DNA from: Eggerthia catenaformis OT 569 = DSM 20559
GTDB taxonomy: Bacteria; Bacillota_I; Bacilli_A; Erysipelotrichales; Coprobacillaceae
Length of the DNA: 64,000 nucleotides
Assembly: GCF_000340375.1 (NCBI RefSeq)
Contig: NZ_KB446647.1
Location: 207,875 to 271,874 of the forward strand
Direction: 5' to 3'
Shown: piece after piece, positions 1-64,000 of the stretch
Numbering within the stretch: position 1 is the stretch's first letter
Layout of the letters: each line of letters opens with the position of its first letter
Program-made: the position numbers and the translations under genes
The notes under the pieces: generated by a model
Seen by the model: only the letters and a program-made list of their open reading frames with translations
Told to the model about the DNA's origin: nothing
The model's database searches: none

Positions 1-408
1 ACGGAGCTTAAGGTCACAAAGACATGGGATGATGAAAACGATAAGGATAAGATCAGACCTGCAAGCATTACTGTTCGCTTATATGCTAACGGAAAAGAGA
101 AGGAAAGCATCGTGCTTGACAAGAGCAACGGATGGACATATACATGGAAGAACCTTGACAAGTATGAGAACGGTAAGGAGATCAGGTATACGGTTACTGA
201 GGATAAGGTCAAGGGTTATGAGAGTGAGATTGACAGCAGCAATGCAAAGGATATTAAGATCAAGAACACGCATAAGCCGGAGAAGCCTAATGAGAAGCCA
301 AAGAAGCCGGACACGGGAGATCATTCAGACATCATGATGCAGATGATCATGATGATCGGATCACTTCTTGGAATAGCTCTTATCACAAGAAAGAAAATTG
401 CATCCTGA
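1..408 (+). CDS. C-terminus of a sortase-anchored Cna_B surface protein (partial)
   Basis: The frame is open from the first base, so the N-terminus lies outside the window. The visible 135 residues hold one Cna_B-type beta-sandwich repeat (about residues 1-90, from ELKVTKTWDD to IKIKNTHK), a Pro/Lys-rich wall spacer, and a sorting signal made of KPDTG, a hydrophobic helix (MMIGSLLGIALI) and the basic tail RKKIAS. Such proteins are attached to peptidoglycan by sortase and often act as adhesins or pilus subunits. The motif has Lys where the consensus LPxTG has Leu. About 42% G+C in the first 120 bases and a preference for AAG lysine codons differ from the AT-rich genes that follow. The family is firm; the ligand is unknown. 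Confidence 0.85.
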   Translation, partial: TELKVTKTWDDENDKDKIRPASITVRLYANGKEKESIVLDKSNGWTYTWKNLDKYENGKEIRYTVTEDKVKGYESEIDSSNAKDIKIKNTHKPEKPNEKPKKPDTGDHSDIMMQMIMMIGSLLGIALITRKKIAS

Positions 409-415
409 AGATTTA

Positions 416-444
416 AAGATGTGGAATAAAAACCACATCTTTTG
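416..444 (+). terminator. Intrinsic terminator after the surface protein gene
   Basis: Inverted repeat AGATGTGG / CCACATCT with an A-rich loop, followed by TTTTG. It begins 8 bases after the stop codon. Confidence 0.8.
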
Positions 445-461
445 TTCAATTTGCTTTTTTC

Positions 462-489
462 TTGATTTATTAATATAAAGTGTTACTAT
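462..489 (+). promoter_or_regulatory. Promoter of the WG-repeat-like lipoprotein gene
   Basis: TTGATT, a 16-base spacer, then TACTAT preceded by TG at the extended -10 position (TGTTACTAT). It sits 22 bases before the chosen ATG. Confidence 0.55.
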
Positions 490-511
490 TTTAATATTGA
501 AAGGGGATTTT

Positions 512-1984
512 ATGAAAAAGAAAATTTTAGTTACATTATGTGTAAGCCTTATGTTTTTAACGGCATGCAGCAGTAAGAAAGAAGAAGGAAAAAGTGGAAA
601 TAAATCAGCTTCTGATTCTTTTTTTCTAAAGAACTGGACTTCTGAAAAGTATGCTATTTATGGATTTGATGGAACTAAGAAAACAGATTTTATTTACTCT
701 GCTAAATCTGATTTCGTGAATGGATATGCTCTTGTAAAGTATCTTGATGATAAGAAATCAGCTATTGTTGATACTGATGGTAAAGAAAAAATTAAGAAAG
801 ATGAATATCAGGAAATTGAACACAGTGGAGGGACATATTTATTAAAAGGTAAAGATGGTGAAAAAGATAAGCTCGTTGACTCCAATTTAAAGGTTTTAAA
901 GGAAGGTACGGGATTAAGGATTCTAACACTTCCATCAACAAAGTATATATCTATAGTTGCTGACAGCAGTAAAGTTTATGTTTATTCAGTGAATGGTAAA
1001 CTTCTTAATGAGATGGACTATAATAGTCTTAATAGCTCTGTTTATCTTACTGAAAATCCGGTAAGTCAGATTGCTTCTTTTATCTATAATAAAAAGAATT
1101 ATGTAGTTGATTTAAAAAATGAGAAATTTGTGATTGCAGTTGATTCTGATTCTAGTTACAATGCTTCACTAACTAATAAAAAAGATCGTAATTCATATGT
1201 CGTATTTGGCAATAAAGATTATTTTGTGGTTGACGGTAAAATAACAGCTGAAAAAGAAAAGGGATCAGTAACTGTTCAAGATGAATGTATTATCTATCAA
1301 CATAAAACAGTACTTAAGGCAAATGGGGAAACAGCTATTGAATTTGATAATAACAATAGAATATCTTATTATAATGCTGATTCTTATTTAAAAGAGGTTA
1401 ATGGCTCTTCTAAGATAGAGGTTTATAGTAAGGGTGTTTTAAAAACAACAATTAACGGAAAATTATACTCTACCGGTTTATATGGACGTACAAGTAAGCC
1501 TTATTTTAAAATAAGAGTAGGTGATAAATATTCTCTTGTCGATAAGGATGGTAATATTCTTATGACCTATGATAGTATTGTTTCAGTTTTAGATAATTAT
1601 GTATCAGTGCGTGATGCAGATCAGACAGTTTTTGTTGATTTTAAGAATAAAGAGATTGCCAGATGTAATAAAAATGATAAAACTGTTTATTTAAGCGGTC
1701 AGTTCTATCTTTCTGAACCAAATAAATTGACAAGAATTAAAGATAAGAAAAGTGTAGATTATAGTATTACCAGCTTATTGACTGTTAAAATGTTCGGTAC
1801 TGAATATATTGCTCTAAAGAATACTCAGACTAATAAATATGCTTTATTTGATGGAAAGACAGCTTCCATAAAAGGTGAATATGATCAGCCTATTATTTTA
1901 GAAAAGGATTACTATAAAGCTGGCGGTAAATACTATTCATATAAAAACGCTAAAGAATTCTATGATGCTAATGCATCTAAATAA
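512..1984 (+). CDS. WG-repeat-like lipoprotein
   Basis: A 490-residue secreted lipoprotein of unknown role. The signal peptide (MKKKILVTLCVSLMFLTAC) ends in lipobox LTAC with the lipidated Cys at residue 19, followed by a Ser/Lys/Gly-rich linker. The rest is beta-rich with degenerate units such as YALVKYLDDKKSAIVDTDG and KYSLVDKDGNILMTYDSI. These resemble WG (KWG) repeats, which form propeller-like surface domains. The start is the ATG at 512, not the in-frame TTG at 497, because GAAAGGGG lies just upstream of 512 and the signal peptide starts there. It is a single gene between its own promoter and a bidirectional terminator. Anchoring to the outer membrane face is firm; the repeat family is likely. 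Confidence 0.75.
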   Translation: MKKKILVTLCVSLMFLTACSSKKEEGKSGNKSASDSFFLKNWTSEKYAIYGFDGTKKTDFIYSAKSDFVNGYALVKYLDDKKSAIVDTDGKEKIKKDEYQEIEHSGGTYLLKGKDGEKDKLVDSNLKVLKEGTGLRILTLPSTKYISIVADSSKVYVYSVNGKLLNEMDYNSLNSSVYLTENPVSQIASFIYNKKNYVVDLKNEKFVIAVDSDSSYNASLTNKKDRNSYVVFGNKDYFVVDGKITAEKEKGSVTVQDECIIYQHKTVLKANGETAIEFDNNNRISYYNADSYLKEVNGSSKIEVYSKGVLKTTINGKLYSTGLYGRTSKPYFKIRVGDKYSLVDKDGNILMTYDSIVSVLDNYVSVRDADQTVFVDFKNKEIARCNKNDKTVYLSGQFYLSEPNKLTRIKDKKSVDYSITSLLTVKMFGTEYIALKNTQTNKYALFDGKTASIKGEYDQPIILEKDYYKAGGKYYSYKNAKEFYDANASK

Positions 1985-1986
1985 TT

Positions 1987-2017
1987 AAAAGGATGAAGAG
2001 AATATCTTCATCCTTTT
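1987..2017. terminator. Bidirectional terminator
   Basis: Arms AAAAGGATGAAGA and TCTTCATCCTTTT around a 5-base loop. It lies between convergent genes and can end both transcripts. Confidence 0.85.
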
Positions 2018-2507
2018 AAATCTTTTTATATGCCATCTTTTTGATAATATTCCGATGATGGGGGTATTGTTTGATCAGCTCATCCTGAGTAAATACTTCA
2101 AAATCTTCATAATGGAAGGCAGGTGATACAACACAGCTTACAATTGAATAATCATTATCACAATCACTATCAATACTGCTTCCAAAAATAACATTTCTTT
2201 TAACTGTATAAGATAATAGTTCATTTTCTCCATTACCTATCTTAGCACATTCATAATGCCCATCCGGATATATCATATGAATGGAAAGACTATGCCCATA
2301 GTGATAAAACCATGTTTCTTCAGATTTTAAGCGGTGAAGATGGGAAGGATTAGAAGCTGTCAGTAAGAATAATATATTTGAAGAAGCTTCTCTAATTCTG
2401 CCATCTTCAAGATTTATATATTCTGAAGAAACAAAAGTTTGTTTAAAATATCCTCCTTCTATATGAGGCTCTAAGTCTAATTTATCTATCCAATATTGTG
2501 CATTCAT
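2016..2507 (-). CDS. DUF985/cupin_5 family protein
   Basis: A 163-residue single-domain cupin of the DUF985 type, a family with a jelly-roll fold and no settled reaction. Typical elements are EGGYFKQTF near the N-terminus, FLLTASNPSHLHRLKSEE with the metal-type histidines, and WFYHYGHSLSIHMIYPDG. The length is normal for the family. The start is supported by AAAGGAG seven bases before the ATG on the minus strand. It is monocistronic and convergent with the lipoprotein gene. The cytoplasmic enzyme-like fold is well supported; the substrate cannot be inferred. Confidence 0.85.
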   Translation of the reverse strand: MNAQYWIDKLDLEPHIEGGYFKQTFVSSEYINLEDGRIREASSNILFLLTASNPSHLHRLKSEETWFYHYGHSLSIHMIYPDGHYECAKIGNGENELLSYTVKRNVIFGSSIDSDCDNDYSIVSCVVSPAFHYEDFEVFTQDELIKQYPHHRNIIKKMAYKKI

Positions 2508-2591
2508 AATAGTCTCCTTTTTTATAGTATAACAAAAAATACAAAAGAAGTTATTGTTTTTTAAATACTATTCATTTTAAGCATTCTACTT

Positions 2592-2994
2592 TTGAAAAAT
2601 ATATATTATCCTTTGAGTATCAAGCAGTTTCAGTTATCTATTGTTCACTCTGTTATAATGGATACCGGATTAAATGTGAATATGAAAGAAATATGCGCTC
2701 AGGATAAAGATGGAGGGGTACTTGACTATTGTCAACTACATGATATCACTATTCAGCCATGGAGTATTTTACAGGCATTATGGAGTGAAGGATCATTTAT
2801 TAATCATCCTGATTATCAGAAACTGAATAAGGTACTGAATGCTTTAGCAGATAAGTATCATGTTACACCTTCAGCTATTGCGACTGCATGGCTATTAAGG
2901 CATCCTGCTTCATCCCAGCCAATATGCGGGTACTATATCTGTCAAGCATTTAGAAGAAATATCTGAAGCAGTTAATATTAAGATAACCAGATAA
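2592..2994 (+). pseudogene. Remnant of an aldo/keto reductase (5'-truncated, frameshifted)
   Basis: This matches only the C-terminal third of a YdhF-like aldo/keto reductase: the strand after the active-site half (YPLSIKQFQLSIVHSVIM), DGGVLDYCQLHDITIQPWS, and VTPSAIATAWLLRHPAS. The N-terminal barrel half with the catalytic Asp, Tyr, Lys and His is missing. Near 2922-2930 the frame shifts: after PI, the expected GT-ISVKHLEEISEAVNIK continues in another frame and stops at 2994. No start codon with a ribosome site exists; the only in-frame candidate is a TTG at 2592. It is a dead gene fragment. A complete aldo/keto reductase is at 10243-11112. Confidence 0.8.
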
Positions 2995-3037
2995 GAGTGC
3001 TATGATCTTTATTTATCTAGTGAAAAGCCATTACCAT

Positions 3038-3062
3038 AAGTGTTCCTCGAACACTTTTTCTT
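3038..3062 (+). terminator. Intrinsic terminator
   Basis: AAGTGTTC / GAACACTT with a CTC loop followed by a T-rich tail. It lies downstream of the aldo/keto reductase remnant and upstream of the next promoter. Confidence 0.8.
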
Positions 3063-3080
3063 TTAATATAAAGAATTTAT

Positions 3081-3109
3081 TTGTTTTCATATACATTCTA
3101 TTGTATGAT
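3081..3109 (+). promoter_or_regulatory. Promoter of the repeat protein-kinase-sirtuin operon
   Basis: TTGTTT, 17-base spacer, TATGAT, placed 19 bases before the chosen ATG. Spacing is ideal for the housekeeping sigma factor. Confidence 0.7.
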
Positions 3110-3128
3110 GCTGTAGTAGGTGATTGAA

Positions 3129-3980
3129 ATGTTTAGAAAAGGGAAGCCGTCACGAAAATATAAATCTTATCAGATAAATAAGAAAAAAAAGGCTTATGCA
3201 ACAAAAGAAACAGGCTTTTTTAGAAAAACAAAGAAAATATCTTCTAAGAAGATTAATAGGGCAAAAACAAAACTAACTTTTAGTAGTTTATATAATAAAC
3301 AAAGAACAAAAGCCGTAAAAGAGTATTCTTATCATTTAAGCCGTCAGGCTAGAGATTCATTCTATACTTTAAAGCCATCAGCAAAAAAGAAAGATCTAAA
3401 GCCAATCAGATTTCATTATGAAACTAAGAAGCCGATTAAAGAAAAAGAGACTTATCATTTTAGATATCATGCACCAAAAAGAGTTAAGGCTGAGAAAGCG
3501 TCTGAATATAGATTTAAATATTTTCCTGATAAACAGGCTAAACAAGAAAAGAGAGAAATTTATCAGTTTAAGTATCACCCGCCTAAAACTGTTAAAAACA
3601 AGGAGAAAATTAGTGAATATAGATTCAGATATCGTCCTGAAAAGGTAAAAGAAGTTAAGAAAACACCTGAATATCATTTTAAATATAAAAGTGAAAAGAA
3701 AAAAAGAAAGACTGCTAATAATCTTTATGTATTCAAATATCATCCTAAGAAGCCTAAGAAATATAAGAAAGAAAAAAGAAGTGAATTTCATTATAAATAT
3801 GAATCACAGAAAAGAGGAAAGCTCAGTTTTATTATAGTTTTTTATTTGGGTATCATTTTTATTTCTTTAGTCGGAGCGGCTATAAGTTTCTATTATAAAT
3901 CATATATATCTTTAGTTTTATTTATGTTTTTATTCATTATTGCGATTTATGAGAGTTTTATATCAAAGAATGGAGAATAG
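3129..3980 (+). CDS. Lysine-rich tandem-repeat membrane protein
   Basis: A 283-residue protein not recognised as a known family. Residues 1-231 are extremely basic (about 60 Lys by eye, many Arg and Tyr). From about residue 90 they carry seven to eight degenerate repeats of 18-20 residues built on an aromatic strand pattern such as EYRFKY, TYHFRY, IYQFKY, EYHFKY and LYVFKY, each followed by a Pro/Lys-rich linker. Two hydrophobic segments (about 232-254 and 258-275) close the protein, so it is probably a C-terminally anchored membrane protein whose basic domain could contact nucleic acid, acidic lipid or wall polymer. The ATG at 3129 is preferred over GTG at 3120 because AGGTGA lies 5 bases upstream. 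Two bases separate it from the kinase gene. Confidence 0.75.
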   Translation: MFRKGKPSRKYKSYQINKKKKAYATKETGFFRKTKKISSKKINRAKTKLTFSSLYNKQRTKAVKEYSYHLSRQARDSFYTLKPSAKKKDLKPIRFHYETKKPIKEKETYHFRYHAPKRVKAEKASEYRFKYFPDKQAKQEKREIYQFKYHPPKTVKNKEKISEYRFRYRPEKVKEVKKTPEYHFKYKSEKKKRKTANNLYVFKYHPKKPKKYKKEKRSEFHYKYESQKRGKLSFIIVFYLGIIFISLVGAAISFYYKSYISLVLFMFLFIIAIYESFISKNGE

Positions 3981-3982
3981 TT

Positions 3983-4915
3983 ATGGGAATTGTAGTATTT
4001 GGAGCAACATTTGTTGATATTAAAGGTTATCCTATTACTCAGTATATACCGGGAGGAAGAAATACCGGCAGAGTCGTACAGGTGCATGGCGGAGTTTCAC
4101 GTAATGTAGCTGAAGATATTGCCAATCTGGAATTAAGACCCTCCTTTGTTACTGTATTAGATCATTCAGGCATTTCATCCGATGTAGTTGAAAAACTAAA
4201 TAGACATAAAGTAAATACTGACTATGTCAGATATACAGAGGATGGTTTAGGGACATGGCTGTCTGTCTTTAATAATGAAGGAGATGTTGTTGCTTCAATA
4301 TCTAAAAGACCTCATCTTGATCTTATTAATGAGATATTGGATGAATCAGGTGATGAATTAATTTCTAATGCTGATAGTGTTGTTTTAGAAATTGATATGG
4401 AACCTTCTATATTAAAAAGAATTTTTCATCTTGCAGAAAAATATCAGAAACATGTTTATGCAATTGTTTCTAATATGAGCATTGCAGTTGAAAGAAGAGA
4501 TTTAATTAAGAAGACAGACTGCTTTGTATGTAATCAGCAAGAAGCAGAGATTTTCTTTTCTGAATCTTATGAACACGTATTACCATTAGAAATGATGAAT
4601 ATACTGACAAATAAAGTAAAGATTGCTCAGGTTTCTTCTATGATTGTTACGATGGGTCAGAATGGAGCTGTATGGGCAGACAGTCAGGGACATTCCGGAG
4701 TATGTCCTGCTCAGAAAGTTAATGTTATTGATACAACAGGATGCGGTGATTCTTTCTTTGCAGGGGTGGTCATTGGACTTACTTATGGAAAAACGATTGC
4801 TGAAGCCTGTGTTATTGGAACAAGGCTTGCTGCTTCAGTTATAGCAACTAAAGAAAATGTATGTCCAAGATTTCTTCCTGAAGAGTTTAATATTTATATT
4901 GATGGAGAGAAATAA
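3983..4915 (+). CDS. PfkB-family carbohydrate/nucleoside kinase
   Basis: A 310-residue ribokinase-fold kinase that transfers phosphate from ATP to a sugar or nucleoside hydroxyl. The start MGIVVFGATFVDIKG and the Gly-Gly region (VHGGVSRNVAEDIA) match the substrate-binding half. The PfkB signature VIDTTGCGDSFFAG (about residues 251-264) holds the anion hole and catalytic Asp. The N-terminal layout resembles pseudouridine kinase-like members, but substrate cannot be fixed. It follows the repeat-protein gene by two bases and precedes the sirtuin gene by one base, so the three are surely co-transcribed. Confidence 0.85.
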   Translation: MGIVVFGATFVDIKGYPITQYIPGGRNTGRVVQVHGGVSRNVAEDIANLELRPSFVTVLDHSGISSDVVEKLNRHKVNTDYVRYTEDGLGTWLSVFNNEGDVVASISKRPHLDLINEILDESGDELISNADSVVLEIDMEPSILKRIFHLAEKYQKHVYAIVSNMSIAVERRDLIKKTDCFVCNQQEAEIFFSESYEHVLPLEMMNILTNKVKIAQVSSMIVTMGQNGAVWADSQGHSGVCPAQKVNVIDTTGCGDSFFAGVVIGLTYGKTIAEACVIGTRLAASVIATKENVCPRFLPEEFNIYIDGEK

Positions 4916-4916
4916 G

Positions 4917-5654
4917 ATGAGTGATAAATATTATGAATTAAATCAAATTATTAATGAATCTAGACATATAGTCTTTTTTGGCGGAGCGGGAGTTTCTACG
5001 GAAAGCGGTATACCGGATTTTAGAAGCAAGGAAGGTCTTTATAATAATTTGGGTATAGAATTTGAACAGTATAGTCCTGAGTATTTACTTTCTCATGAAT
5101 GTCTTTATTATAATAGTAAAGTATTTTATGAATTCTATCGTCAGAAAATGAATATTTTAGACATTACGCCTAATGATACTCATAATAAATTGGCTTTGAT
5201 GGAAGAAAAGGGGAAACTTGATTGTATTATTACACAGAATATTGATGGACTTCATCAAAAGGCAGGGTCAAAGAGAGTATATGAAATTCATGGAACAGTA
5301 TTACATAATTATTGTGATTGCTGTTTTAAAAGATATCCTTCTGATTATTTATTTAAAAATAATGTCAGTATTCCATTATGTAAGTGTGGAGGGATGATTC
5401 GTCCTGATGTTGTTTTATATGGTGAAACATTGCCTGCTGATGCTTACAGGCAAGCAATTAATGCGATTGAACATGCTGATTGTCTGATTATTGGAGGAAC
5501 ATCTCTTAATGTTTATCCGGCTACCGGCATGATTGATTACTTCAATGGTAAATATTTAATTCTGATTAATAAAGATAGAACTGTTAGAGATAGCGATGCT
5601 TCACTTGTCTTTCATGAATCTATCGGCTATGTTATGAATCAGATTATTATTTAA
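4917..5654 (+). CDS. cobB: NAD-dependent protein deacylase (sirtuin)
   Basis: A 245-residue sirtuin that removes acyl groups from lysine using NAD. Visible are the NAD-binding GAGVSTESGIPDFRS (residues 21-35), the catalytic TQNIDGLHQKAG, the active-site His in YEIHGT, a zinc site formed by CDCC and CKCGG, and the IGGTSLNVYPA and LINKD segments of the Rossmann half. The length is normal. The ATG at 4917 is chosen because GGAGAG lies 8 bases upstream and the conserved N-terminus starts there; upstream in-frame codons overlap the kinase gene. It ends the operon whose first product is exceptionally rich in lysine, which makes that protein a conceivable substrate. Confidence 0.92.
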   Translation: MSDKYYELNQIINESRHIVFFGGAGVSTESGIPDFRSKEGLYNNLGIEFEQYSPEYLLSHECLYYNSKVFYEFYRQKMNILDITPNDTHNKLALMEEKGKLDCIITQNIDGLHQKAGSKRVYEIHGTVLHNYCDCCFKRYPSDYLFKNNVSIPLCKCGGMIRPDVVLYGETLPADAYRQAINAIEHADCLIIGGTSLNVYPATGMIDYFNGKYLILINKDRTVRDSDASLVFHESIGYVMNQIII

Positions 5655-5662
5655 GGGAATAT

Positions 5663-5690
5663 AAAAAATGGATCAAAAGATCCATTTTTT
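5663..5690. terminator. Bidirectional terminator
   Basis: Arms AAAAAATGGATC and GATCCATTTTTT with an AAAA loop between convergent genes; A and T runs flank both sides. Confidence 0.9.
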
Positions 5691-7323
5691 ACATTCTGCT
5701 GATGACTGCAGAATCATCTTTGCCGGCTTTAGATATATTGAATGAGTGGTCAGCAGCTCTTTCTAAATCCTGTAAAAGCTTTGTAAATATAACTCCTGAT
5801 TCAGTATGACATTCGTGTGTTCTTAAACGTGCGATATGCTTATCTAAAGCTTTAGCATTTAATTCTTTAATAAATTTATTTGTATTCTTTAAGCCTAATT
5901 TTTCCTGCTCATAGACTTTATCTTGTTTTAATACATGTATTGATTCATTAAAGAGAACTAATACATTTTCATAAACTGTCTTAAATTCTTCAATAGACTC
6001 ATTTGAAAACGATAGCTGCTCATCGATTGTCTGTTCAGTTTTTGAAAGTATATCAACTGCATAATCACCAATTCTCTCTAAATCTATTAAAACATGAAAC
6101 ATACGTCCAATAAATGCTGAATTTTCATTAGATAAAGGTCTGTTAGTAATAGTTATAATAAAATCAGTAATATGATTATGAAGCCAGTTAATAAGCTCTT
6201 CATTATGCATTATTTTATCTTTTTCTGAAATATCCTTATTTACAAACGCTTGACATGAAGCAGTAAAATTAGATCGTACAAGTGATATATAGCGTTCCAG
6301 TTCACTTTTTATTTGAGGTACCAATGAAATAGGATCATTTAGCTTTTCATCAATATAAAGGAATCTTAATTCTGTTTCATGAGCCTTAGATGGGATAGCT
6401 TTCTCAATATATTTAACAAGTGTATCTACAAACGGCAGTAAGAAGAAAGCTGTTGCAGTTTTAAAGATAATATGAGCAATAGCTACTTGAACACTTCCAT
6501 TTGCGGTTAGAGACGTAATAAAAGAAGTATATGGTGTGAATAAAGCAACCGGAGTAAAGATCAGCATACCGACAATATCAAAGATAAAATAGATAAGGGC
6601 AGCACGCTTGGCATTCGTTTTAGCACCGATTGATGAAAGGAAAAGAGGCATAGCACTTCCTACATTAACGCCAATAATCAGATAAATTGCAAAATTGAGA
6701 GGCATTAATCCTTGTAAGGCAAGTACTTGCAATACACCAATGGAAGCACTGGAAGACTGTAGAATAGCACACATCAATGCTCCTACTCCAATACCAATCA
6801 ATGGATTATTAGCATGGGATATAAATGTTTTAAAAGCAGCACTTGATTTTAATACTCCCATAGCACTATCCCCGGACATATACTTCAATCCAAAGAATAG
6901 AATACCAAATCCTAATATAATCTGACCAATATACTTATGAGCCGTTTTCTTGCTGAAGAGTACGAGAACAGCACCAAGGAATATACAGACAGTAGATATA
7001 GCTGAGACATCAATCGCAATTAAGACAGCAGTAATAGTTGTACCAATATGAGCACCAAGGATCACACCGGTTGCCTGAGCCAGATCCATGATTCCTGCAT
7101 TAAGAAAACCCATCAGCATGACAGTAGTGGCACTGGATGATTGAATAATGCCGGTAACAAAGACACCAACTAAGAATCCTTTAAATTTATTTCTGGTAAG
7201 TTTTTCCAGCAGATCTTTCATTTTACTGCCGGCAACTTGATTTATTCCATCACTCATGTAATTCATGCCAAAAAGGAATAAACCTAAACCGCCAAGTAAA
7301 TTTATAATATTTATAATATTCAT
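5689..7323 (-). CDS. Na/Pi cotransporter II family protein with PhoU-like domain
   Basis: A 544-residue membrane protein predicted to import phosphate with sodium. Residues 1-310 hold the two inverted Na_Pi_cotrans repeats, each with the QSSS hallmark (IIQSSSATTVMLMGF and ILQSSSASIGVLQVL) and many hydrophobic segments. Residues about 335-540 form a soluble helical PhoU-like domain thought to gate or sense phosphate. The start has AAAGGAAAAG directly upstream. It is transcribed alone behind a 210-base AT-rich region, downstream of the ptsI terminator. The family is common in Firmicutes; phosphate as the substrate is inferred from it. Confidence 0.9.
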   Translation of the reverse strand: MNIINIINLLGGLGLFLFGMNYMSDGINQVAGSKMKDLLEKLTRNKFKGFLVGVFVTGIIQSSSATTVMLMGFLNAGIMDLAQATGVILGAHIGTTITAVLIAIDVSAISTVCIFLGAVLVLFSKKTAHKYIGQIILGFGILFFGLKYMSGDSAMGVLKSSAAFKTFISHANNPLIGIGVGALMCAILQSSSASIGVLQVLALQGLMPLNFAIYLIIGVNVGSAMPLFLSSIGAKTNAKRAALIYFIFDIVGMLIFTPVALFTPYTSFITSLTANGSVQVAIAHIIFKTATAFFLLPFVDTLVKYIEKAIPSKAHETELRFLYIDEKLNDPISLVPQIKSELERYISLVRSNFTASCQAFVNKDISEKDKIMHNEELINWLHNHITDFIITITNRPLSNENSAFIGRMFHVLIDLERIGDYAVDILSKTEQTIDEQLSFSNESIEEFKTVYENVLVLFNESIHVLKQDKVYEQEKLGLKNTNKFIKELNAKALDKHIARLRTHECHTESGVIFTKLLQDLERAADHSFNISKAGKDDSAVISRM

Positions 7324-7437
7324 ATCTTTTCCTTTAATTATAGTCCTTTCTTAATTTACACACATTTATTATAAACTAAAATCATTATTTTTTTATATAG
7401 TTAATGTTAAGATTATGTAAAATATTTAATAAAACAA

Positions 7438-7468
7438 TTATATAAATATATATATTATATTTATATAA
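7438..7468. repeat. AT-only perfect inverted repeat
   Basis: Arms TTATATAAATATA and TATATTTATATAA separated by TATAT, inside the 211-base gap before the Na/Pi gene. Apart from this repeat and the ptsI terminator, nothing recognisable is seen in the gap. It has no G or C, so chance is a serious alternative. Confidence 0.4.
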
Positions 7469-7503
7469 TATATAAAGTTAATCTATTTTTAACAAAAGGC
7501 TAT

Positions 7504-7529
7504 AAAAAAAGCTGCTTAAAGCAGCTTTT
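7504..7529 (-). terminator. ptsI terminator
   Basis: On the minus strand, AAAGCTGC / GCAGCTTT with a short loop runs into a T tract just past the ptsI stop. Confidence 0.85.
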
Positions 7530-7534
7530 GTGTA

Positions 7535-9256
7535 TTATTCATCAATACCAGTAGCACTAACTACTTTTTCAATAACTTCTTCCATTGTTGCGGCATTATC
7601 AGTGCATTGATCAGCAAGCTTCTGACAGTCTGCATAACTTAATGATCTGATTCTCTTTCTCTGAGCAAGAATTGATGTTGCAGACATTGAGAATTCATCA
7701 AGTCCAAGACCTAACAATAATGGAGCTGCTTTAGCTTCACCGGCCATTTCTCCACACATACCGGTCCATTTGCCATTATCATGAGCCGCTTTAATAGTAT
7801 TACGTACTAAACGTAAGATAGAAGGACTGAATGGCTGGTAAAGATAATTGATAGTAGATGACATACGGTCAGCAGCAAATGTATATTGAATTAAGTCATT
7901 TGTACCAATTGAGAAGAAATCAACTTCCTTAGCAAACTGATCCGCAAGAATAGCGGCAGCAGGGATTTCAATCATAATACCAACTTCAATATTATCAGCA
8001 GGTTTAAAGCCTTCAGCTTCCAGCTTAGCTTTTTCATCCATTAAGATTGCTTTAGCATCTCTAAATTCCTGTAATGTGGCAATCATTGGGAACATTATAT
8101 GCAGTTCTCCATAAACAGAAGCTCTTAATAATGCTCTTAACTGAACCCTAAAGATATCCGGTTTTTGTAAGCATAAACGAATAGCACGTACACCTAAGAA
8201 TGGATTCATTTCCTCCGGTAATGGAAGAGCAGGAAGTTTCTTATCTCCGCCAATATCTAATGTACGAACAACAACCGGTCCATTAACATTTTCTAATACC
8301 TCTTTATAGACCTCAAACTGTGCTTCTTCAGAAGGCAACTCATCAGATTCCATATATAAGAATTCAGTTCTAAATAAGCCAACACCATCAGCACCATTTT
8401 CCTTAACTGCTTCTAAGTCAGCAGGAGATCCGATATTAGCAACCAGTAAGACTTCATGACCATCAGCAGAAACAGACTTGGCATCGACTAGAGTCTTCAG
8501 TTCAGCTTTATAATCATCAAAAGCTTTCTTTTTTTCCTGATATTCTTTAATGATGTTATCATCAGGATTGATAAAGACTTCACCGCTAGTACCATCCATT
8601 ACAATAAAATCATCATTATTAGCTGTCTGGGTAATAGTATTAGTAGCAACAACAGCAGGTATTTCCATAGATCTTGCAAGAATTGCAGAATGTGAAGTTC
8701 TTCCACCAATATTAGTAACAAATCCTCTTACCAGATTCTTATTTAACTGTGCAGTATCTGAAGGAGTTAAATCATTAGCTATGATTACTACTTCTTCATT
8801 AATTAATGCCGGATTAGGCAAAGACTTTCCTAATATATGAGCTTTTAAGCGAGTAGAGACATCTTTTACATCTGCTGCTCTCTCTTTAAAATATTCATCA
8901 TCCATACTTGAGAAAATAGTAATAAATGTTGAAGCAACATCTTCTAAAGCCGCCGCGGCATTTAATTTCTCATCTCTAATCTTAGCTTCAACCTGACTTG
9001 CCAGTTCAGGATCTTCAAGAATCTGCATATGTGCATCAAACACAGCAGCTTCTTCCTCAGATAAATTCTTAATAGCAGCTTCCTTAATCTTCTGAATTTC
9101 TATCTTAACAGCAGCTACATGTTCATTGTAAGATGCAATTGTCTCATCAGGATTTTCAATTGTATCTCTTGTGACTGTTAAGTCTGGCATTTCCAGTTTA
9201 TATGCTTTTGCTAAAGCAATCCCGCTAGAAGCACCGATACCTTTAATATTTGTCAT
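7535..9256 (-). CDS. ptsI: PTS enzyme I (phosphoenolpyruvate-protein phosphotransferase)
   Basis: A 573-residue enzyme that takes phosphate from phosphoenolpyruvate and passes it to HPr, the first step of PTS sugar uptake. The phospho-histidine lies in [17 protein letters not shown] (about residue 190). The C-terminal PEP-binding barrel shows [44 protein letters not shown] and the catalytic Cys in GMCGEMAG. The start is the ATG of [12 protein letters not shown] at 9256; the in-frame ATG 15 bases upstream lies inside the GGAGG site, so it is rejected. Gene order is unusual because ptsH does not precede it, so HPr must be encoded elsewhere. Confidence 0.96.
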
Positions 9257-9410
9257 TTTGATTACCTCCATCTGCTTTCTATTCTACAATAACTTATAAG
9301 ATAAATAAAGCTATTTTAAAAACTCTAAAAAACTTGCTCAAAAATTCCTATATCTTTATAATAATTTTCATATTTTGAAAATTTATTATTTATTTATTTA
9401 TTTTTCAGGG

Positions 9411-9416
9411 TATAAT
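9411..9416 (+). promoter_or_regulatory. -10 element of nagB
   Basis: A perfect TATAAT 18 bases before the nagB start, preceded by a TTTA-repeat tract. No good -35 is seen at normal distance; a TTGAAA lies 30 bases upstream, which is too far. Confidence 0.45.
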
Positions 9417-9433
9417 AGAAATGAGGTGATTAG

Positions 9434-10162
9434 ATGAAAATTATTAGAGTGAAGAATTATGAAGAAGCTAGTCAGAAAGCATTGGAGGTAATGCTGGAAA
9501 CGGTTAAAAAGGGAAATGCTGTTTTAGGTCTTGCAACAGGATCTACACCGCTTAGACTTTATGAATTGATGAGAGAGGACCATAAAAAGAATAAAACATC
9601 TTATTGTGATATAAGAACTTATAATTTAGATGAGTATTATGGACTTCCTATCACACATGAACAAAGCTATTATTATTTTATGTGGCATAATCTATTTAAT
9701 CAATTAGATATAAAAAAAGAAAATATTCATGTGCCTCGCGGTGAAGGCGATATCAATGAATCTTGCCAACTATATAATCAGATGCTTGATCAGGATGTAA
9801 GAGATATTCAGCTTTTAGGACTTGGCAGTAATGGTCATATTGGATTTAATGAACCGGGTACAGATTTTAATTCTGTTACTCACCATGTAGCATTAAAAAA
9901 GAGTACTATTGAAGATAATGCTCAATTATTCTTTAATGGCAATATTGATGCCGTTCCTAAAAGTGCAATTACAATGGGTATTAAGAATGTTATGGATGCA
10001 AAGAAGATACTTCTAATCGCAACCGGAGAAAGAAAGGCCGATGCTGTGAAAGCAATGATTGAAGGGGAGATTACTACTGATTTACCTGCTTCTATTTTAC
10101 AGAAGCATAATGATGTGACTGTTATTGTTGACCAAGGGGCGGCAAGCAAGTTATCAGTATAA
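9434..10162 (+). CDS. nagB: Glucosamine-6-phosphate deaminase
   Basis: A 242-residue enzyme that converts glucosamine-6-phosphate to fructose-6-phosphate and ammonia, feeding amino sugars into glycolysis. Visible are the phosphate loop LGLATGSTPLRLYELM, YNLDEYYGL with the catalytic Asp, GLGSNGHIGFNEPGTDF with the active-site His, and the C-terminal ILLIATGERKADAV. It has the short bacterial length without the allosteric C-terminal extension of the E. coli enzyme. GAGGTGAT precedes the ATG. Its pathway partner nagA lies far away at 61266-62393, so the two are not one operon here. Confidence 0.96.
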   Translation: MKIIRVKNYEEASQKALEVMLETVKKGNAVLGLATGSTPLRLYELMREDHKKNKTSYCDIRTYNLDEYYGLPITHEQSYYYFMWHNLFNQLDIKKENIHVPRGEGDINESCQLYNQMLDQDVRDIQLLGLGSNGHIGFNEPGTDFNSVTHHVALKKSTIEDNAQLFFNGNIDAVPKSAITMGIKNVMDAKKILLIATGERKADAVKAMIEGEITTDLPASILQKHNDVTVIVDQGAASKLSV

Positions 10163-10194
10163 TTAAAAAGCATAGAAGGTATACATATTAAGTA

Positions 10195-10223
10195 TTGGGA
10201 TTTTTAATTGTTTGTCTTATAAT
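10195..10223 (+). promoter_or_regulatory. Promoter of the aldo/keto reductase gene
   Basis: TTGGGA, 17-base spacer, TATAAT. The chosen ATG follows 19 bases after the -10 element, so an upstream in-frame start at 10195 would lie inside the promoter. Confidence 0.65.
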
Positions 10224-10242
10224 GAAGACAGGAGGCTTATAT

Positions 10243-11112
10243 ATGGAATATGTGACTTTAAATAACGGCATTAAAATGCCGATGGCAGGTTTTGGAGTAT
10301 TTAGAGTTCCTGATAAAAAAGAGTGTCAGGAATCAGTCTATCAGGCTATTAAAGTTGGCTATCGCTTAATTGATACAGCTGCTGTTTATACAAATGAAGA
10401 TGCTGTTGGAGAAGCAGTCAGACAAGCGATAAAAGAAGGAATATGCCGGCGAGAGGACTTATTTATTACATCTAAATTATGGGTTCAGGATATGCAGAGT
10501 TATGAAACTGCCAGTCAGGCTATTAATACTTCATTGAAGAAGTGCGGATTGGATTATTTGGATCTTTATTTGTTGCATCAGGCTATGGGAGATTATTTTG
10601 CTGCCTGGAGAGCTATGGAAGATGCTTATTGCAAAGGAAAATTAAGAAGTATAGGAGTTTCAAACTTTTATCCAAATGTTCTTACTAATTTTTGTGAGAC
10701 CGTTACTATTAAACCAATGGTTAATCAGGTTGAATTACATCCTTATTTTCCTCAGACTCAAGCTTTGGAAACAATGAAATATTATCATGTAATTCCTGAA
10801 GCCTGGGCACCCCTTGGCGGCGGTCGTTATAATCCTTTTGATAATCCTATGCTTAAATTAATTGCTGATAAATATCATAAGACAATAGGACAAGTGATAT
10901 TAAAATGGAATGTTCAAAGAGGGGTAGTCATTATTCCTAAATCAACACATTTAGAAAGAATCAAAGAGAATATAAATATCTGGGATTTCAATCTGACAAA
11001 TGAAGAAATAGAAAAGATATCTTCACTTGATATGGGATATTCCGGAACTAGAACTAAACATTTTGATCCGGAATTTGTAAGAAACTGTTTGAACAATAAA
11101 ATTCATAAGTAA
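10243..11112 (+). CDS. Aldo/keto reductase
   Basis: A 289-residue NADPH-dependent reductase of the AKR5-like group, which reduces aldehydes, ketones or dicarbonyls in the cytoplasm. It shows GFGVFRVPD, DTAAVYTNEDAVGEA with the catalytic Asp and Tyr, SKLWVQD with the catalytic Lys, DLYLLHQAMGD with the His, GVSNFYPN, VNQVELHPYFPQ and the cofactor loop IIPKSTHLERIKEN. AGGAGG eight bases before the ATG fixes the start. It is a single-gene unit with its own promoter and a bidirectional terminator. The physiological substrate is not evident. Confidence 0.92.
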   Translation: MEYVTLNNGIKMPMAGFGVFRVPDKKECQESVYQAIKVGYRLIDTAAVYTNEDAVGEAVRQAIKEGICRREDLFITSKLWVQDMQSYETASQAINTSLKKCGLDYLDLYLLHQAMGDYFAAWRAMEDAYCKGKLRSIGVSNFYPNVLTNFCETVTIKPMVNQVELHPYFPQTQALETMKYYHVIPEAWAPLGGGRYNPFDNPMLKLIADKYHKTIGQVILKWNVQRGVVIIPKSTHLERIKENINIWDFNLTNEEIEKISSLDMGYSGTRTKHFDPEFVRNCLNNKIHK

Positions 11113-11139
11113 AAGAAGTCAAAAATTTTGACTTCTTTT
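11111..11139. terminator. Bidirectional terminator
   Basis: Arms AAAAGAAGTCAAAA and TTTTGACTTCTTTT between the convergent aldo/keto reductase and ahpF genes. Confidence 0.9.
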
Positions 11140-12658
11140 ATTCTCTGATTAAATAATTAAAAGCTCCTAGAGCAGCAGTGGCACCACTGCCTGAGGCAAT
11201 AATAATCTGTTTAAAAGCGGAATCGGTACAATCACCGGCTGCAAACACGCCTTGCAGGCTGGTTGCACCTTGTTTATCTGTAATGATTTCTCCACGGCTG
11301 TTCAAGTGAATAGTATCTTTAAGCCATTCAGTTGAAGGAACAAGTCCGGCTTGAATAAAACATCCGTCAATATCTCTTGAAGATAATTTATGATTGTTAC
11401 GATTTTCAAATTCAATATGTTTAAGAGTCTTATCACCGTATAATCGCTTGGTTAAGACATTGGTGATAATTTCTACATTTGGCAGTTGCTTTAAATGATT
11501 TTGCAAAATCTGATCAGCTGCCAGTCTTGGCATAAATTCAATAAGTGTTACCTTTTTAGCGATACGAGCAAGATCAATAGCAGATTCCACACCGGAATTC
11601 CCACCACCAATGACAGCCACATTCTTGTCTTTAAATAATGGACCATCACAGTGTACGCAATAAGCGATGCCTTTCTTTAAGTATTCTTTTTCACCGGGAA
11701 TACCTAACTGTTTCCATTTAGCACCTAGTGATAGAATAACTGTCTTTGCATGCAGAATCTGATCATTTTCTAATCTTACAGCAATAATATTATTTGTTCT
11801 TTGTATATTTGTTGCTCTATAGCCTGCAATGATTTCTACAGGATAATTTAAGACATGTGCCTTAGCTTGTTTCATAAATTCAGGACCTTCAATAGAAGGA
11901 ATTCCCAGAATATTATTAACTTCAGCTGTATCCTTAACCTGTCCGCCAAAATTATCGCTTAATAAACCTGTTTTAATACCTTTTCTAGCTAAATAGATAG
12001 CTGCCATCATTGCTGCCGGACCTCCGCCAATAATCAATGAATCAAAAACTCCATAAGATAACATATCTTTTTTATCTGATACTAAATCAACTATCTTTTC
12101 TAGTGAGATTTTACCATTAAAGAATTCCTCTTTATTGAGAAATATAGCAGGTACAGCTAAAATAGATCTTTCGGAGACTAAATTTTTAAATGTACCACCC
12201 TCAATCATAGTATTAGAAATATTTGGATTTAAGACAGACATAATATTTAATGCCTGAACAACATCCGGACAATTATGACATGTCAGTGAAGCAAAGACTT
12301 CAAAATGTAATGGTTTATCAATAGCCTGAATTCTTTTTTTTAGATTATCATCAATCTTTGGTGCTCTTCCGCCAACCTGCAATAGGGCTAAAACAAATGA
12401 TTCAAATTCATGCCCGAGAGGAATACCGGCAAACACAATACCTGAAGATGAATATTCTGTATTAATCGCAAAGCTTGGTGTATATTCTAATTTTTCTTCT
12501 TTTATCGAAATCTTAGGAGAAGTTTCAGAAACTTCTCCAATAAACTTTTTCATTTCTTTAGAAGAATTATCATCTCCTAAAGACAAGGAAATAACAATAT
12601 TATTTTCTAAAAGAGTAAGATATGATGATAATTGTTGTTTTAACTGTGTATCTAACAT
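11138..12658 (-). CDS. ahpF: Alkyl hydroperoxide reductase subunit F
   Basis: A 506-residue flavoprotein that uses NAD(P)H to recharge AhpC. The N-terminal double-thioredoxin domain (about 1-195) carries the redox pair in TCHNCPDV. The thioredoxin-reductase-like part shows the FAD motif IIGGGPAAMMAAIYLARKG, the second redox pair CVHCDGPLF, the NAD motif VAVIGGGNSGVESAIDLA and GVFAAGDCTD. The length fits the family. The ATG at 12658 lies 4 bases past the ahpC stop on the minus strand; a GTG one codon upstream is the alternative. Its own ribosome site is weak, which suggests translational coupling to ahpC. Confidence 0.95.
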   Translation of the reverse strand: MLDTQLKQQLSSYLTLLENNIVISLSLGDDNSSKEMKKFIGEVSETSPKISIKEEKLEYTPSFAINTEYSSSGIVFAGIPLGHEFESFVLALLQVGGRAPKIDDNLKKRIQAIDKPLHFEVFASLTCHNCPDVVQALNIMSVLNPNISNTMIEGGTFKNLVSERSILAVPAIFLNKEEFFNGKISLEKIVDLVSDKKDMLSYGVFDSLIIGGGPAAMMAAIYLARKGIKTGLLSDNFGGQVKDTAEVNNILGIPSIEGPEFMKQAKAHVLNYPVEIIAGYRATNIQRTNNIIAVRLENDQILHAKTVILSLGAKWKQLGIPGEKEYLKKGIAYCVHCDGPLFKDKNVAVIGGGNSGVESAIDLARIAKKVTLIEFMPRLAADQILQNHLKQLPNVEIITNVLTKRLYGDKTLKHIEFENRNNHKLSSRDIDGCFIQAGLVPSTEWLKDTIHLNSRGEIITDKQGATSLQGVFAAGDCTDSAFKQIIIASGSGATAALGAFNYLIRE

Positions 12659-12662
12659 CACT

Positions 12663-13232
12663 TTAAATTTTACCTACTAAATCTAATCCCGGAGTTAATG
12701 TTTCACCTGTTTCTTTCCACTTTGCCGGACATACCTGACCGGGATTTTTTCTAACAAACTGAGCAGCTTTAATCTTATCAATTAATGCTGATGCATCTCT
12801 GCCAATTCCATCGGCATTAATTTCAGCAGCCTGAATAATACCATCAGGATCAATGATAAATGTTCCTCTCTGTGCTAATCCCGTTTTTTCATCTAAAATA
12901 TCAAACTGTTTTGAAAAGACAGTTGAACGATCCGCCAGCATTTTAAAGGTTAATTTACTGATTGCTTCACTATGATCATGCCATGCCTTATGAACAAAGT
13001 GTGTATCAGTAGAAGCGGAATAAACTTCAACACCTAATTCCTGTAATAAAGCATACTGTTCCTGTAAGTCTTCTAATTCAGTAGGACATACAAAGGTAAA
13101 GTCAGCCGGATAGAACATTAAAACATTCCATTTTCCTCTAAAATCCTGATCTGTTATATTTACAAATGATTCTGTTTTTGGATCATAAGCGTTTAAATTA
13201 AATTCTTGTATTTCTTTTCCTATTAATGACAT
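12663..13232 (-). CDS. ahpC: Alkyl hydroperoxide reductase subunit C (typical 2-Cys peroxiredoxin)
   Basis: A 189-residue peroxiredoxin that reduces hydrogen peroxide and organic hydroperoxides. The peroxidatic Cys is in [17 protein letters not shown] and the resolving Cys in GQVCPAKW near the C-terminus. AAGGAGA precedes the ATG. It lies directly upstream of ahpF and 50 bases after nrdI with no terminator seen, so nrdI-ahpC-ahpF is probably one transcript. The function is certain from sequence. Confidence 0.97.
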
Positions 13233-13282
13233 AATAATATTCTCCTTAATTTTTTATTTCTAATAAACAAAGCATTTTTATA

Positions 13283-13642
13283 TTACATTAAATCAATAGC
13301 ACTCTTAATAGCTGTTACATCTTCTTCTGTGCCTTCTTCATGAACTTTTCCTAAAACGGGAACATCATAGAGTTTTTGAACCTCATCTGCTGCAAAAGCA
13401 AATGTTTCTTCATGGTAGTCTTTATTTCCCATACCAACAACTGCTTTTAGATAAGCATTATTGGCTTGGAGAAAATCTTCTACAACATAGGGGATTTCTC
13501 CATACCCGTCAGTATATGTAATTAATACATAATCTGAATTGACAGTTTCACTGCCATCTGTTATTTCTAATGTATCTTCATAACCTAATTTGTTTACAAA
13601 TGTTTCAGTATTCCCTGATCTTGTTGAATAAACGATTTTCAT
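13283..13642 (-). CDS. nrdI: NrdI-like flavodoxin
   Basis: A 119-residue flavodoxin of the NrdI type. NrdI supplies the oxidant that builds the dimanganese-tyrosyl cofactor of class Ib ribonucleotide reductase. The FMN phosphate loop YSTRSGNTETFV, the TYTDGYGEIP loop and VVGMGNKDYHEETFAFA are visible. GAAAGGAG precedes the ATG. The class Ib subunits nrdE and nrdF are not nearby; instead it leads the ahpC-ahpF genes. That context could mean a general flavodoxin role in peroxide stress rather than, or besides, cofactor assembly. Confidence 0.85.
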   Translation of the reverse strand: MKIVYSTRSGNTETFVNKLGYEDTLEITDGSETVNSDYVLITYTDGYGEIPYVVEDFLQANNAYLKAVVGMGNKDYHEETFAFAADEVQKLYDVPVLGKVHEEGTEEDVTAIKSAIDLM

Positions 13643-13737
13643 TACATTCTCCTTTCAATTCAGCTTTGTTGATTAGTATAATCTAACCATATGTGATAAT
13701 GAATAGAAAGTCAAAGTTAATGCATTCTTTTTTATAA

Positions 13738-13763
13738 AGAAAAAAATCTTCATAATGAAGATT
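13738..13763 (-). terminator. Terminator of the methionine sulfoxide reductase gene
   Basis: AATCTTCAT / ATGAAGATT on the minus strand followed by a T run; it overlaps the last codons of the gene. Confidence 0.8.
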
Positions 13764-14202
13764 AAAGATAAGTGATAAACATTGAGACAAGATCTTCTAA
13801 AAGTTTCTGATCTTTATCTGTAAAACGTTTTTTTATAGGTGAATCGATATCTAATACGCCTAACAGCTGATTATTCTTAATTAAAGGGATAACAATCTCG
13901 CTTTGACTCTGAGAATCACAGGCAATATGACCTTTAAATAAATGAACATCATCAACAATAATAGTTTTTCTTTCTTTTGCTGAAGTACCGCAAACACCTT
14001 GCCCCGGTTTTATTCTATTACATGCTACATGTCCTTGAAAGGGACCTAATACAAGCATATTATCTTTATAAAGATAAAAGCCGACCCAGTTAATATCATC
14101 TAATAGATCATTAATATAAGCTGATATATTGGCCATATTGGTAATCATATCCGTTTCATTTTCAATTAAGCATCTTAATTGATTTATTGCTAAATTTTTC
14201 AT
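13762..14202 (-). CDS. Free methionine-(R)-sulfoxide reductase (GAF domain)
   Basis: A 146-residue single GAF domain enzyme that reduces free methionine-R-sulfoxide. All three family cysteines are present within one stretch: HVACNRI, GQGVCGTSAKE and GHIACDS. WVGFYLYKDNMLVLGPFQG and EIVIPLIKNNQLLGVLDID complete the typical fold. The ATG at 14202 has TGGAGG just upstream, and the extra upstream codons do not match the family. It is divergent from the dGTPase gene and fits with the nearby peroxide defence genes. Confidence 0.92.
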   Translation of the reverse strand: MKNLAINQLRCLIENETDMITNMANISAYINDLLDDINWVGFYLYKDNMLVLGPFQGHVACNRIKPGQGVCGTSAKERKTIIVDDVHLFKGHIACDSQSQSEIVIPLIKNNQLLGVLDIDSPIKKRFTDKDQKLLEDLVSMFITYL

Positions 14203-14256
14203 TGAAATACCTCCATTATTAATATACCATAAATACAATAAAGAAAGGATGATAAG

Positions 14257-15456
14257 ATGAAAAAACTAAAAGACTATGCCATGAATGAGCATCACTCTCT
14301 ATATCATATTTCTATTCAAAGAGAACATCCTCTTTATCAAAGAGAACATGATCTTAGAAGTCCGTTTTTTCGTGATTATACACGTTTATTATTTTCAGAA
14401 GGATATCGTCGAATGAAACATAAGACACAAGTCTTTTTTGCGATTGATGATGATCATGTATGCACTCGCAGTGAACATGTTAATCTTGTGGATTCAATCA
14501 GTCATAGCATTGCTAAAGAATTAGGCTTAAATACTGAATTAACACAGGCTATTGCAATAGGACATGATATTGGGCATGCACCCTTTGGCCATGGCGGAGA
14601 GAAAATATTAAATCAGATTGCACATAAATACCATTTAGATTCATTCTGGCATGAGAGAAATAGTCTACATTTTGTTGATTCTATAGAACTGTTAGAAGAT
14701 GATGAACATCATTATCATAATCTGAATCTGACTTATGCTGTAAGAGATGGTATTATTTCTCATTGTGGAGAGGTTAATCAGAAAATTATTATTCCTCGTA
14801 AAGATCCTATTAATCTTTTAGAATTTAAAAAACCGGGACAATATCAGCCTTTTACTTATGAAGGCTGTGTTGTTAAAATGAGTGATAAGATTGCTTATCT
14901 GGCAAGAGATATTGAAGATGCTTTACATTTAGGTGTCATTACTCAAGAAGAGATAGATAACCTCAAAGAAGAGCTTAATCAGGAGGGAACTCATTTATCT
15001 GCTATTAATAATGGTTCTATTGTTAATTACTTTATTTCTGATGTTATTAAATATTCTTCTAAAGAAGGTATCGCCTTAAGTGATGAATCTTTAAAGAAAA
15101 TGAAACAGATTATGGCTTTTAATTATAAACATATTTATGAAATAAAGAGAGTTAAGGTTCATAGTGAGTATGTTGGTCTAATATTAAACTCATTATTTCA
15201 GTTTTTATATGATTATAATTCTTTAGAAAGCATTAAAGCAGAGGAAAGTAAATATCCGGTTATATTAAGACATTATTTAAATTTTTTAAAGAAACTGGCA
15301 TATTTTGGTGAAAGAGATGAGATTTATGAAAATGAGATTGTCTATGATTTCACTTCTGATAAACAGGCTAAAGAAAAAAGCATTATAGATTATCTTTCAG
15401 GTATGACAGATTCATTCCTGTTGAAATCATTTCATGATCTTTTAACTTTTAAATAA
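14257..15456 (+). CDS. dgt: dGTPase-like HD-domain triphosphohydrolase
   Basis: A 399-residue HD-superfamily protein related to deoxyguanosinetriphosphate triphosphohydrolases, which cleave dNTPs to nucleoside and triphosphate. Signature parts are SPFFRDYTRLLFSEGYRRM, HKTQVFF, TRSEHVNLVDSISHSIA, the HD motif GHDIGHAPFGHGGE and the last metal ligand in SDKIAYLARDIEDA. AGAAAGGAT precedes the ATG. It is followed after 15 bases by metA with its own ribosome site, so both are likely co-transcribed. Which dNTP is preferred cannot be told. Confidence 0.9.
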   Translation: MKKLKDYAMNEHHSLYHISIQREHPLYQREHDLRSPFFRDYTRLLFSEGYRRMKHKTQVFFAIDDDHVCTRSEHVNLVDSISHSIAKELGLNTELTQAIAIGHDIGHAPFGHGGEKILNQIAHKYHLDSFWHERNSLHFVDSIELLEDDEHHYHNLNLTYAVRDGIISHCGEVNQKIIIPRKDPINLLEFKKPGQYQPFTYEGCVVKMSDKIAYLARDIEDALHLGVITQEEIDNLKEELNQEGTHLSAINNGSIVNYFISDVIKYSSKEGIALSDESLKKMKQIMAFNYKHIYEIKRVKVHSEYVGLILNSLFQFLYDYNSLESIKAEESKYPVILRHYLNFLKKLAYFGERDEIYENEIVYDFTSDKQAKEKSIIDYLSGMTDSFLLKSFHDLLTFK

Positions 15457-15471
15457 AAGGAGGGATGTAAT

Positions 15472-16410
15472 ATGCCTATTAAAATACCTGATAATTTACC
15501 GGCTAATAAGATATTACAAAGTGAAAATGTTTTTGTAATGAATGAGACAAGAGCAGCAACACAGGAAATCAGACCGTTAAAGATAATGATTGTAAATCTA
15601 ATGCCTACTAAAGAAGTGACTGAAACACAATTATTAAGACTGCTTTCCAATACACCATTACAGATGGAAGTTGATCTGGTAACAATGGCTTCTCATGAAT
15701 CAAAGCATGTTTCTAAAAAACATCTGGAAAGTTTCTATTATACTTTTAATGATATTCAAGATCGTTTTTATGATGGCATGATTGTAACCGGAGCACCGGT
15801 AGAAAAACTTGAATTTGAACAAGTTGACTATTGGAATGAACTTGTGCATATTTTTAATTGGGCAAAAGAACATGTTTTCTCATCATTTTTTATCTGCTGG
15901 GGAGCTCAGGCTGCGATGCATTATTATTATGGTATTGATAAGTATCTTCTTAAAAAAAAGCTGACCGGTGTTTATCAACATCATATTAATGCCGCTAAGA
16001 TGAAAAGAAGAATATTAAGAGGCTTTGATTATCAATTTTATGCACCTCATTCACGCTATACGGCTCTTTTAAAAGAGGATATTTCCAGTATTGATTCATT
16101 GGATATATTAGCTGAAAGTGATGAGGCGGGGGTATATCTTGTTGCCAGTAAAGACGGGTCTCGCTTTTTTGTAACAGGTCATTCTGAATATGATGCAGAT
16201 ACACTAGATAAGGAATACAAAAGGGATATTCATAATCCGGACATTATTGCAGAAATACCAAAAAATTATTATCTGGATGATGATCCTTCCTGTGAAATAC
16301 AGGTTAAATGGAGAAGCCATGCTTATCTTCTATTTGCGAACTGGCTTAATTATTATGTTTACCAGGAAACACCATTTGACCTTAATGAATTAAAAAATAG
16401 GAATACATAG
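15472..16410 (+). CDS. metA: Homoserine O-acetyltransferase, MetA type
   Basis: A 312-residue enzyme activating homoserine for methionine synthesis. The nucleophile is Cys142 in FFICWGAQAAMHYYYG; the His and Glu partners fit FVTGHSEYDADTL. Residue 111, in GAPVEKLEFE, is Glu; in this family Glu at 111 selects acetyl-CoA and Gly selects succinyl-CoA, so acetyl transfer is expected despite the common succinyltransferase label. AAAGGAGG precedes the ATG. No SAM riboswitch or T-box is seen upstream; the gene appears to be read from the dgt promoter. Confidence 0.93.
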   Translation: MPIKIPDNLPANKILQSENVFVMNETRAATQEIRPLKIMIVNLMPTKEVTETQLLRLLSNTPLQMEVDLVTMASHESKHVSKKHLESFYYTFNDIQDRFYDGMIVTGAPVEKLEFEQVDYWNELVHIFNWAKEHVFSSFFICWGAQAAMHYYYGIDKYLLKKKLTGVYQHHINAAKMKRRILRGFDYQFYAPHSRYTALLKEDISSIDSLDILAESDEAGVYLVASKDGSRFFVTGHSEYDADTLDKEYKRDIHNPDIIAEIPKNYYLDDDPSCEIQVKWRSHAYLLFANWLNYYVYQETPFDLNELKNRNT

Positions 16411-16426
16411 TATTTTTTCGATTATT

Positions 16427-16435
16427 TGTTATAAT
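16427..16435 (+). promoter_or_regulatory. Extended -10 promoter of the broken lipoprotein gene
   Basis: TGTTATAAT, an extended -10, lies 12 bases before the first ATG. No good -35 is seen. Confidence 0.5.
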
Positions 16436-16453
16436 GGTTGGGAGGAGATGTTT

Positions 16454-17129
16454 ATGATGAAAAAAAATATTAACTTTTGTTTTAGGCTTGTTTTTAGTTA
16501 TTGGCTTAACTGCCTGTGGTTCAAATGATAAGAAGGATGTATTAGCACATACTGAAACTTTTCTTACTGCCTGCAAAGATGGTGATTTTGCTAAAGCAGA
16601 AAAGCTTTGTTCGGTGGAAGCTGCTAATACATTAAAAATCACAAATTTTAAGGAGACTTTAATGAATACATTCACTAAATCACTTGAAACTTCCGGAGTA
16701 AAATTTAGTGATTATTCAGAAACTACTAAAAAAGCAGCTTCAGATTTTATTGATGATGTTTTAAAAGCTATTATAAGATCTTATCAGATGAATAATGACT
16801 ATAATGGTGATCAAAAAACAGTGTCAGCAGTTGTAGAATATCTTGATATGAATTCTTTTTCTACTATTCAAATGACGACGACAATGAGAAACTTAGTAAC
16901 TGATTACACCAATGCACATAAATCTGAATTACAGGCTATTTATACAAGTAAGGGGCGTAGTGAAATGCTGAAAAGCATTATTGATGGAGTTGCACCTGAC
17001 TATTTTAAGAAAGTAAAAACGGATTATCTGGATAAGATGCCGGCTAAAAAACAGAAATGGATTATGACTCTTGTTAAAAAAGATAAAACATGGGTTATTG
17101 ATAAAATCACTATTACTGATAATAAATAA
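16454..17129 (+). pseudogene. Lipoprotein gene with a frameshift in an A8 tract
   Basis: The only ribosome-bound start (GGAGGAG, then ATGATG at 16454) is followed by eight A bases at 16460-16467. As written it reads MMKKNINFCF and stops after 24 codons (16526). With seven A bases it would read MMKKILTFVLGLFLVIGLTACGSN, a perfect lipoprotein signal peptide with lipobox LTAC, and continue open for about 200 residues to 17129. The mature part is helical and Lys-rich with no family I recognise; the end (KKQKWIMTLVKKDKTWVID) suggests an NTF2-like fold. The break may be a sequencing error, a real mutation, phase variation or a site bypassed by slippage. Confidence 0.8.
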
Positions 17130-17156
17130 TCGGAAAAAATATCCGATTATTTTTTA
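17124..17156 (+). terminator. Intrinsic terminator
   Basis: AAATAATCGGA / TCCGATTATTT followed by T residues, overlapping the lipoprotein stop codon. Confidence 0.85.
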
Positions 17157-17191
17157 ATTAAAATTATCTTGATCATAACAAGAAAAAATAA

Positions 17192-17207
17192 GTTAGTTCA
17201 AACTAAC
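17192..17207. promoter_or_regulatory. Palindrome upstream of the alcohol dehydrogenase promoter
   Basis: Arms GTTAGTT and AACTAAC with a 2-base centre, directly next to the Rex-like site. It may be a second operator half or a separate regulator site. Confidence 0.45.
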
Positions 17208-17221
17208 GTGAATAAATTCAC
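17208..17221. promoter_or_regulatory. Rex-like operator
   Basis: GTGAATAAATTCAC matches the GTGAA-N4-TTCAC core of the redox repressor Rex (full consensus TTGTGAA-N4-TTCACAA); the outermost T and A bases are not conserved. It ends two bases before the -35 box of an alcohol dehydrogenase gene, a typical Rex target in fermentative Firmicutes. Confidence 0.6.
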
Positions 17222-17222
17222 A

Positions 17223-17251
17223 TTGACAGAAAGCGCATTCTTTGATAATAT
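17223..17251 (+). promoter_or_regulatory. Promoter of the iron alcohol dehydrogenase gene
   Basis: TTGACA with TAATAT at 17-base spacing; a TATAAT three bases further on would give 20-base spacing. Confidence 0.65.
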
Positions 17252-17305
17252 AATATACAGATGTTAAGAATATATATCTTGCATGTATGAAAGGAGAATT
17301 TAAGT

Positions 17306-18523
17306 ATGCAAAGATTTACATTACCACGTGATTTATATCATGGGAAAGGAGCTTTAGAAGCTCTTAAGACTTTGAAAGGAAAGAAAGCAATCATTTGTGT
17401 TGGCGGCGGTTCAATGAAGCGTTTTGGTTTTTTAGATCGTGCTGAAGCATATCTGAAAGAAGCCGGAATGGAAGTCTTATTATTTGAAGGTATTGAATCA
17501 GATCCATCAGTAGATACTGTTATGAAAGGTGCAAAAGTTATGCTTGATTTTGAACCTGACTGGATTGTTGCGATTGGCGGCGGATCTCCAATTGATGCTG
17601 CTAAAGCGATGTGGATTAAATATGAATACCCGGAATGCACATTTGAAGATATGTGTAAAGTGTTTGGTATTCCTGAATTAAGAAAGAAAGCTCATTTCTG
17701 TGCTGTTTCTTCTACTAGCGGTACTGCTACTGAAGTGACTGCCTTCTCAATTATTACTGATTATACTAAAGGTATTAAATATCCGATTGCTGATTTTGAA
17801 ATTACTCCGGATGTTGCGATTGTTGATCCTGAATTAGCTGAAACAATGCCGCAGAAATTGGTGGCTCATACCGGTATGGATGCTATGACACATGCGATTG
17901 AGGCATATGTCTCTACAGCAAATTGTAACTATACTGATCCTCTTGCTATATGGGCAATTAAAATGATTCAGAGAGATTTAGTAAATTCTTATAATGGCGA
18001 CATGACTGCTAGAGATAATATGCATGATGCACAGTGCTTAGCCGGTCAGGCATTCTCTAATGCATTATTAGGTATTGTTCATTCAATGGCTCATAAGACT
18101 GGAGCTATTTTCCAGGATTATGGTGCACATATCATTCATGGTGCTGCCAATGCTATGTATTTGCCAAAAGTTATTGCTTTTAATGCTAAAGATCCAGTTG
18201 CTAAAAAACATTATGCATTTATTGCTGATGAAATGAAACTTGGCGGTACAACTGATGAAGAAAAGATTGCTAATTTAATTGCTTATTTAAGAGGCATGAA
18301 TGATGCCTTAAATATTCCTCATTGTATTAAAAATTATGGTAAAGATTCATATCCAACAGAAAATGGATTTGTACCGGAAGAGGTATTCTTAGAAAGACTT
18401 CCGGAAATTGCTAAAAATGCAATTGCTGATGCTTGTACAGGATCTAATCCGCGTCAGCCTTCTCAGGAAGAAATGGAAAAATTATTAAAAGCCTGCTATT
18501 ATGACTTAGAAGTAGACTTCTAA
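17306..18523 (+). CDS. Iron-containing alcohol dehydrogenase
   Basis: A 405-residue group III alcohol dehydrogenase, reducing acetaldehyde, butyraldehyde or a similar aldehyde with NAD(P)H to regenerate cofactor. The nucleotide fold shows IICVGGGSMKRFG and AIGGGSPIDAAKAMW; metal ligands fall in HTGMDAMTHAIEAY, GIVHSMAHKTG and GAHIIHGAANA. AAAGGAG precedes the ATG. It has its own promoter with a Rex-like operator and a strong terminator. The sequence resembles the dehydrogenase half of AdhE and related butanol-type enzymes; the exact substrate is open. Confidence 0.93.
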   Translation: MQRFTLPRDLYHGKGALEALKTLKGKKAIICVGGGSMKRFGFLDRAEAYLKEAGMEVLLFEGIESDPSVDTVMKGAKVMLDFEPDWIVAIGGGSPIDAAKAMWIKYEYPECTFEDMCKVFGIPELRKKAHFCAVSSTSGTATEVTAFSIITDYTKGIKYPIADFEITPDVAIVDPELAETMPQKLVAHTGMDAMTHAIEAYVSTANCNYTDPLAIWAIKMIQRDLVNSYNGDMTARDNMHDAQCLAGQAFSNALLGIVHSMAHKTGAIFQDYGAHIIHGAANAMYLPKVIAFNAKDPVAKKHYAFIADEMKLGGTTDEEKIANLIAYLRGMNDALNIPHCIKNYGKDSYPTENGFVPEEVFLERLPEIAKNAIADACTGSNPRQPSQEEMEKLLKACYYDLEVDF

Positions 18524-18530
18524 AATATAT

Positions 18531-18568
18531 AGGTATAACCGACATATCACGGTTATACCTGTTTTTTT
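18531..18568 (+). terminator. Terminator of the alcohol dehydrogenase gene
   Basis: AGGTATAACC / GGTTATACCT with a 10-base loop and a run of seven T. Confidence 0.9.
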
Positions 18569-18656
18569 ATTTTACTGAATATAGATTTGTGAGCAGTCCG
18601 GATATAGATGAAGGGTAATTTATAGAATAGATGGAGAAAAGAAAAAACAGTCATAT

Positions 18657-18693
18657 ATTAAAAAGATTCAGTATATAATCTGAATTCTTTTTA
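18657..18693 (-). terminator. Terminator of the XRE regulator gene
   Basis: Imperfect arms AAAAGATTCAG and CTGAATTCTTTT flanked by A and T runs, just past the stop on the minus strand; it could act in both directions. Nothing else recognisable lies between 18569 and 18656. Confidence 0.6.
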
Positions 18694-18695
18694 TT

Positions 18696-19424
18696 CTAGT
18701 CGATATTATCAATCAACATCATATTTAGTTTTTTCCATTTTTTAAGATCTTTTGAGTCAATCATAAGCTTTTTAATAAAACTATCATTGATAATTTGCGG
18801 TGATAGGGCAACGAGACATTTAAAAGAACAGGGCTTATAGTCAGCACTTGAGATGCCACATAATAATCCTTCTGTATATTCTCTGCGTTCTAAAGGATTA
18901 AAAATATATAATAAGTCTTCTTCCAGAGGATTAAGCTGATTAATAAATGAAAAACGAATAAGAATATCGCTATATAATACATCACCCTGATAAAAGCTCT
19001 CACTTGTGCGACCGGTATCGGTTAGTGATGAAAGAAACAAAGTAGTCTGATACTGATCATATTCATTTTGAGCATCAAGAATATCAATAATGCCATCTTT
19101 TATTTTTCTTGAGCGTCCATCATAAAAATAAAAGTAAAGACGTTTTGTTTCATAGAAAGGACCATGACGATGAAAATGTTTAGGAGTGATAGTATGAGCA
19201 TAGCTTTTTTCAAAATGATAATCAGTTAACTGATTAATATGAATATGAAGCTGTTTGCTAATATCATAAAGAGTTTCTACATCCAGAATAATATCACCAT
19301 TTTCATATTTACTTACTGTTGAACGGCTTTTATGTATCCTTGATGCTAATTCTTCTAAAGTTAATCCCTGTACCTTACGATACATTTTTATTCTTTGTCC
19401 AATATGTTCTGTAATAGTATTCAT
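18696..19424 (-). CDS. XRE-family transcriptional regulator
   Basis: A 242-residue DNA-binding protein. Residues 8-65 form a Cro/CI-type helix-turn-helix (IGQRIKMYRKVQGLTLEELA, then HKSRSTVSKYENGDI). The remaining 175 residues show no repeat or known ligand domain that I recognise; they are rich in Tyr, Phe and His and may sense a ligand. CAGGAGA precedes the ATG. It is divergent from an SNF-family transporter gene across a 193-base gap that contains a perfect AT palindrome, so it may control that gene or itself. Confidence 0.85.
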   Translation of the reverse strand: MNTITEHIGQRIKMYRKVQGLTLEELASRIHKSRSTVSKYENGDIILDVETLYDISKQLHIHINQLTDYHFEKSYAHTITPKHFHRHGPFYETKRLYFYFYDGRSRKIKDGIIDILDAQNEYDQYQTTLFLSSLTDTGRTSESFYQGDVLYSDILIRFSFINQLNPLEEDLLYIFNPLERREYTEGLLCGISSADYKPCSFKCLVALSPQIINDSFIKKLMIDSKDLKKWKKLNMMLIDNID

Positions 19425-19480
19425 ATAATCTCCTGTTTCTTTAAAATAACAATATAGTTAATTCTTAGCTATATAAATAA

Positions 19481-19496
19481 ATATTTAATTAAATAT
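19481..19496. promoter_or_regulatory. Perfect 16-base palindrome in the divergent gap
   Basis: ATATTTAATTAAATAT is a perfect palindrome 57 bases upstream of the XRE gene start. It is a possible operator, but it is made only of A and T. Confidence 0.3.
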
Positions 19497-19617
19497 ACTA
19501 TAATATTCTACTATTAAGAAACTTTTCAAGTCAATATATTCTTTATACGAAACATATGAGATTTGCTTTATTTTTATATACTATTACAATGTGTTTTTGG
19601 AAAAGAGGCGTTTGTTT

Positions 19618-21018
19618 ATGGAAAAAAAGAAATTATCAGGGTTTAGCGGGCAAATAGGTTTTGTATTAGCTGCTGCCGGCAGTGCTGTAGGAATAGGAAA
19701 TTTATGGAGATTTCCTTATTTAGCTGCTAAAGATGGTGGTGGTTTATTTATTCTTATTTATCTTATTTTAGTATTAATATTTGGCTTTACTTTACTGATT
19801 ACTGATATTGCGATTGGCCGAAAAACAGGGAAGAGTGCTATCTATGCTTATCAAAGTATATCCAGAAAGTGGAAGCCTTTAGGCATCCTGACATTTTTAG
19901 TTCCGGTGCTTATCATGTGTTATTATGCAGTTATTGGCGGCTGGGTCAGTAAATATATGACAATTTATTTAACCGGTGCTTCTGCAAAAGCAGCTGCTGA
20001 TCATTATTTTACATCTTTTATTACATCATCTTATTCACCTGTATTTTTTGCAGTATTATTTATGCTTGTAACAGCATTGATTGTTTATTTTGGTGTACAG
20101 AATGGTATTGAAAAAGTTTCTAAGATGATGATGCCTTTGATGCTTTTTATTATTGTAGGAATTACTATTTATACAATGACTTTAAAACAAACAGAGGGTA
20201 CTGTGACACGTACAGGCTTACAAGGATTAATGATTTATCTGACTCCTCAGTTTAAAGGATTGACTTTAGGACGATTTCTTCAGATTCTCTTAGATGCTAT
20301 GAGTCAGCTGTTTTTCTCTTTAAGTGTTTCTATGGGAATTATGATAACTTATGGATCCTATGTAAATAAAGATGTTAATCTCTCTAAATCTGTCAGACAG
20401 ATAGAGATTTTTGATACATCTATTGCTTTACTGGCAGGAGCTATGATTGTGCCGGCTATTTATGTTTTTTCCGGTTTAGCAGGTATGAATGCCGGTCCTG
20501 CATTGATGTTTGTTTCATTGCCTAAAGTCTTTTATGCAATGGGCTCAATAGGCTATCTTATTGGATTTGCATTCTTTTTTATGACTGCTTTAGCTACATT
20601 AACATCATGTATTTCTGTATTAGAATCTATTACAGCAAACTGTATGGAATTATTTCATATTTCAAGAAAGAAAATAACTATTATTTTAACATTTATTTAT
20701 AGTCTCATATCAGCAATTGTTGTTTTGGGATATAGTATCTTTTATTTTAAATTACCTCTTCCTAATGGAACAACAGGACAAATCTTAGACTGTATTGATT
20801 ATCTGAGTAACAGCTTTATGATGCCTTTTATCTCACTGTTATCGTGTATCTTAATTGGCTGGATAGTCGGTCCTCAATGGATAGCTGATGAGGTGGAAAC
20901 TAATAATTATTATTTTTCCAGAAAGCGTATGTATTTCTTTGTGATTAAATATATTATGCCGGTTATAATGATGATTTTGTTTTTACAATCAACGGGTATA
21001 TTGAATATTCTGGCATAA
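19618..21018 (+). CDS. Sodium-dependent transporter of the SNF family
   Basis: A 466-residue LeuT-fold transporter that imports an amino acid or amine with sodium. The hallmark GIGNLWRFPYLAAKDGGG of transmembrane helix 1 is at residues 26-43. About eleven to twelve hydrophobic segments follow, as expected for bacterial members; the unwound helix 6 region (QLFFSLSVSMGIMITYGSY) is clear. The ATG at 19618 is chosen over TTG/ATG candidates upstream because the conserved start MEKKKLSGFSGQIGFVLAAA begins there and AAGAGG lies upstream. The substrate cannot be told. Confidence 0.93.
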   Translation: MEKKKLSGFSGQIGFVLAAAGSAVGIGNLWRFPYLAAKDGGGLFILIYLILVLIFGFTLLITDIAIGRKTGKSAIYAYQSISRKWKPLGILTFLVPVLIMCYYAVIGGWVSKYMTIYLTGASAKAAADHYFTSFITSSYSPVFFAVLFMLVTALIVYFGVQNGIEKVSKMMMPLMLFIIVGITIYTMTLKQTEGTVTRTGLQGLMIYLTPQFKGLTLGRFLQILLDAMSQLFFSLSVSMGIMITYGSYVNKDVNLSKSVRQIEIFDTSIALLAGAMIVPAIYVFSGLAGMNAGPALMFVSLPKVFYAMGSIGYLIGFAFFFMTALATLTSCISVLESITANCMELFHISRKKITIILTFIYSLISAIVVLGYSIFYFKLPLPNGTTGQILDCIDYLSNSFMMPFISLLSCILIGWIVGPQWIADEVETNNYYFSRKRMYFFVIKYIMPVIMMILFLQSTGILNILA

Positions 21019-21041
21019 AAAAGAACTTCACAAGAAGTTCT
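21016..21041 (-). terminator. Hairpin between the transporter and tRNA genes
   Basis: AGAACTTC / GAAGTTCT with an ACAA loop. On the minus strand it runs into TTTTTT, so it is the terminator of the tRNA gene; on the plus strand the T tract is poor. Confidence 0.7.
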
Positions 21042-21052
21042 GATTAATAAAA

Positions 21053-21138
21053 TGGTGCGGTCGATGAGACTTGAACTCACACGGGAGTACTCCCACAGCC
21101 CCCTCAAAGCTGCGTGTCTACCATTCCACCACGACCGC
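21053..21138 (-). tRNA. tRNA-Leu(GAG)
   Basis: The minus strand folds as a class II tRNA of 86 bases with an encoded CCA end. Acceptor arms are GCGGTCG and CGACCGC; the D-arm has GTGGAATGGTAGACAC; the anticodon arm CAGCT / GGCTG encloses the loop TTGAGGG with anticodon GAG; a variable arm (TGGGAGTACTCCC) marks leucine or serine; the T arm holds GTTCAAGTC. It is a lone tRNA with hairpins on both sides. No integrase or repeated tRNA end is nearby. Confidence 0.96.
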
Positions 21139-21144
21139 ATAAAT

Positions 21145-21172
21145 AAAGGCACCTTAAAGGGTGCCTTTATTA
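21145..21172 (-). terminator. pepV terminator
   Basis: AAAGGCACC / GGTGCCTTT-type hairpin between the pepV stop and the tRNA gene; the T tail on the minus strand is short (TTTATTTA). Confidence 0.65.
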
Positions 21173-21198
21173 TAACAAACCTTTTTTTTACTGACAAG

Positions 21199-22557
21199 TT
21201 ATTTCTGTAATAGGTCATAGAGTGCTTTAGCATAGATTGCAGTTGAAACAAGCAAATCATCTAATAAAATATGTTCATCATCCTGATGCATAGCATTATC
21301 TCTGCCCGGGAATTCACATCCAAATGCTACACAGTTAGGCATTTCTTTTGCATATGTGCCTCCACCAATAGCCTGTGGTCCATGGATATGATCACCTGTA
21401 AATTCTACATAAGAATTATGAAGCTTTTGGATTAATTCAGAATTTGGATCAACATATAATGAATCTGTATAATCATATTCTAAATTCATTCCTTTTGTTT
21501 TTTCTTTTAATATAGGAACAAGGATCTCTTTTGTAAGTTCGTGAGGCATTCTCATGTCTACCGAAAATTCAAAAACATTATCTTTGTAGTCAATAAGAGC
21601 AAGATTAGAAGTTAATACTCCCATTGCACCTTCCCATTTTTTACCCAATAGTTTTTCACCATGAACATCATTATAGAAATGAGCATCAATATATTTTACT
21701 AAATCATTATCAATATGCTGATTTAAGAAATGAGCCATTAGACTGATAGAATTAATACCGGCTTCCGGAAGAGAAGCATGAGCACTCTTTCCTTTTAAAA
21801 CATATTTAAAGTTTTTTTCATCTAAAGCGGTAGCTTCACCTTGTATATGATTCTCATTAATAAATGCAAAGAATGCATCTGTAAGGTCTTTTTTTACATG
21901 AACTGTAGCTTCTCCGGGAACGATATTAATTACAGTACCGCCTGAAAAACTAATAAGATCATTGTTTTCAGCTTTTCCTTTAGCACTAAAGCGACAGATA
22001 GCTTTTTCTCCATAAACAACAGGGAAGTCAGCATCCGGAGTAAAGCCCATAACAGGATAAGGTCTATGCTTAAAGTAATAATCAACACAGGCACTGCCGT
22101 TTTCTTCATTACATCCAAAAATAATGCGAATCTTATATTTCTTATCAAAATCCATTTGATTCACTATTTTTGCAGCATAATAAGCAGCTAACAGGGGACC
22201 TTTGTCATCAGCAACGCCACGTCCATACAAATACTCGCCATCTAGTGTACAGTCATACTGAGGATGTTTCCATCCCGTAGGATTGGCAGGGACGACATCA
22301 AGATGTCCAAGTATACCAAAAGCTTCTTCACCTTCACCGATATCAATATGACCCGCATATCCATCACAGTCATCGGTTATAAAGCCATCTCTTTGACCAA
22401 AAGATAACATTTGATCTAATGCTTTACGGCATTCTCTGCCAAAAGGCTGATTTTTACTGGCAGTAGACATATCCATAACTGAAGGAATTAAACATAATGT
22501 TTTAAGATCTCTTAGCATATCATCTTTAATTTTTAATACTTCTTTGTTAAAATCCAT
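21199..22557 (-). CDS. pepV: Dipeptidase PepV (M20 family)
   Basis: A 452-residue dinuclear zinc dipeptidase that cleaves dipeptides in the cytoplasm. Metal and catalytic elements are GHLDVVPANPTGW, GRGVADDKGPLLAAYYA, CNEENGSACVDYY and MGFTPDADFPVVY; the lid domain sits between about residues 185 and 330 and includes the substrate His region SAHASLPE. The ATG at 22557 is chosen because AGAGGTG is 8 bases upstream; the GTG inside that site is rejected. It supplies free amino acids, fitting the sodium-driven transporter nearby, though they are not one operon. Confidence 0.93.
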   Translation of the reverse strand: MDFNKEVLKIKDDMLRDLKTLCLIPSVMDMSTASKNQPFGRECRKALDQMLSFGQRDGFITDDCDGYAGHIDIGEGEEAFGILGHLDVVPANPTGWKHPQYDCTLDGEYLYGRGVADDKGPLLAAYYAAKIVNQMDFDKKYKIRIIFGCNEENGSACVDYYFKHRPYPVMGFTPDADFPVVYGEKAICRFSAKGKAENNDLISFSGGTVINIVPGEATVHVKKDLTDAFFAFINENHIQGEATALDEKNFKYVLKGKSAHASLPEAGINSISLMAHFLNQHIDNDLVKYIDAHFYNDVHGEKLLGKKWEGAMGVLTSNLALIDYKDNVFEFSVDMRMPHELTKEILVPILKEKTKGMNLEYDYTDSLYVDPNSELIQKLHNSYVEFTGDHIHGPQAIGGGTYAKEMPNCVAFGCEFPGRDNAMHQDDEHILLDDLLVSTAIYAKALYDLLQK

Positions 22558-22653
22558 TTTATTTTTCACCTCTGTAAAAGATTATAACATTTTTAAGAAT
22601 TATTACATCACTTATGATAGAAAAAATGTTACTATAGTAAAGGAGGCTTAGTT

Positions 22654-23106
22654 ATGGATAAAAAGACAATACAATTTCATATTACTGTTAAGGGAATTGT
22701 TATTTATCGTGGTAAAACACTTATTATGAAAAGAGTAAGACCATCATCTGATGGTCTTGGTTATTGGGAGCTTCCCGGTGGCGGATTAGAATATGGAGAA
22801 ACACCGCATGAAGCATTAATTCGAGAATTAAAAGAAGAGACAGGACTTGATATTAAAATACTCAAGCCTGTTTATACTTTTACAAAAATCAGAAAGAACT
22901 ATCAGACAGTAGGTATAGGTTTTTTATGTATTCCTGTAAATAATCATGTTGTCATCAGTGAAGAGCATACAGAATATAGATTTGTAGATGAAGAAGAACT
23001 AAGACAGATGCTAAATAAGGAAATATATGAAGATATTAAAGAGGCTATCAGTGAATATAATCATTTGGTAGAATATCATCAGTTAAGGAAAATGAATAAT
23101 GAATGA
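22654..23106 (+). CDS. NUDIX hydrolase
   Basis: A 150-residue NUDIX pyrophosphatase. The Nudix box is complete: GGGLEYGETPHEALIRELKEETGLDI (the G-x5-E-x7-REUXEEXGU pattern), residues about 45-70. The flanking strands (TVKGIVIYRGKTLIMKRVRP) match MutT-like or ADP-ribose-type hydrolases, whose substrates vary. AAAGGAGG precedes the ATG. The stop overlaps the start of tex by 8 bases, so the two are translationally linked. Confidence 0.9.
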   Translation: MDKKTIQFHITVKGIVIYRGKTLIMKRVRPSSDGLGYWELPGGGLEYGETPHEALIRELKEETGLDIKILKPVYTFTKIRKNYQTVGIGFLCIPVNNHVVISEEHTEYRFVDEEELRQMLNKEIYEDIKEAISEYNHLVEYHQLRKMNNE

Positions 23107-25246
23107 GTTGATTATTGAAAAGACTGCTAAAAAGCTGAATTGTTCCGGTAAGCAGGTTCTATCTGTATTAGGTTTGTTAGAACAGGGGAGTACAGTTCCT
23201 TTCATTGCCCGTTATCGTAAAGAGATGACTCAAGGATTGGATGAGGATGCTATTAGAGAAATACAGAAAGAATATGAATATGGACTTAAGCTTTTTGAAA
23301 GAAAAAATGATATTATCAGATTAATAGATGAGAAAGGCTTACTTAGTAATGAATTAAAAGCATCTATTTTAGCTTGTACAAGCTTAAGTGAGGCTGAAGA
23401 CTATTATCGTCCTTATAAAGAAAAGAGAAAAACAAGAGCTGTTATTGCGATGAATAATGGACTTAAACCATTAGCTGCTTATATTTTTTCTTGTCCATCA
23501 AAAGGCGATTTAAATAAGTTAGCTCAAGATTATATTAATGATGATGTTATAAACATTGAAGAAGTATTACAGGGAGCAAGTGATATCATTGCTGAAAAAA
23601 TAAGTGATGAAGCAAAATATCGCAAATACACAAAAGATATGATCATGAAATATGGCTTTATAAGAACTAAGAAAAAGAAACAGGTAGAAGATGAGAATGA
23701 AATCTATCAAATGTATTATGATTATATAGAACGTTTAAGAAATTTACCGGCTCACCGTATACTAGCTATTAATCGTGGAGAAAAAGAAAAAATATTAAGT
23801 GTTTCAATAGAAATTGATAAAGAAAAGTATTATCAGTATATTTATTATGGGGTTTCAAGAAATAAACAGACAGCATTCAGGGCATTTCTTGAAAGATCAG
23901 TAAAGGATGGCTTTGATAGACTGATTCTGCCGGCAGCTGAAAGGGAAATAAGAAATGAATTAACGCAATCAGCAGAGAAAGCATCTTTAAAGATATTCAG
24001 TACGAATCTTGAACATCTGTTGATGCAGCCACCATTAAAAAATAAATATGTACTAGGTCTTGATCCGGGCTTTAGAACAGGCTGTAAGTTGGCGGCTGTT
24101 GATCCAACCGGTAAAGTCCTTGACATTGATAAAGTTTTTATATCTCTTCCTAAAGTCCGCCATGATCAGGATGAAAAAACTTTGCTGAGGATGATTTATG
24201 ATTATCATATAGAAGTTATTGCGATTGGCAATGGAACTGCTTCTAGAGAATCAGAGCGTTTTATAGCTTCTTTTATTAATAAATATCATCTTGATATTCA
24301 GTATGTAATTGTTTCAGAAGCGGGTGCCAGTGTTTATAGTGCTTCCACACTTGCTAAAAAAGAGTTTCCGAACTACCAGACAGAAGAGCGTTCAGCAGTT
24401 TCTATTGCCAGAAGATTACAGGATCCTTTAGCTGAGCTTGTTAAGATTGATCCTAAGTCTATTTCTGTTGGACAGTATCAGCATGATATGAATCAGAAAG
24501 AATTATCTGAACAGCTTGATTATGTTGTATTGAAAGCTGTTAATCAGATAGGTGTTAATATTAATACTGCATCAGCTTCACTGATGCAGTATGTATCGGG
24601 CTTTTCACAATCTATTGCGTGGAATATTGTCAGTTATAGAGAAGAGCATGGTCCATTTAAAAATCGTAAAGAGATTCTTAATGTAAGTAAGGTTGGTCCT
24701 AAAACATATGAACAATCTGTGGGCTTTTTAAGAATTATGAATGGTTCAGATGTTTTAGATGAAACAGCTATTCATCCTGATAATTATCAGGATGCTGATA
24801 AATTATTGAATTATTTGAATCTTTCAAGAGCTTATATTGGTACAGAAAAAATGATAGAAGCATTAAAGTATGTTAATAAAGATAAGATAAAAGAAGAACT
24901 TCATTTTTCACACTATTTAATTAATGATCTGATAAATGCTTTTATGGCTCCTCATAGAACACCAAGAGACAATTATCCTGCACCGGTATTAAAGAGTGAT
25001 ATTTTGACTATTGATGATCTTTCTCAAGGAATGAAAATGCAAGGGACTGTTAGAAATGTAGTTGATTTTGGAGCCTTTGTGGATATTGGCTTACATGAGG
25101 ATGGACTGATTCATATTTCTAAGATGGCTAAACATAAAATCAGGCATCCTTTAGATATTGTGAATGTTGGTGATATTATAGATGTTTATATTTATGAGAT
25201 TGATAAAAAAAGAAAGAGAGTCGCTCTTTCTTTGGTAGAAGGATGA
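23099..25246 (+). CDS. tex: Tex-like transcription accessory / RNA-binding protein
   Basis: A 715-residue nucleic-acid-binding protein of the Tex/YqgF-S1 family, related to eukaryotic Spt6. In order: the N-terminal helical region (FIARYRKEMTQGLDEDAIR), the YqgF RNase-H-like domain beginning YVLGLDPGFRTGCKLA (about residue 317), helix-hairpin-helix motifs (VGPKTYEQSVGFLRI), and a C-terminal S1 domain from about residue 640 (MQGTVRNVVDFGAFVDIG, then GLIHISKMA). The length fits the family. It begins inside the NUDIX gene end and is the last gene of that operon. Confidence 0.95.
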   Translation: MNELIIEKTAKKLNCSGKQVLSVLGLLEQGSTVPFIARYRKEMTQGLDEDAIREIQKEYEYGLKLFERKNDIIRLIDEKGLLSNELKASILACTSLSEAEDYYRPYKEKRKTRAVIAMNNGLKPLAAYIFSCPSKGDLNKLAQDYINDDVINIEEVLQGASDIIAEKISDEAKYRKYTKDMIMKYGFIRTKKKKQVEDENEIYQMYYDYIERLRNLPAHRILAINRGEKEKILSVSIEIDKEKYYQYIYYGVSRNKQTAFRAFLERSVKDGFDRLILPAAEREIRNELTQSAEKASLKIFSTNLEHLLMQPPLKNKYVLGLDPGFRTGCKLAAVDPTGKVLDIDKVFISLPKVRHDQDEKTLLRMIYDYHIEVIAIGNGTASRESERFIASFINKYHLDIQYVIVSEAGASVYSASTLAKKEFPNYQTEERSAVSIARRLQDPLAELVKIDPKSISVGQYQHDMNQKELSEQLDYVVLKAVNQIGVNINTASASLMQYVSGFSQSIAWNIVSYREEHGPFKNRKEILNVSKVGPKTYEQSVGFLRIMNGSDVLDETAIHPDNYQDADKLLNYLNLSRAYIGTEKMIEALKYVNKDKIKEELHFSHYLINDLINAFMAPHRTPRDNYPAPVLKSDILTIDDLSQGMKMQGTVRNVVDFGAFVDIGLHEDGLIHISKMAKHKIRHPLDIVNVGDIIDVYIYEIDKKRKRVALSLVEG

Positions 25247-25262
25247 TATCCTTCTTTTTTAT
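25209..25262 (+). terminator. Double hairpin terminator of tex
   Basis: Two hairpins in a row: AAAGAAAGAG / CTCTTTCTTT within the last codons, then AGAAGGAT / ATCCTTCT over the stop codon with a T6 tail that reaches the end of the convergent gene. Confidence 0.75.
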
Positions 25263-26488
25263 TTGAGATGTGAAATATTAATATAGAATGGTATGCCATC
25301 CTTATAAGTTACATTGACTTCACCTTGGATTAATGGATAGAGATAGTCGTAAAGTTCAGGAGTAATATCATTGTGTTTTTTATTTATCCATTCAATAGGG
25401 ATTCTTTGTTCTTTATTAGCAATATCAACAACATTCTTATATTCAGTTTCAATAAGATAAGGATGATTAGAAAGACGTTTGAAGCACATCATAATACCTG
25501 TATGGTTTTCACTCGCATTGACGGCATTTACTCCGATCCGGAATGATTCTTCAATATCTGTTTTTGAAGCATTATGCATGGCACATCTTTGTAAAACATT
25601 AAGTTCAATAGATCTTACTTTACATTGAAATTCTTTAAAGACTATGGTTTCTAATACTTTGCCTGTACCGGAATGAAGAATATGACCAAAGGCATCTTTT
25701 TTTACATATTTTGAGTCTTGATCTAAATAGTCCCCATCGGCATTTTTAATACCCTCACTGACAGCAATAATAACTGATCTTTTTCTTTTAAAGACTTCTC
25801 TAATGTCATTTAAGAAGTTTTCTTTGATAAAAGGAACTTCAGGAAGATAAATAAGATCAGGTGCTTCATTAAAGCTGCTTCTGGCAAGAGCACTGGCAGC
25901 AGTCAGCCAGCCGGCATTTCTACCCATGATTTCAACAATAGTAACAGAGTCTAGATTATAGATAGAGCTGTCATAGGCTATTTCCAGCATGGAGCTGGCT
26001 ACATATTTAGCAGCACTGCCAAATCCCGGTGTATGATCGGTTCCCATCAAATCATTATCAATAGTTTTTGGAATACCGACAAAATGTATATCAGAATGAG
26101 TTATTTTGGCATACTCAGATAATTTTGCAACAGTATCCATTGAATCATTTCCTCCAATATAGTAGAAGTCAGTAATATTGAGTTCTTCAAATTTATGAAA
26201 GAGTAATTCATATTGTTTTTTATCCTGATTAATATCTTTTAATTTATAGCGGCAGCTTCCCAGATACATAGCCGGAGATTCTTTTAAGGTATTCAGAAGT
26301 TCCGGAGACTGGAAAATAAGGTTTAAATCAGTATAGCGATTTTCAATAAGACCCTTAATTCCATTAATCATTCCATAGATATGTTTAAACCCTAAATCCT
26401 GTGCTCTTGATATGACACCCGCTAAAGATGCATTTATAGCTACGGTAGGACCTCCCGATTGCCCAATAATACAGTTTTTTTCGTTCAT
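25259..26488 (-). CDS. 6-phosphofructokinase, probably pyrophosphate-dependent
   Basis: A 409-residue phosphofructokinase making fructose-1,6-bisphosphate. The phosphate loop is IIGQSGGPTVAINASLAG; GGNDSMDT has Asp at the position that is Gly in ATP enzymes; the active-site loop is PKTIDND with Lys instead of PGTIDND. Both changes mark the pyrophosphate-using type. The substrate-binding EIMGRNAGWLTAASALA is intact. AGGAGAG precedes the ATG. It stands alone, convergent with tex and divergent from nifJ. Phosphoryl donor is inferred from motifs, not proven. Confidence 0.88.
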   Translation of the reverse strand: MNEKNCIIGQSGGPTVAINASLAGVISRAQDLGFKHIYGMINGIKGLIENRYTDLNLIFQSPELLNTLKESPAMYLGSCRYKLKDINQDKKQYELLFHKFEELNITDFYYIGGNDSMDTVAKLSEYAKITHSDIHFVGIPKTIDNDLMGTDHTPGFGSAAKYVASSMLEIAYDSSIYNLDSVTIVEIMGRNAGWLTAASALARSSFNEAPDLIYLPEVPFIKENFLNDIREVFKRKRSVIIAVSEGIKNADGDYLDQDSKYVKKDAFGHILHSGTGKVLETIVFKEFQCKVRSIELNVLQRCAMHNASKTDIEESFRIGVNAVNASENHTGIMMCFKRLSNHPYLIETEYKNVVDIANKEQRIPIEWINKKHNDITPELYDYLYPLIQGEVNVTYKDGIPFYINISHLK

Positions 26489-26628
26489 AGTACTCTCCTT
26501 ATCAATGCATTTTTATTTTATCATTATCATTATGAAAAGAGAAGAGGCTGTTAGAAAATAGTTTTTGAATAGTAACTGTTTTTTGTTTGATATAGTAATT
26601 TAAAGTAGAATTATCAATGTGTTAAGTG

Positions 26629-26634
26629 TATAAT
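26629..26634 (+). promoter_or_regulatory. -10 element of nifJ
   Basis: Perfect TATAAT 24 bases before the nifJ start, without a clear -35 at the normal distance. The rest of the 170-base divergent gap shows no convincing operator. Confidence 0.4.
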
Positions 26635-26658
26635 ATGGATAGGAGGTTATATAAGAAT

Positions 26659-29600
26659 ATGTCAAAGAAATATTTGTCTATGGATGGCAATACAGCTGCT
26701 GCTCATGTAGCCTATGCATTTAGTGAAGTAGCTGCTATCTATCCTATTACACCATCTTCTCCAATGGCAGAACACGCAGAAGAATGGGCTTCCCAAGGAA
26801 GAGAAAATATTTTTGGTTCATCTGTCAATGTTATTGAGATGCAGTCAGAAGCAGGAGCTGCGGGAGCTGTTCACGGGGCTTTGCAAGGTGGTGCACTTGC
26901 AACAACTTTTACAGCTTCACAAGGTTTATTACTAATGATTCCTAATCTTTACAAAATCCAGGGAGAATTATTGCCGGGAGTATTTCATGTGGCTGCAAGA
27001 GCACTTGCAACGTCATCATTAAATATTTTTGGTGATCATCAGGATGTTTATGCATGTCGTCAAACAGGTGTGGTTATGATATGCTCACATTCAGTACAGG
27101 AAGTTATGGATTTAGGAGGTATTGCTCATTTAGCAGCAATTAAGGCTTCTGTTCCGGTTATGCACTTTTTTGATGGTTTTAGAACTTCTCATGAAATTCA
27201 GAAAGTAGAAGTTATGGACTATGAAACTTTAGCTTCATTAGTAGATAAAGAAGCATTAAAGAAGTTTAAGTCAAGAGCTTTAAATCCTCATCTGAATTCT
27301 GTTACACGTGGAAGTGCCACTAATGATGATGTTTATTTCCAGTCTAGAGAAGCACAGAATGCACATTATGCCAATGTTGCTGATGTTGTTGCTGATTATA
27401 TGAAGAAGATTTCTGAAATTACAGGAAGAGATTATGCACCATTTAATTATTATGGAGCGGAAGATGCAGAACGTGTAATTATTGCTATGGGATCTGTGAC
27501 TCAGGCGGTTGAAGAAGTTGTGGATACTTTAAATGAACAGGGTAAAAAAACCGGTTTAATTAAAGTTCATTTATATCGTCCATTCTCTGCTAAATATTTA
27601 TTATCGGTATTACCGGATACAGTAAAGAATATTGCTGTTTTAGATCGTACTAAGGAAATGGGATCTACCGGTGAACCATTATATCTTGATGTTGTTGAAA
27701 CATTAAAAGATACTGATATTAAGGTTATTGGCGGACGTTATGGTATGGGTTCTAAAGATACTACTGCCAAAGCTGTGAAAGCTGTCTTTGATAATTTAGC
27801 TAAGGATAAGCCACAGCATCCGTTTACGATCGGTATTGTTGATGATGTGACTCATTTATCATTAGAAGAGGATAAGAGTTTTAAAGTCAAGACTGATGCA
27901 ACTCAGTGTCTGTTTTATGGTCTGGGTTCTGATGGAACAGTTTCTGCTAATAAGTCTTCTATTAAGATTATTGGTGATAATACAGATTTATATTGTCAGG
28001 CTTACTTTGCTTATGATTCTAAGAAAGCAGGCGGAGCAACGCGTTCTAATTTAAGATTCGGTCCTACACCAATTCGTTCTACTTACTATATTAATCGAGC
28101 TGATTTCATTTCTTGCTCATTAGATAATTACGTGTTTAAATATGATATGCTTCGTAATTTAAAAGATGGCGGTATTTTCTTATTGAATACTGAATTTACT
28201 AAAGATGAAGTTGCGAACTATTTACCAAATAGAGTTAAAAAGCAGTTGGCTGAAAAACATGCTAAGTTCTATATTATTAATGCAAATAAGATTGCTGAAG
28301 AATGTCATATGGGAAGACATACTAATACTATTCTTCAGTCTGCTTTCTTTGCATTAAATACAAATATTCTGCCATTAGAAGAGTCTATTACCAAGATGAA
28401 AGAAATGGCTAAGAAATCATATAGCTCTAAGGGTGATGCAATTGTTGAGGCTAACTATAAGGCTATTGATGCAGGTAAAGATCAGGTTGTTGAAGTACCG
28501 GTTGATCAGGCATGGGCTGATTTGACAGTAAATACAACACATAAACTTACCGGTGATGATTATTTTGATAATTACGTTGCCCCAATTAATGCTTTAGAAG
28601 GTAATGATTTACCTACATCTGCTTTCTTAGATAAGCTTGATGGAACAATGCAAAATGGTATAGCTATTAAGGAAAAGAGAGCTATTGCGATTAATGTTCC
28701 TAAATGGAATAAAGACAACTGTATTCAATGTAATCAGTGTGTAATGGTATGTCCTCATGCCACTATCCGTGCTTTCTTATTGACTGATGAAGAAATTAAG
28801 AATGCTCCTGAAGATATCAGTAATGACGTCTTAAAGCCTATGGGTAAAGATGTTGATGGCTTATCATTTAGAATTCAAATTTCTCCTGATAACTGTGTCG
28901 GATGTTCATTATGTGCCGGGGTCTGTCCAGGCAAGAAGGGTGAAAAAGCTCTTGTAATGACTCCGGTTAAAGAAGAATTAGTACATTCTGATCTTTCTGA
29001 ATATATATTCAATAATGTTGAATATCGAGATGATAAGTATCCAACTACTATGGTAAAAGGTGTTGGCTTTATGAAACCTTATTTTGAAGCTTCCGGAGCT
29101 TGTGCGGGATGTGGAGAAACTCCATATTATCGTTTGGCTTCACAGTTGTTTGGTGAAGATATGAGAATTGCGAATGCAACCGGTTGCTCATCTATTTATG
29201 CCGGTTCTTGTCCATCTACACCTATGACATTCAATAAGGAAGGACATGGTCCGGCATGGGCTAATTCTTTATTTGAAGATAATGCTGAATTTGGTTTTGG
29301 TATGAAACTTGCTGAAAATTATAAATCTAAGAGAATTTTAGAAGTTATTGATAACAATAAAGATGATGTTGAGCCTGAACTTGCTGAAGTGCTTGATAAA
29401 TATGCTTCTATCAAGGGTCAGAGGGCACAGGAGAAAGAATTATATGATGATTTAGTGAGACTGCTTGAAGCTTCTTCTAATCAGCCTATTAAAGAACTTC
29501 TAGATATGAAAGCTGATTTAGTAACTAAGTCTCAGTGGATTGTCGGTGGTGACGGATGGGCTTATGATATTGGTTATGGCGGATTAGATCATGTTTTAGC

Positions 29601-30192
29601 TAATGATCAGAATGTCAATATTCTTGTTTTAGATACTGAGGTTTACTCTAATACAGGCGGTCAATCATCTAAATCTTCTCAGGCTGCTTCTATTGCCAAG
29701 TTTACTGCCAGTGGTAAGAAGGTAGCTAAGAAGGATCTTGCTCAGATTGCAATGGCTTATGGTCATGTTTATGTTGCTCAGATTGCTTTAGGTTCTAATC
29801 CGATGCAGGCTATCAAAGCTTTAAGAGAAGCTGAATCTTATGATGGACCATCATTGATTATTGCTTATTCACCATGTAATGAACATCATATCAAAGGTGG
29901 ATTAGCAAACTCCAGCAGACAGGAAAAACTTGCTGTTGAATGTGGCTATTTCAACTTATTAAGATTTGATCCAAGACTTGCAGAAGAAGGCAAGAATCCA
30001 TTAACTATTGATTCTAAAGCACCTAATTTTGATAAGTTTAAAGATTTCTTAATGACTGAAAACAGATTCTCTCAACTGGTTAAGGTTAATCCGGAGCATG
30101 CTGATGCTTTATTTGATAAGTGTATCATTGATGCCAAACGTCGTAGAGCAAGAGCTGAATCTATGGTTAGAGAATATAGTATTTCTGAATAA
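26659..30192 (+). CDS. nifJ: Pyruvate:ferredoxin (flavodoxin) oxidoreductase
   Basis: A 1177-residue single-chain PFOR that oxidises pyruvate to acetyl-CoA and CO2, reducing ferredoxin or flavodoxin. Domain I has AAAHVAYAFSEVAAIYPITP; the ferredoxin-like insert near residues 685-760 carries CIQCNQCVMVCPHATI and CVGCSLCAGVCPGKKG for two [4Fe-4S] clusters; the thiamine domain has ACAGCGETPYYRL for the proximal cluster, GDGWAYDIGYGGLDHVL and DTEVYSNTGGQSSKSS. The ATG at 26659 follows AGGAGG at a long 12-base spacing; the upstream in-frame ATG has no ribosome site and overlaps the -10 box. Confidence 0.97.
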   Translation: MSKKYLSMDGNTAAAHVAYAFSEVAAIYPITPSSPMAEHAEEWASQGRENIFGSSVNVIEMQSEAGAAGAVHGALQGGALATTFTASQGLLLMIPNLYKIQGELLPGVFHVAARALATSSLNIFGDHQDVYACRQTGVVMICSHSVQEVMDLGGIAHLAAIKASVPVMHFFDGFRTSHEIQKVEVMDYETLASLVDKEALKKFKSRALNPHLNSVTRGSATNDDVYFQSREAQNAHYANVADVVADYMKKISEITGRDYAPFNYYGAEDAERVIIAMGSVTQAVEEVVDTLNEQGKKTGLIKVHLYRPFSAKYLLSVLPDTVKNIAVLDRTKEMGSTGEPLYLDVVETLKDTDIKVIGGRYGMGSKDTTAKAVKAVFDNLAKDKPQHPFTIGIVDDVTHLSLEEDKSFKVKTDATQCLFYGLGSDGTVSANKSSIKIIGDNTDLYCQAYFAYDSKKAGGATRSNLRFGPTPIRSTYYINRADFISCSLDNYVFKYDMLRNLKDGGIFLLNTEFTKDEVANYLPNRVKKQLAEKHAKFYIINANKIAEECHMGRHTNTILQSAFFALNTNILPLEESITKMKEMAKKSYSSKGDAIVEANYKAIDAGKDQVVEVPVDQAWADLTVNTTHKLTGDDYFDNYVAPINALEGNDLPTSAFLDKLDGTMQNGIAIKEKRAIAINVPKWNKDNCIQCNQCVMVCPHATIRAFLLTDEEIKNAPEDISNDVLKPMGKDVDGLSFRIQISPDNCVGCSLCAGVCPGKKGEKALVMTPVKEELVHSDLSEYIFNNVEYRDDKYPTTMVKGVGFMKPYFEASGACAGCGETPYYRLASQLFGEDMRIANATGCSSIYAGSCPSTPMTFNKEGHGPAWANSLFEDNAEFGFGMKLAENYKSKRILEVIDNNKDDVEPELAEVLDKYASIKGQRAQEKELYDDLVRLLEASSNQPIKELLDMKADLVTKSQWIVGGDGWAYDIGYGGLDHVLANDQNVNILVLDTEVYSNTGGQSSKSSQAASIAKFTASGKKVAKKDLAQIAMAYGHVYVAQIALGSNPMQAIKALREAESYDGPSLIIAYSPCNEHHIKGGLANSSRQEKLAVECGYFNLLRFDPRLAEEGKNPLTIDSKAPNFDKFKDFLMTENRFSQLVKVNPEHADALFDKCIIDAKRRRARAESMVREYSISE

Positions 30193-30196
30193 TACT

Positions 30197-30232
30197 AAAA
30201 AGATAGTATCAAATAATGATACTATCTTTTTT
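30197..30232 (+). terminator. nifJ terminator
   Basis: AAAAAGATAGTATC / GATACTATCTTTTTT with a 7-base loop, seven bases past the stop region; bidirectional in form. Confidence 0.92.
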
Positions 30233-30246
30233 CATACATTAATTTT

Positions 30247-30651
30247 TTAAGACAGAATTTTATGTGCGATTTCATCTAGATCAGTTTCTTTGCTGCGATC
30301 TGTAAAATTAATTGAGATACTGTCAGATTCATTAAATCTAGGAATAATATGAATATGAAAATGAGGAACTGTCTGTCCGGCAGCCTCATTAGCATTTGTT
30401 AGAATATGACATCCTTTAGCACCTGTCTTTTTAACAATCTTGTTTGCCAGATCTTTAGCTACAATAATCATATGAGAAAGTGTAGCATTCTCTGTTTCTA
30501 AAACATTTTTAAAATGCTTTTTAGGAATTAGAAGAGTATGACCGTCAGTAGTCTGAGAAAGATCTAAAAAAGCAAGACAGATATCATCTTCATAAATAAT
30601 TTTACCGGGAATCTCTTTGTTTACAATCTTACAGAAAATACAATTGTCCAT
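30247..30651 (-). CDS. HIT family nucleotide hydrolase
   Basis: A 134-residue histidine-triad protein of the Hint type, likely cleaving nucleoside phosphoramidates or adenylated compounds. The triad HFHIHIIP is near residue 98, the zinc-type CIFCKI sits at the N-terminus, and LIPKKHFKNV and DISQ-like FLDLSQTTDGHTLL complete the fold. TGGAGG lies just upstream of the ATG on the minus strand. It is the gene following the nifJ terminator in convergent orientation and is separated from the foldase genes by their own terminator. Confidence 0.93.
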   Translation of the reverse strand: MDNCIFCKIVNKEIPGKIIYEDDICLAFLDLSQTTDGHTLLIPKKHFKNVLETENATLSHMIIVAKDLANKIVKKTGAKGCHILTNANEAAGQTVPHFHIHIIPRFNESDSISINFTDRSKETDLDEIAHKILS

Positions 30652-30699
30652 ATCAATACCTCCAATCTTATTTTACATCAAAGAACTTATATTAGCTAG

Positions 30700-30729
30700 A
30701 AAAAAGACTAAAGCTGATAACTTTAGTCT
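30700..30729 (-). terminator. Terminator of the foldase pair
   Basis: AGACTAAAG / CTTTAGTCT with a 7-base loop, followed on the minus strand by TTTTTT; it overlaps the last codons of the second foldase gene. Confidence 0.88.
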
Positions 30730-31703
30730 ACAAAATCTTTATTAAGTTCTTTGATTGCTTTTTTGAGTTTTTTATCATAGACAGTAAATTTATATTTCTT
30801 TAGATAATAAGCTTCAATATCCTTTTTAACATCTTCATTAGATCCTAGTGACTGAATAATACTGCTTTTATTTGATGTTTTATCAGTATTGTAAATATAT
30901 ACAATTGCATAACTTCCTGTTGAAAGCTTAACAGCATCTTTATAGATACCGTTCTTAGTGATCTTAGAAAATGTTTCTGCTTTCTTGATGATATTAGCAT
31001 CAATTGTTGTTGTGCTTGAAACTTTGGAAACCAATCCATAATCTTTATAAGTTCCGGAATTTTCTTTAGCAAGCTGATTAAAAGCTTTTGAATCAGTTGC
31101 TTTTTTGATTGCATTTACTGCTTGTGATTCTTTAGAATAAGTAATGACTTTTAAGTAAGAAACTTGATATTTATCAATTATTTTCTTAAAGTTATCATCT
31201 AGGTACTTTGCTTCCATTAAATCAAGCTTAGCACTGGGAATAATAACCTTTTCTTCTAGCTCTTTTACATCAGAATATCCTTGAGCAGTTGCATAGGCTT
31301 TTAATGAGCCATAATTAGACTTATATTTGTTTTCTAATTCTTCGGTTTTTTCATTAATCTTTTTGGTATCAGTAATTTCTTTAGAAGCAATTTTATTGTA
31401 AGCATCTGTTAAGATCTGATTAGATCCATAGTTATCAAGAAGGTATTCATAATATCCCTGTTTTGTAATGGTAACATCACCGGTAATAACTTCTTTTGAT
31501 CCTCCGGTTACTTTACTTGTATATTTGTCACCATTATTATTTGAATAAATAAGATAACCTGTCATTCCTCCGATGATTAATACAATCACAAGTACTATTG
31601 CACCAATTGTTTTCTTTGAAAGCTCTAACGGCTTTTTCTCCACTTCAACCTTGTGAACCTTCCTAAAGGAAGAAGTTTCTACTTGTTTTTCTTTATCAGA
31701 CAT
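30723..31703 (-). CDS. Membrane-anchored SurA/PrsA-like foldase
   Basis: A 326-residue protein with a cytoplasmic basic tail (1-32), one transmembrane helix (about 34-55, IGAIVLVIVLIIGGMTGYLI), and an extracytoplasmic part that resembles SurA_N (TKQGYYEYLLDNYGSNQILT) followed by a degenerate parvulin-like region (VSYLKVITYSKES to YAIVYIYNT). It probably helps fold exported proteins. It follows the lipoprotein paralogue by 5 bases with its ribosome site inside that gene's end. Unlike the usual PrsA it has a helix anchor instead of a lipobox, and its isomerase motifs are weak, so it may be only a chaperone. Confidence 0.75.
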   Translation of the reverse strand: MSDKEKQVETSSFRKVHKVEVEKKPLELSKKTIGAIVLVIVLIIGGMTGYLIYSNNNGDKYTSKVTGGSKEVITGDVTITKQGYYEYLLDNYGSNQILTDAYNKIASKEITDTKKINEKTEELENKYKSNYGSLKAYATAQGYSDVKELEEKVIIPSAKLDLMEAKYLDDNFKKIIDKYQVSYLKVITYSKESQAVNAIKKATDSKAFNQLAKENSGTYKDYGLVSKVSSTTTIDANIIKKAETFSKITKNGIYKDAVKLSTGSYAIVYIYNTDKTSNKSSIIQSLGSNEDVKKDIEAYYLKKYKFTVYDKKLKKAIKELNKDFVD

Positions 31704-31708
31704 AATGT

Positions 31709-32674
31709 TTATTTCCTTTCTTCCTTACGTTTATTAAGATTCTTTGTAATTGTTTCCTCAATTGCAGCCTTAATAGTGTTATCCTTATAATTAATCTTAT
31801 AAGTCTTAAAAGCTAAATAAACCATATAATTATCATAGGTAATTAAAGGTGAATTAATATCAACGGTTTTTAATTCTTTTTTAATATCTTCTTTTTTTGT
31901 AGAATCACAATGAAGAAGATAAAATCCTCCCTTGCCGGTAATAACACTGCTGGTTTTTCCTTCTGTTAAAGTGAAGGCAGCATCATAGACTGCAGAACCA
32001 TAAGTATCACTTAGGCTACTTACCTTCTTATCGACAATACCTAAATTACCTTTAGCATTCTTAGTAGTATCTGCACTATATCCTTTTGCAACATCAGCAA
32101 AACTTTTTCCTGCTGCTAAAAGATCCTGAACTTCTTTGAGATTCGCTTTTTCGATTTTGGTAGGATTGCTTGTATTCATTGCAGATACTTTAATAATAGA
32201 TAATTTACGAGGAGAAGCATAGTTATAATAATCCTCAACAACTTCATCGAAGTGATCCTTAACATATTTTTTCATCAGTTCAGCATACTGATAAGAATAA
32301 ATGACTTTTTTTCTATAATCATCAATGCTCTTATATCCGGCTGATTTTAAATCACTATTAAGCTTTTTCTCATAATCATCACCTTTCTGTGACTTATAAG
32401 AAGCCTTAATGTTTTCTACCATATCAGCAGCATTTTTTTTCATAGCATTAGTAGCGGGATATTTTTTACTGATTAATGTATCTAAAACATAAGAAAATAA
32501 GGCTGTTTTTCCGCTTGATGTATTGCTTAAAGTAGAATATATACTATCAGCAAATATATTACCTTGGCTTGTGGATGCGACTACAGATTTGCCTCCAGCT
32601 GTCTTGCCGGCCTGACATCCACTCAAAAATAAGAGACCTGCAAGAGTGAGGCCTGTTAATTTTTTTGTGTTCAT
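31709..32674 (-). CDS. prsA: PrsA-like foldase lipoprotein (parvulin domain)
   Basis: A 321-residue lipoprotein foldase. The signal peptide ends with lipobox LSGC (Cys at residue 20 of MNTKKLTGLTLAGLLFLSGC). A SurA_N-like helical part is followed by a parvulin peptidyl-prolyl isomerase domain (about 155-255: PRKLSIIKVSAMNT, SFADVAKGYSADTTKNAKGN, YDAAFTLTEGKTSSVITGKG, FYLLHC). The ATG at 32674 follows AGGAGG; an ATG six codons upstream is rejected. It acts outside the membrane on secreted proteins and forms a two-gene operon with the helix-anchored paralogue downstream. Confidence 0.9.
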   Translation of the reverse strand: MNTKKLTGLTLAGLLFLSGCQAGKTAGGKSVVASTSQGNIFADSIYSTLSNTSSGKTALFSYVLDTLISKKYPATNAMKKNAADMVENIKASYKSQKGDDYEKKLNSDLKSAGYKSIDDYRKKVIYSYQYAELMKKYVKDHFDEVVEDYYNYASPRKLSIIKVSAMNTSNPTKIEKANLKEVQDLLAAGKSFADVAKGYSADTTKNAKGNLGIVDKKVSSLSDTYGSAVYDAAFTLTEGKTSSVITGKGGFYLLHCDSTKKEDIKKELKTVDINSPLITYDNYMVYLAFKTYKINYKDNTIKAAIEETITKNLNKRKEERK

Positions 32675-32701
32675 AAGTTCCTCCTTAAACATATAACCTT
32701 A

Positions 32702-32729
32702 ATTATACACATAATTCATTGTTTTTCAA
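32702..32729 (-). promoter_or_regulatory. Promoter of the foldase operon
   Basis: On the minus strand TTGAAA, 16-base spacer, TATAAT, 27 bases before the ATG. Confidence 0.7.
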
Positions 32730-32749
32730 TGTTTGAAATAAAAACACAA

Positions 32750-32770
32750 ATTCTCACATGAATTGAGAAT
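32750..32770. repeat. Inverted repeat between the foldase and suf promoters
   Basis: Arms ATTCTCA and TGAGAAT separated by 7 bases, between the two divergent promoters. It could be an operator for either side; no regulator is encoded nearby. Confidence 0.3.
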
Positions 32771-32783
32771 ATTATCATTATAT

Positions 32784-32812
32784 TTGAAGAAAGAGATGAT
32801 TAATATTATAAT
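32784..32812 (+). promoter_or_regulatory. Promoter of the suf operon
   Basis: TTGAAG, 17-base spacer, TATAAT, 23 bases before the sufC start. Confidence 0.72.
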
Positions 32813-32835
32813 ACAGGTCGAGGTGAACAAAGAAT

Positions 32836-33633
32836 ATGTCAATATTAAAAATAGAGAATCTTCATGTTTCAGCAGGAAACAAGGAGATTTTAAAAGGTAT
32901 TACAATTACGGTAAATAAAGGAGAGACTCATGCTTTAATGGGTCCTAATGGCAATGGGAAATCTACTTTATTATCTACTATTATGGGGCATCCATCATAT
33001 ACAGTTACTGAAGGGACAATAACTTTAGATGGCCAGGATCTTTTATCTATGTCTACTGATGAAAGAGCAAGAGCCGGTCTTTTTTTAGCAATGCAGTATC
33101 CTCAGGAGATTCCCGGTGTAACTAATAGTGATTTTCTTCGTACAGCCATGAATGCTAAAAGAGAAACACCAATCAGACTCTATGACTTTAAGAAAGAGAT
33201 GGACGAGGCTATTGAAGAATTGAAAATGAATGAAGATCTTGCTCATCGTTATTTAAATGAGGGTTTTTCCGGAGGAGAAAAGAAGCGTAATGAAATTCTT
33301 CAGATGAAGCTATTAAATCCGCAGATAGCTTTATTAGATGAAATAGATTCCGGTTTGGATATTGATGCTTTGACTATTGTTTCTGATACAGTTAATAAAA
33401 TGAAAAAAGAAAGTTCTTTAGGATTACTTATTGTTTCACATTATGAAAGATTATATCTGCAGATTCATCCAACTCATGTTCATATCCTTGTTGATGGAAG
33501 AATTGTTGAAGAGGGTGGTTTTGAACTTGTTGAAAAGATCAATAAAGAAGGCTATAAATGGCTTATGCCGGAAGAAACAAATGATGATCTTTATGATTCA
33601 ATTTTTGGATTTGGTGGCAATCATGGAAAATAA
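32836..33633 (+). CDS. sufC: Fe-S cluster assembly ATPase SufC
   Basis: A 265-residue ABC-type ATPase of the SufBCD scaffold, driving Fe-S cluster assembly in the cytoplasm. Walker A is GPNGNGKSTLL, the signature is GFSGGEKKRNEILQM, and Walker B with the SufC-type tail is IALLDEIDSGLDIDAL. GAGGTG lies 10 bases before the ATG, a longer gap than in most genes here. It is the first gene of sufC-D-S-U-B, the usual Firmicutes order, and its end overlaps sufD by 11 bases. Confidence 0.97.
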   Translation: MSILKIENLHVSAGNKEILKGITITVNKGETHALMGPNGNGKSTLLSTIMGHPSYTVTEGTITLDGQDLLSMSTDERARAGLFLAMQYPQEIPGVTNSDFLRTAMNAKRETPIRLYDFKKEMDEAIEELKMNEDLAHRYLNEGFSGGEKKRNEILQMKLLNPQIALLDEIDSGLDIDALTIVSDTVNKMKKESSLGLLIVSHYERLYLQIHPTHVHILVDGRIVEEGGFELVEKINKEGYKWLMPEETNDDLYDSIFGFGGNHGK

Positions 33634-34522
33634 TTCAGTTTATACTAACTATATTGTCTTTTCAAATGGTGAAGTTATTGATGAGAGTCTTCCTGGAGCT
33701 ATTAGAAGAAAGGGAAACAGTCTGTATTTTTCAGGTTATCAGAAAACTGATTGTCATGTCTTTTTAAATGCTGATCATATTGAAACTGATATTAATTATT
33801 ACTTTGCTCCTTCAACTCAGGTAAATCTTGTTGAAACAAGATTATTAAACAATAATGCTGTCCTCAATAGAAAACTGGTGATTGGTGAGAATGCTCAAAT
33901 TAATATATTTAATGAGAATCATTCTGATGATCAGTCACTTATCAATTTTAATGATTATGGAGAAACTGCTGCTAATGCTTCTGTACAGATAGGTTATGCT
34001 GAACTATCCGATGCTTCTATTAGGGGAAATGCTGAATATTCTATGAATGGAGAAAATGCTCAAATACGTTTACGTATGGCTGCTTTAAGCGATAGTAATG
34101 AAGAAAAGTATTATCGTATTAACTTAATTTCTAATGCACCCGGCACTATTGGGATTATGGATAATTATGGAGTCAGTAAAGATTCCGGAAAGATGACTAT
34201 AGATGGTATTGGAACAATTAAAAAGGGAATGCATAAGAGTGAATCTCATCAGACTAATAAGATTATCGTATTTGATAAAGATGCATATGCTTCTGCTAAT
34301 CCTTATTTATTAATTGATGATTATGATGTAGCGGCATCTCATGCGGCCGGTGTAGGAAAAATGGATGCTTCACATCTCTATTATTTAGAATCACGCGGTC
34401 TTTCAAAAAGACAGGCAATGCAGCTGATTACTTATGGCTATCTTAAGCCTGTTGTTGATATTGTCGATAATGAAATGATTAAGTCTCGTTTTGAGCATAG
34501 TCTTTCTAAGGTAGGTGCTTAG
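33623..34522 (+). CDS. sufD: Fe-S cluster assembly protein SufD
   Basis: A 299-residue SufD, a right-handed beta-helix protein that pairs with SufB. It is shorter than the usual 400-440 residues, mainly at the N-terminus, as in other reduced SUF operons. The C-terminal signature is clear: AASHAAGVGKMDASHLYYLE, SRGLSKRQAMQLITYGYLKP. The ATG at 33623 (MENNSVYTNYIVFSNGE) lies inside the end of sufC behind GGTGG; an upstream open frame within sufC does not match the family. Confidence 0.92.
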   Translation: MENNSVYTNYIVFSNGEVIDESLPGAIRRKGNSLYFSGYQKTDCHVFLNADHIETDINYYFAPSTQVNLVETRLLNNNAVLNRKLVIGENAQINIFNENHSDDQSLINFNDYGETAANASVQIGYAELSDASIRGNAEYSMNGENAQIRLRMAALSDSNEEKYYRINLISNAPGTIGIMDNYGVSKDSGKMTIDGIGTIKKGMHKSESHQTNKIIVFDKDAYASANPYLLIDDYDVAASHAAGVGKMDASHLYYLESRGLSKRQAMQLITYGYLKPVVDIVDNEMIKSRFEHSLSKVGA

Positions 34523-34523
34523 A

Positions 34524-35753
34524 ATGTTTGATGTTAAGCAGATACGAAATGATTTTCCAATGTTTAAAAATCATATTCAGATGCATGGACATGATCTTGT
34601 TTACTTAGATAATAATGCAACAACATTAAAGCCTCAATGTGTTATTGATGCGGTGAGCGAATATTATTCTTCTTATAGTGTAAATGCCGAAAGAGGAGAT
34701 TATGATTTAAGTCATGATGTAGATGTGCATTTAGAAGAGGCTAGAGATAATATTAAGCATTTTATTAATGCTGAGTATAAGGAAGAAATTGTTTTTACTT
34801 CAGGAACTACTGATGGACTTAATATGATTGCTTATGGCTGGGGAGAGGTTTATTTAAAGAAGGACGATGAAATACTACTCTCATTAGCTGAACATGCTTC
34901 TAATACTTTACCTTGGTTTGATATAGCTAAGAAAACAGGAGCTAAAATCAGGTATATTCCATTGGATAATGGAATGATTACTATGAATAATGTAAAAAAA
35001 TCAGTTAATAGTCATACCAAAATTATTTCATTAGCTTTAGTTACAAATGTATTAGGATATTATCTTCCTATTAAAGAGATATGTAGGTATGCTCACAGCC
35101 ATGGAATTCTTGTTGTTGGGGATGGAGCACAGTCTGTCCCTCATAGTAAGACGGATGTGAGAGATATGGATATTGATTTTTTAGCTTTTTCAGGACATAA
35201 GATGCTGGGTCCGACCGGGATCGGTGTCCTTTATGGTAAAAGGGGATTGCTAGAAAAACTTAAGCCTTATCGTTACGGAGGAGGCAGTAATGCCCGCTAT
35301 AACTCATATGGTGAACTCTCATTAAAAGAGGTTCCTTATCGTTTTGAATCAGGAACGCTTCATATAGCAGGAGCAATAGGTCTTGGGGCAGCTGTGCGTT
35401 ATCTTGAAGGGCTGGGCATGAATCATATTGCTGATTATGAAAAAAAATTAAGAGATTATGCGATTAATAAGCTTGAAGGTTTAAATAATGTAGACATTTA
35501 TAATAAAGATGCCGGTGGTGCTATTGCTATGAATATTAAGAATGTCTTTTCACAGGATGCCGCTTCTCTTTTTAATACTTATGGGATAGCTGTAAGAGCA
35601 GGGGATCACTGTGCAAAGATTCTTAAAGAATATTTACAAGTGAATTCTACGGTTCGGGTCTCTTTTTATTTATATAATACCTATGATGATATTGATAAGT
35701 TCATTGATATATGTAAGAAAGGAGATGATTTTTTAGATGCGTTCTTTGGATAA
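34524..35753 (+). CDS. sufS: Cysteine desulfurase SufS
   Basis: A 409-residue PLP enzyme that takes sulfur from cysteine for cluster assembly. It has YLDNNATTLKPQCVIDAV, TSGTTDGLNMIAYGWG, AEHASNTLPW, DGAQSVPHSKTDV and the PLP lysine in FSGHKMLGPTGIGVLYG. The sulfur-accepting Cys lies in RAGDHCAKIL, where most SufS proteins have RAGHHCAQP. The ATG at 34524 is one base past the sufD stop, with AGGTAGGTG upstream. It overlaps sufU by 17 bases, fitting the need of SufS for SufU. Confidence 0.95.
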   Translation: MFDVKQIRNDFPMFKNHIQMHGHDLVYLDNNATTLKPQCVIDAVSEYYSSYSVNAERGDYDLSHDVDVHLEEARDNIKHFINAEYKEEIVFTSGTTDGLNMIAYGWGEVYLKKDDEILLSLAEHASNTLPWFDIAKKTGAKIRYIPLDNGMITMNNVKKSVNSHTKIISLALVTNVLGYYLPIKEICRYAHSHGILVVGDGAQSVPHSKTDVRDMDIDFLAFSGHKMLGPTGIGVLYGKRGLLEKLKPYRYGGGSNARYNSYGELSLKEVPYRFESGTLHIAGAIGLGAAVRYLEGLGMNHIADYEKKLRDYAINKLEGLNNVDIYNKDAGGAIAMNIKNVFSQDAASLFNTYGIAVRAGDHCAKILKEYLQVNSTVRVSFYLYNTYDDIDKFIDICKKGDDFLDAFFG

Positions 35754-36183
35754 TCCTCTGTTTTTAAGAGAAATTATAATGGATCACTATTCGAATCCTA
35801 GAAATCATCAATTAACCGGTGATAATAATTATTTAAAAATAAATATGAATTCTTCTACATGTATTGATAATATTGATGTAGAAGCTAAATTTGATGGAGA
35901 CTTCATTTCAGATATTAGATTTGATGGAGAAGCATGTGCTATTTCAACAGCTTCTACATCAATAATGACTGAAATGTTAAAAGGTCTTACTAAAAAAGAG
36001 GCCAAGGCTATCATCAATAATTATATGAAGATGATAGAGGGAGAGTCTTATGATGAGAGTCTGTTACAGGAAGCGGTGGCTTTTAAGAATACTTATAAAC
36101 AGGCAAATCGTATTAAATGTGCAACAATTGGCTGGAACGCTATTGAGAAGCTGATTGAAGAAAGTGAGGAATGTGATGGATAA
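35737..36183 (+). CDS. sufU: Sulfur-transfer protein SufU
   Basis: A 148-residue zinc-dependent sulfur acceptor for SufS. The conserved ligands are present: Cys42 and Asp44 in STCIDNI, Cys67 in GEACAIS and Cys128 in RIKCATIGW; the usual Gly between Cys42 and Asp44 is Ile. [16 protein letters not shown] is the typical start. The gene starts within sufS and ends within sufB, so the whole operon is translationally coupled. Confidence 0.95.
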
Positions 36184-37579
36184 AGATTTTGAAATTCCGC
36201 AAACTTCTATAGACAGTGATTTCAAGGATGAAGATCTTTCTTTGTTTAAGACCCCAAAAGGATTAAATGACGAGATAGTCAGAGAAATATCTCGGATCAA
36301 AGGCGAGCCGGAATGGATGCTTCAATATCGCTTAGATGCATTACAGGAGTTTTTAAGAAAACCTATGCCTACATGGGGAGTAGATCTGTCTTTTATGAAT
36401 TTTGATGAATATACATACTATAGCCGCTCTATAGATGGTGTCAGAAATAATTGGGAAGATGTTCCTGAAACAATTAAAAATACCTTTAATAGATTAGGAA
36501 TACCTGAAGCTGAACAGAAGTTTTTATCAGGAGTAAGTGCTCAATATGAATCTGAGACTGTATATCATAATATGCTGGAAGAAGTAAAAGAAAAAGGAGT
36601 TATCTTTTTAGATATAGATACAGGACTAAAAGAACATCCTGATATCTTTAAAAAGTATTTTGATACTGTTATCCCATATCGTGATAATAAGTTTTCTGCT
36701 TTAAATGGTGCGGTATGGTCAGGAGGCTCTTTTATATATGTACCGCCCGGAGTTAAGCTGGATAAACCGTTACAGGCTTATTTCCGTATCAATTCCGCTG
36801 GTATGGCACAGTTTGAAAGAACTTTAATTATTGTTGATGAAGGTGCTGATATTCATTATGTTGAGGGATGTACGGCACCATCTTATTCACAGGATTCATT
36901 ACATGCGGGTGTAGTAGAAATTATTGTTGGTAAGAATGCACATTGCCGCTATACAACTATTCAGAACTGGTCACGTAATGTTTTAAATCTTGTTACTCAA
37001 CGTGCACTTGTTCATGAAGGCGGCTTTATGGAGTGGGTTGATGGAAATATCGGTTCTCGTATTACAATGAAGTATCCTAGCTGTATTTTAGCCGGAGAAT
37101 ATGCTAGAGGTAATGTTATTACAATTGCTGTTGCTGATGAACATCAGGAAATAGATTCAGGTGCTAAAATGATTCATTTAGCTCCTCATACATCATCACA
37201 GATTGTTTCTAAATCTATTTCTAAAAATGGCGGAAAATCTAATTTTAGAGATATTGTCAGACATGGTAAAAAGGCTGTTAATGCAAAAAGTAATATTGAG
37301 TGTGATACTTTAATCCTAGATGATATTTCTGCTAGTGATACAATTCCTATTAATATTGTCTCTAATAATGATTCATCAATAGAACATGAAGCTACAGTTT
37401 CAAAAGTTTCAGAAGAACAACTGTTTTATTTAATGAGCAGGGGATTAACTAAGGAAGAAGCAACAGAAATGATTGTTATGGGATTTATTGAACCCTTTTC
37501 TCGTGAATTGCCAATGGAGTATGCTGTTGAACTTAATCAGCTGATTAAGTTTGATATGGGAGATAAGGCAATTGGATAA
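36176..37579 (+). CDS. sufB: Fe-S cluster assembly protein SufB
   Basis: A 467-residue SufB, the main scaffold on which SUF clusters are built. Clear elements are [14 protein letters not shown]-like [40 protein letters not shown], the [20 protein letters not shown] region, and [20 protein letters not shown] followed by [20 protein letters not shown]. The length is normal. The ATG at 36176 has GAGGAAT upstream and overlaps sufU by 8 bases. Confidence 0.97.
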
Positions 37580-38111
37580 AATACAATTACGCAGACAAAT
37601 GATTCAATTAAGATATCAGATGAGTGATTCACAATTTAATGATTATAACTCTTTAATTATAAGTCATCTGGAAAATATGGATGCTTTTAAAAAAGCTTCC
37701 CATATTGCTATTTATATGAGTTATAAAAATGAAGCAGATACAAGAAATATTATCAGTAAGTACTTGGATATTAAGAACTTTTATATTCCAAGAGTTGAAC
37801 ATAATGATCTTCATTTTTATCCTATTCAATCTTTAAATGATGTTCATAAAGGATATTTTGGGATTGATGAACCAAATTCAGATCAGGAAATATCTAAAGA
37901 AGATTTAGATTTTATGATTGTGCCTCTTCTTTTATTTGATAAGAATCATTATCGAATAGGATATGGCAAAGGATTTTATGATTGCTATTTAAAATCTGTT
38001 CACTGTTTGAAGATTGGTCTTGCCTATTCATATCAGGAGATTGAAAATACTTTACCTCATGATTCTGATATTAAACTTGATGGTATTATTACAGAGAACG
38101 GTCTTTTATGA
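37572..38111 (+). CDS. 5-formyltetrahydrofolate cyclo-ligase
   Basis: A 179-residue enzyme converting 5-formyl-THF to 5,10-methenyl-THF with ATP. The N-terminal basic helix ([16 protein letters not shown]), [36 protein letters not shown] and KGFYDCYLK match the family. The best start is the TTG at 37572, which overlaps the sufB stop by 8 bases and has GGGAG upstream; a TTG at 37551 adds residues that do not fit. Its place at the end of the suf operon may be chance or may reflect Fe-S or one-carbon links. Confidence 0.9.
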
Positions 38112-38131
38112 TCGTTTTCTTTTCTTTTTCT
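38095..38131 (+). terminator. Terminator of the suf operon
   Basis: AACGGTC / GATCGTT with one G-T pair, over the cyclo-ligase stop codon, followed by a T-rich stretch. Confidence 0.65.
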
Positions 38132-38160
38132 TGTCATATTGTAAGGTATTATGATATAAT
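38131..38160 (+). promoter_or_regulatory. Promoter of the HEAT-methyltransferase gene
   Basis: TTGTCA, 18-base spacer, TATAAT with TG at the extended -10 position (TGATATAAT). Confidence 0.75.
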
Positions 38161-38184
38161 GCACGCATATTATGAGGTGTGAAA

Positions 38185-39645
38185 ATGAGGGAAGAAATCG
38201 TTCGTTCTATAATAAATGAAACAGATCTTAGGGAGCAGTTAATTCTTTTAAAAAATACACTTAAAGAAGATGAACAGTTAACTGATTCGCGTTTGTTTGA
38301 TAAATTAAAATTTTTTTTAGAATCCGGTGATTCTAAAATAAGAAAAAATGCTGCTTTAGTATTGGGACATTATCATAGATATAATATAAAAGAATTGCTT
38401 TTAAATAGTTACTATCATGAAACAACTGAGTATGTTAAGGAAGCTTATCTAAAAGCTCTTGCCAGACAGGATTGTAAATCAATTACTGATGAATTAAGAC
38501 AGATTAGAAGTAATCTTCTAACTGATTGTGTTACTGATTCTAAGCATATTGATGCTCAGCTTAAGATATTGAATCCATTAATTCTTTCCTATATCACTCA
38601 TAAAAAGAAAAGTATCAGACTCTTACATAAAGGGGTCGATGTTATTTTAACATCTTTACCATTTTATCAATTTACTTTATTTGAATATGTATTGAATCTT
38701 AAATATAAGCCTGTGGCACAAGGTGTTTTAGTGCGCACGAATTCTTTATATGACTTATTGCCTATTCGTAATTATAATGAACTGATTATTCCAATTAAAA
38801 ACTGTTCAGCAATGGATATAAATGATAAGTATATTAGTGATTGTTTTCAAAATAGTAATCTTTTAGAACTATTGAATATTCTTTTTGATACTGAGGAAGC
38901 TTTTTATTATAAGCTTACTGATCAGTTAAAGATAAAGAATCCGGCTCTTATTTCAAAGTTAGTCAGTCATTTCAATAAATCTTATTCCAAAAGACTCTTG
39001 AATGTAACAAGTAATTATGAAATAGAGATTCTTTTAAGAGAATTAAGACCACATAAAGTAAATGCTTATCTTAAAATCACTTCTTTGGATAATCCGCGTT
39101 TTGATTATCGTAAAGAGATTATTTCTAATTCTATGCAACCTTATGTTGCTAATACATTATTACAGCTAGCTAAGCCTTATATGGATGTTTATGCCAAAGT
39201 TCTAGATCCTTTCTGTGGCAGTGGTATTACATTGATAGAAAGATGTCTTTTAAAGCCTGTTTCTTTTACTATAGGTATTGATATTTATGCTAAAGGGCTG
39301 GAGGCTGCTAAACGTAATACAAGAGCAGCTAATTTAGATATTAATTATGTTAATAAGGATTGTTTAAGATTTGTAAATAATGAGATGTTTGATGAAATTA
39401 TCACCGATATGCCTACATATGCACAAATGAAAGATAAGAAAGCATTAGAATATCTTTATGATAATTTCTTTAAACGTATTCCTAAGTTGGTAAGAAGTGA
39501 TGGATATGTTTTTATTTATACAAGTGAAATTAGTTTAATTGAGAAGAATCTTAGATTAAATAAAGGATATCTTTCTCTAATAGAACATTATGATGTACCT
39601 AGAGGAAAAAATTTATTTTACTTTTTTATTCTACAAGTAAGATAA
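38185..39645 (+). CDS. HEAT-repeat protein fused to an RNA-methyltransferase-like domain
   Basis: A 486-residue protein with two parts. Residues about 20-130 look like HEAT-type helical repeats (FFLESGDSKIRKNAALVLGH, then TTEYVKEAYLKALARQD). From about 300 there is a Rossmann methyltransferase of the UPF0020/Trm14 type: HKVNAYLKITSLDNPRFDYR, motif I LDPFCGSGITLIERCL (about 340), IGIDIYAKGLEAAKRNTRAA and motif IV TDMPTY (about 406) in place of the usual NPPYG-like loop. No THUMP domain is evident. The ATG at 38185 follows GAGGTG. It may modify tRNA or rRNA, but the changed motif IV makes activity uncertain. It is a single-gene unit. Confidence 0.75.
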   Translation: MREEIVRSIINETDLREQLILLKNTLKEDEQLTDSRLFDKLKFFLESGDSKIRKNAALVLGHYHRYNIKELLLNSYYHETTEYVKEAYLKALARQDCKSITDELRQIRSNLLTDCVTDSKHIDAQLKILNPLILSYITHKKKSIRLLHKGVDVILTSLPFYQFTLFEYVLNLKYKPVAQGVLVRTNSLYDLLPIRNYNELIIPIKNCSAMDINDKYISDCFQNSNLLELLNILFDTEEAFYYKLTDQLKIKNPALISKLVSHFNKSYSKRLLNVTSNYEIEILLRELRPHKVNAYLKITSLDNPRFDYRKEIISNSMQPYVANTLLQLAKPYMDVYAKVLDPFCGSGITLIERCLLKPVSFTIGIDIYAKGLEAAKRNTRAANLDINYVNKDCLRFVNNEMFDEIITDMPTYAQMKDKKALEYLYDNFFKRIPKLVRSDGYVFIYTSEISLIEKNLRLNKGYLSLIEHYDVPRGKNLFYFFILQVR

Positions 39646-39667
39646 AGTATAGGCTTTATCTTTTTTA
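39639..39667 (+). terminator. Intrinsic terminator
   Basis: AGATAAAG / CTTTATCT with a short loop followed by T6, over the stop codon of the fusion gene. Confidence 0.88.
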
Positions 39668-39731
39668 TGATATTGTTTGATTAATAGTTAGTCTTATGTT
39701 ACTCTATAAATTAGAAATAGGAGGATATCAT

Positions 39732-40478
39732 ATGATGAAATTAGTCTTAGTAAGGCATGGTGAAAGCGAATGGAATAAGCTTAATTTATTTACCGGATGG
39801 ACTGATGTTGATTTAAGTGATAAAGGACATCAGGAAGCTGCTAATGCCGGCAAATTATTAAAAGAAGAAGGATATGATTTTGATGTAGCGTATACTTCAT
39901 ATTTAAAAAGAGCTATTCATACTTTAAATCATGTTTTAGATGAATTAGACAGAAACTGGATTCCGGTTAATAAATCATGGAAATTAAATGAAAGACATTA
40001 TGGTGGACTTCAGGGATTGAATAAGGCTGAAACAGCAGAAAAATATGGTGATGAACAAGTTAAGATCTGGAGACGTTCGTTTGATGTAAAACCACCTGAA
40101 TTAGATGAAAATGATGAGAGAAGTGCTAAGAAACAAGATATGTATAGGAATGTAGATCCTGCACTCTTACCTGATAATGAATCTTTAGCTACTACGATTG
40201 AGAGAGTAGTACCTTATTTTAATGAGACAATCAAAAAAGATATGTTAGAAGGTAAACGTGTTATTATTGCAGCTCATGGAAACTCATTACGTGCACTGGT
40301 AAAATATTTTGATCATATTTCTGATGAAGATATCATTAATGTCAATATTCCTACAGGTTCTCCTCTGGTTTATGAATTTGATGATAATTTTAATGCAATC
40401 AAACATTATTATTTAGGAGATCAGGAAGCTTTAAAAGCTAAAATGGAAGCTGTTGCAAATCAAGGTAAAGCTAAATAA
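39732..40478 (+). CDS. gpmA: 2,3-bisphosphoglycerate-dependent phosphoglycerate mutase
   Basis: A 248-residue glycolytic mutase interconverting 3- and 2-phosphoglycerate. The phospho-His is in [20 protein letters not shown], followed by [20 protein letters not shown], the catalytic Glu in [14 protein letters not shown], and the second His in [15 protein letters not shown]. The length matches the family. AGGAGG is 7 bases before ATGATG; the second ATG is an equal alternative. It has its own leader and a strong terminator. Confidence 0.96.
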
Positions 40479-40486
40479 TTATATTG

Positions 40487-40519
40487 AGGATAAATAATGA
40501 AAGTTATTTATCCTTTTTA
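40487..40519 (+). terminator. gpmA terminator
   Basis: AGGATAAATAA / TTATTTATCCT with a 6-base loop and a T5 tail. Confidence 0.9.
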
Positions 40520-40562
40520 TAATCAGAAAATATTCATTAAGTATATGTGATATACTGCTATT

Positions 40563-40661
40563 ATGAATGTAAAAAATGATTATAAGGATTATAGTAGGAG
40601 GATGTTGTTAAAAATATTTCCAGATATATCTATAGAAATGATAGGAAAGACGAAAGCATGA
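40563..40661 (+). other. Possible small ORF or gene remnant (32 codons)
   Basis: An open frame (MNVKNDYKDYSRRMLLKIFP onwards) without a ribosome site at its first ATG; a second in-frame ATG at 40602 does have AGGAGG directly before it, but too close. It sits in the 214-base gap between gpmA and the GNAT gene, at the edge of a region of broken genes. It may be the stub of a lost gene. No family is recognised. Confidence 0.25.
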
Positions 40662-40692
40662 AAGTAATTTTTAGATGAAGTGGAGATAAGCA

Positions 40693-41349
40693 ATGCAAAA
40701 ATTAAAAGAATTATCAGATAGTGAAATTGAAACTATATCAAGATATATTGCAAACACGTTTAGTGACTATAAATATAATACTGCTGATAAAGGACTGGTT
40801 AAGTATATACCAAATCGTGAAGATATGTTTATATATATTAATGCAATTGTTCAAGCATCATATAAGAGCGGGATGCTTTATACGACATCAGAAAATAGGG
40901 AAGGATACCTTATATTAGCAGGAGAAGGTGTTGGGACAGTTCAGTTTATTGATGGCATAAAGATGATATTAGCTGAAAAGAAAGCTCTTGGCGGATGGAG
41001 AAAAATGAAATCTTTTATATCTGCTTGTTTTTCTGATGGTAATACTATCGAATATAGAATGCGTAAATCAAAACGGCAATATATAAAGATAGAAGTATTA
41101 GTTGTGAGATCTGAATTTCAGAAACAAGGATATATGAGAAAAATGATGGAGTTTGTTTATGAACTTGCAAAAGAAAAAGAGATACCGGTTATTCTGGATA
41201 CAGATGATATGGATAAAAGTTTAAGATACCGGCACCTTGGAATGAAATTGGATAGGATACGTCATTGTGGAGATGATTTTCATATATATGATTTAATATA
41301 TGAAAATCATCTAAAAGAAACAGAAAATAGATTAGAAAATAATAAATGA
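40693..41349 (+). CDS. GNAT-family N-acetyltransferase
   Basis: A 218-residue acetyltransferase-fold protein. The acetyl-CoA-binding core is IEVLVVRSEFQKQGYMRKMM (about residues 137-156), followed by the helix FVYELAKEKEIPVILDTD and the strand-helix end SLRYRHLGMKLDRIR. GGAGAT lies upstream of the ATG. The acceptor substrate is unknown. It is the first clear gene of an island of small enzymes, several of them broken, and itself looks intact. Confidence 0.78.
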   Translation: MQKLKELSDSEIETISRYIANTFSDYKYNTADKGLVKYIPNREDMFIYINAIVQASYKSGMLYTTSENREGYLILAGEGVGTVQFIDGIKMILAEKKALGGWRKMKSFISACFSDGNTIEYRMRKSKRQYIKIEVLVVRSEFQKQGYMRKMMEFVYELAKEKEIPVILDTDDMDKSLRYRHLGMKLDRIRHCGDDFHIYDLIYENHLKETENRLENNK

Positions 41350-41373
41350 TTTTGAGTTTGTAAGTGAAATTTT

Positions 41374-42031
41374 ATGATGATTCATGAATATGGTTTGAAT
41401 AATGAAAAGATAGTTGTGCTTATACATCCCTCTTATGTAATGTGGAATTATTTTGACTTTGTTATTGCTTTATTAAAGGATAACTGTCATATTATTGTTC
41501 CTGCTTTACCGGGATATGATGAAGAACATCCAAAGGAGAATTTTACGAGTGTTGAAAAAATTGCTGATGATATTGCCGATATATTGATAGCAAAGAACAT
41601 TGAAACCATAGATGTTCTTTATGGATGCTCAATGGGAGGAAGTATAGTACTAAGAATGCTTGTTACTAGAAAAATCGGCATAAAAAATGCAATTTGTGAT
41701 GGGGCTATCACCCCGTAATAGCTTCCTTGGCTAGTTACAAGACTTATTGTATTAAGAGATTTCTTAATGATTTCTATGGGTAAGATAGGGGGACTTAAGC
41801 TACTTGAAAAAGCTTTTTCAACTGATGAATACAGTAAAGATGACCTTAAATATATTTGTAAAGTTCTTCATTTCATAAGCTATAAGACAATATAGAGAAC
41901 TTTTGAATCATGTAATAATTATGCTATGCAAAAAAATACATTCGAATATAAGGGGAAAATTGAATACTGGTATGGCATCTCTGCATCCTGAGGGGATGGC
42001 GGAACGCATAATAGAATTATTGAAAAACTGA
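41374..42031 (+). pseudogene. Decayed alpha/beta hydrolase
   Basis: The first 114 codons encode an alpha/beta hydrolase start: KIVVLIHPSYVMWNYFDFVI, ALPGYDEEHP and the nucleophile elbow YGCSMGGSIVLRML. Two adjacent stops (TAA, TAG at 41716-41721) then interrupt it. The same frame continues with LPWLVTRLIVLRDFLMISMG and KAFSTDEYSKDDLKYICKVL, meets another TAG at 41893, goes on to GKIEYWYG, and after an apparent deletion with frameshift near 41975 ends as ASLHPEGMAERIIELLKN (stop 42031). The lost piece would hold the catalytic His region. The gene is inactive. An intact hydrolase of a different kind is at 43018. Confidence 0.85.
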
Positions 42032-42193
42032 TTAGGGATGAATGTTTGTAGTATCTTCTTAATTGGTGCTATATAATAAATAAAGTAAATTATAATAATT
42101 TTTATAGACTATAAGGTTATAAATCTGAGTTTGCTGGCAGTTTAATATTAATATAATAAAATAAAAAAATTGAAGTATTGGCGGTATTAAAAT

Positions 42194-42477
42194 ATGGAAA
42201 TAATTGCACTATTGAGAGGAGTAATGCCGACAGGGAAAAATAGAATACCTAAAATGACATTTTTGGTAGAAATACTTGAAAAAGCAGGACTGAAAAATGT
42301 AAAGACTTTGGAGATGAAAAGTTTATCATTGGTTCTGAATGTTTGTATATGTATCTTCCGAAAGGTGCAAGTCCAAAAAGATTAAATACAAATTATCTTG
42401 AAAACCAGCTTTTAATAACAATAATAATGAGAAAATTAAGTGTTGTTGAGCATTTAGTTAGATTATGCGAAAAATAG
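42194..42477 (+). pseudogene. DUF1697 protein remnant with internal deletion
   Basis: The start MEIIALLRGVMPTGKNRIPK through LEKAGLKNVKT is the N-terminus of a DUF1697 protein. The next stretch jumps, in another frame, to the C-terminal part: FIIGSECLYMYLPKGASPKR, NYLENQLLIT and MRKLSVVEHLVRLCEK, ending at 42477. About 100 residues from the middle are missing. Some 160 bases upstream (42032-42193) hold nothing recognisable. DUF1697 is widespread and of unknown function; this copy cannot make a full protein. Confidence 0.82.
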
Positions 42478-42488
42478 GAGAAAATGAG

Positions 42489-42983
42489 ATGGAATTTTAT
42501 AAAGCATTAGTAGGAGAAAAAAGCAATAAAAAAAATATATTTAGTGATTTAGTTGGTGAGTGGGATATTGAATGGATTGATGGCAAAGGTACTGAAAATG
42601 AAAGACATGTAATTGGAGAATGGATATTTTCAGATATACTAAATGGAGATGGAATACAAGATGTTTTCATTTGTCCATCAAGACAAGAGAGAATATCTAA
42701 TCCTCAGCCTGACGCAGAGTATGGAACAACAATAAGAATATACAATCCTAAAAAACAAAAATGGGATATTTGTTATACTTGTTTGGGGAAAATGGTTTAT
42801 TTAGAAGCTGAAAAAGTGGAAGATACAATTATCTTAACAAATCTAAATAATGATAATGGTCTAAACTTATGGGTGTTTGATAACATATTCGATTCAAATT
42901 TTCATTGGGAAAACAGAACATCTTTTGACAATGGAAAAACTTGGCTAACAAATGGGGAAGTATTCGCAAAGAAGCGAAAATGA
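42489..42983 (+). CDS. Small protein, possibly lipocalin-like
   Basis: A 164-residue soluble protein that I cannot place with certainty. It begins after TAGGAG with MEFYKALVGEKSNKKNIFSD, then LVGEWDIEWIDGKGTENERH, GEWIFSDILNGDGIQDVFIC, TTIRIYNPKKQKWDICYTCL and NRTSFDNGKTWLTNGEVFAK. The alternating beta-strand pattern with GEW motifs resembles DUF1579-like or lipocalin-like proteins, which bind small ligands. The frame is intact although both neighbours upstream are broken. It ends 35 bases before the next gene, and the two are probably co-transcribed. Confidence 0.6.
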   Translation: MEFYKALVGEKSNKKNIFSDLVGEWDIEWIDGKGTENERHVIGEWIFSDILNGDGIQDVFICPSRQERISNPQPDAEYGTTIRIYNPKKQKWDICYTCLGKMVYLEAEKVEDTIILTNLNNDNGLNLWVFDNIFDSNFHWENRTSFDNGKTWLTNGEVFAKKRK

Positions 42984-43017
42984 GATAGATAATCAAACGC
43001 TTCCTGAGGTGATTAAA

Positions 43018-43623
43018 ATGAAAACTGCTGTTATATACATACATGGCAAAGCTGGTTCCGTTAATGAGAGTAATTATTATAAGAAGTTCTTTAATGATGA
43101 ATATGAAGTTATTGGTTTTGATTATAGATCAGAATTGCCATGGGATTCTAAGAAAGAATTTCAAACATATTTTGACGATATTACTTCTAAATATAAAGAT
43201 ATTATAATAATTGGAAATAGTATTGGAGCTTATTTCTCTTTGATATCTTTATCAGAATATCCAATTAAAAAAGCAATGTTTATTTCTCCTGTCGTGGATA
43301 TGGAAAAGCTGATAGAGGATCTGATGAAGCGGTCAAATATTACGGAAGATGAATTAAGAAGTAAGAAAGAGATTGAAACAAAGTTTGGTGAGACATTATC
43401 TTGGAAATATTTATCATATGTAAGAAATCACTTTATCAAGTGGAATATTCCTACATCTGTTTTATATGGTGAAAAAGATATTTTAACTTCAAAAGAAGCC
43501 ATAACTATGTTTGCCGAACAAATTGGTGCTAATCTTACAATCATGGAGAATGGAGAACATTGGTTTCATACCGATGAGCAATTAAATTTTTTGGATAATT
43601 GGATTAGAAATTCAATTCAATAA
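43018..43623 (+). CDS. Alpha/beta hydrolase
   Basis: A 201-residue esterase-like hydrolase. YIHGKAGSVNESNYYKKFF gives the oxyanion strand, IIIGNSIGAYFSLISLSEYP the nucleophile Ser, VLYGEKDILTSKEA the Asp and NGEHWFHTDEQ the His, so the triad is complete. GAGGTGAT precedes the ATG at 43018; upstream in-frame codons overlap the previous gene without a ribosome site. The substrate is unknown. It appears functional within a region of decay. Confidence 0.85.
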   Translation: MKTAVIYIHGKAGSVNESNYYKKFFNDEYEVIGFDYRSELPWDSKKEFQTYFDDITSKYKDIIIIGNSIGAYFSLISLSEYPIKKAMFISPVVDMEKLIEDLMKRSNITEDELRSKKEIETKFGETLSWKYLSYVRNHFIKWNIPTSVLYGEKDILTSKEAITMFAEQIGANLTIMENGEHWFHTDEQLNFLDNWIRNSIQ

Positions 43624-43650
43624 AGTAAAATTTATGGAGGAAATGGTACT

Positions 43651-44108
43651 ATGCTTCATTTGGAAAAAGTAAATGGAAAAAATATATAGGAAATAACTAA
43701 ATTGCATGTATCAGAGTCACAAAAAGAATTTGTTGCCACAAATGATATCAGTATAGTTGAAGCATACACTGCTATTACGGCAAATGGATTTGCATTTCCA
43801 TTTGGCATCTATGATGGTGAAATTCCTGTTGGATTTATTATGATTGGCTATGATATAGATGATTATTGGGATAATGCACCTGATATAGCAAGAGGAAACT
43901 ATAACCTTTGGCGTTTAATGATAGACCAAAAGTATCAGAAAAAGGTTTTGGAAAAGAAGCTATTGTTCTTGACTTGAATTTCATTAAATCCTTTCCTTGT
44001 GGCAAAGCAGAGTATTGCTGGCTGTCATATGAATCTGAAAATGTAGTAGCTCGTAAATTATATCATTCCTTTGGTTTTACTGAAACCGGGGATAGGGATG
44101 GAAATTAG
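43651..44108 (+). pseudogene. Broken GNAT acetyltransferase (stop codon plus frameshift)
   Basis: The start ATG at 43651 has GGAGG upstream and reads MLHLEKVNGKNI, then an in-frame TAG (43687-43689) where relatives have Trp. The frame continues as EITKLHVSESQKEFVATN, AYTAITANGFAFPFGIYDGE, IPVGFIMIGYDIDDYW and YNLWRLMIDQKYQKK. There a frameshift near 43940 moves the GNAT core to another frame (GFGKEAIVLDLNFIKSFP, YESENVVARKLYHSFGFTET), ending at 44108. Two lesions show that it is dead. Relatives are SpeG/PaiA-like acetyltransferases. Confidence 0.88.
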
Positions 44109-44156
44109 AATTTATAAGGACATGAAACGATGGATCTGAAGGGGAAAGGATTAGAA

Positions 44157-44648
44157 ATGAAAAAGCTTAGTGTGAATGGAGCGGAGTATGAAATTGAGAA
44201 GTTTTTAGGGAAGGGTAAAGGCGGATATTCATATTTAGTTTTTAAAGACGGAAGAAAATATGTTTTAAAGCAAATACATCATGAGCCATGTTCATACTAT
44301 CAGTTTGATAATAAGATTCAATTCGAGATAAAAGATTATAAAAAATTATTTGCTATAGGAATTCAAATACCGATCATGATTAATGTGGATATTGAAAATG
44401 AACGAATTATTAAAGAATATATTGAGGGTAATACTATATACAAATTTGTGATTAGTGATAAAATGAAACTGGGGTGTATAGAACAAGTTAGAGAAATATG
44501 TAAGCTATTATATCCTTTAAAAATCAATATTGATTATTTTTCATTTAATTTTGTCGTCAGTATGGAAGAATGGAATTTTGAAAATTGGGGAATAAAATAT
44601 TGGTCTAAAACACCTGAATTTCTTCGATATTTTGAAGAACATAAATAA
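44157..44648 (+). CDS. Protein-kinase-like protein, probably missing its metal-binding loop
   Basis: A 163-residue relative of small bacterial kinase-like proteins. The N-lobe is intact: FLGKGKGGYSYLVFKDGRKY is the Gly-rich loop and YVLKQI the ATP-binding Lys. The catalytic-loop region INIDYFSFNFVVSMEEWNFE runs straight into ENWGIKYWSKTPEFLRYFEE. In the family as I know it, a stretch with the second metal-binding Asp (a DFG-like YxDFE segment) stands between FVV and MEEWNFENWG, so about 15 residues seem to be deleted in frame. The ATG at 44157 follows AAGGAT. It probably cannot phosphorylate. Confidence 0.65.
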   Translation: MKKLSVNGAEYEIEKFLGKGKGGYSYLVFKDGRKYVLKQIHHEPCSYYQFDNKIQFEIKDYKKLFAIGIQIPIMINVDIENERIIKEYIEGNTIYKFVISDKMKLGCIEQVREICKLLYPLKINIDYFSFNFVVSMEEWNFENWGIKYWSKTPEFLRYFEEHK

Positions 44649-44659
44649 ATATGCAGTAA

Positions 44660-44718
44660 ATGCTACTATCAGTAGCATGAAAAACAACTACTGACATCAA
44701 ATGTTTCTTGTTTTTCAA
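44660..44718. repeat. Pair of inverted repeats before the XRE gene
   Basis: ATGCTACT / AGTAGCAT (3-base loop) at 44660-44678, followed directly by GAAAAACA / TGTTTTTC arms at 44679-44718 separated by 24 bases. No T tract follows, so neither is a standard terminator. Confidence 0.4.
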
Positions 44719-44762
44719 AAGGCATTTTGGTAGTTTGTGATAAAAGTTAGGAGCATATTAAA

Positions 44763-45635
44763 ATGAATTTAGGAAAACAAATTAAGAACTATAGGAAACA
44801 GACGGGTATGTCACAGGAAAAGATGGCTGAAAAAATTGGAGTATCACGACAGGCAATTACCAAATGGGAAACTGATGCAGGAATACCTGATATTGAAAAT
44901 CTTATTGCTATCGCAAAATTGTTTAAGATATCTGTGGATGAGCTTTTATTTAATGAGAGAAAACAGTCTGAATATATATATGAAAGCAGAACCGAATATG
45001 ATATTGATAGCCGGAAGGATTATGATGTAAATCTTGGCAGTGTACATAGTGTTATGCTAAAAGCATGGGATGGTGAAAAGATAATAGTGTCTTTATTATC
45101 AAATATTCTCGATAGGTTACAGAGTGATTATAAAATTAAGATTGATGACAAAAAGAATACAATTGATCTGGATATTCAAAGGTTAAATGATGCAACAGAG
45201 ACTGATGCGAAAAAGAATCTTATGATTCAGGTTCTTATCCCACATAAATATATGGGTAAAATTGAAGTTGTTGTAAATGCAAAAAAACTTAATATTTTTA
45301 ATATTGAAAATGAAAAAATAGAAGTTAATGGAAAAGTTAATGAAGTAACTTTAGAAGGAAATAAGAGTGAAATAGAGATTGATTCAAATGTGGATATGCA
45401 AATTAATCTAGTATCTCATAAAGGAGCTATAGAATTAAATCAGCTATCTGCTGTTTCTAAGATGATTATTCCGAGTGATTACTATTTTAGAACAATGAGG
45501 AAAGGAATAGCTACTCATGTATATTATGAGTATCAAGGGAAGAAAGCAGAAGATTATTCTCATCCTGAAGCAGATAATTATATTGAGTTTAATGGAATGA
45601 AAAGTGAACTGATTATTTCTAAAGTAAAGGTATAA
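44763..45635 (+). CDS. XRE regulator with C-terminal DUF4097-like beta domain
   Basis: A 290-residue protein. Residues 1-62 form a classic helix-turn-helix (IKNYRKQTGMSQEKMAEKIG, VSRQAITKWETDAGIPDIEN, LFKISVDELL). From about 85 to 285 it is beta-rich with regular short strands (IEVVVNAKKLNIFNIENEKI, EVTLEGNKSEIEIDSNVDM), like DUF4097 or other adhesin-type beta-helix domains. This pairing is known among Firmicutes regulators, but its ligand is unknown. The following 268 bases (45636-45903) contain no recognisable gene apart from a terminator. It may control the island. Confidence 0.75.
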   Translation: MNLGKQIKNYRKQTGMSQEKMAEKIGVSRQAITKWETDAGIPDIENLIAIAKLFKISVDELLFNERKQSEYIYESRTEYDIDSRKDYDVNLGSVHSVMLKAWDGEKIIVSLLSNILDRLQSDYKIKIDDKKNTIDLDIQRLNDATETDAKKNLMIQVLIPHKYMGKIEVVVNAKKLNIFNIENEKIEVNGKVNEVTLEGNKSEIEIDSNVDMQINLVSHKGAIELNQLSAVSKMIIPSDYYFRTMRKGIATHVYYEYQGKKAEDYSHPEADNYIEFNGMKSELIISKVKV

Positions 45636-45882
45636 AAGTGAGGAATGGCAGAAGATTAATAGAAAATAAAATTATTTAAAAGGTTGAATAAATACTATTG
45701 GTACTAAGAATAGCTTCAATCGTTAGAAATTGAGAATAGAGGAACAAATTGAATTATTGTAACAGAACTATCATTTGTATATTAGCACTCATTGAAAGCG
45801 GTGGATGAGTTCTTTGCATAAGAAGTTATATTAGGTTTATTATAGAAAGGATGCTAAAGAAGAGTTAATATTATAGGAAAAA

Positions 45883-45915
45883 ATAGTAGAGTAAGTTACA
45901 AACTTACTCTACTAT
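45883..45915 (-). terminator. Terminator of the Big_2 membrane protein gene
   Basis: Perfect arms ATAGTAGAGTAAGTT and AACTTACTCTACTAT with a 3-base loop; on the minus strand a T6 tract follows. It contains the stop codon. Confidence 0.9.
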
Positions 45916-46386
45916 ATGAATAATAATTTCTTTTTCTTTTGTTGTGTGATGATTATCAGTAATACTGATAGTAATTTTACAGTTTCCTTTCTGTAATGGT
46001 GTAACATAACCATTCTTATCTACCGTAGCTTTTGATCTATCACTGGATTTAAAGTTAACGCTTGCTATTTTTAATTTCTTTGATGAAGGAGAAGTATTAT
46101 ATTTTATCTGATATTTCTCTTTTAATGTGATAGATGCTTCTTTTTCATAGAGATTGATGCTTTTTAATAAAGGTCCTTGTTTAATACAGGCAATCTGATA
46201 AATACTTGTTAATAAGATAAAATAGAGAATCATTAAAATAAATTTTAGTTTTCTATTTATTTTTAATCTATAGATGAATAAAAAAGGCATAAGAGGAAGT
46301 AAAATAATACTTACAAATATTTTTGCAGGTGTCCATTTTCTTTCTTCTTCAATTTCTTTAACAAGCTGTTTCTGATCCATTGCCAT
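45904..46386 (-). CDS. Small membrane protein with Big_2-like domain
   Basis: A 160-residue protein: a charged N-terminus (MAMDQKQLVKEIEEERKWTP), two hydrophobic segments (about 22-40 and 48-68), and an outer domain of about 85 residues. The latter ends with KSSDRSKATVDKNGYVTPLQ and KGNCKITISI, the pattern of bacterial Ig-like group 2 domains. It may tether or space surface structures. The ATG at 46386 follows GAGGTGAG; longer upstream codons are rejected. It is monocistronic with a strong terminator. No partner is evident. Confidence 0.72.
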   Translation of the reverse strand: MAMDQKQLVKEIEEERKWTPAKIFVSIILLPLMPFLFIYRLKINRKLKFILMILYFILLTSIYQIACIKQGPLLKSINLYEKEASITLKEKYQIKYNTSPSSKKLKIASVNFKSSDRSKATVDKNGYVTPLQKGNCKITISITDNHHTTKEKEIIIHIVE

Positions 46387-46453
46387 ACGACTCACCTCGT
46401 TTATAAAGTATATATGAATCAATAAAAAAAGTCTATAAAATCTTCTTTTGGTC

Positions 46454-46481
46454 TTTACAAATTTTCTAAAAATAGTAAGAT
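46454..46481 (+). promoter_or_regulatory. Promoter of the FMN riboswitch-ribU unit
   Basis: TTTACA, 16-base spacer, TAAGAT, about 20 bases before the aptamer. Confidence 0.55.
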
Positions 46482-46500
46482 AAAAATGTCTTTAAAATAT

Positions 46501-46606
46501 ATCTTTGGGGCAGGTGAGATTCCTGATCGGTGGTACAGTCCACGAGCGTAAGCATGAACCGGTGTAATTCCGGTACCGACGGTTATAGTCCGGATGGAAA
46601 AAGATG
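46501..46606 (+). ncRNA. FMN riboswitch (RFN element)
   Basis: The conserved RFN core is visible: GGGGCAGGTGAGATTCC, then TGATCGGTGGTA, AGTCCACGAGCG, GAACCGGTGTAATTCCGG, TACCGACGGT and GTCCGGATGG, with outer stem ATCTTT (46501-46506) pairing with AAAGAT (46600-46605). It binds FMN and stops expression of the downstream riboflavin importer when FMN is plentiful. Confidence 0.96.
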
Positions 46607-46625
46607 GTGTCATATATACTTTTTC

Positions 46626-46653
46626 ATCTCCCAATATAATGGGAGATTTTTTT
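46626..46653 (+). terminator. Riboswitch-controlled terminator
   Basis: ATCTCCCA / TGGGAGAT hairpin with a T7 tail between the aptamer and ribU, so control is by transcription termination. Confidence 0.9.
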
Positions 46654-46672
46654 CACCATAGAAGGGACAATT

Positions 46673-47275
46673 ATGGAAAAAAAAATAAATACAAAAACAC
46701 TTGTAATCGTATCAATGCTGGGAGCTATTGCAGCGCTGCTGATGTTTATAGAAATTAGTCTGCCTTTTGCTCCGACATTTGTGAAGTTTGATATTTCAGA
46801 TCTTCCTGTTTTAATTTCAGGCTTCCTTTTTGGACCTTTTTTAGGAGTCTTAACGGCAGTTATAAAAATTATTATTAAACTGCTGATTAAGCCAACATCT
46901 ACATTCTTTATAGGAGAATTTTCAAATTTTATTTTATCTGCAGTTTTTATGGGTACAGCTTCATTTATATATCGTAAGCATCGTACTAAAAAATATGCAG
47001 TTATAGGTGTTGCTTTGGCAACACTATGGACATCAGTTGTTGCTATTATTTCTAATTGGCTGCTGATTTTCCCTTTATATGCCAAGATTTTCGGTATAAC
47101 TATGGAAAGTATTGTAAAGATGGTATCAGTAATTAATCCATTAGTAAAAAATACTGTAACTATGTTTTTCTTTTCATTGTTCCCTTTTAATCTTTTTAAA
47201 TATGGTATGATTTCTTTCATAACCTTTCTTATTTATAAGAAAATATCTGTTGTGATTAAAAGATATATTAAATAA
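46673..47275 (+). CDS. ribU: Riboflavin transporter RibU (ECF S-component)
   Basis: A 200-residue membrane protein with about six hydrophobic helices that captures riboflavin for the ECF transporter. LVIVSMLGAIAALLMFIEIS carries the Ala-rich face that docks to EcfT; PFAPTFVKFDISDLPVLISG and FGPFLGVLTAVIKIIIKLLI are typical RibU segments. AGAAGGGA precedes the ATG. The FMN riboswitch upstream confirms the substrate. The EcfA and EcfT partners are not in the window. Confidence 0.96.
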   Translation: MEKKINTKTLVIVSMLGAIAALLMFIEISLPFAPTFVKFDISDLPVLISGFLFGPFLGVLTAVIKIIIKLLIKPTSTFFIGEFSNFILSAVFMGTASFIYRKHRTKKYAVIGVALATLWTSVVAIISNWLLIFPLYAKIFGITMESIVKMVSVINPLVKNTVTMFFFSLFPFNLFKYGMISFITFLIYKKISVVIKRYIK

Positions 47276-47331
47276 TATTGATTATTCTGATTTTTAAAGG
47301 TATTCTATAGAATGTGCAGGGGGAAAGCATT

Positions 47332-48654
47332 ATGATTAAGGTAGTAAAGTTTGGCGGTTCATCTTTAGCTGATGCCAGCCAGTTTAAAAAGGTTTATGAT
47401 ATTGTTGGCAGTGATCCTGATCGCAGATATATTATTAATAGTGCACCGGGGAAGAGATTTAAAGATGATACAAAGATTACAGATTTATTGATTCTAGCTT
47501 ATTCCAATAGAAAATCAGATCATTTTAACCATATATTTACTCAGATTACTGATCGTTTTAATGAGATTATTAATGAGCTTTCACTTGATTTTTCATTAGA
47601 TGATGAATTTGATCAAATAAAAAATGATATTATGAATGGAGCGGGATTTGATTATACAGTTAGTCGAGGAGAATATCTGAATGGGAAGATCCTAGCTTAT
47701 TATCTGGGATATGATTTTATTGATCCTAAAGATGTTATTAGAGTCGATATTAATGGCAACTATGATGCTTATCGTACTGATCCTCTTTTAAGTAAAGAAC
47801 TTAAAAAGCATGACTATGCAGTTATACCGGGGTTTTATGGTTATAAGAATGATCACTCACATACTATTCAGGCGTTTTCAAGAGGTGGAAGCGATGTGAC
47901 AGGCAGTATTGTTTCTAAATGCATCCATGCTAAGCTTTATGAAAACTGGACTGATGTAAATGGTTTTTTAATTGCTGATCCTCGTATTGTTGATAAGCCT
48001 CAGTCTATTCGTATTATTACATATAAAGAATTAAGAGAATTATCTTATATGGGGGCATCTGTTCTTCATGAAAATTCTATTTTTCCGGTAAGAAGTCAGG
48101 GTATTCCTATTAATATTAAAAATACTAATCAACCTGATGATCCCGGTACTTTAATCGTTGAAACAACGGCTCATAAGCCGGAGCATATTTTAACCGGAAT
48201 TGCCGGTAAAAAAGATTTTACTACAGTTATGATTGAAAAAGACATGATGAATTCAGAGATCGGTTTTGGGCGTAAGGTGTTACAGGTTTTTGAAGAAGAA
48301 AAGCTATCTTTTGAACATATGCCTTCCGGCATTGATACAATGACCATTGTTGTGAATACTAAAGAATTTATAAAAAAAGAACAATCTGTTCTATCTGGTC
48401 TTCATCGAGCTGTTAATCCTGACCACATTGAATTGGAATCTGATCTTTCGTTAATTGCAATTGTCGGACGAGGTATGAAAGACGGAAGAGGAACAGCTGC
48501 TCGTGTTTTTAATGCTTTGGCTAAGAAAAATATTAATATAAAAATGATTGATCAGGGATCTTCAGAATTAAATATTATTGTAGGTGTAAGGAACATCTAT
48601 TTTGATGATGCTATACGTGCTATATATGATGAATTTATTACTAATGATGATTAA
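47332..48654 (+). CDS. Aspartate kinase
   Basis: A 440-residue monofunctional aspartokinase, first step of lysine, threonine and methionine synthesis. The kinase domain shows VVKFGGSSLADASQFKKV, SRGEYLNGKILAYYLG, FSRGGSDVTGSIV and WTDVNGFLIADPRIV; two ACT domains fill about residues 305-440 (DMMNSEIGFGRKVLQVFEEE, LIAIVGRGMKDGRGTAARVF). The ATG at 47332 has GGGGGAAAG upstream. It stands alone with a terminator. MetA at 15472 uses homoserine made from this branch. Which amino acid inhibits it is not evident. Confidence 0.95.
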   Translation: MIKVVKFGGSSLADASQFKKVYDIVGSDPDRRYIINSAPGKRFKDDTKITDLLILAYSNRKSDHFNHIFTQITDRFNEIINELSLDFSLDDEFDQIKNDIMNGAGFDYTVSRGEYLNGKILAYYLGYDFIDPKDVIRVDINGNYDAYRTDPLLSKELKKHDYAVIPGFYGYKNDHSHTIQAFSRGGSDVTGSIVSKCIHAKLYENWTDVNGFLIADPRIVDKPQSIRIITYKELRELSYMGASVLHENSIFPVRSQGIPINIKNTNQPDDPGTLIVETTAHKPEHILTGIAGKKDFTTVMIEKDMMNSEIGFGRKVLQVFEEEKLSFEHMPSGIDTMTIVVNTKEFIKKEQSVLSGLHRAVNPDHIELESDLSLIAIVGRGMKDGRGTAARVFNALAKKNINIKMIDQGSSELNIIVGVRNIYFDDAIRAIYDEFITNDD

Positions 48655-48674
48655 GACCTTTATCGGTCTTTTTT
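48653..48674 (+). terminator. Aspartokinase terminator
   Basis: AAGACC / GGTCTT with a 6-base loop, overlapping the stop codon, then a T run. Confidence 0.8.
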
Positions 48675-48703
48675 CTTTACATTAAATAGTTATAAGTATA
48701 TTA

Positions 48704-48722
48704 TATACCCATAGGGGGTGTA
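48704..48722. promoter_or_regulatory. CsoR-like operator
   Basis: TATACCC and GGGTGTA around a 5-base centre (ATAGG), one mismatch from a perfect inverted repeat. It resembles G/C-tract copper operators bound by CsoR, and a CsoR gene ends this operon. It lies only 4 bases before the copA start, overlapping the ribosome site. Confidence 0.65.
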
Positions 48723-48726
48723 GGTA

Positions 48727-51459
48727 TTGAAAGAAAAATTTAATGTAATGGGAATGACATGTGCTTCATGTCAGGCACATGTTGATAAGAGTGTTAGAAA
48801 ACTTCATGGTGTCAGTGATGTGAATGTAAATCTGCTTGCTGAAAATATGGAGGTAGACTATGATCCGGATAAATTGACTTCATCTGATATTATTGAAGCT
48901 GTTAGAAAAGGCGGATATGATGCTGCTTTATATGATGAAAAAGAGGAATCATCAGTAAAAAAGAAAGATGATTTAAAAGAGAGAAGACAGGCTCTTGTTG
49001 CATCATTTGTTTTTATGATTCCTTTATTTTATTTGTCTATGGGTTCTATGATGAATTGGCCGCTAATTCCTTCAATTTTTTTAGGTCAAAAGCATATGAT
49101 GATTTTTGCTTTAACTGAATTATTGCTTACAATACCTGTTATTTATATTAATAAGCATTATTTTATTGGCGGTTTTAAATCATTGTTTCATTTAGCTCCT
49201 AATATGGATTCATTGATTGCGATAGGATCAGGTGCTTCTATTATTTATAGTCTTTATGCGATGTATATGATGGCTTATTATATGGGGATAAATGATTTAT
49301 CATCAGCTCATAACTATCACATGAATCTCTATTTTGAATCATCAGCAATGATTGTGACACTTATTTCATTAGGTAAATATTTTGAAGCGAGAAGCAAACA
49401 AAGAACAAGTGCTGCTATTGAATCACTGATGAATCTTGCTCCTGATACAGCATCTATATTAGTAGATGGAATAGAAAAAAAAGTATCTATTGAAGATGTT
49501 CATGTTGGAGATGTTGTTGTTGTAAGAAGTGGAGAAAGTATTCCTGTTGATGGAGTCATCATAGAAGGATCAGCAAGTGTTGATGAATCAATGATTACCG
49601 GAGAGAGTCTCCCTGTTACAAAGAATGAAGGTGATATGGTTATTGGATCGACAATGAATAATAATGGACGTATGTTGCTTAAAACATTAAAAGAAAATCA
49701 GAATTCTACTCTTTCTCAGATTATTTCTCTTGTTGAGGAAGCAGGCAGTTCTAAGGCACCTATTGCCAGACTTGCTGATATTATTAGCGGTTATTTTGTA
49801 CCGGCAGTTATTTTTATTTCTCTTATTACATTAATTATTTGGATTATTGCCGGTGAGTCTTTTCATTTTGCTTTAAATATGGCGGTTTCTGTTCTTGTTA
49901 TTTCATGTCCTTGTGCCCTTGGCTTGGCAACACCGACTGCTATTATGGTTGGAACAGGAAAAGCTGCTAAGATGGGATTATTAATTAAAGATGCACAAGC
50001 TTTGGAGACAGCTAATAAAATAGATATGATTATTTTTGATAAGACCGGTACTCTCACAAATGGAACACCTCAGGTTATTGATGTTTTAGAGAATGATCAA
50101 AGATTATTACAATATGGAATATCTTTAGAAGCAATGTCTTCACATCCTTTAGCTCAGGCTATTACTGAGTATCAATCAGTAGATTATTTAGAGGTGACTG
50201 ATTATAATGAAATTCAGGGACAGGGAATCAGAGGTATTATTAATGGTAGTGAAGTATTGGCAGGTAATTTAAAAATGATGACTGAAAATCATATTACTGT
50301 TGCCAATCAGGATTACTCTTTAGAAGGAAAGACTGTTTTATATTTTGCGATTGATGGAAAATATGCTGGTCTAATGACATTGGCTGATTCATTAAAACCA
50401 TCAGCTGCCCGGGTGATTCAGGAACTTCATAAAAGACATATAAATACAATAATGCTTACCGGTGATCATGAGCTTACTGCAAAAGCAATTGCAGATAAAT
50501 TGGATATAGACTATCGATCTGAAGTATTACCGGCCGATAAAGAAAGAATAGTTAGAGAACTTCAGGAAGAAGGGTATATAACTGCTATGCTTGGTGATGG
50601 CATAAATGATGCACCTGCTCTTACGAGAGCACATGTGGGTATTTCTTTTGTTTCAGGTCTTGATATTGCGATTGAATCAAGTGATATTGTTTTAATGAAG
50701 AATGATTTAAGAGACTTAATCACAATTATTGATTTATCACATGCTGTTATTAAGAATATTAAAGAAAATCTATTCTGGGCATTATTCTATAATTCTCTTT
50801 GTATTCCCGTTGCTGCCGGGTTATTCTATCATTCTTTTGGCTTAAAGCTGTCACCTATGCTTGGCTCTCTGGCGATGAGTTTTTCAAGTGTATTTGTTGT
50901 TAGTAATGCTTTAAGATTAAGATTATTTAAAACGAAGGAGATACCTGTTAAAGAAAATATACAGGTAACTAAAAAAGAGGAAGATATTATGATTACAAAA
51001 GAAAATTGTGATAAGATTTTAAAAATTGAAGGAATGATGTGTAACCATTGTCAAAAACATGTAGCCAATGCTTTGAATGCTTTAGATAATGTAGAAGCTG
51101 AAGTTTCATTAGAAAATAAGGAAGCTTATATTAATGTTTTTAATAAGAAAGTGACTGATCAGATGTTTAAAGATACTGTTAAAGAAGCTGGATATGAGAT
51201 TACAGGAATCATAATTAATAAAAAGTATAATGAAAAAAATTATGATAAGATAATAGAAGTCACTGATATGATGTGTAAGAATTGCCGGAATCATGTTCTA
51301 GAAGCAATTAATAGTATTGAAGGAGTTCATGTTGATGTTTCATTGTTTGAAAATAAAGTATTTATTAAAGGGAATGCATCTGACGATGCATTAAAAGAAG
51401 TTATTGAAGAAGCAGGTTATACTGTTGGGACTATCAAGGAGATTCATAATGCAGGCTGA
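48727..51459 (+). CDS. copA: Copper-exporting P1B-type ATPase with three HMA domains
   Basis: A 910-residue copper pump. An N-terminal HMA domain ([13 protein letters not shown]) precedes the eight-helix P-type core: actuator TGES in [13 protein letters not shown], intramembrane CPC ([15 protein letters not shown], about 392), phosphorylation site [10 protein letters not shown] (about 437), SSHPLAQA and GDGINDAP (about 623). Two more HMA domains follow the last helix, with [11 protein letters not shown] (from about 760) and [11 protein letters not shown] (from about 836). Metal domains are normally N-terminal, so this order is unusual. The start is TTG 48727, needed to complete the first HMA strand, with GGGGGTG upstream. 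Confidence 0.95.
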
Positions 51460-51712
51460 TACTAAGATGATAGAAAGATATTTGAGAACTGCTAAAGGAC
51501 AGATAGACGGTATTTTAAAAATGATTGAGGAAGATCGTTATTGTCTTGATATTTCTAATCAGCTGATGGCCACTCAGGCAATATTAAATAAAGCAAACAA
51601 AGAAATCTTGGCTTCTCATATGAGACATTGTGTCTTAGAAGCTGTAAAAAGCCATCAACAAGAAGAAAAAATAGAGGAAATGATTAAAGTTATTGATAAA
51701 CTTGTTAAATAA
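51449..51712 (+). CDS. csoR: Copper-sensing repressor CsoR
   Basis: An 87-residue all-helical repressor released from DNA by Cu(I). The three ligands are in place: Cys32 (EDRYCLDI), His57 and Cys61 (SHMRHC), with the family spacing of 25 and 4 residues. [20 protein letters not shown] is the DNA-contact helix. AAGGAG precedes the ATG, which overlaps copA by 11 bases. It probably represses the copA-csoR operon through the site at 48704-48722. Confidence 0.95.
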
Positions 51713-51738
51713 AGCTTCTTTAGGAGAAGCTTTATTAT
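51709..51738 (+). terminator. copA-csoR terminator
   Basis: AAAGCTTCT / AGAAGCTTT with a 5-base loop and an AT-rich tail, over the csoR stop. Confidence 0.8.
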
Positions 51739-51796
51739 TTTATACTTGCTTTTGAGGTACTTTTATATGTATATTAATAGCTAATGGGGGTTTAAT

Positions 51797-53278
51797 ATGA
51801 AAATTGGATTTGATAATGATAAATATTTACGATTGCAGTCTAAACATATAGAAGAAAGAATAGCTCATTTTGGCGGAAAGCTTTATCTTGAGTTTGGTGG
51901 AAAGCTCTTTGATGATTTTCATGCCTCAAGAGTATTGCCAGGCTTTCAGCCTGACAGCAAGATTAGAATGCTTAAACATTTAAAGGATCAGACTGAGGTT
52001 GTGATTGCGATACGTGCAAAGGATATTGAAAAGAATAAAGTACGTGGAGATATTGGTATTACCTATGATATGGATTTATTAAGACTGATTGATGAATTTA
52101 CAAATTTTGGATTATATGTAGGCAGTGTTGTTCTTACACAATTTACTGAATCTTCAGCTATTCTAGCTTATGAGAATAAGCTGAAGGCTTTAGGGATTCG
52201 TGTTTATCGTCATTATATTATTGAGAGATATCCTTCAGATATTCCTCATATTGTTAGTGAAGAAGGATTTGGCAGAAATGACTATATAGAAACAAAACGT
52301 CCATTGGTTGTAGTAACTGCACCCGGACCTGGAAGCGGTAAAATGGGAACATGCTTATCCCAGCTTTATCATGAAGCTAAACGTGGAGTAAAAGCAGGAT
52401 ATGCTAAATTTGAAACATTTCCAATCTGGAACCTTCCTTTAAATCATCCTGTTAATGCTGCTTATGAAGCAGCTACAGCTGATTTAAATGATGTCAATAT
52501 GATAGATCCTTTTCACTTAGAAGCTTATGGGGAAACAGTTGTTAATTATAATCGTGATGTTGAAGTGTTTCCTGTATTAAAAGCTATGTTTGAAAAAATA
52601 TCCGGTAAAAGCCCTTATCAATCACCAACAGATATGGGTGTAAATATGGCAGGATATTGTATCATTGATGATCGGATTACAAGAGATGCCAGTAATCAGG
52701 AAATTATCAGACGTTATTATCAGGCTCTATGTGATAAAAGAAAAGGGCAGGGATCAGCTAATACAATTAATAAAATTCAGCTTCTGATGGAGAAATCATC
52801 AATTTCAATTGCTGATAGAAATGTGGTTAAGGCAGCTAATAATAAAGCTTTAGAAACAGATGCTCCGGCAGCTGCTATGGAGCTTGATGATGGAGTGATT
52901 GTTACCGGTAAAACAAGCTCATTACTTGGAGCAAGCAGTGCCTTAATTCTTAATGTTTTAAAATATTTAGCCGGTATTGCTGATGATGTTAAGCTAATAT
53001 CACCTAGAGTTATAGAACCTATCATGGAATTGAAAGTGAATTATTTAGGTAATCATAATCCATTGCTTCATTTAGATGAGATTTTGATTGCTTTATCAAT
53101 TGCTGCATTAGATAATTCTGCAGCCAGACAGGCTTATGCTATGCTTCCTAGACTTAAAGGCTTAGAAGCACATTCTTCAGTCATACTATCTCAGATAGAC
53201 GTTAAAGTTTTTAAGAAGTTAGGTGTTAATCTTACTTGTGAACCAAAATATCAGGAAAATAAACTTTTTCATAAATGA
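51797..53278 (+). CDS. DUF1846 (UPF0371) family protein
   Basis: A 493-residue cytoplasmic protein of the DUF1846 family, widespread in Firmicutes and of unknown function. Family marks are KIGFDNDKYLRLQSKHIEER, LYLEFGGKLFDDFHASRVLP, VTAPGPGSGKMGTCLSQLYH with a Gly-rich nucleotide-type loop, TFPIWNLPLNHPVNAAYEAA and SPTDMGVNMAGYCI. The length fits exactly. It is a single gene with a strong terminator; upstream promoter elements are ambiguous. Confidence 0.93.
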   Translation: MKIGFDNDKYLRLQSKHIEERIAHFGGKLYLEFGGKLFDDFHASRVLPGFQPDSKIRMLKHLKDQTEVVIAIRAKDIEKNKVRGDIGITYDMDLLRLIDEFTNFGLYVGSVVLTQFTESSAILAYENKLKALGIRVYRHYIIERYPSDIPHIVSEEGFGRNDYIETKRPLVVVTAPGPGSGKMGTCLSQLYHEAKRGVKAGYAKFETFPIWNLPLNHPVNAAYEAATADLNDVNMIDPFHLEAYGETVVNYNRDVEVFPVLKAMFEKISGKSPYQSPTDMGVNMAGYCIIDDRITRDASNQEIIRRYYQALCDKRKGQGSANTINKIQLLMEKSSISIADRNVVKAANNKALETDAPAAAMELDDGVIVTGKTSSLLGASSALILNVLKYLAGIADDVKLISPRVIEPIMELKVNYLGNHNPLLHLDEILIALSIAALDNSAARQAYAMLPRLKGLEAHSSVILSQIDVKVFKKLGVNLTCEPKYQENKLFHK

Positions 53279-53283
53279 TTTTT

Positions 53284-53313
53284 AAAGCAAACAATTTTTG
53301 TTTGCTTCTTTTT
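53284..53313 (+). terminator. Intrinsic terminator
   Basis: AAGCAAACAA / TTGTTTGCTT with a TTT loop and a T5 run. Confidence 0.9.
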
Positions 53314-53323
53314 ATTATCTAAG

Positions 53324-53352
53324 TTGAGATGATGTTTTTTTTATTTTATAAT
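53324..53352 (+). promoter_or_regulatory. pyrC promoter
   Basis: TTGAGA, 17-base spacer, TATAAT, 23 bases before the pyrC start. Confidence 0.75.
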
Positions 53353-53375
53353 AGATTTATTAAAGGAGGATAGGT

Positions 53376-54638
53376 ATGCTTTTAATAAAGAATGGTAGAG
53401 TTATTGACCCAAGTCTACAAATTGATAGAGTGATGGATATTTTGGTTGAAGATGGGATAATTAAGAAACTGGGACAAATTAAAGGTAATTACAAAACTAT
53501 TGATGCATCAGGACTGGTAGTTGCTCCGGGACTGGTGGATGCTCATGTGCATTTCAGGGATCCTGGATTTACATATAAGGAAGATCTTGAAAGTGGCTCT
53601 AAGGCAGCTATTGCCGGTGGTTTTACAACAGTTGTTTTAATGGCTAATACATCTCCGGCTGTAGATTGTTTAGATGTATATCATGATATTATGAATCGTG
53701 CACAAAATCTTCCTTTATCTATTCATCAGTGTGCTAATGTTACCCTTGGTCTTAAAGGAAAAGAATTGACTGATATGGAAGCATTTTATCAGGCAGGAGT
53801 ATGTGGCTTTACTGATGATGGTATCCCAATAGGTGATCCGCAGATTTTATTAAAAGCTTTTGAATATTCGCACAGGTTTGATCTTCCTATATCTCTTCAT
53901 GAGGAAGATGCTCAGTTGATTGGATCTTCAGGTGTTAATGAAGGAGAAGTAAGCAGACAGCTAGGAATTAAGGGAGCATGTAAAGAAGCAGAAGAGGTGC
54001 TTATTGCTCGTGATTGCATTCTTGCTAAAAAAACAGGTGCAAAAATAGATATTCAACATTTATCTAGCGGAATGAGTGTTGATATCATTCAATTAATGAA
54101 AAAACTGGGAGTTAATGTTTATTGTGAGGTAACCCCTCAGCATTTATGTTTGACAGAAAAAGATGTTCTTAAATATGGTGCTTATGCTAAAATAAATCCG
54201 CCTTTTAGGACAGAAGAAGATCGTCTCAAACTTATTTGGGGACTTAAAAATGATATTATTGACATGATTGTAACTGATCATGCTCCTCACAGTAAAGAAG
54301 AGAAAGAGAGAGGTATCGATAAGGCCCCAAGTGGAATGATTGGATTAGAGACATCATTAGCTTTGGTTATTACTCATTTAGTTGAGCCCGGTCATTTAAC
54401 TTTAACTAAAGCATTAGAAAAAATGACTATTAATCCGGCAAAATTCTACAAATTTGATTGCGGAACACTTCAAATAGGTAAAAAAGCTGATATTGTGATT
54501 TTTGATCCACATGAAAAATGGACTGTAAGCTTAAATGATTTTAAGGGAAAATCAGTAAATTCACCATTTATCGGTCATGAGCTGACCGGTAGAGTAAAAT
54601 ATACTATTCATCATGGGAATATTGTCTATTCACATTAA
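53376..54638 (+). CDS. pyrC: Dihydroorotase (class I)
   Basis: A 420-residue zinc amidohydrolase closing the ring of carbamoyl-aspartate in pyrimidine synthesis. Ligands are visible in GLVDAHVHFRDPGFTYKEDL, ISLHEEDAQLIG, IDIQHLSSG and MIVTDHAPHSKEEK; the end (KADIVIFDPHEKW) closes the small composite domain. AAAGGAGG precedes the ATG. Unlike many Firmicutes it is not within a pyr operon, and no PyrR attenuator is seen in its short leader. Confidence 0.95.
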   Translation: MLLIKNGRVIDPSLQIDRVMDILVEDGIIKKLGQIKGNYKTIDASGLVVAPGLVDAHVHFRDPGFTYKEDLESGSKAAIAGGFTTVVLMANTSPAVDCLDVYHDIMNRAQNLPLSIHQCANVTLGLKGKELTDMEAFYQAGVCGFTDDGIPIGDPQILLKAFEYSHRFDLPISLHEEDAQLIGSSGVNEGEVSRQLGIKGACKEAEEVLIARDCILAKKTGAKIDIQHLSSGMSVDIIQLMKKLGVNVYCEVTPQHLCLTEKDVLKYGAYAKINPPFRTEEDRLKLIWGLKNDIIDMIVTDHAPHSKEEKERGIDKAPSGMIGLETSLALVITHLVEPGHLTLTKALEKMTINPAKFYKFDCGTLQIGKKADIVIFDPHEKWTVSLNDFKGKSVNSPFIGHELTGRVKYTIHHGNIVYSH

Positions 54639-54660
54639 TCATTTGAAAGAATTTTATTGA

Positions 54661-54689
54661 TTGACATTATATTTATAGATAATTACAAT
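54661..54689 (+). promoter_or_regulatory. Strong promoter of a short RNA or leader
   Basis: TTGACA, 17-base spacer, TACAAT, the best-matching -35/-10 pair in the window, lying 127 bases before the next start codon. Confidence 0.7.
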
Positions 54690-54695
54690 GTTAAT

Positions 54696-54800
54696 TGTTA
54701 AGAATAGGTAAATATTGTTATGTTGCTTATATATCTTAAGTCTATAAGCAATACTAATGAGATGTTAATAAATAAAGAGGACTTTTCCTCTTTATTTATT
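54696..54800 (+). ncRNA. Candidate small RNA or attenuated leader
   Basis: From the likely start near 54696 the RNA would hold a 9-base-pair hairpin (TTGCTTATA at 54723-54731 with TATAAGCAA at 54743-54751) and end at the terminator at 54769-54800, about 105 bases long. No open frame of note and no known riboswitch core is seen. It may be a free small RNA or a conditional leader of the DUF2974 gene. Confidence 0.45.
54769..54800 (+). terminator. Terminator upstream of the DUF2974 gene
   Basis: AATAAAGAGG / CCTCTTTATT with a 6-base loop and a TTATT tail; it ends 3 bases before the ribosome site of the next gene. Confidence 0.8.
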
Positions 54801-54816
54801 ATAAGGGGATGATACT

Positions 54817-55956
54817 TTGATTCAGGAAAATATTTTTACTTATTTAAGATTTAGAGGTTCAATTGATTTTAAGGATGATCCTTTTAATGAGATAGATGCA
54901 ATGATTTTTTCAATACTATCTTATATAGATTTTAGTGATTTTTATTATGAAGGCATTAGCATTAATGAAGTTTATTTAGCTCTTGTCCGCAATGATAATG
55001 CTAATAGTGATGATGAAGAAAAAACCAAACAGAGAAATAAAGAACTGATTTATCTGATGACACAGTCAAAAAGATTTTCTCAGGTTAAATTTTATCATTA
55101 TTGTGATCAGACAAGTTATGAAGATATTATTCAGTTTTCCGGTATTCATATAGAATATACTAAAAATCACTATTTTATTGCTTTCAGAGGAACTGATAAT
55201 AGTTTAACCGGATGGAAAGAAAACTGGATGATGATCTATATGACTTCTGTACCTGCTCAGCTATCTGCTGTAGATTATTTAAATTCTACAATTGATTGTT
55301 CTTTTAAGGGCCATTTTAAGAAATATATTATCGGCGGACATTCTAAGGGAGGAAATTTAGCTTTATTCGGTGCCTTAAATTGTCAAAATAGAACAGTTGA
55401 AAAGATAAATGAATTTTATCTTTTTGATAGCCCCGGTCTTAAAGAAAGCTTTCATTATACTGAAAGATATAATAAAATTAAAAAAAAGATTCATGCTTTT
55501 ACTCCTGAATTTTCTATTATTGCGATGACATTTGAATATGCTGAATTGGGGCACATGGTTGCAAGTTTTGAAGAAGGGTTAAATCAGCATTATGGTGAAA
55601 ACTGGATCGTTGATGGAAATCATTTTAAGGAAGCTGTTTATCGTAATGAGGAAAGTATTCGAATAGAAAAAATCTTTAAGAAATGGCTTGAACGTATTCC
55701 TAATGATCAAAGAGAAATATTTGTGGAAAGTCTTTTTATTGTTTTAGAAAAAGCTAATATCGTAACAATGACTGATTTCTCAAACATGAACTTTAGAAAT
55801 ATATTTGCTATTATGAAAGCTATGACAGCCTTGTCAAAAGAGCATAGAATACTTATCATTAAAATATTATCTTTATTAGCAGCTATTACCGGTAAGAGCA
55901 TGCTTAAACATATGGAGGGGAAAAATAATGCTAAAACTAGGAACAAAAGCACCTGA
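54817..55956 (+). CDS. DUF2974 (Mbeg1-like) hydrolase-fold protein
   Basis: A 379-residue alpha/beta-hydrolase-like protein of the DUF2974 family. YFIAFRGTDNSLTGWKENWM and IIGGHSKGGNLALFGALNC (lipase-type nucleophile elbow, Ser in GHSKGG near residue 172) are typical, as is EFYLFDSPGL. A C-terminal helical part (about 290-375) follows. No signal peptide is seen. The start is TTG 54817 behind AAGGGGAT; no closer ATG fits. It overlaps bcp by 29 bases, making a compact operon with bcp and yaaA. A lipase-like activity is inferred from fold only. Confidence 0.85.
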   Translation: MIQENIFTYLRFRGSIDFKDDPFNEIDAMIFSILSYIDFSDFYYEGISINEVYLALVRNDNANSDDEEKTKQRNKELIYLMTQSKRFSQVKFYHYCDQTSYEDIIQFSGIHIEYTKNHYFIAFRGTDNSLTGWKENWMMIYMTSVPAQLSAVDYLNSTIDCSFKGHFKKYIIGGHSKGGNLALFGALNCQNRTVEKINEFYLFDSPGLKESFHYTERYNKIKKKIHAFTPEFSIIAMTFEYAELGHMVASFEEGLNQHYGENWIVDGNHFKEAVYRNEESIRIEKIFKKWLERIPNDQREIFVESLFIVLEKANIVTMTDFSNMNFRNIFAIMKAMTALSKEHRILIIKILSLLAAITGKSMLKHMEGKNNAKTRNKST

Positions 55957-56380
55957 TTTCAAGTTGGAAGATCAAAAGGGAGAAGTACACCAATTAAGTG
56001 ATTATTTAGGAAAGAAAGTTATTCTTTATTTTTATCCTAAAGATAATACATCAGGCTGTACAAAACAGGCATGTGGTTTTGCACAGGTTTATCCTGATAT
56101 TCTGGAAAAAAATGCTGTTATTTTGGGAGTCAGTAAAGATTCAGTAAAATCACATAAGAAATTTCAGGAAAAATATAATCTTCCCTTTACATTATTAGCT
56201 GATCCGGATCATAAAGTCATTGAAGCTTATGATGTATGGAAAGAAAAAAAGATGTATGGAAAGACATATATGGGAATTGTACGTTCAACTTATCTGATTA
56301 ATGAAGAAGGAATAATTGAAAAAGCATTAGAGAAAGTCAAGCCTGCTGATAATCCAAAAGAAATGGCTGAAATGCTATGA
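55928..56380 (+). CDS. bcp: Thiol peroxidase of the Bcp/PrxQ type
   Basis: A 150-residue peroxiredoxin that reduces peroxides with thioredoxin. The peroxidatic Cys and the resolving Cys are in ILYFYPKDNTSGCTKQACGF, five residues apart as in PrxQ. GGAGGGG precedes the ATG at 55928, inside the end of the DUF2974 gene. The stop overlaps the yaaA start (ATGA), so translation is coupled. Confidence 0.95.
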   Translation: MLKLGTKAPDFKLEDQKGEVHQLSDYLGKKVILYFYPKDNTSGCTKQACGFAQVYPDILEKNAVILGVSKDSVKSHKKFQEKYNLPFTLLADPDHKVIEAYDVWKEKKMYGKTYMGIVRSTYLINEEGIIEKALEKVKPADNPKEMAEML

Positions 56381-57123
56381 GAATTATTTTATCACCGGCT
56401 AAAAATATGATCTTTGATGATTCTCTGGGATATTCCGATTTACCTGTTTATTTAACAAAAAGTTATAAATTATTAAATTATCTTCAATCATTAAGCTATG
56501 AAGAATTAAAAGAATTATGGAAATGTAATGATAAATTAGTTTTATTGAATCAGGAAAGAATTAGAATGATGAATTTAAAACAGGCTTTATCACCAGCTGT
56601 CTTAAGCTATGATGGACTTGTTTTTAAACATATGGCTCCACAAATATTCAGTACCGGTGCTTTTGATTATATACAAAAGCATTTAAGAATATTATCAGCA
56701 TTTTATGGTGTCTTAAAACCTTTAGATGGAATTTGTTTATATCGTCTTGAAATGCAATCCAGAGCAGGGATTAATGATACTAAAAGTCTTTATGACTATT
56801 GGGATGATTTAATCTATAGAGAAGTTATTGATGAAGATCATTTGATTATTAATCTGGCTTCTAAAGAGTATTCCAAGTGTGTTGAAAACTATCTTCAAGA
56901 AAATGATCATATGATTCATATTGTTTTTGGCGAGTATAAAGAAGGAAAGATCATTACTAAAGCTACTAAAGCAAAGATGGCAAGAGGGGCAATGGTTAGA
57001 TTTATGGCTGAAAACCGGATTGCCGATAAAGAGGATATAAAAAAATTTAATGATTATCATTATTTATTTGATGACAGTTTAAGTACTGAATCTTTGTATT
57101 ATTTTATTGAAAATAAAGAATAA
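56377..57123 (+). CDS. yaaA: Peroxide stress protein YaaA (DUF328)
   Basis: A 248-residue protein of the YaaA family, which in E. coli lowers free iron and protects DNA and proteins during peroxide stress. The start MRIILSPAKNM, the middle LSPAVLSYDGLVFKHMAPQI, and YDYWDDLIYREV, NLASKEYSKCVENYL and KMARGAMVRFMAENR are hallmarks. It shares an ATGA overlap with bcp, a logical pairing of peroxide removal and iron control. Confidence 0.93.
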   Translation: MRIILSPAKNMIFDDSLGYSDLPVYLTKSYKLLNYLQSLSYEELKELWKCNDKLVLLNQERIRMMNLKQALSPAVLSYDGLVFKHMAPQIFSTGAFDYIQKHLRILSAFYGVLKPLDGICLYRLEMQSRAGINDTKSLYDYWDDLIYREVIDEDHLIINLASKEYSKCVENYLQENDHMIHIVFGEYKEGKIITKATKAKMARGAMVRFMAENRIADKEDIKKFNDYHYLFDDSLSTESLYYFIENKE

Positions 57124-57132
57124 GCATATTAT

Positions 57133-57160
57133 TTGAGAATAATAGAGAACTTAGTATAAT
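57133..57160 (+). promoter_or_regulatory. Promoter of the thioredoxin-like gene
   Basis: TTGAGA, 16-base spacer, TATAAT, 18 bases before the ATG. Confidence 0.72.
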
Positions 57161-57178
57161 AAAAAAGAGGTGAAAACT

Positions 57179-57457
57179 ATGAAAAAAATTACAATGTTTT
57201 ATTTAGATGATTGTGGTTATTGTCATAAGGCACATAAAGCTTTAGAAGAATTGTATGCTGAGAATCCTGATTATGAAAAAATCGAGATTCATGCTGTTGA
57301 AGAATCAAAGGAACCTGAATTTGCGGATAAATTTGATTATTATGCCACTCCTACATTTTATGTAGATGATCAGAAAATTTTTGAAGCACATATTGGTATG
57401 ACTTATGAACAAATAAAAAAAGAGGTTAAAAAAGTATTGGATATTGCAATTAATTAG
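57179..57457 (+). CDS. Thioredoxin/glutaredoxin-like protein
   Basis: A 92-residue thioredoxin-fold protein. The redox motif is CGYC in FYLDDCGYCHKAHKALEE, and the cis-Pro loop is YYATPTFYVDD. It is short and resembles glutaredoxin-like thioredoxins that reduce disulfides or act with peroxiredoxins. GAGGTG precedes the ATG at 57179; an upstream in-frame codon lies inside that site. It has its own promoter although it follows yaaA closely. Confidence 0.85.
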   Translation: MKKITMFYLDDCGYCHKAHKALEELYAENPDYEKIEIHAVEESKEPEFADKFDYYATPTFYVDDQKIFEAHIGMTYEQIKKEVKKVLDIAIN

Positions 57458-57481
57458 GCATATGGTATGCCTAATTAATTG
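57447..57481 (+). repeat. Perfect 16-base-pair hairpin over a stop codon
   Basis: Arms CAATTAATTAGGCATA and TATGCCTAATTAATTG with a 3-base loop enclose the stop codon of the thioredoxin-like gene. No T tract follows, so it may stabilise or process the mRNA between two genes rather than end it. Confidence 0.65.
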
Positions 57482-57497
57482 TATAGTGAGGCTTAAT

Positions 57498-57872
57498 ATG
57501 AATTTTGAAGAAAAAGAAGAACTCTTATTAGATATTTATAATAAAGGGTATCAGAATGGTAATGAACAGGGGACTCTTTCAGGATATAATAAAGGTGCTC
57601 ATGATATGTATTTGCATCTTTATGAAAAGCTTGTGAAGGCTTTTGGTGAGACTGCTGCAAATAAGCTTTATATTGATTTTTTTGAGAAAGATCAAAGATT
57701 TGATGAGCTTAATGAGCAGGAAGAAATCAATATGCTGGTGGAAATAATAGAACCGTATCTTATTTATAGTGAATCATCACAATCTTATCAGCTAAAAGAA
57801 AATACTCCTCAGGAAATAAAAGAAGCAAAAGAAGAATATGATATACTAACAAAAAAACAGTTGGTTAATTAA
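57498..57872 (+). CDS. Small soluble protein of unknown function
   Basis: A 124-residue protein not assigned to any family. It is acidic and mostly helical, with a Gly-rich segment KGYQNGNEQGTLSGYNKGAH near residues 15-34 reminiscent of YxxG repeat stretches, then helices LYEKLVKAFGETAANKLYID and EEINMLVEIIEPYLI. No signal peptide or membrane helix is seen. GAGG lies before the ATG at 57498. It lies 40 bases after the thioredoxin-like gene beyond a strong hairpin and is probably in the same transcript. Confidence 0.65.
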   Translation: MNFEEKEELLLDIYNKGYQNGNEQGTLSGYNKGAHDMYLHLYEKLVKAFGETAANKLYIDFFEKDQRFDELNEQEEINMLVEIIEPYLIYSESSQSYQLKENTPQEIKEAKEEYDILTKKQLVN

Positions 57873-57911
57873 AATATCCCTTAAAGCCAAAATACTTTAA
57901 GGGATATTTTT
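57872..57911. terminator. Bidirectional terminator
   Basis: AAATATCCCTTAAAG / CTTTAAGGGATATTT with an 8-base loop between convergent genes, with A and T tracts on either side. Confidence 0.9.
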
Positions 57912-58452
57912 ATAATAGACTAAGAATAAATGATTCAACTTCACTCATTTTTACAGTAGGCTCAAATCTTGCGACAACATTGCCTTCACGATCAACAATA
58001 AATTTTGTGAAGTTCCATTTAATATCGGAATTATTCTTATAATCCTTATCAATCTTTTTTAGCATAGCACTCATGGCTAAAGCCTTTACACCTTTACCAA
58101 ATCCTTTAAAAGACTGCTGATTCTTCAGATATTCATATAACTCCAGTGAATTGTTCCCATTGACATCAGATTTTTTCATTTGTGGAAACTGTGTATGATA
58201 GTTTAGTGTACAGAAATCATGAATCTCTTTATCGCTGCCCGGTGTCTGACCGGCAAACTGATTACAGGGAATATCAATTATTTCTAATCCCTGATCATGA
58301 TATTTTTCATACATGCTTTCTATATCTTTATACTGTGGCGTAAAGCCGCATCCGGTAGCTGTATTTACAACCATAACAACCTTATTTTTAAAATCACTCA
58401 TACTTACCGGTTCACCGGCTGCATTGATCACATTATAATCATAAAAATTCAT
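57910..58452 (-). CDS. Glutathione peroxidase-like thiol peroxidase
   Basis: A 180-residue GPx-family peroxidase that, like most bacterial members, probably uses thioredoxin. The catalytic residue is Cys35 in VNTATGCGFTPQYKDI (a Cys codon, not UGA selenocysteine); Gln in IPCNQFAGQTPG and Trp-Asn in KWNFTKFIVDREG complete the site. It is slightly longer than usual because of an insert around KGFGKGVKALAMSAMLKK. It follows trxA by 12 bases on the same strand, so a peroxidase and its likely reductant share one transcript. Confidence 0.92.
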   Translation of the reverse strand: MNFYDYNVINAAGEPVSMSDFKNKVVMVVNTATGCGFTPQYKDIESMYEKYHDQGLEIIDIPCNQFAGQTPGSDKEIHDFCTLNYHTQFPQMKKSDVNGNNSLELYEYLKNQQSFKGFGKGVKALAMSAMLKKIDKDYKNNSDIKWNFTKFIVDREGNVVARFEPTVKMSEVESFILSLL

Positions 58453-58464
58453 TATAAAAACCTC

Positions 58465-58782
58465 CTATAATAATGCATCCAGTTTAGCTGTAAGGATATT
58501 TTTACCAATAGCTCCTAAAGCCTCATCTTTTACTTGCCCATTTTTAAATAATTTGAAATTCGGGATACTCATAACGCCATATTTAGCGGCCAATTCAGGT
58601 TCTTGATCCACATTGATTTTTACAATCTTTGCTTTTCCTTTATAGTCTTTTTCAATAGAATCTAATACCGGACCCATCATTTTGCATGGACCACACCAGT
58701 CAGCATAGAAATCAACTAATACCGGAATAGATGATTTAAGTACTTCATTTTCAAATTCATTATTGTTTAAAATTTTTGACAT
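58465..58782 (-). CDS. trxA: Thioredoxin
   Basis: A 105-residue thioredoxin with the active site DFYADWCGPCKMMGPVLD and the cis-Pro segment GVMSIPNFKLF. It reduces disulfides in the cytoplasm. AAAGGAG precedes the ATG. It is the first gene of the trxA-gpx pair, read from a promoter overlapped by a perfect inverted repeat. No thioredoxin reductase gene is next to it. Confidence 0.96.
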   Translation of the reverse strand: MSKILNNNEFENEVLKSSIPVLVDFYADWCGPCKMMGPVLDSIEKDYKGKAKIVKINVDQEPELAAKYGVMSIPNFKLFKNGQVKDEALGAIGKNILTAKLDALL

Positions 58783-58808
58783 AATCTTATCTCCTTTAAT
58801 TAATTACA

Positions 58809-58830
58809 ATTATATTGTACACAATATAAT
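58809..58830. promoter_or_regulatory. Perfect inverted repeat over the trxA promoter
   Basis: Arms ATTATATTGT and ACAATATAAT flank a 2-base centre and cover the -10 box of trxA. The symmetry and placement are those of a repressor operator; the regulator is unknown. Confidence 0.65.
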
Positions 58831-58841
58831 AGGATTGTCAA
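58814..58841 (-). promoter_or_regulatory. trxA promoter
   Basis: On the minus strand TTGACA, 16-base spacer, TACAAT, 32 bases before the trxA start. Confidence 0.72.
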
Positions 58842-58880
58842 CTCATATGTATAAAAAGAAAGTAATTTTATTTTGTGATA

Positions 58881-58909
58881 TTGCTATCATGATAAAGATA
58901 TATTATAAT
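58881..58909 (+). promoter_or_regulatory. Promoter of the flavodiiron protein gene
   Basis: TTGCTA, 17-base spacer, TATAAT. Confidence 0.62.
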
Positions 58910-58943
58910 ATGTAGAGTGAAAAGGAGAGGGGATATAAAGAAT

Positions 58944-60734
58944 ATGAAAGCAATTACGGACTCTATAGAATATGTAGGGGTTAATGATCATCAGATAGAT
59001 TTATTTGAAGGACAATATGCTGTTCCTCATGGAATGGCTTATAATTCTTATGTTATTAAGGATGAAAAAATTGCTGTTATGGATACTGTGGATATTCATT
59101 TTAAACATGAATGGCTGGATCATTTAAGTGCTGCATTAAATGATCGTAAGCCAGATTATTTAATTATTCAGCATATGGAACCTGATCACTCTGCAAATAT
59201 TGAGAATTTTTTAAATGTCTATCCCGAAACAATTCTGGTTGGTAATAATAAGACATTTAATATGCTGGAACGTTTTTTCGGTAAAGAGTTTGGTAAGAAC
59301 AGATTGATTGTTAAAGATGGCGAAGAGTTGTCTTTGGGTATTCATGTGTTAAAGTTTATTTTTGCTCCAATGGTGCATTGGCCTGAAGTTATGATGACTT
59401 ATGATATGCATGATAAGGTTTTTTTCAGTGCTGATGCTTTTGGTAAGTTTGGAGCATTGGATCATGATGAAAAATGGATTGATGAGGCAAGAAGATATTA
59501 TATTGGTATTGTTGGAAAATATGGAATGCAGGTTCAGAGTCTTCTCAAGAAGGCGGAAGCAATTGATATACAGGCTATAGCCCCTTTACATGGTCCTGTA
59601 TTAAAAGAAAATCTTGGCTATTATTTAGATTTATATGATAAATGGTCAAGCTATGCGACAGAGAAGGATGGTATTCTAATTTGTTATACAAGTGTTTATG
59701 GGCATACTAGGGAAGCTGTTGAAAAGTTTGTAGATATGCTTCAGAAAAATAAATGTCCTGATGTTAAGATTTATGATCTGGCAAGATGTGATATGAGTGC
59801 TGCTGTTGCTGATGCTTTTAGTTATGGCAAGATTGTTTTTGCAACAACAACTTATAATGCAGATATTTTCCCTTATATGAGAGAATATATTGATCATTTA
59901 ACAGAAAGAAATTTTTCTAAGCGTCATATTGCATTTATAGAGAATGGAACATGGGCACCGATGGCTGCCAGAATTATGCAAAAAATGCTGACACCTTGTA
60001 AAAATCTGACTTATGCTGAAACTAAGGTTACTATTAATTCAGCTGTGCATGAAGACAGTATTGAAAGCATGAAGAAATTGGCTGATGAATTATGCAGTGA
60101 GTATATTAATTCTAGTGAGGAAGCTAATAAAAATGACTTAACAGCTTTATTTAGACTAGGTTATGGATTATATGTTGTGACAACTCATGATGGTAAGCAG
60201 GATAATGGCTGTATTGTCAATACTGTTACACAGGTTTCAGAGAATCCGACGAGATTAGCTGTCTGTATTAATAAAAAGAATTATACAGATCATATCATTA
60301 TGAAAACGGGTAAATTAAATGTTAACTGTCTTTCTCAGGAAGCACCATTCAGTGTTTTTGAAAAATATGGTTTTGTTTCCGGGCGTACAAAAGATAAATT
60401 TGCCGGAATGAAAGTATCACGTACAGATAATGGTCTTGTAATACTGCCACAGTATATTAATGCTGTAATGGCTTTAAAAGTTGAACAGACAATTGATTTA
60501 GATAGTCATCATATGTATTTATGTGCTATTGAAGAAGCTCGTGTCCTGTCTAATACTGAAACAATGACTTATACATATTATCAGAATAATGTTAAGCCTA
60601 AACCTGAAACTGAAGGTAAAAAAGGCTGGGTATGTAAGGTATGCGGATATGTTTATGAAGGAGAAGAGTTACCGGATGACTTTATCTGTCCATTATGTAA
60701 ACATGGTGCATCAGACTTTGAAAAGATTAAGTAA
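58944..60734 (+). CDS. Four-domain flavodiiron protein (with flavin reductase and rubredoxin)
   Basis: A 596-residue enzyme reducing O2 to water or NO to N2O. Domains in order: metallo-beta-lactamase-like diiron domain (1-235; iron ligands in IIQHMEPDHSANIENF, APMVHWPEVMMTYD, SADAFGKFGA and PLHGPVLKEN), flavodoxin (240-385; ICYTSVYGHTREAVEKF), a flavin-reductase-like domain (about 393-545; LFRLGYGLYVVTTHDGK, NTVTQVSENPTRLAV), and a C-terminal rubredoxin (about 556-596; WVCKVCGYVYEG and ICPLCKHGA). The fusion carries its own electron chain. The ATG at 58944 follows a Gly-rich ribosome site at 11-base spacing. Confidence 0.95.
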   Translation: MKAITDSIEYVGVNDHQIDLFEGQYAVPHGMAYNSYVIKDEKIAVMDTVDIHFKHEWLDHLSAALNDRKPDYLIIQHMEPDHSANIENFLNVYPETILVGNNKTFNMLERFFGKEFGKNRLIVKDGEELSLGIHVLKFIFAPMVHWPEVMMTYDMHDKVFFSADAFGKFGALDHDEKWIDEARRYYIGIVGKYGMQVQSLLKKAEAIDIQAIAPLHGPVLKENLGYYLDLYDKWSSYATEKDGILICYTSVYGHTREAVEKFVDMLQKNKCPDVKIYDLARCDMSAAVADAFSYGKIVFATTTYNADIFPYMREYIDHLTERNFSKRHIAFIENGTWAPMAARIMQKMLTPCKNLTYAETKVTINSAVHEDSIESMKKLADELCSEYINSSEEANKNDLTALFRLGYGLYVVTTHDGKQDNGCIVNTVTQVSENPTRLAVCINKKNYTDHIIMKTGKLNVNCLSQEAPFSVFEKYGFVSGRTKDKFAGMKVSRTDNGLVILPQYINAVMALKVEQTIDLDSHHMYLCAIEEARVLSNTETMTYTYYQNNVKPKPETEGKKGWVCKVCGYVYEGEELPDDFICPLCKHGASDFEKIK

Positions 60735-60755
60735 GCAGGATTTTCCTGCTTTTTA
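60733..60755 (+). terminator. Terminator of the flavodiiron protein gene
   Basis: AGCAGGA / TCCTGCT with a short loop and a T5 run, overlapping the stop codon. Confidence 0.9.
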
Positions 60756-60756
60756 A

Positions 60757-60785
60757 TTGCTTAATAAAACATTTATTTATATAAT
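60757..60785 (+). promoter_or_regulatory. Promoter of the GtrA-like gene
   Basis: TTGCTT, 17-base spacer, TATAAT, 18 bases before the ATG. Confidence 0.65.
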
Positions 60786-60803
60786 ATAAAACAGGTGAAA
60801 ATA

Positions 60804-61199
60804 ATGATTATTGAATTAATTAAATATACAATTGGCGGTATTAGTAGTTCTGCTGCTGAATATTTTTCATATCTTATTTGTTTGAAGTATTTGATGATAA
60901 CACCTTATCTGAGTGTTATTGTCGGCTTTATTGTGAGTACGCTTGTTTCCTTTGTATTTAATGAATTTATTGTTTATAAGAAGAGGGATGGAGAAAAAAG
61001 AAATAGGTTATTTTCTTTAGGGAAAAATTTTATGACATATTTTTCTACAGGTATTATTTTAAAAGAAATTTTACTTTATATATTTTTAAAAGTATTTTCT
61101 GTTTCTGCAGATTCAGCTTTGATTTATATTCTTATTATTATTGCTCCTTTAAATTATCTTATTACTAAATACTGGGCTTTTAAGACAAAGAAAGTATGA
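60804..61199 (+). CDS. GtrA-like membrane protein
   Basis: A 131-residue protein with four hydrophobic helices (about 5-30, 35-55, 72-95, 100-120), a size and pattern typical of GtrA proteins, which are thought to flip lipid-linked sugars for wall or surface polysaccharides. FIVSTLVSFVFNEFIVYK and the end YLITKYWAFKTKK match the family ends. AGGTG precedes the ATG at 60804. No glycosyltransferase partner lies beside it. Confidence 0.85.
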   Translation: MIIELIKYTIGGISSSAAEYFSYLICLKYLMITPYLSVIVGFIVSTLVSFVFNEFIVYKKRDGEKRNRLFSLGKNFMTYFSTGIILKEILLYIFLKVFSVSADSALIYILIIIAPLNYLITKYWAFKTKKV

Positions 61200-61220
61200 T
61201 ATTTAATTACGTATTTCATT

Positions 61221-61248
61221 TTTACTTTTTAATCATAAATGTTATACT
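61221..61248 (+). promoter_or_regulatory. nagA promoter
   Basis: TTTACT, 16-base spacer, TATACT with an upstream TG (TGTTATACT), 17 bases before the nagA start. Confidence 0.62.
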
Positions 61249-61265
61249 GATATCAGGAGGAAGAT

Positions 61266-62393
61266 ATGAAAACATTAATTAGAAATGGAAAAATTATTTT
61301 GGAAGATGAAATTATTGAATCTGATTTACTGATTGATGATGATAAGATTCTAGGTTTTCAGAATTCTGATGATGCAAAAGTTATTGATGCCCAAGGACTT
61401 TATGTATCTCCGGGATTTATTGATGTTCATACTCATGGACGTAAGGGTGCTGATACTATGGATGCCACCAAAGAATCACTTGAAATCATGAGTAGAGAAC
61501 ATTTAAAAACAGGTGTTACATCCTTTTTACCAACAACAATGACTATGCCTATTGAAGATGTTGCCAGAGCAATGGATGCGATTGGACAGTATAAGGATGA
61601 AGTGACCGGTGCTAAAATTATTGGTGTTCATTTAGAGGGACCTTTTATTTCAGCAAAGTATAAAGGTGCTCAACCGGAAAGTGCAATTATTGCCCCTAGT
61701 ATAGAAAATTATAAAGCACTTTGTCATGGACATGAAGAGTTGGTTAAGAAGATTACTATTGCTCCGGAGCGAGAAGGAGCCTTAGAATTAATTGATTATC
61801 TTGCAAAGCATGAGGTTTCTGTTTCTGTAGGTCATAGTAATGCTACTTTTGAAGAAACAGTAAAAGCTATTCATTATGGTGCTAATTCTACAACACATAC
61901 ATATAATGCGATGACTCCTCTTCATCATCGTGAGCCGGGTATTGTAGGTACTGCTATGCTTAATCAAAGACTTTATGCTGAATTAATTCTTGATGGAAAA
62001 CACGTTAAATGGCCTTCAGCAAGAATTCTGGCAGAGATGAAAGACGATGACAAGCTTGTTCTTGTTACTGATTCGTTAGAGGCGGCAGGAATGCCTGTTG
62101 GTGAATATATGCTGGGAGGACAAAAGGTTTTTGTTAAGGATGGACGTGCTGAACTGGAGAATGGAACAATTGCAGGATCTATTGCCGGTATGAATGAAGA
62201 AGTCAGACATGCTGTTGAACATTTAAATGTTTCTTTGGTAAAAGCTGTTAATTATGCTTCTAGAAATCCGGCTGATTCTTTAAATAGGAAAGATTTAGGA
62301 AGAATTGCACCTGGTGCTAAAGCTGATTTAATTTTCTTTAATGCTAATATTGATATTATGCATACGATGGTTGATGGTATATTGAAATTTTAG
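61266..62393 (+). CDS. nagA: N-acetylglucosamine-6-phosphate deacetylase
   Basis: A 375-residue amidohydrolase that removes acetate from GlcNAc-6-phosphate, giving the substrate of NagB (9434-10162). Motifs are GFIDVHTHGRKGADTM, GVHLEGPFISAKYKGAQ, SVGHSNATFEETVKAIHYGA, TTHTYNAMTPLHHREPG and VTDSLEAAGMPVGEY with the catalytic Asp. AGGAGG precedes the ATG. It lies 9 bases before the epimerase gene; both are likely one operon for amino-sugar use or peptidoglycan recycling. Confidence 0.95.
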   Translation: MKTLIRNGKIILEDEIIESDLLIDDDKILGFQNSDDAKVIDAQGLYVSPGFIDVHTHGRKGADTMDATKESLEIMSREHLKTGVTSFLPTTMTMPIEDVARAMDAIGQYKDEVTGAKIIGVHLEGPFISAKYKGAQPESAIIAPSIENYKALCHGHEELVKKITIAPEREGALELIDYLAKHEVSVSVGHSNATFEETVKAIHYGANSTTHTYNAMTPLHHREPGIVGTAMLNQRLYAELILDGKHVKWPSARILAEMKDDDKLVLVTDSLEAAGMPVGEYMLGGQKVFVKDGRAELENGTIAGSIAGMNEEVRHAVEHLNVSLVKAVNYASRNPADSLNRKDLGRIAPGAKADLIFFNANIDIMHTMVDGILKF

Positions 62394-62402
62394 GAGCAGT
62401 CT

Positions 62403-63281
62403 ATGATTAAATTAGAAAATGAGTTTTTATATGTTGAGATTGAACCGTTAGGTGCTGAGATTTCTAAGATTATAGGTGTTCAGGATCATATTAATTATAT
62501 GTGGAAACAGGATCCTTCATTATGGGGCCATAGTGCACCGGTCTTATTTCCTATTGTAGGAGCTCTCAAAGATGGACAGACTAGAATTAATGGTCAGACT
62601 TATAAAATGAATCAGCATGGCTTTTCTCGTAATAGTGAGTATGCGGTTTTAAGTCAGGATAAGCATCAGGTAATATTACATTTAGAATCTAATGATGAAA
62701 CAAAATGCATGTATCCTTATGATTTTGATTTAACAGTTACTTATTGTTTGAATAACAATACTCTTGAAGCTATTTTTGAAGTAAAGAATACAAAAGAGAA
62801 AGAAATTTATTTTCAGATAGGCGGTCATCCGGCATTTGCCTGTCCTTTTATAGAAGGAGAGGATGCTAATGATTACTATATTGAATTTTCCCAAAAAGAA
62901 ACAGTCAGTCAGAAACTGATTTGTCCTGCCCGTGGAGGCATGAGCAGAGGGGTATTGCCTTTGCTTGAAAATGAAAGACATTTCTTTATCAGACAGGCTA
63001 TGTTCAATTCTGATGCTATTGTGATTCCTGATTTTAAGAGTGAATCAATAGCGTTAAAATCTCTATCAAACTCTAAATCAATTGTTTTTCATATGCATAA
63101 TTTTGATCATGTCGGTATCTGGACAAGTAAACATACGGGAGGTTTATTAGCCATTGAACCATGGGTTGGACATACTGATTATGTTGATTTTAATGGTGAA
63201 TTTAAAGATAAAGAAAGCATTGTCAGGTTAGAGAAAGGTCAGATATTTAAGGCTGATTTTATCATTGAAATTAATCAATGA
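62403..63281 (+). CDS. Aldose 1-epimerase family protein (LacX-like)
   Basis: A 292-residue galactose mutarotase-fold protein of the LacX/YihR-like group, expected to interconvert alpha and beta forms of a hexose or hexose phosphate. Key parts are LGAEISKIIGVQDHINYMWK, LFPIVGALKDGQTRINGQTY, HGFSRNSEY with the first His, FQIGGHPAFACPF with the second His, and GGLLAIEPWVGHTDYVD with the catalytic Glu. It follows nagA directly, so its sugar may be an amino-sugar-related compound. Confidence 0.9.
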   Translation: MIKLENEFLYVEIEPLGAEISKIIGVQDHINYMWKQDPSLWGHSAPVLFPIVGALKDGQTRINGQTYKMNQHGFSRNSEYAVLSQDKHQVILHLESNDETKCMYPYDFDLTVTYCLNNNTLEAIFEVKNTKEKEIYFQIGGHPAFACPFIEGEDANDYYIEFSQKETVSQKLICPARGGMSRGVLPLLENERHFFIRQAMFNSDAIVIPDFKSESIALKSLSNSKSIVFHMHNFDHVGIWTSKHTGGLLAIEPWVGHTDYVDFNGEFKDKESIVRLEKGQIFKADFIIEINQ

Positions 63282-63324
63282 TATTTCCATAAATGTTATT
63301 TACTAATTTCATAAACATCGAATT

Positions 63325-63351
63325 AAGGCTAAAATAGTTTAGCCTTTTTCT
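63325..63351 (+). terminator. Terminator of the nagA operon
   Basis: AAGGCTAAA / TTTAGCCTT with an ATAG loop and a T-rich tail. Confidence 0.88.
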
Positions 63352-63358
63352 TTGTTTA

Positions 63359-63367
63359 TGTTATAAT
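63359..63367 (+). promoter_or_regulatory. Extended -10 promoter of the last lipoprotein gene
   Basis: TGTTATAAT, 17 bases before the ATG; the -35 is weak. Confidence 0.5.
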
Positions 63368-63384
63368 AATAAAGGTGAATTATT

Positions 63385-63864
63385 ATGAAAAAAATACTTT
63401 TAATTTTAGCTATCTTATTAACTGTCGGATGTAGCAGTAAAGATAATGTAAAATCTGAAGAAACATATTCCTTAAAAGAATATCATCAGATTATCAATAA
63501 GATTCAATCCGGTTCGGTAACTCCTCATAAACCTTATTTTCAGGCCAGACTCTTTTACTCTTCAATGAACAATTCATATCGTTATGATCTGATTATTGAT
63601 AAACCTAAAGGGACATATAAGAATATTAAATGCTTATCATACAGTTCTTATAAAAAAGACAGTTATCATCCCAGTTTAGGTCTTTTTGATACTAAACAGT
63701 ATTCTTTAAAATCTAATTACATTGATAAAGGCAAGTCTTATTATAAAGGCATTAGCTTAAGCGGTCTGGTGACAAAGAAAAGTCCTTTAAAGTGTTATTT
63801 TGAATATACTGATGATACAAATCAGAGAAAGCATTTTATCTTTGAGGTTAATTATGAGACTTGA
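63385..63864 (+). CDS. Small lipoprotein of unknown function
   Basis: A 159-residue lipoprotein. MKKILLILAILLTVGCSSKD has lipobox TVGC with Cys at residue 16. The mature part is Lys/Tyr/Ser-rich and beta-patterned (YFQARLFYSSMNNSYRYDLI, CLSYSSYKKDSYHP), with no family I recognise. AAAGGTG precedes the ATG. The stop overlaps the next gene by 11 bases, so a lipoprotein and an RNA-modifying-type protein are co-translated, which is an odd pairing. Confidence 0.8.
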   Translation: MKKILLILAILLTVGCSSKDNVKSEETYSLKEYHQIINKIQSGSVTPHKPYFQARLFYSSMNNSYRYDLIIDKPKGTYKNIKCLSYSSYKKDSYHPSLGLFDTKQYSLKSNYIDKGKSYYKGISLSGLVTKKSPLKCYFEYTDDTNQRKHFIFEVNYET

Positions 63865-64000
63865 TCGATATCTTCATCTTTCCGGACTTGGCAGCCGTAA
63901 AGAGGTGAAATCGTTTATTAAGCAAAAAAGGGTAATGGTTAATGATCAGCTAGTCTTAAGCAGTAAATTACATATTAATGAACAGGATACAATAAAGTTT
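63854..64000 (+). CDS. S4-domain protein, probably a pseudouridine synthase (partial)
   Basis: The first 49 residues are visible before the window ends: MRLDRYLHLSGLGSRKEVKS followed by FIKQKRVMVNDQLVLSS and INEQDTIKF, an S4 RNA-binding domain. The start MRLDRYLHLSGLGSR is typical of RsuA/RluB-type 16S or 23S pseudouridine synthases, whose catalytic domain would follow. GAGG lies before the ATG inside the preceding lipoprotein gene. The catalytic part is not visible, so the exact target is open. Confidence 0.8.
   Translation, partial: MRLDRYLHLSGLGSRKEVKSFIKQKRVMVNDQLVLSSKLHINEQDTIKF

Follow-up and report, generated by a model that had tools for sequence, protein, structure and literature searches.

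A lineage-restricted, lysine-rich repeat protein encoded with a PfkB kinase and a sirtuin in Eggerthia catenaformis: a possible client of GpsB

The first gene of a three-gene set in Eggerthia catenaformis OT 569 = DSM 20559 encodes a member of a protein family that is real, unusual, uncharacterised and lineage-restricted. From its sequence, we tentatively propose that the protein may be a disordered, membrane-tethered scaffold, specific to Coprobacillaceae, whose short SRxAR block would dock onto GpsB.

The genes were found in the window, that is, the whole stretch of 64,000 nucleotides that was analysed. They are separated by gaps of 2 bases (repeat gene and kinase) and 1 base (kinase and sirtuin), and the gene order and spacing given in the preliminary description are exact (Table 1). 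A terminator-like hairpin lies 5' of the set, and the perfect hairpin between the sirtuin gene and a convergent Na/Pi transporter gene is the likely transcript end; hence, a single three-gene transcript is likely. The ORF at 2592-2966 matches an aldo/keto reductase in its C-terminal part alone (profile positions 167-260 of 291) and looks like a gene remnant.

Table 1. Positions of the three genes, their signals and the parts of the repeat protein (window coordinates)
Feature	Position	Strand	Basis or detail
Terminator-like hairpin	3038..3056	+	5' of the three genes
Ribosome-binding-like AGGTGATTG	just 5' of ATG 3129	+	
Basic, predicted disordered repeat protein with C-terminal membrane hairpin, 283 aa	3129..3980	+	
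First S-R-x-x-[RK] motif, SRKYK, residues 8-12	3150..3164	+	
Second S-R-x-x-[RK] motif, SRQAR, residues 71-75, GpsB-binding-like	3339..3353	+	best-conserved block of the presumed cytosolic region
Repeat array	3405..3800	+	anchors I93, Y109, Y127, Y145, Y164, Y182, Y200, F220
Two-helix membrane hairpin, residues ~232-280	3822..3968	+	hydropathy, AlphaFold2
PfkB-family kinase gene	3983..4915	+	full PfkB domain (Pfam)
Single-domain sirtuin (NAD-dependent protein deacylase)	4917..5654	+	GAG, TQNID, HG motifs, zinc cysteines
Perfect 12-bp hairpin AAAAAATGGATC-AAAA-GATCCATTTTTT	5663..5690	.	read from sequence

The N-terminal 231 residues of the repeat protein contain 61 lysines (about 60 had been reported), 18 arginines, 37 aromatic residues and 21 acidic residues (D+E), with a net charge of +58. 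Lysine makes up 22% of the reading frame (286 aa from the first possible start) versus a mean of 9% over 62 window ORFs and 16.6% for the next-highest one, so the lysine richness is not a matter of AT-richness alone. Two adjacent ORFs of similar size elsewhere in the window (30723-31703 and 31709-32692; 326 and 327 aa, 15-17% lysine) are among its most lysine-rich after the repeat gene. Eight consecutive [YFILV]-x-[FY] anchors follow each other in steps of 16-20 residues, mostly 18, while the longest chain in 10,000 shuffles never exceeded five, and the identity autocorrelation of the protein peaks at 18 and 36. The repeat, first described as 18-20-residue and aromatic/basic, is indeed present as an aromatic repeat of 18-19 residues. 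Copies share 39-65% identity as DNA, and TRF detected no tandem array in the DNA of the gene, so the repeat is seen at the protein level only. This suggests an old pattern maintained at the level of protein.

AlphaFold2 modelling of the window repeat protein (six sequences) gave a mean pLDDT of 52. The core of the hairpin was predicted with pLDDT of 81-93 and confidence was low outside it, with SRQAR placed in a helix at residues 52-76 (pLDDT ~47). A homologue from Sharpea, folded in search of a solenoid, likewise gave a confident hairpin and low confidence elsewhere, with pLDDT of 30-40 and no structure over its array. Structure prediction, which had been proposed as a check, thus yields no confident structure for either array. 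Low pLDDT obtained from few sequences is consistent with disorder and is not proof of it. No relative of the repeat protein was found among solved structures. According to the positive-inside rule, the basic side of membrane proteins is cytosolic; hence, judging by charge alone, the long basic N-terminal region would be located in the cytosol.

A single-sequence search returned one convincing homologue, encoded in genome G019 and devoid of repeats. It took profiles of two and later of six rows to reach G018, G026, G030 (Sharpea azabuensis) and G031 (Sharpea porci), bringing the family to six Coprobacillaceae genomes from four genera. Scans of 316 genomes from the order and of 392 taken from the phylum found no further convincing members; the family therefore seems confined to a part of Coprobacillaceae (Erysipelotrichales), in agreement with the Erysipelotrichia named in the preliminary description. 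Pfam and NCBIfam produced sub-threshold matches only. Weak matches in G006, G191, G280, G289, G035, G037 and others were dropped, by inspection or score, as unrelated membrane segments, and one in G339 was dropped because it sits in a 767-aa ABC-transporter-like protein.

The C-terminal hairpin is common to all six homologues, and lysine outnumbers arginine in every member. Lysine density is not conserved, with a lysine content of 26% for the window protein, 20-26% for the short forms and 14.5% for Sharpea, and a net charge per 100 aa of +25 for the window protein and +9 for Sharpea. In Sharpea, the arrays keep the 18-residue period, with as many as 14 strict copies of I-[NH]-F, and differ from the window array in sequence, place in the protein and far lower net charge. 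What is conserved across the arrays is the 18-residue period and the hydrophobic-x-Phe anchor, not lysine richness. The array precedes the SRxAR-equivalent block in Sharpea and follows SRxAR in the window protein, as judged by eye, since the MAFFT alignment of the full-length proteins is poor over the arrays. We infer that the two arrays are independent expansions of a similar motif. Such expansions with the same period would suggest that motif spacing is under selection; that a single array was rearranged is a less simple alternative.

A block S-[RK]-x-[AM]-[RKQ] followed by YT, LYT or LYN runs through the six homologues. When the window protein with its array cut out is aligned with the G018 and G019 proteins, SRxAR...YT is the most conserved segment (six of ten columns identical). 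Such a sequence resembles the GpsB-binding motif SRxxR(R/K), which is located near the membrane in B. subtilis PBP1 (PMC6335420) and is also present in S. aureus FtsZ and PBP4 (PMC11062636). The GpsB-binding motif of S. aureus AuxB is SRQAKY (PMC12505970), and S. aureus FacZ combines a membrane anchor with a disordered, net-positive cytosolic region carrying such a motif (PMC10914604). G018 has the full motif (SRQARK), and its last position is missing in the window protein (SRQARD) and in G019 (SRKARA). The key arginine is not universal, as the block reads SKQAK in Sharpea and SKNMQ in G026. The window protein, G018 and G019 have two SRxx[RK] sites each (shuffling P-value for at least two sites 0.06, 0.009 and 0.012, respectively), and 4-8% of shuffled versions of such a basic protein contain SRxxR by chance. 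The window SRQAR is ~160 residues away from the membrane.

GpsB/DivIVA-domain proteins are encoded in all nine genomes tested, and each of the seven genomes whose GpsB sequence was read has a short GpsB-like protein. That of the window's genome scores 88.5 bits versus the NCBIfam GpsB cut-off of 91. Alignment by eye to B. subtilis GpsB shows an acidic groove in it, with residues that match Tyr25, Asp31, Leu34 and Asp35 and with Gln in place of Glu17. In the same genome, a class A PBP gene and the gpsB-like gene are adjacent and divergent (G000:C1:474373-476038). N-termini of class A PBPs in these genomes, read from mechanically assigned start codons of which some may be wrong, are without the motif except for one G019 PBP (TRQNRK); a poor match, TRTLKK, was found in one G011 PBP. 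These N-termini therefore offer little independent indication that this GpsB recognises SRxxR, and covariation between PBP N-termini and the SRxAR block provided no support.

In the proposed arrangement, the C-terminal two-helix hairpin would hold the scaffold in the membrane, leaving the long, positively charged and presumably disordered N-terminal region in the cytosol. The SRxAR block would dock onto GpsB, an adaptor of division and cell wall, as in PBP1, AuxB and FacZ, the basic body may lie against anionic lipid or polymer, and repeated contacts to a further putative partner could come from the hydrophobic-x-Phe motifs spaced every 18 residues. The kinase and the sirtuin would most likely be co-transcribed neighbours with metabolic jobs of their own. 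A GpsB client is the most specific testable reading of these sequences, and a possible one, at clearly less than an even chance.

The basic disordered region might instead bind DNA, RNA, anionic lipid or polyphosphate by its charge and aromatic residues, tethering the bound polyanion to the membrane, and need no specific protein partner. The presumed cytosolic region carries a net positive charge in every member of the family (per 100 residues, +9 to +25), which agrees with such a tether, as do the low-confidence arrays and the lack of a solved relative. However, the 18-residue hydrophobic-x-Phe spacing and the SRxAR block are retained across almost threefold differences in charge density, and we regard binding to polyanions as the whole function as somewhat unlikely.

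Assignments of the two neighbours agree with the preliminary description. The kinase contains a full PfkB domain (Pfam, 3e-33), which it shares with the ribokinase and pseudouridine kinase group; it reaches no NCBIfam equivalog cut-off, and its best solved relative is a probable sugar kinase (3kzh). A pseudouridine kinase role was not supported, given 61 bits versus a curated score of 540 and no PsuG partner (PF04227) in seven genomes. The product of the third gene, described earlier as a lysine deacylase, matches SIR2 (Pfam, 1e-52) and, like bacterial sirtuins, clears the curated cut-off (NF001752, 310.7 bits versus 221) with the catalytic His, NAD and zinc motifs present. It reads YEFY where desuccinylases carry their Y-x-x-R signature. 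In G029, two adjacent ORFs lie 5' of the main sirtuin gene (L036:3287-4988), the second one sirtuin-like; together they resemble a macrodomain and SirTM pair.

We searched the relatives for conservation of the triplet, and found kinase, repeat gene and sirtuin side by side in one of 43 family genomes, the window's own. An ortholog of the kinase is present in 14 of the 43 and adjoins the sirtuin only in the window. The sirtuin is encoded in ten, with a weak match in an eleventh, and these include all six genomes with the repeat gene; a repeat gene mostly without the sirtuin, the finding that would have contradicted the preliminary description, was thus not observed. In four of the six, the repeat gene is on the same strand, 0.07-2.9 kb upstream of the sirtuin: a gap of 69-78 bases separates it from the sirtuin ORF in two Sharpea species, where the kinase is farther upstream on the same strand, and it lies ~2.9 kb upstream in G026. 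In the other two, the genes are ~2 Mb apart (G018) or on different contigs (G019). No member of the repeat family was found at 49 sirtuin loci of other lineages, outside Sharpea, where the neighbours are diverse. Overall, the link between the repeat gene and the sirtuin is real but lineage-limited.

Other genes at these loci deserve mention. Near the repeat gene and sirtuin, Sharpea azabuensis encodes a 449-aa protein in which a PTS HPr domain is fused to a D-2-hydroxyacid dehydrogenase (L035:8372-9721); judged by start and length, so does G026 (L033:979-2328). In G026, the gene 3 bases before the sirtuin (L033:6326-7531) encodes a different PfkB, which is ribokinase-like, extended at the C-terminus (DUF6508, sub-threshold) and only 25% identical to the window kinase. 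A conserved PfkB-sirtuin pairing was considered for this reason and rejected, as only one other PfkB, convergent, adjoins a sirtuin among 51 loci from other records. A literature search for sirtuins with PfkB or with lysine-rich membrane proteins returned nothing relevant.

A lineage-specific protein of unrelated function could share a transcript with the kinase and sirtuin by chance. The three genes are reshuffled among genera and the neighbours of the sirtuin vary outside the family, as this would predict, yet three of four genera have the repeat gene on the same strand and less than 3 kb upstream of the sirtuin, which independent random placement would hardly produce. Shared ancestry of the neighbourhood explains that position with no functional tie, and the few genomes cannot separate the two. 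We consider a chance operon somewhat unlikely.

The preliminary description proposed that the lysines are acylated, for instance by acetyl phosphate, and that the neighbouring sirtuin deacylates them, switching charge and binding. Gene position agrees with it in part: every genome with the repeat gene has the sirtuin, and the two are close on one strand in Sharpea (directly), the window (one gene between) and G026; the predominance of lysine over arginine in all members agrees with it as well. Neither lysine density nor linkage to the kinase is conserved, the Sharpea density being about half that of the window protein. The sirtuin also occurs without the repeat gene in four of ten family genomes and at the 49 other loci, and the two genes are far from each other in G018 and on separate contigs in G019. 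Distribution and variable lysine content thus weaken the idea of a sirtuin substrate, which we judge improbable. That the same-period arrays, of independent origin on either side of a GpsB-docking motif, form a multivalent envelope tether with sirtuin-tuned lysines is more improbable still, and hardly to be expected.

If the GpsB link is true, a lineage of gut and rumen would supply a client of a type unrelated to those known, and with the paired arrays nature would have provided an experiment on whether charge or motif spacing is under selection in a disordered repeat. If the sirtuin link is true, the repeat protein would offer a concrete candidate for a multi-site target of lysine acylation in bacteria.

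Among known systems, the putative GpsB client is closest to FacZ and AuxB. It resembles FacZ in having a membrane anchor and a net-positive, probably disordered and presumably cytosolic region that carries a short motif with arginine. This likeness implies no homology: FacZ has an N-terminal single helix and a coiled coil instead of a C-terminal hairpin, and the part of its description available to us mentions no 18-residue repeats. AuxB, a DUF4064 membrane protein, has its SRQAKY in a cytosolic tail, and the family has a similar block in a tail that is presumed cytosolic; in the G026 member, the hairpin matches DUF4064 of Pfam below the cut-off (E-value 0.008). However, AuxB has four helices and a C-terminal tail, whereas the repeat family has two helices and its tail is N-terminal.
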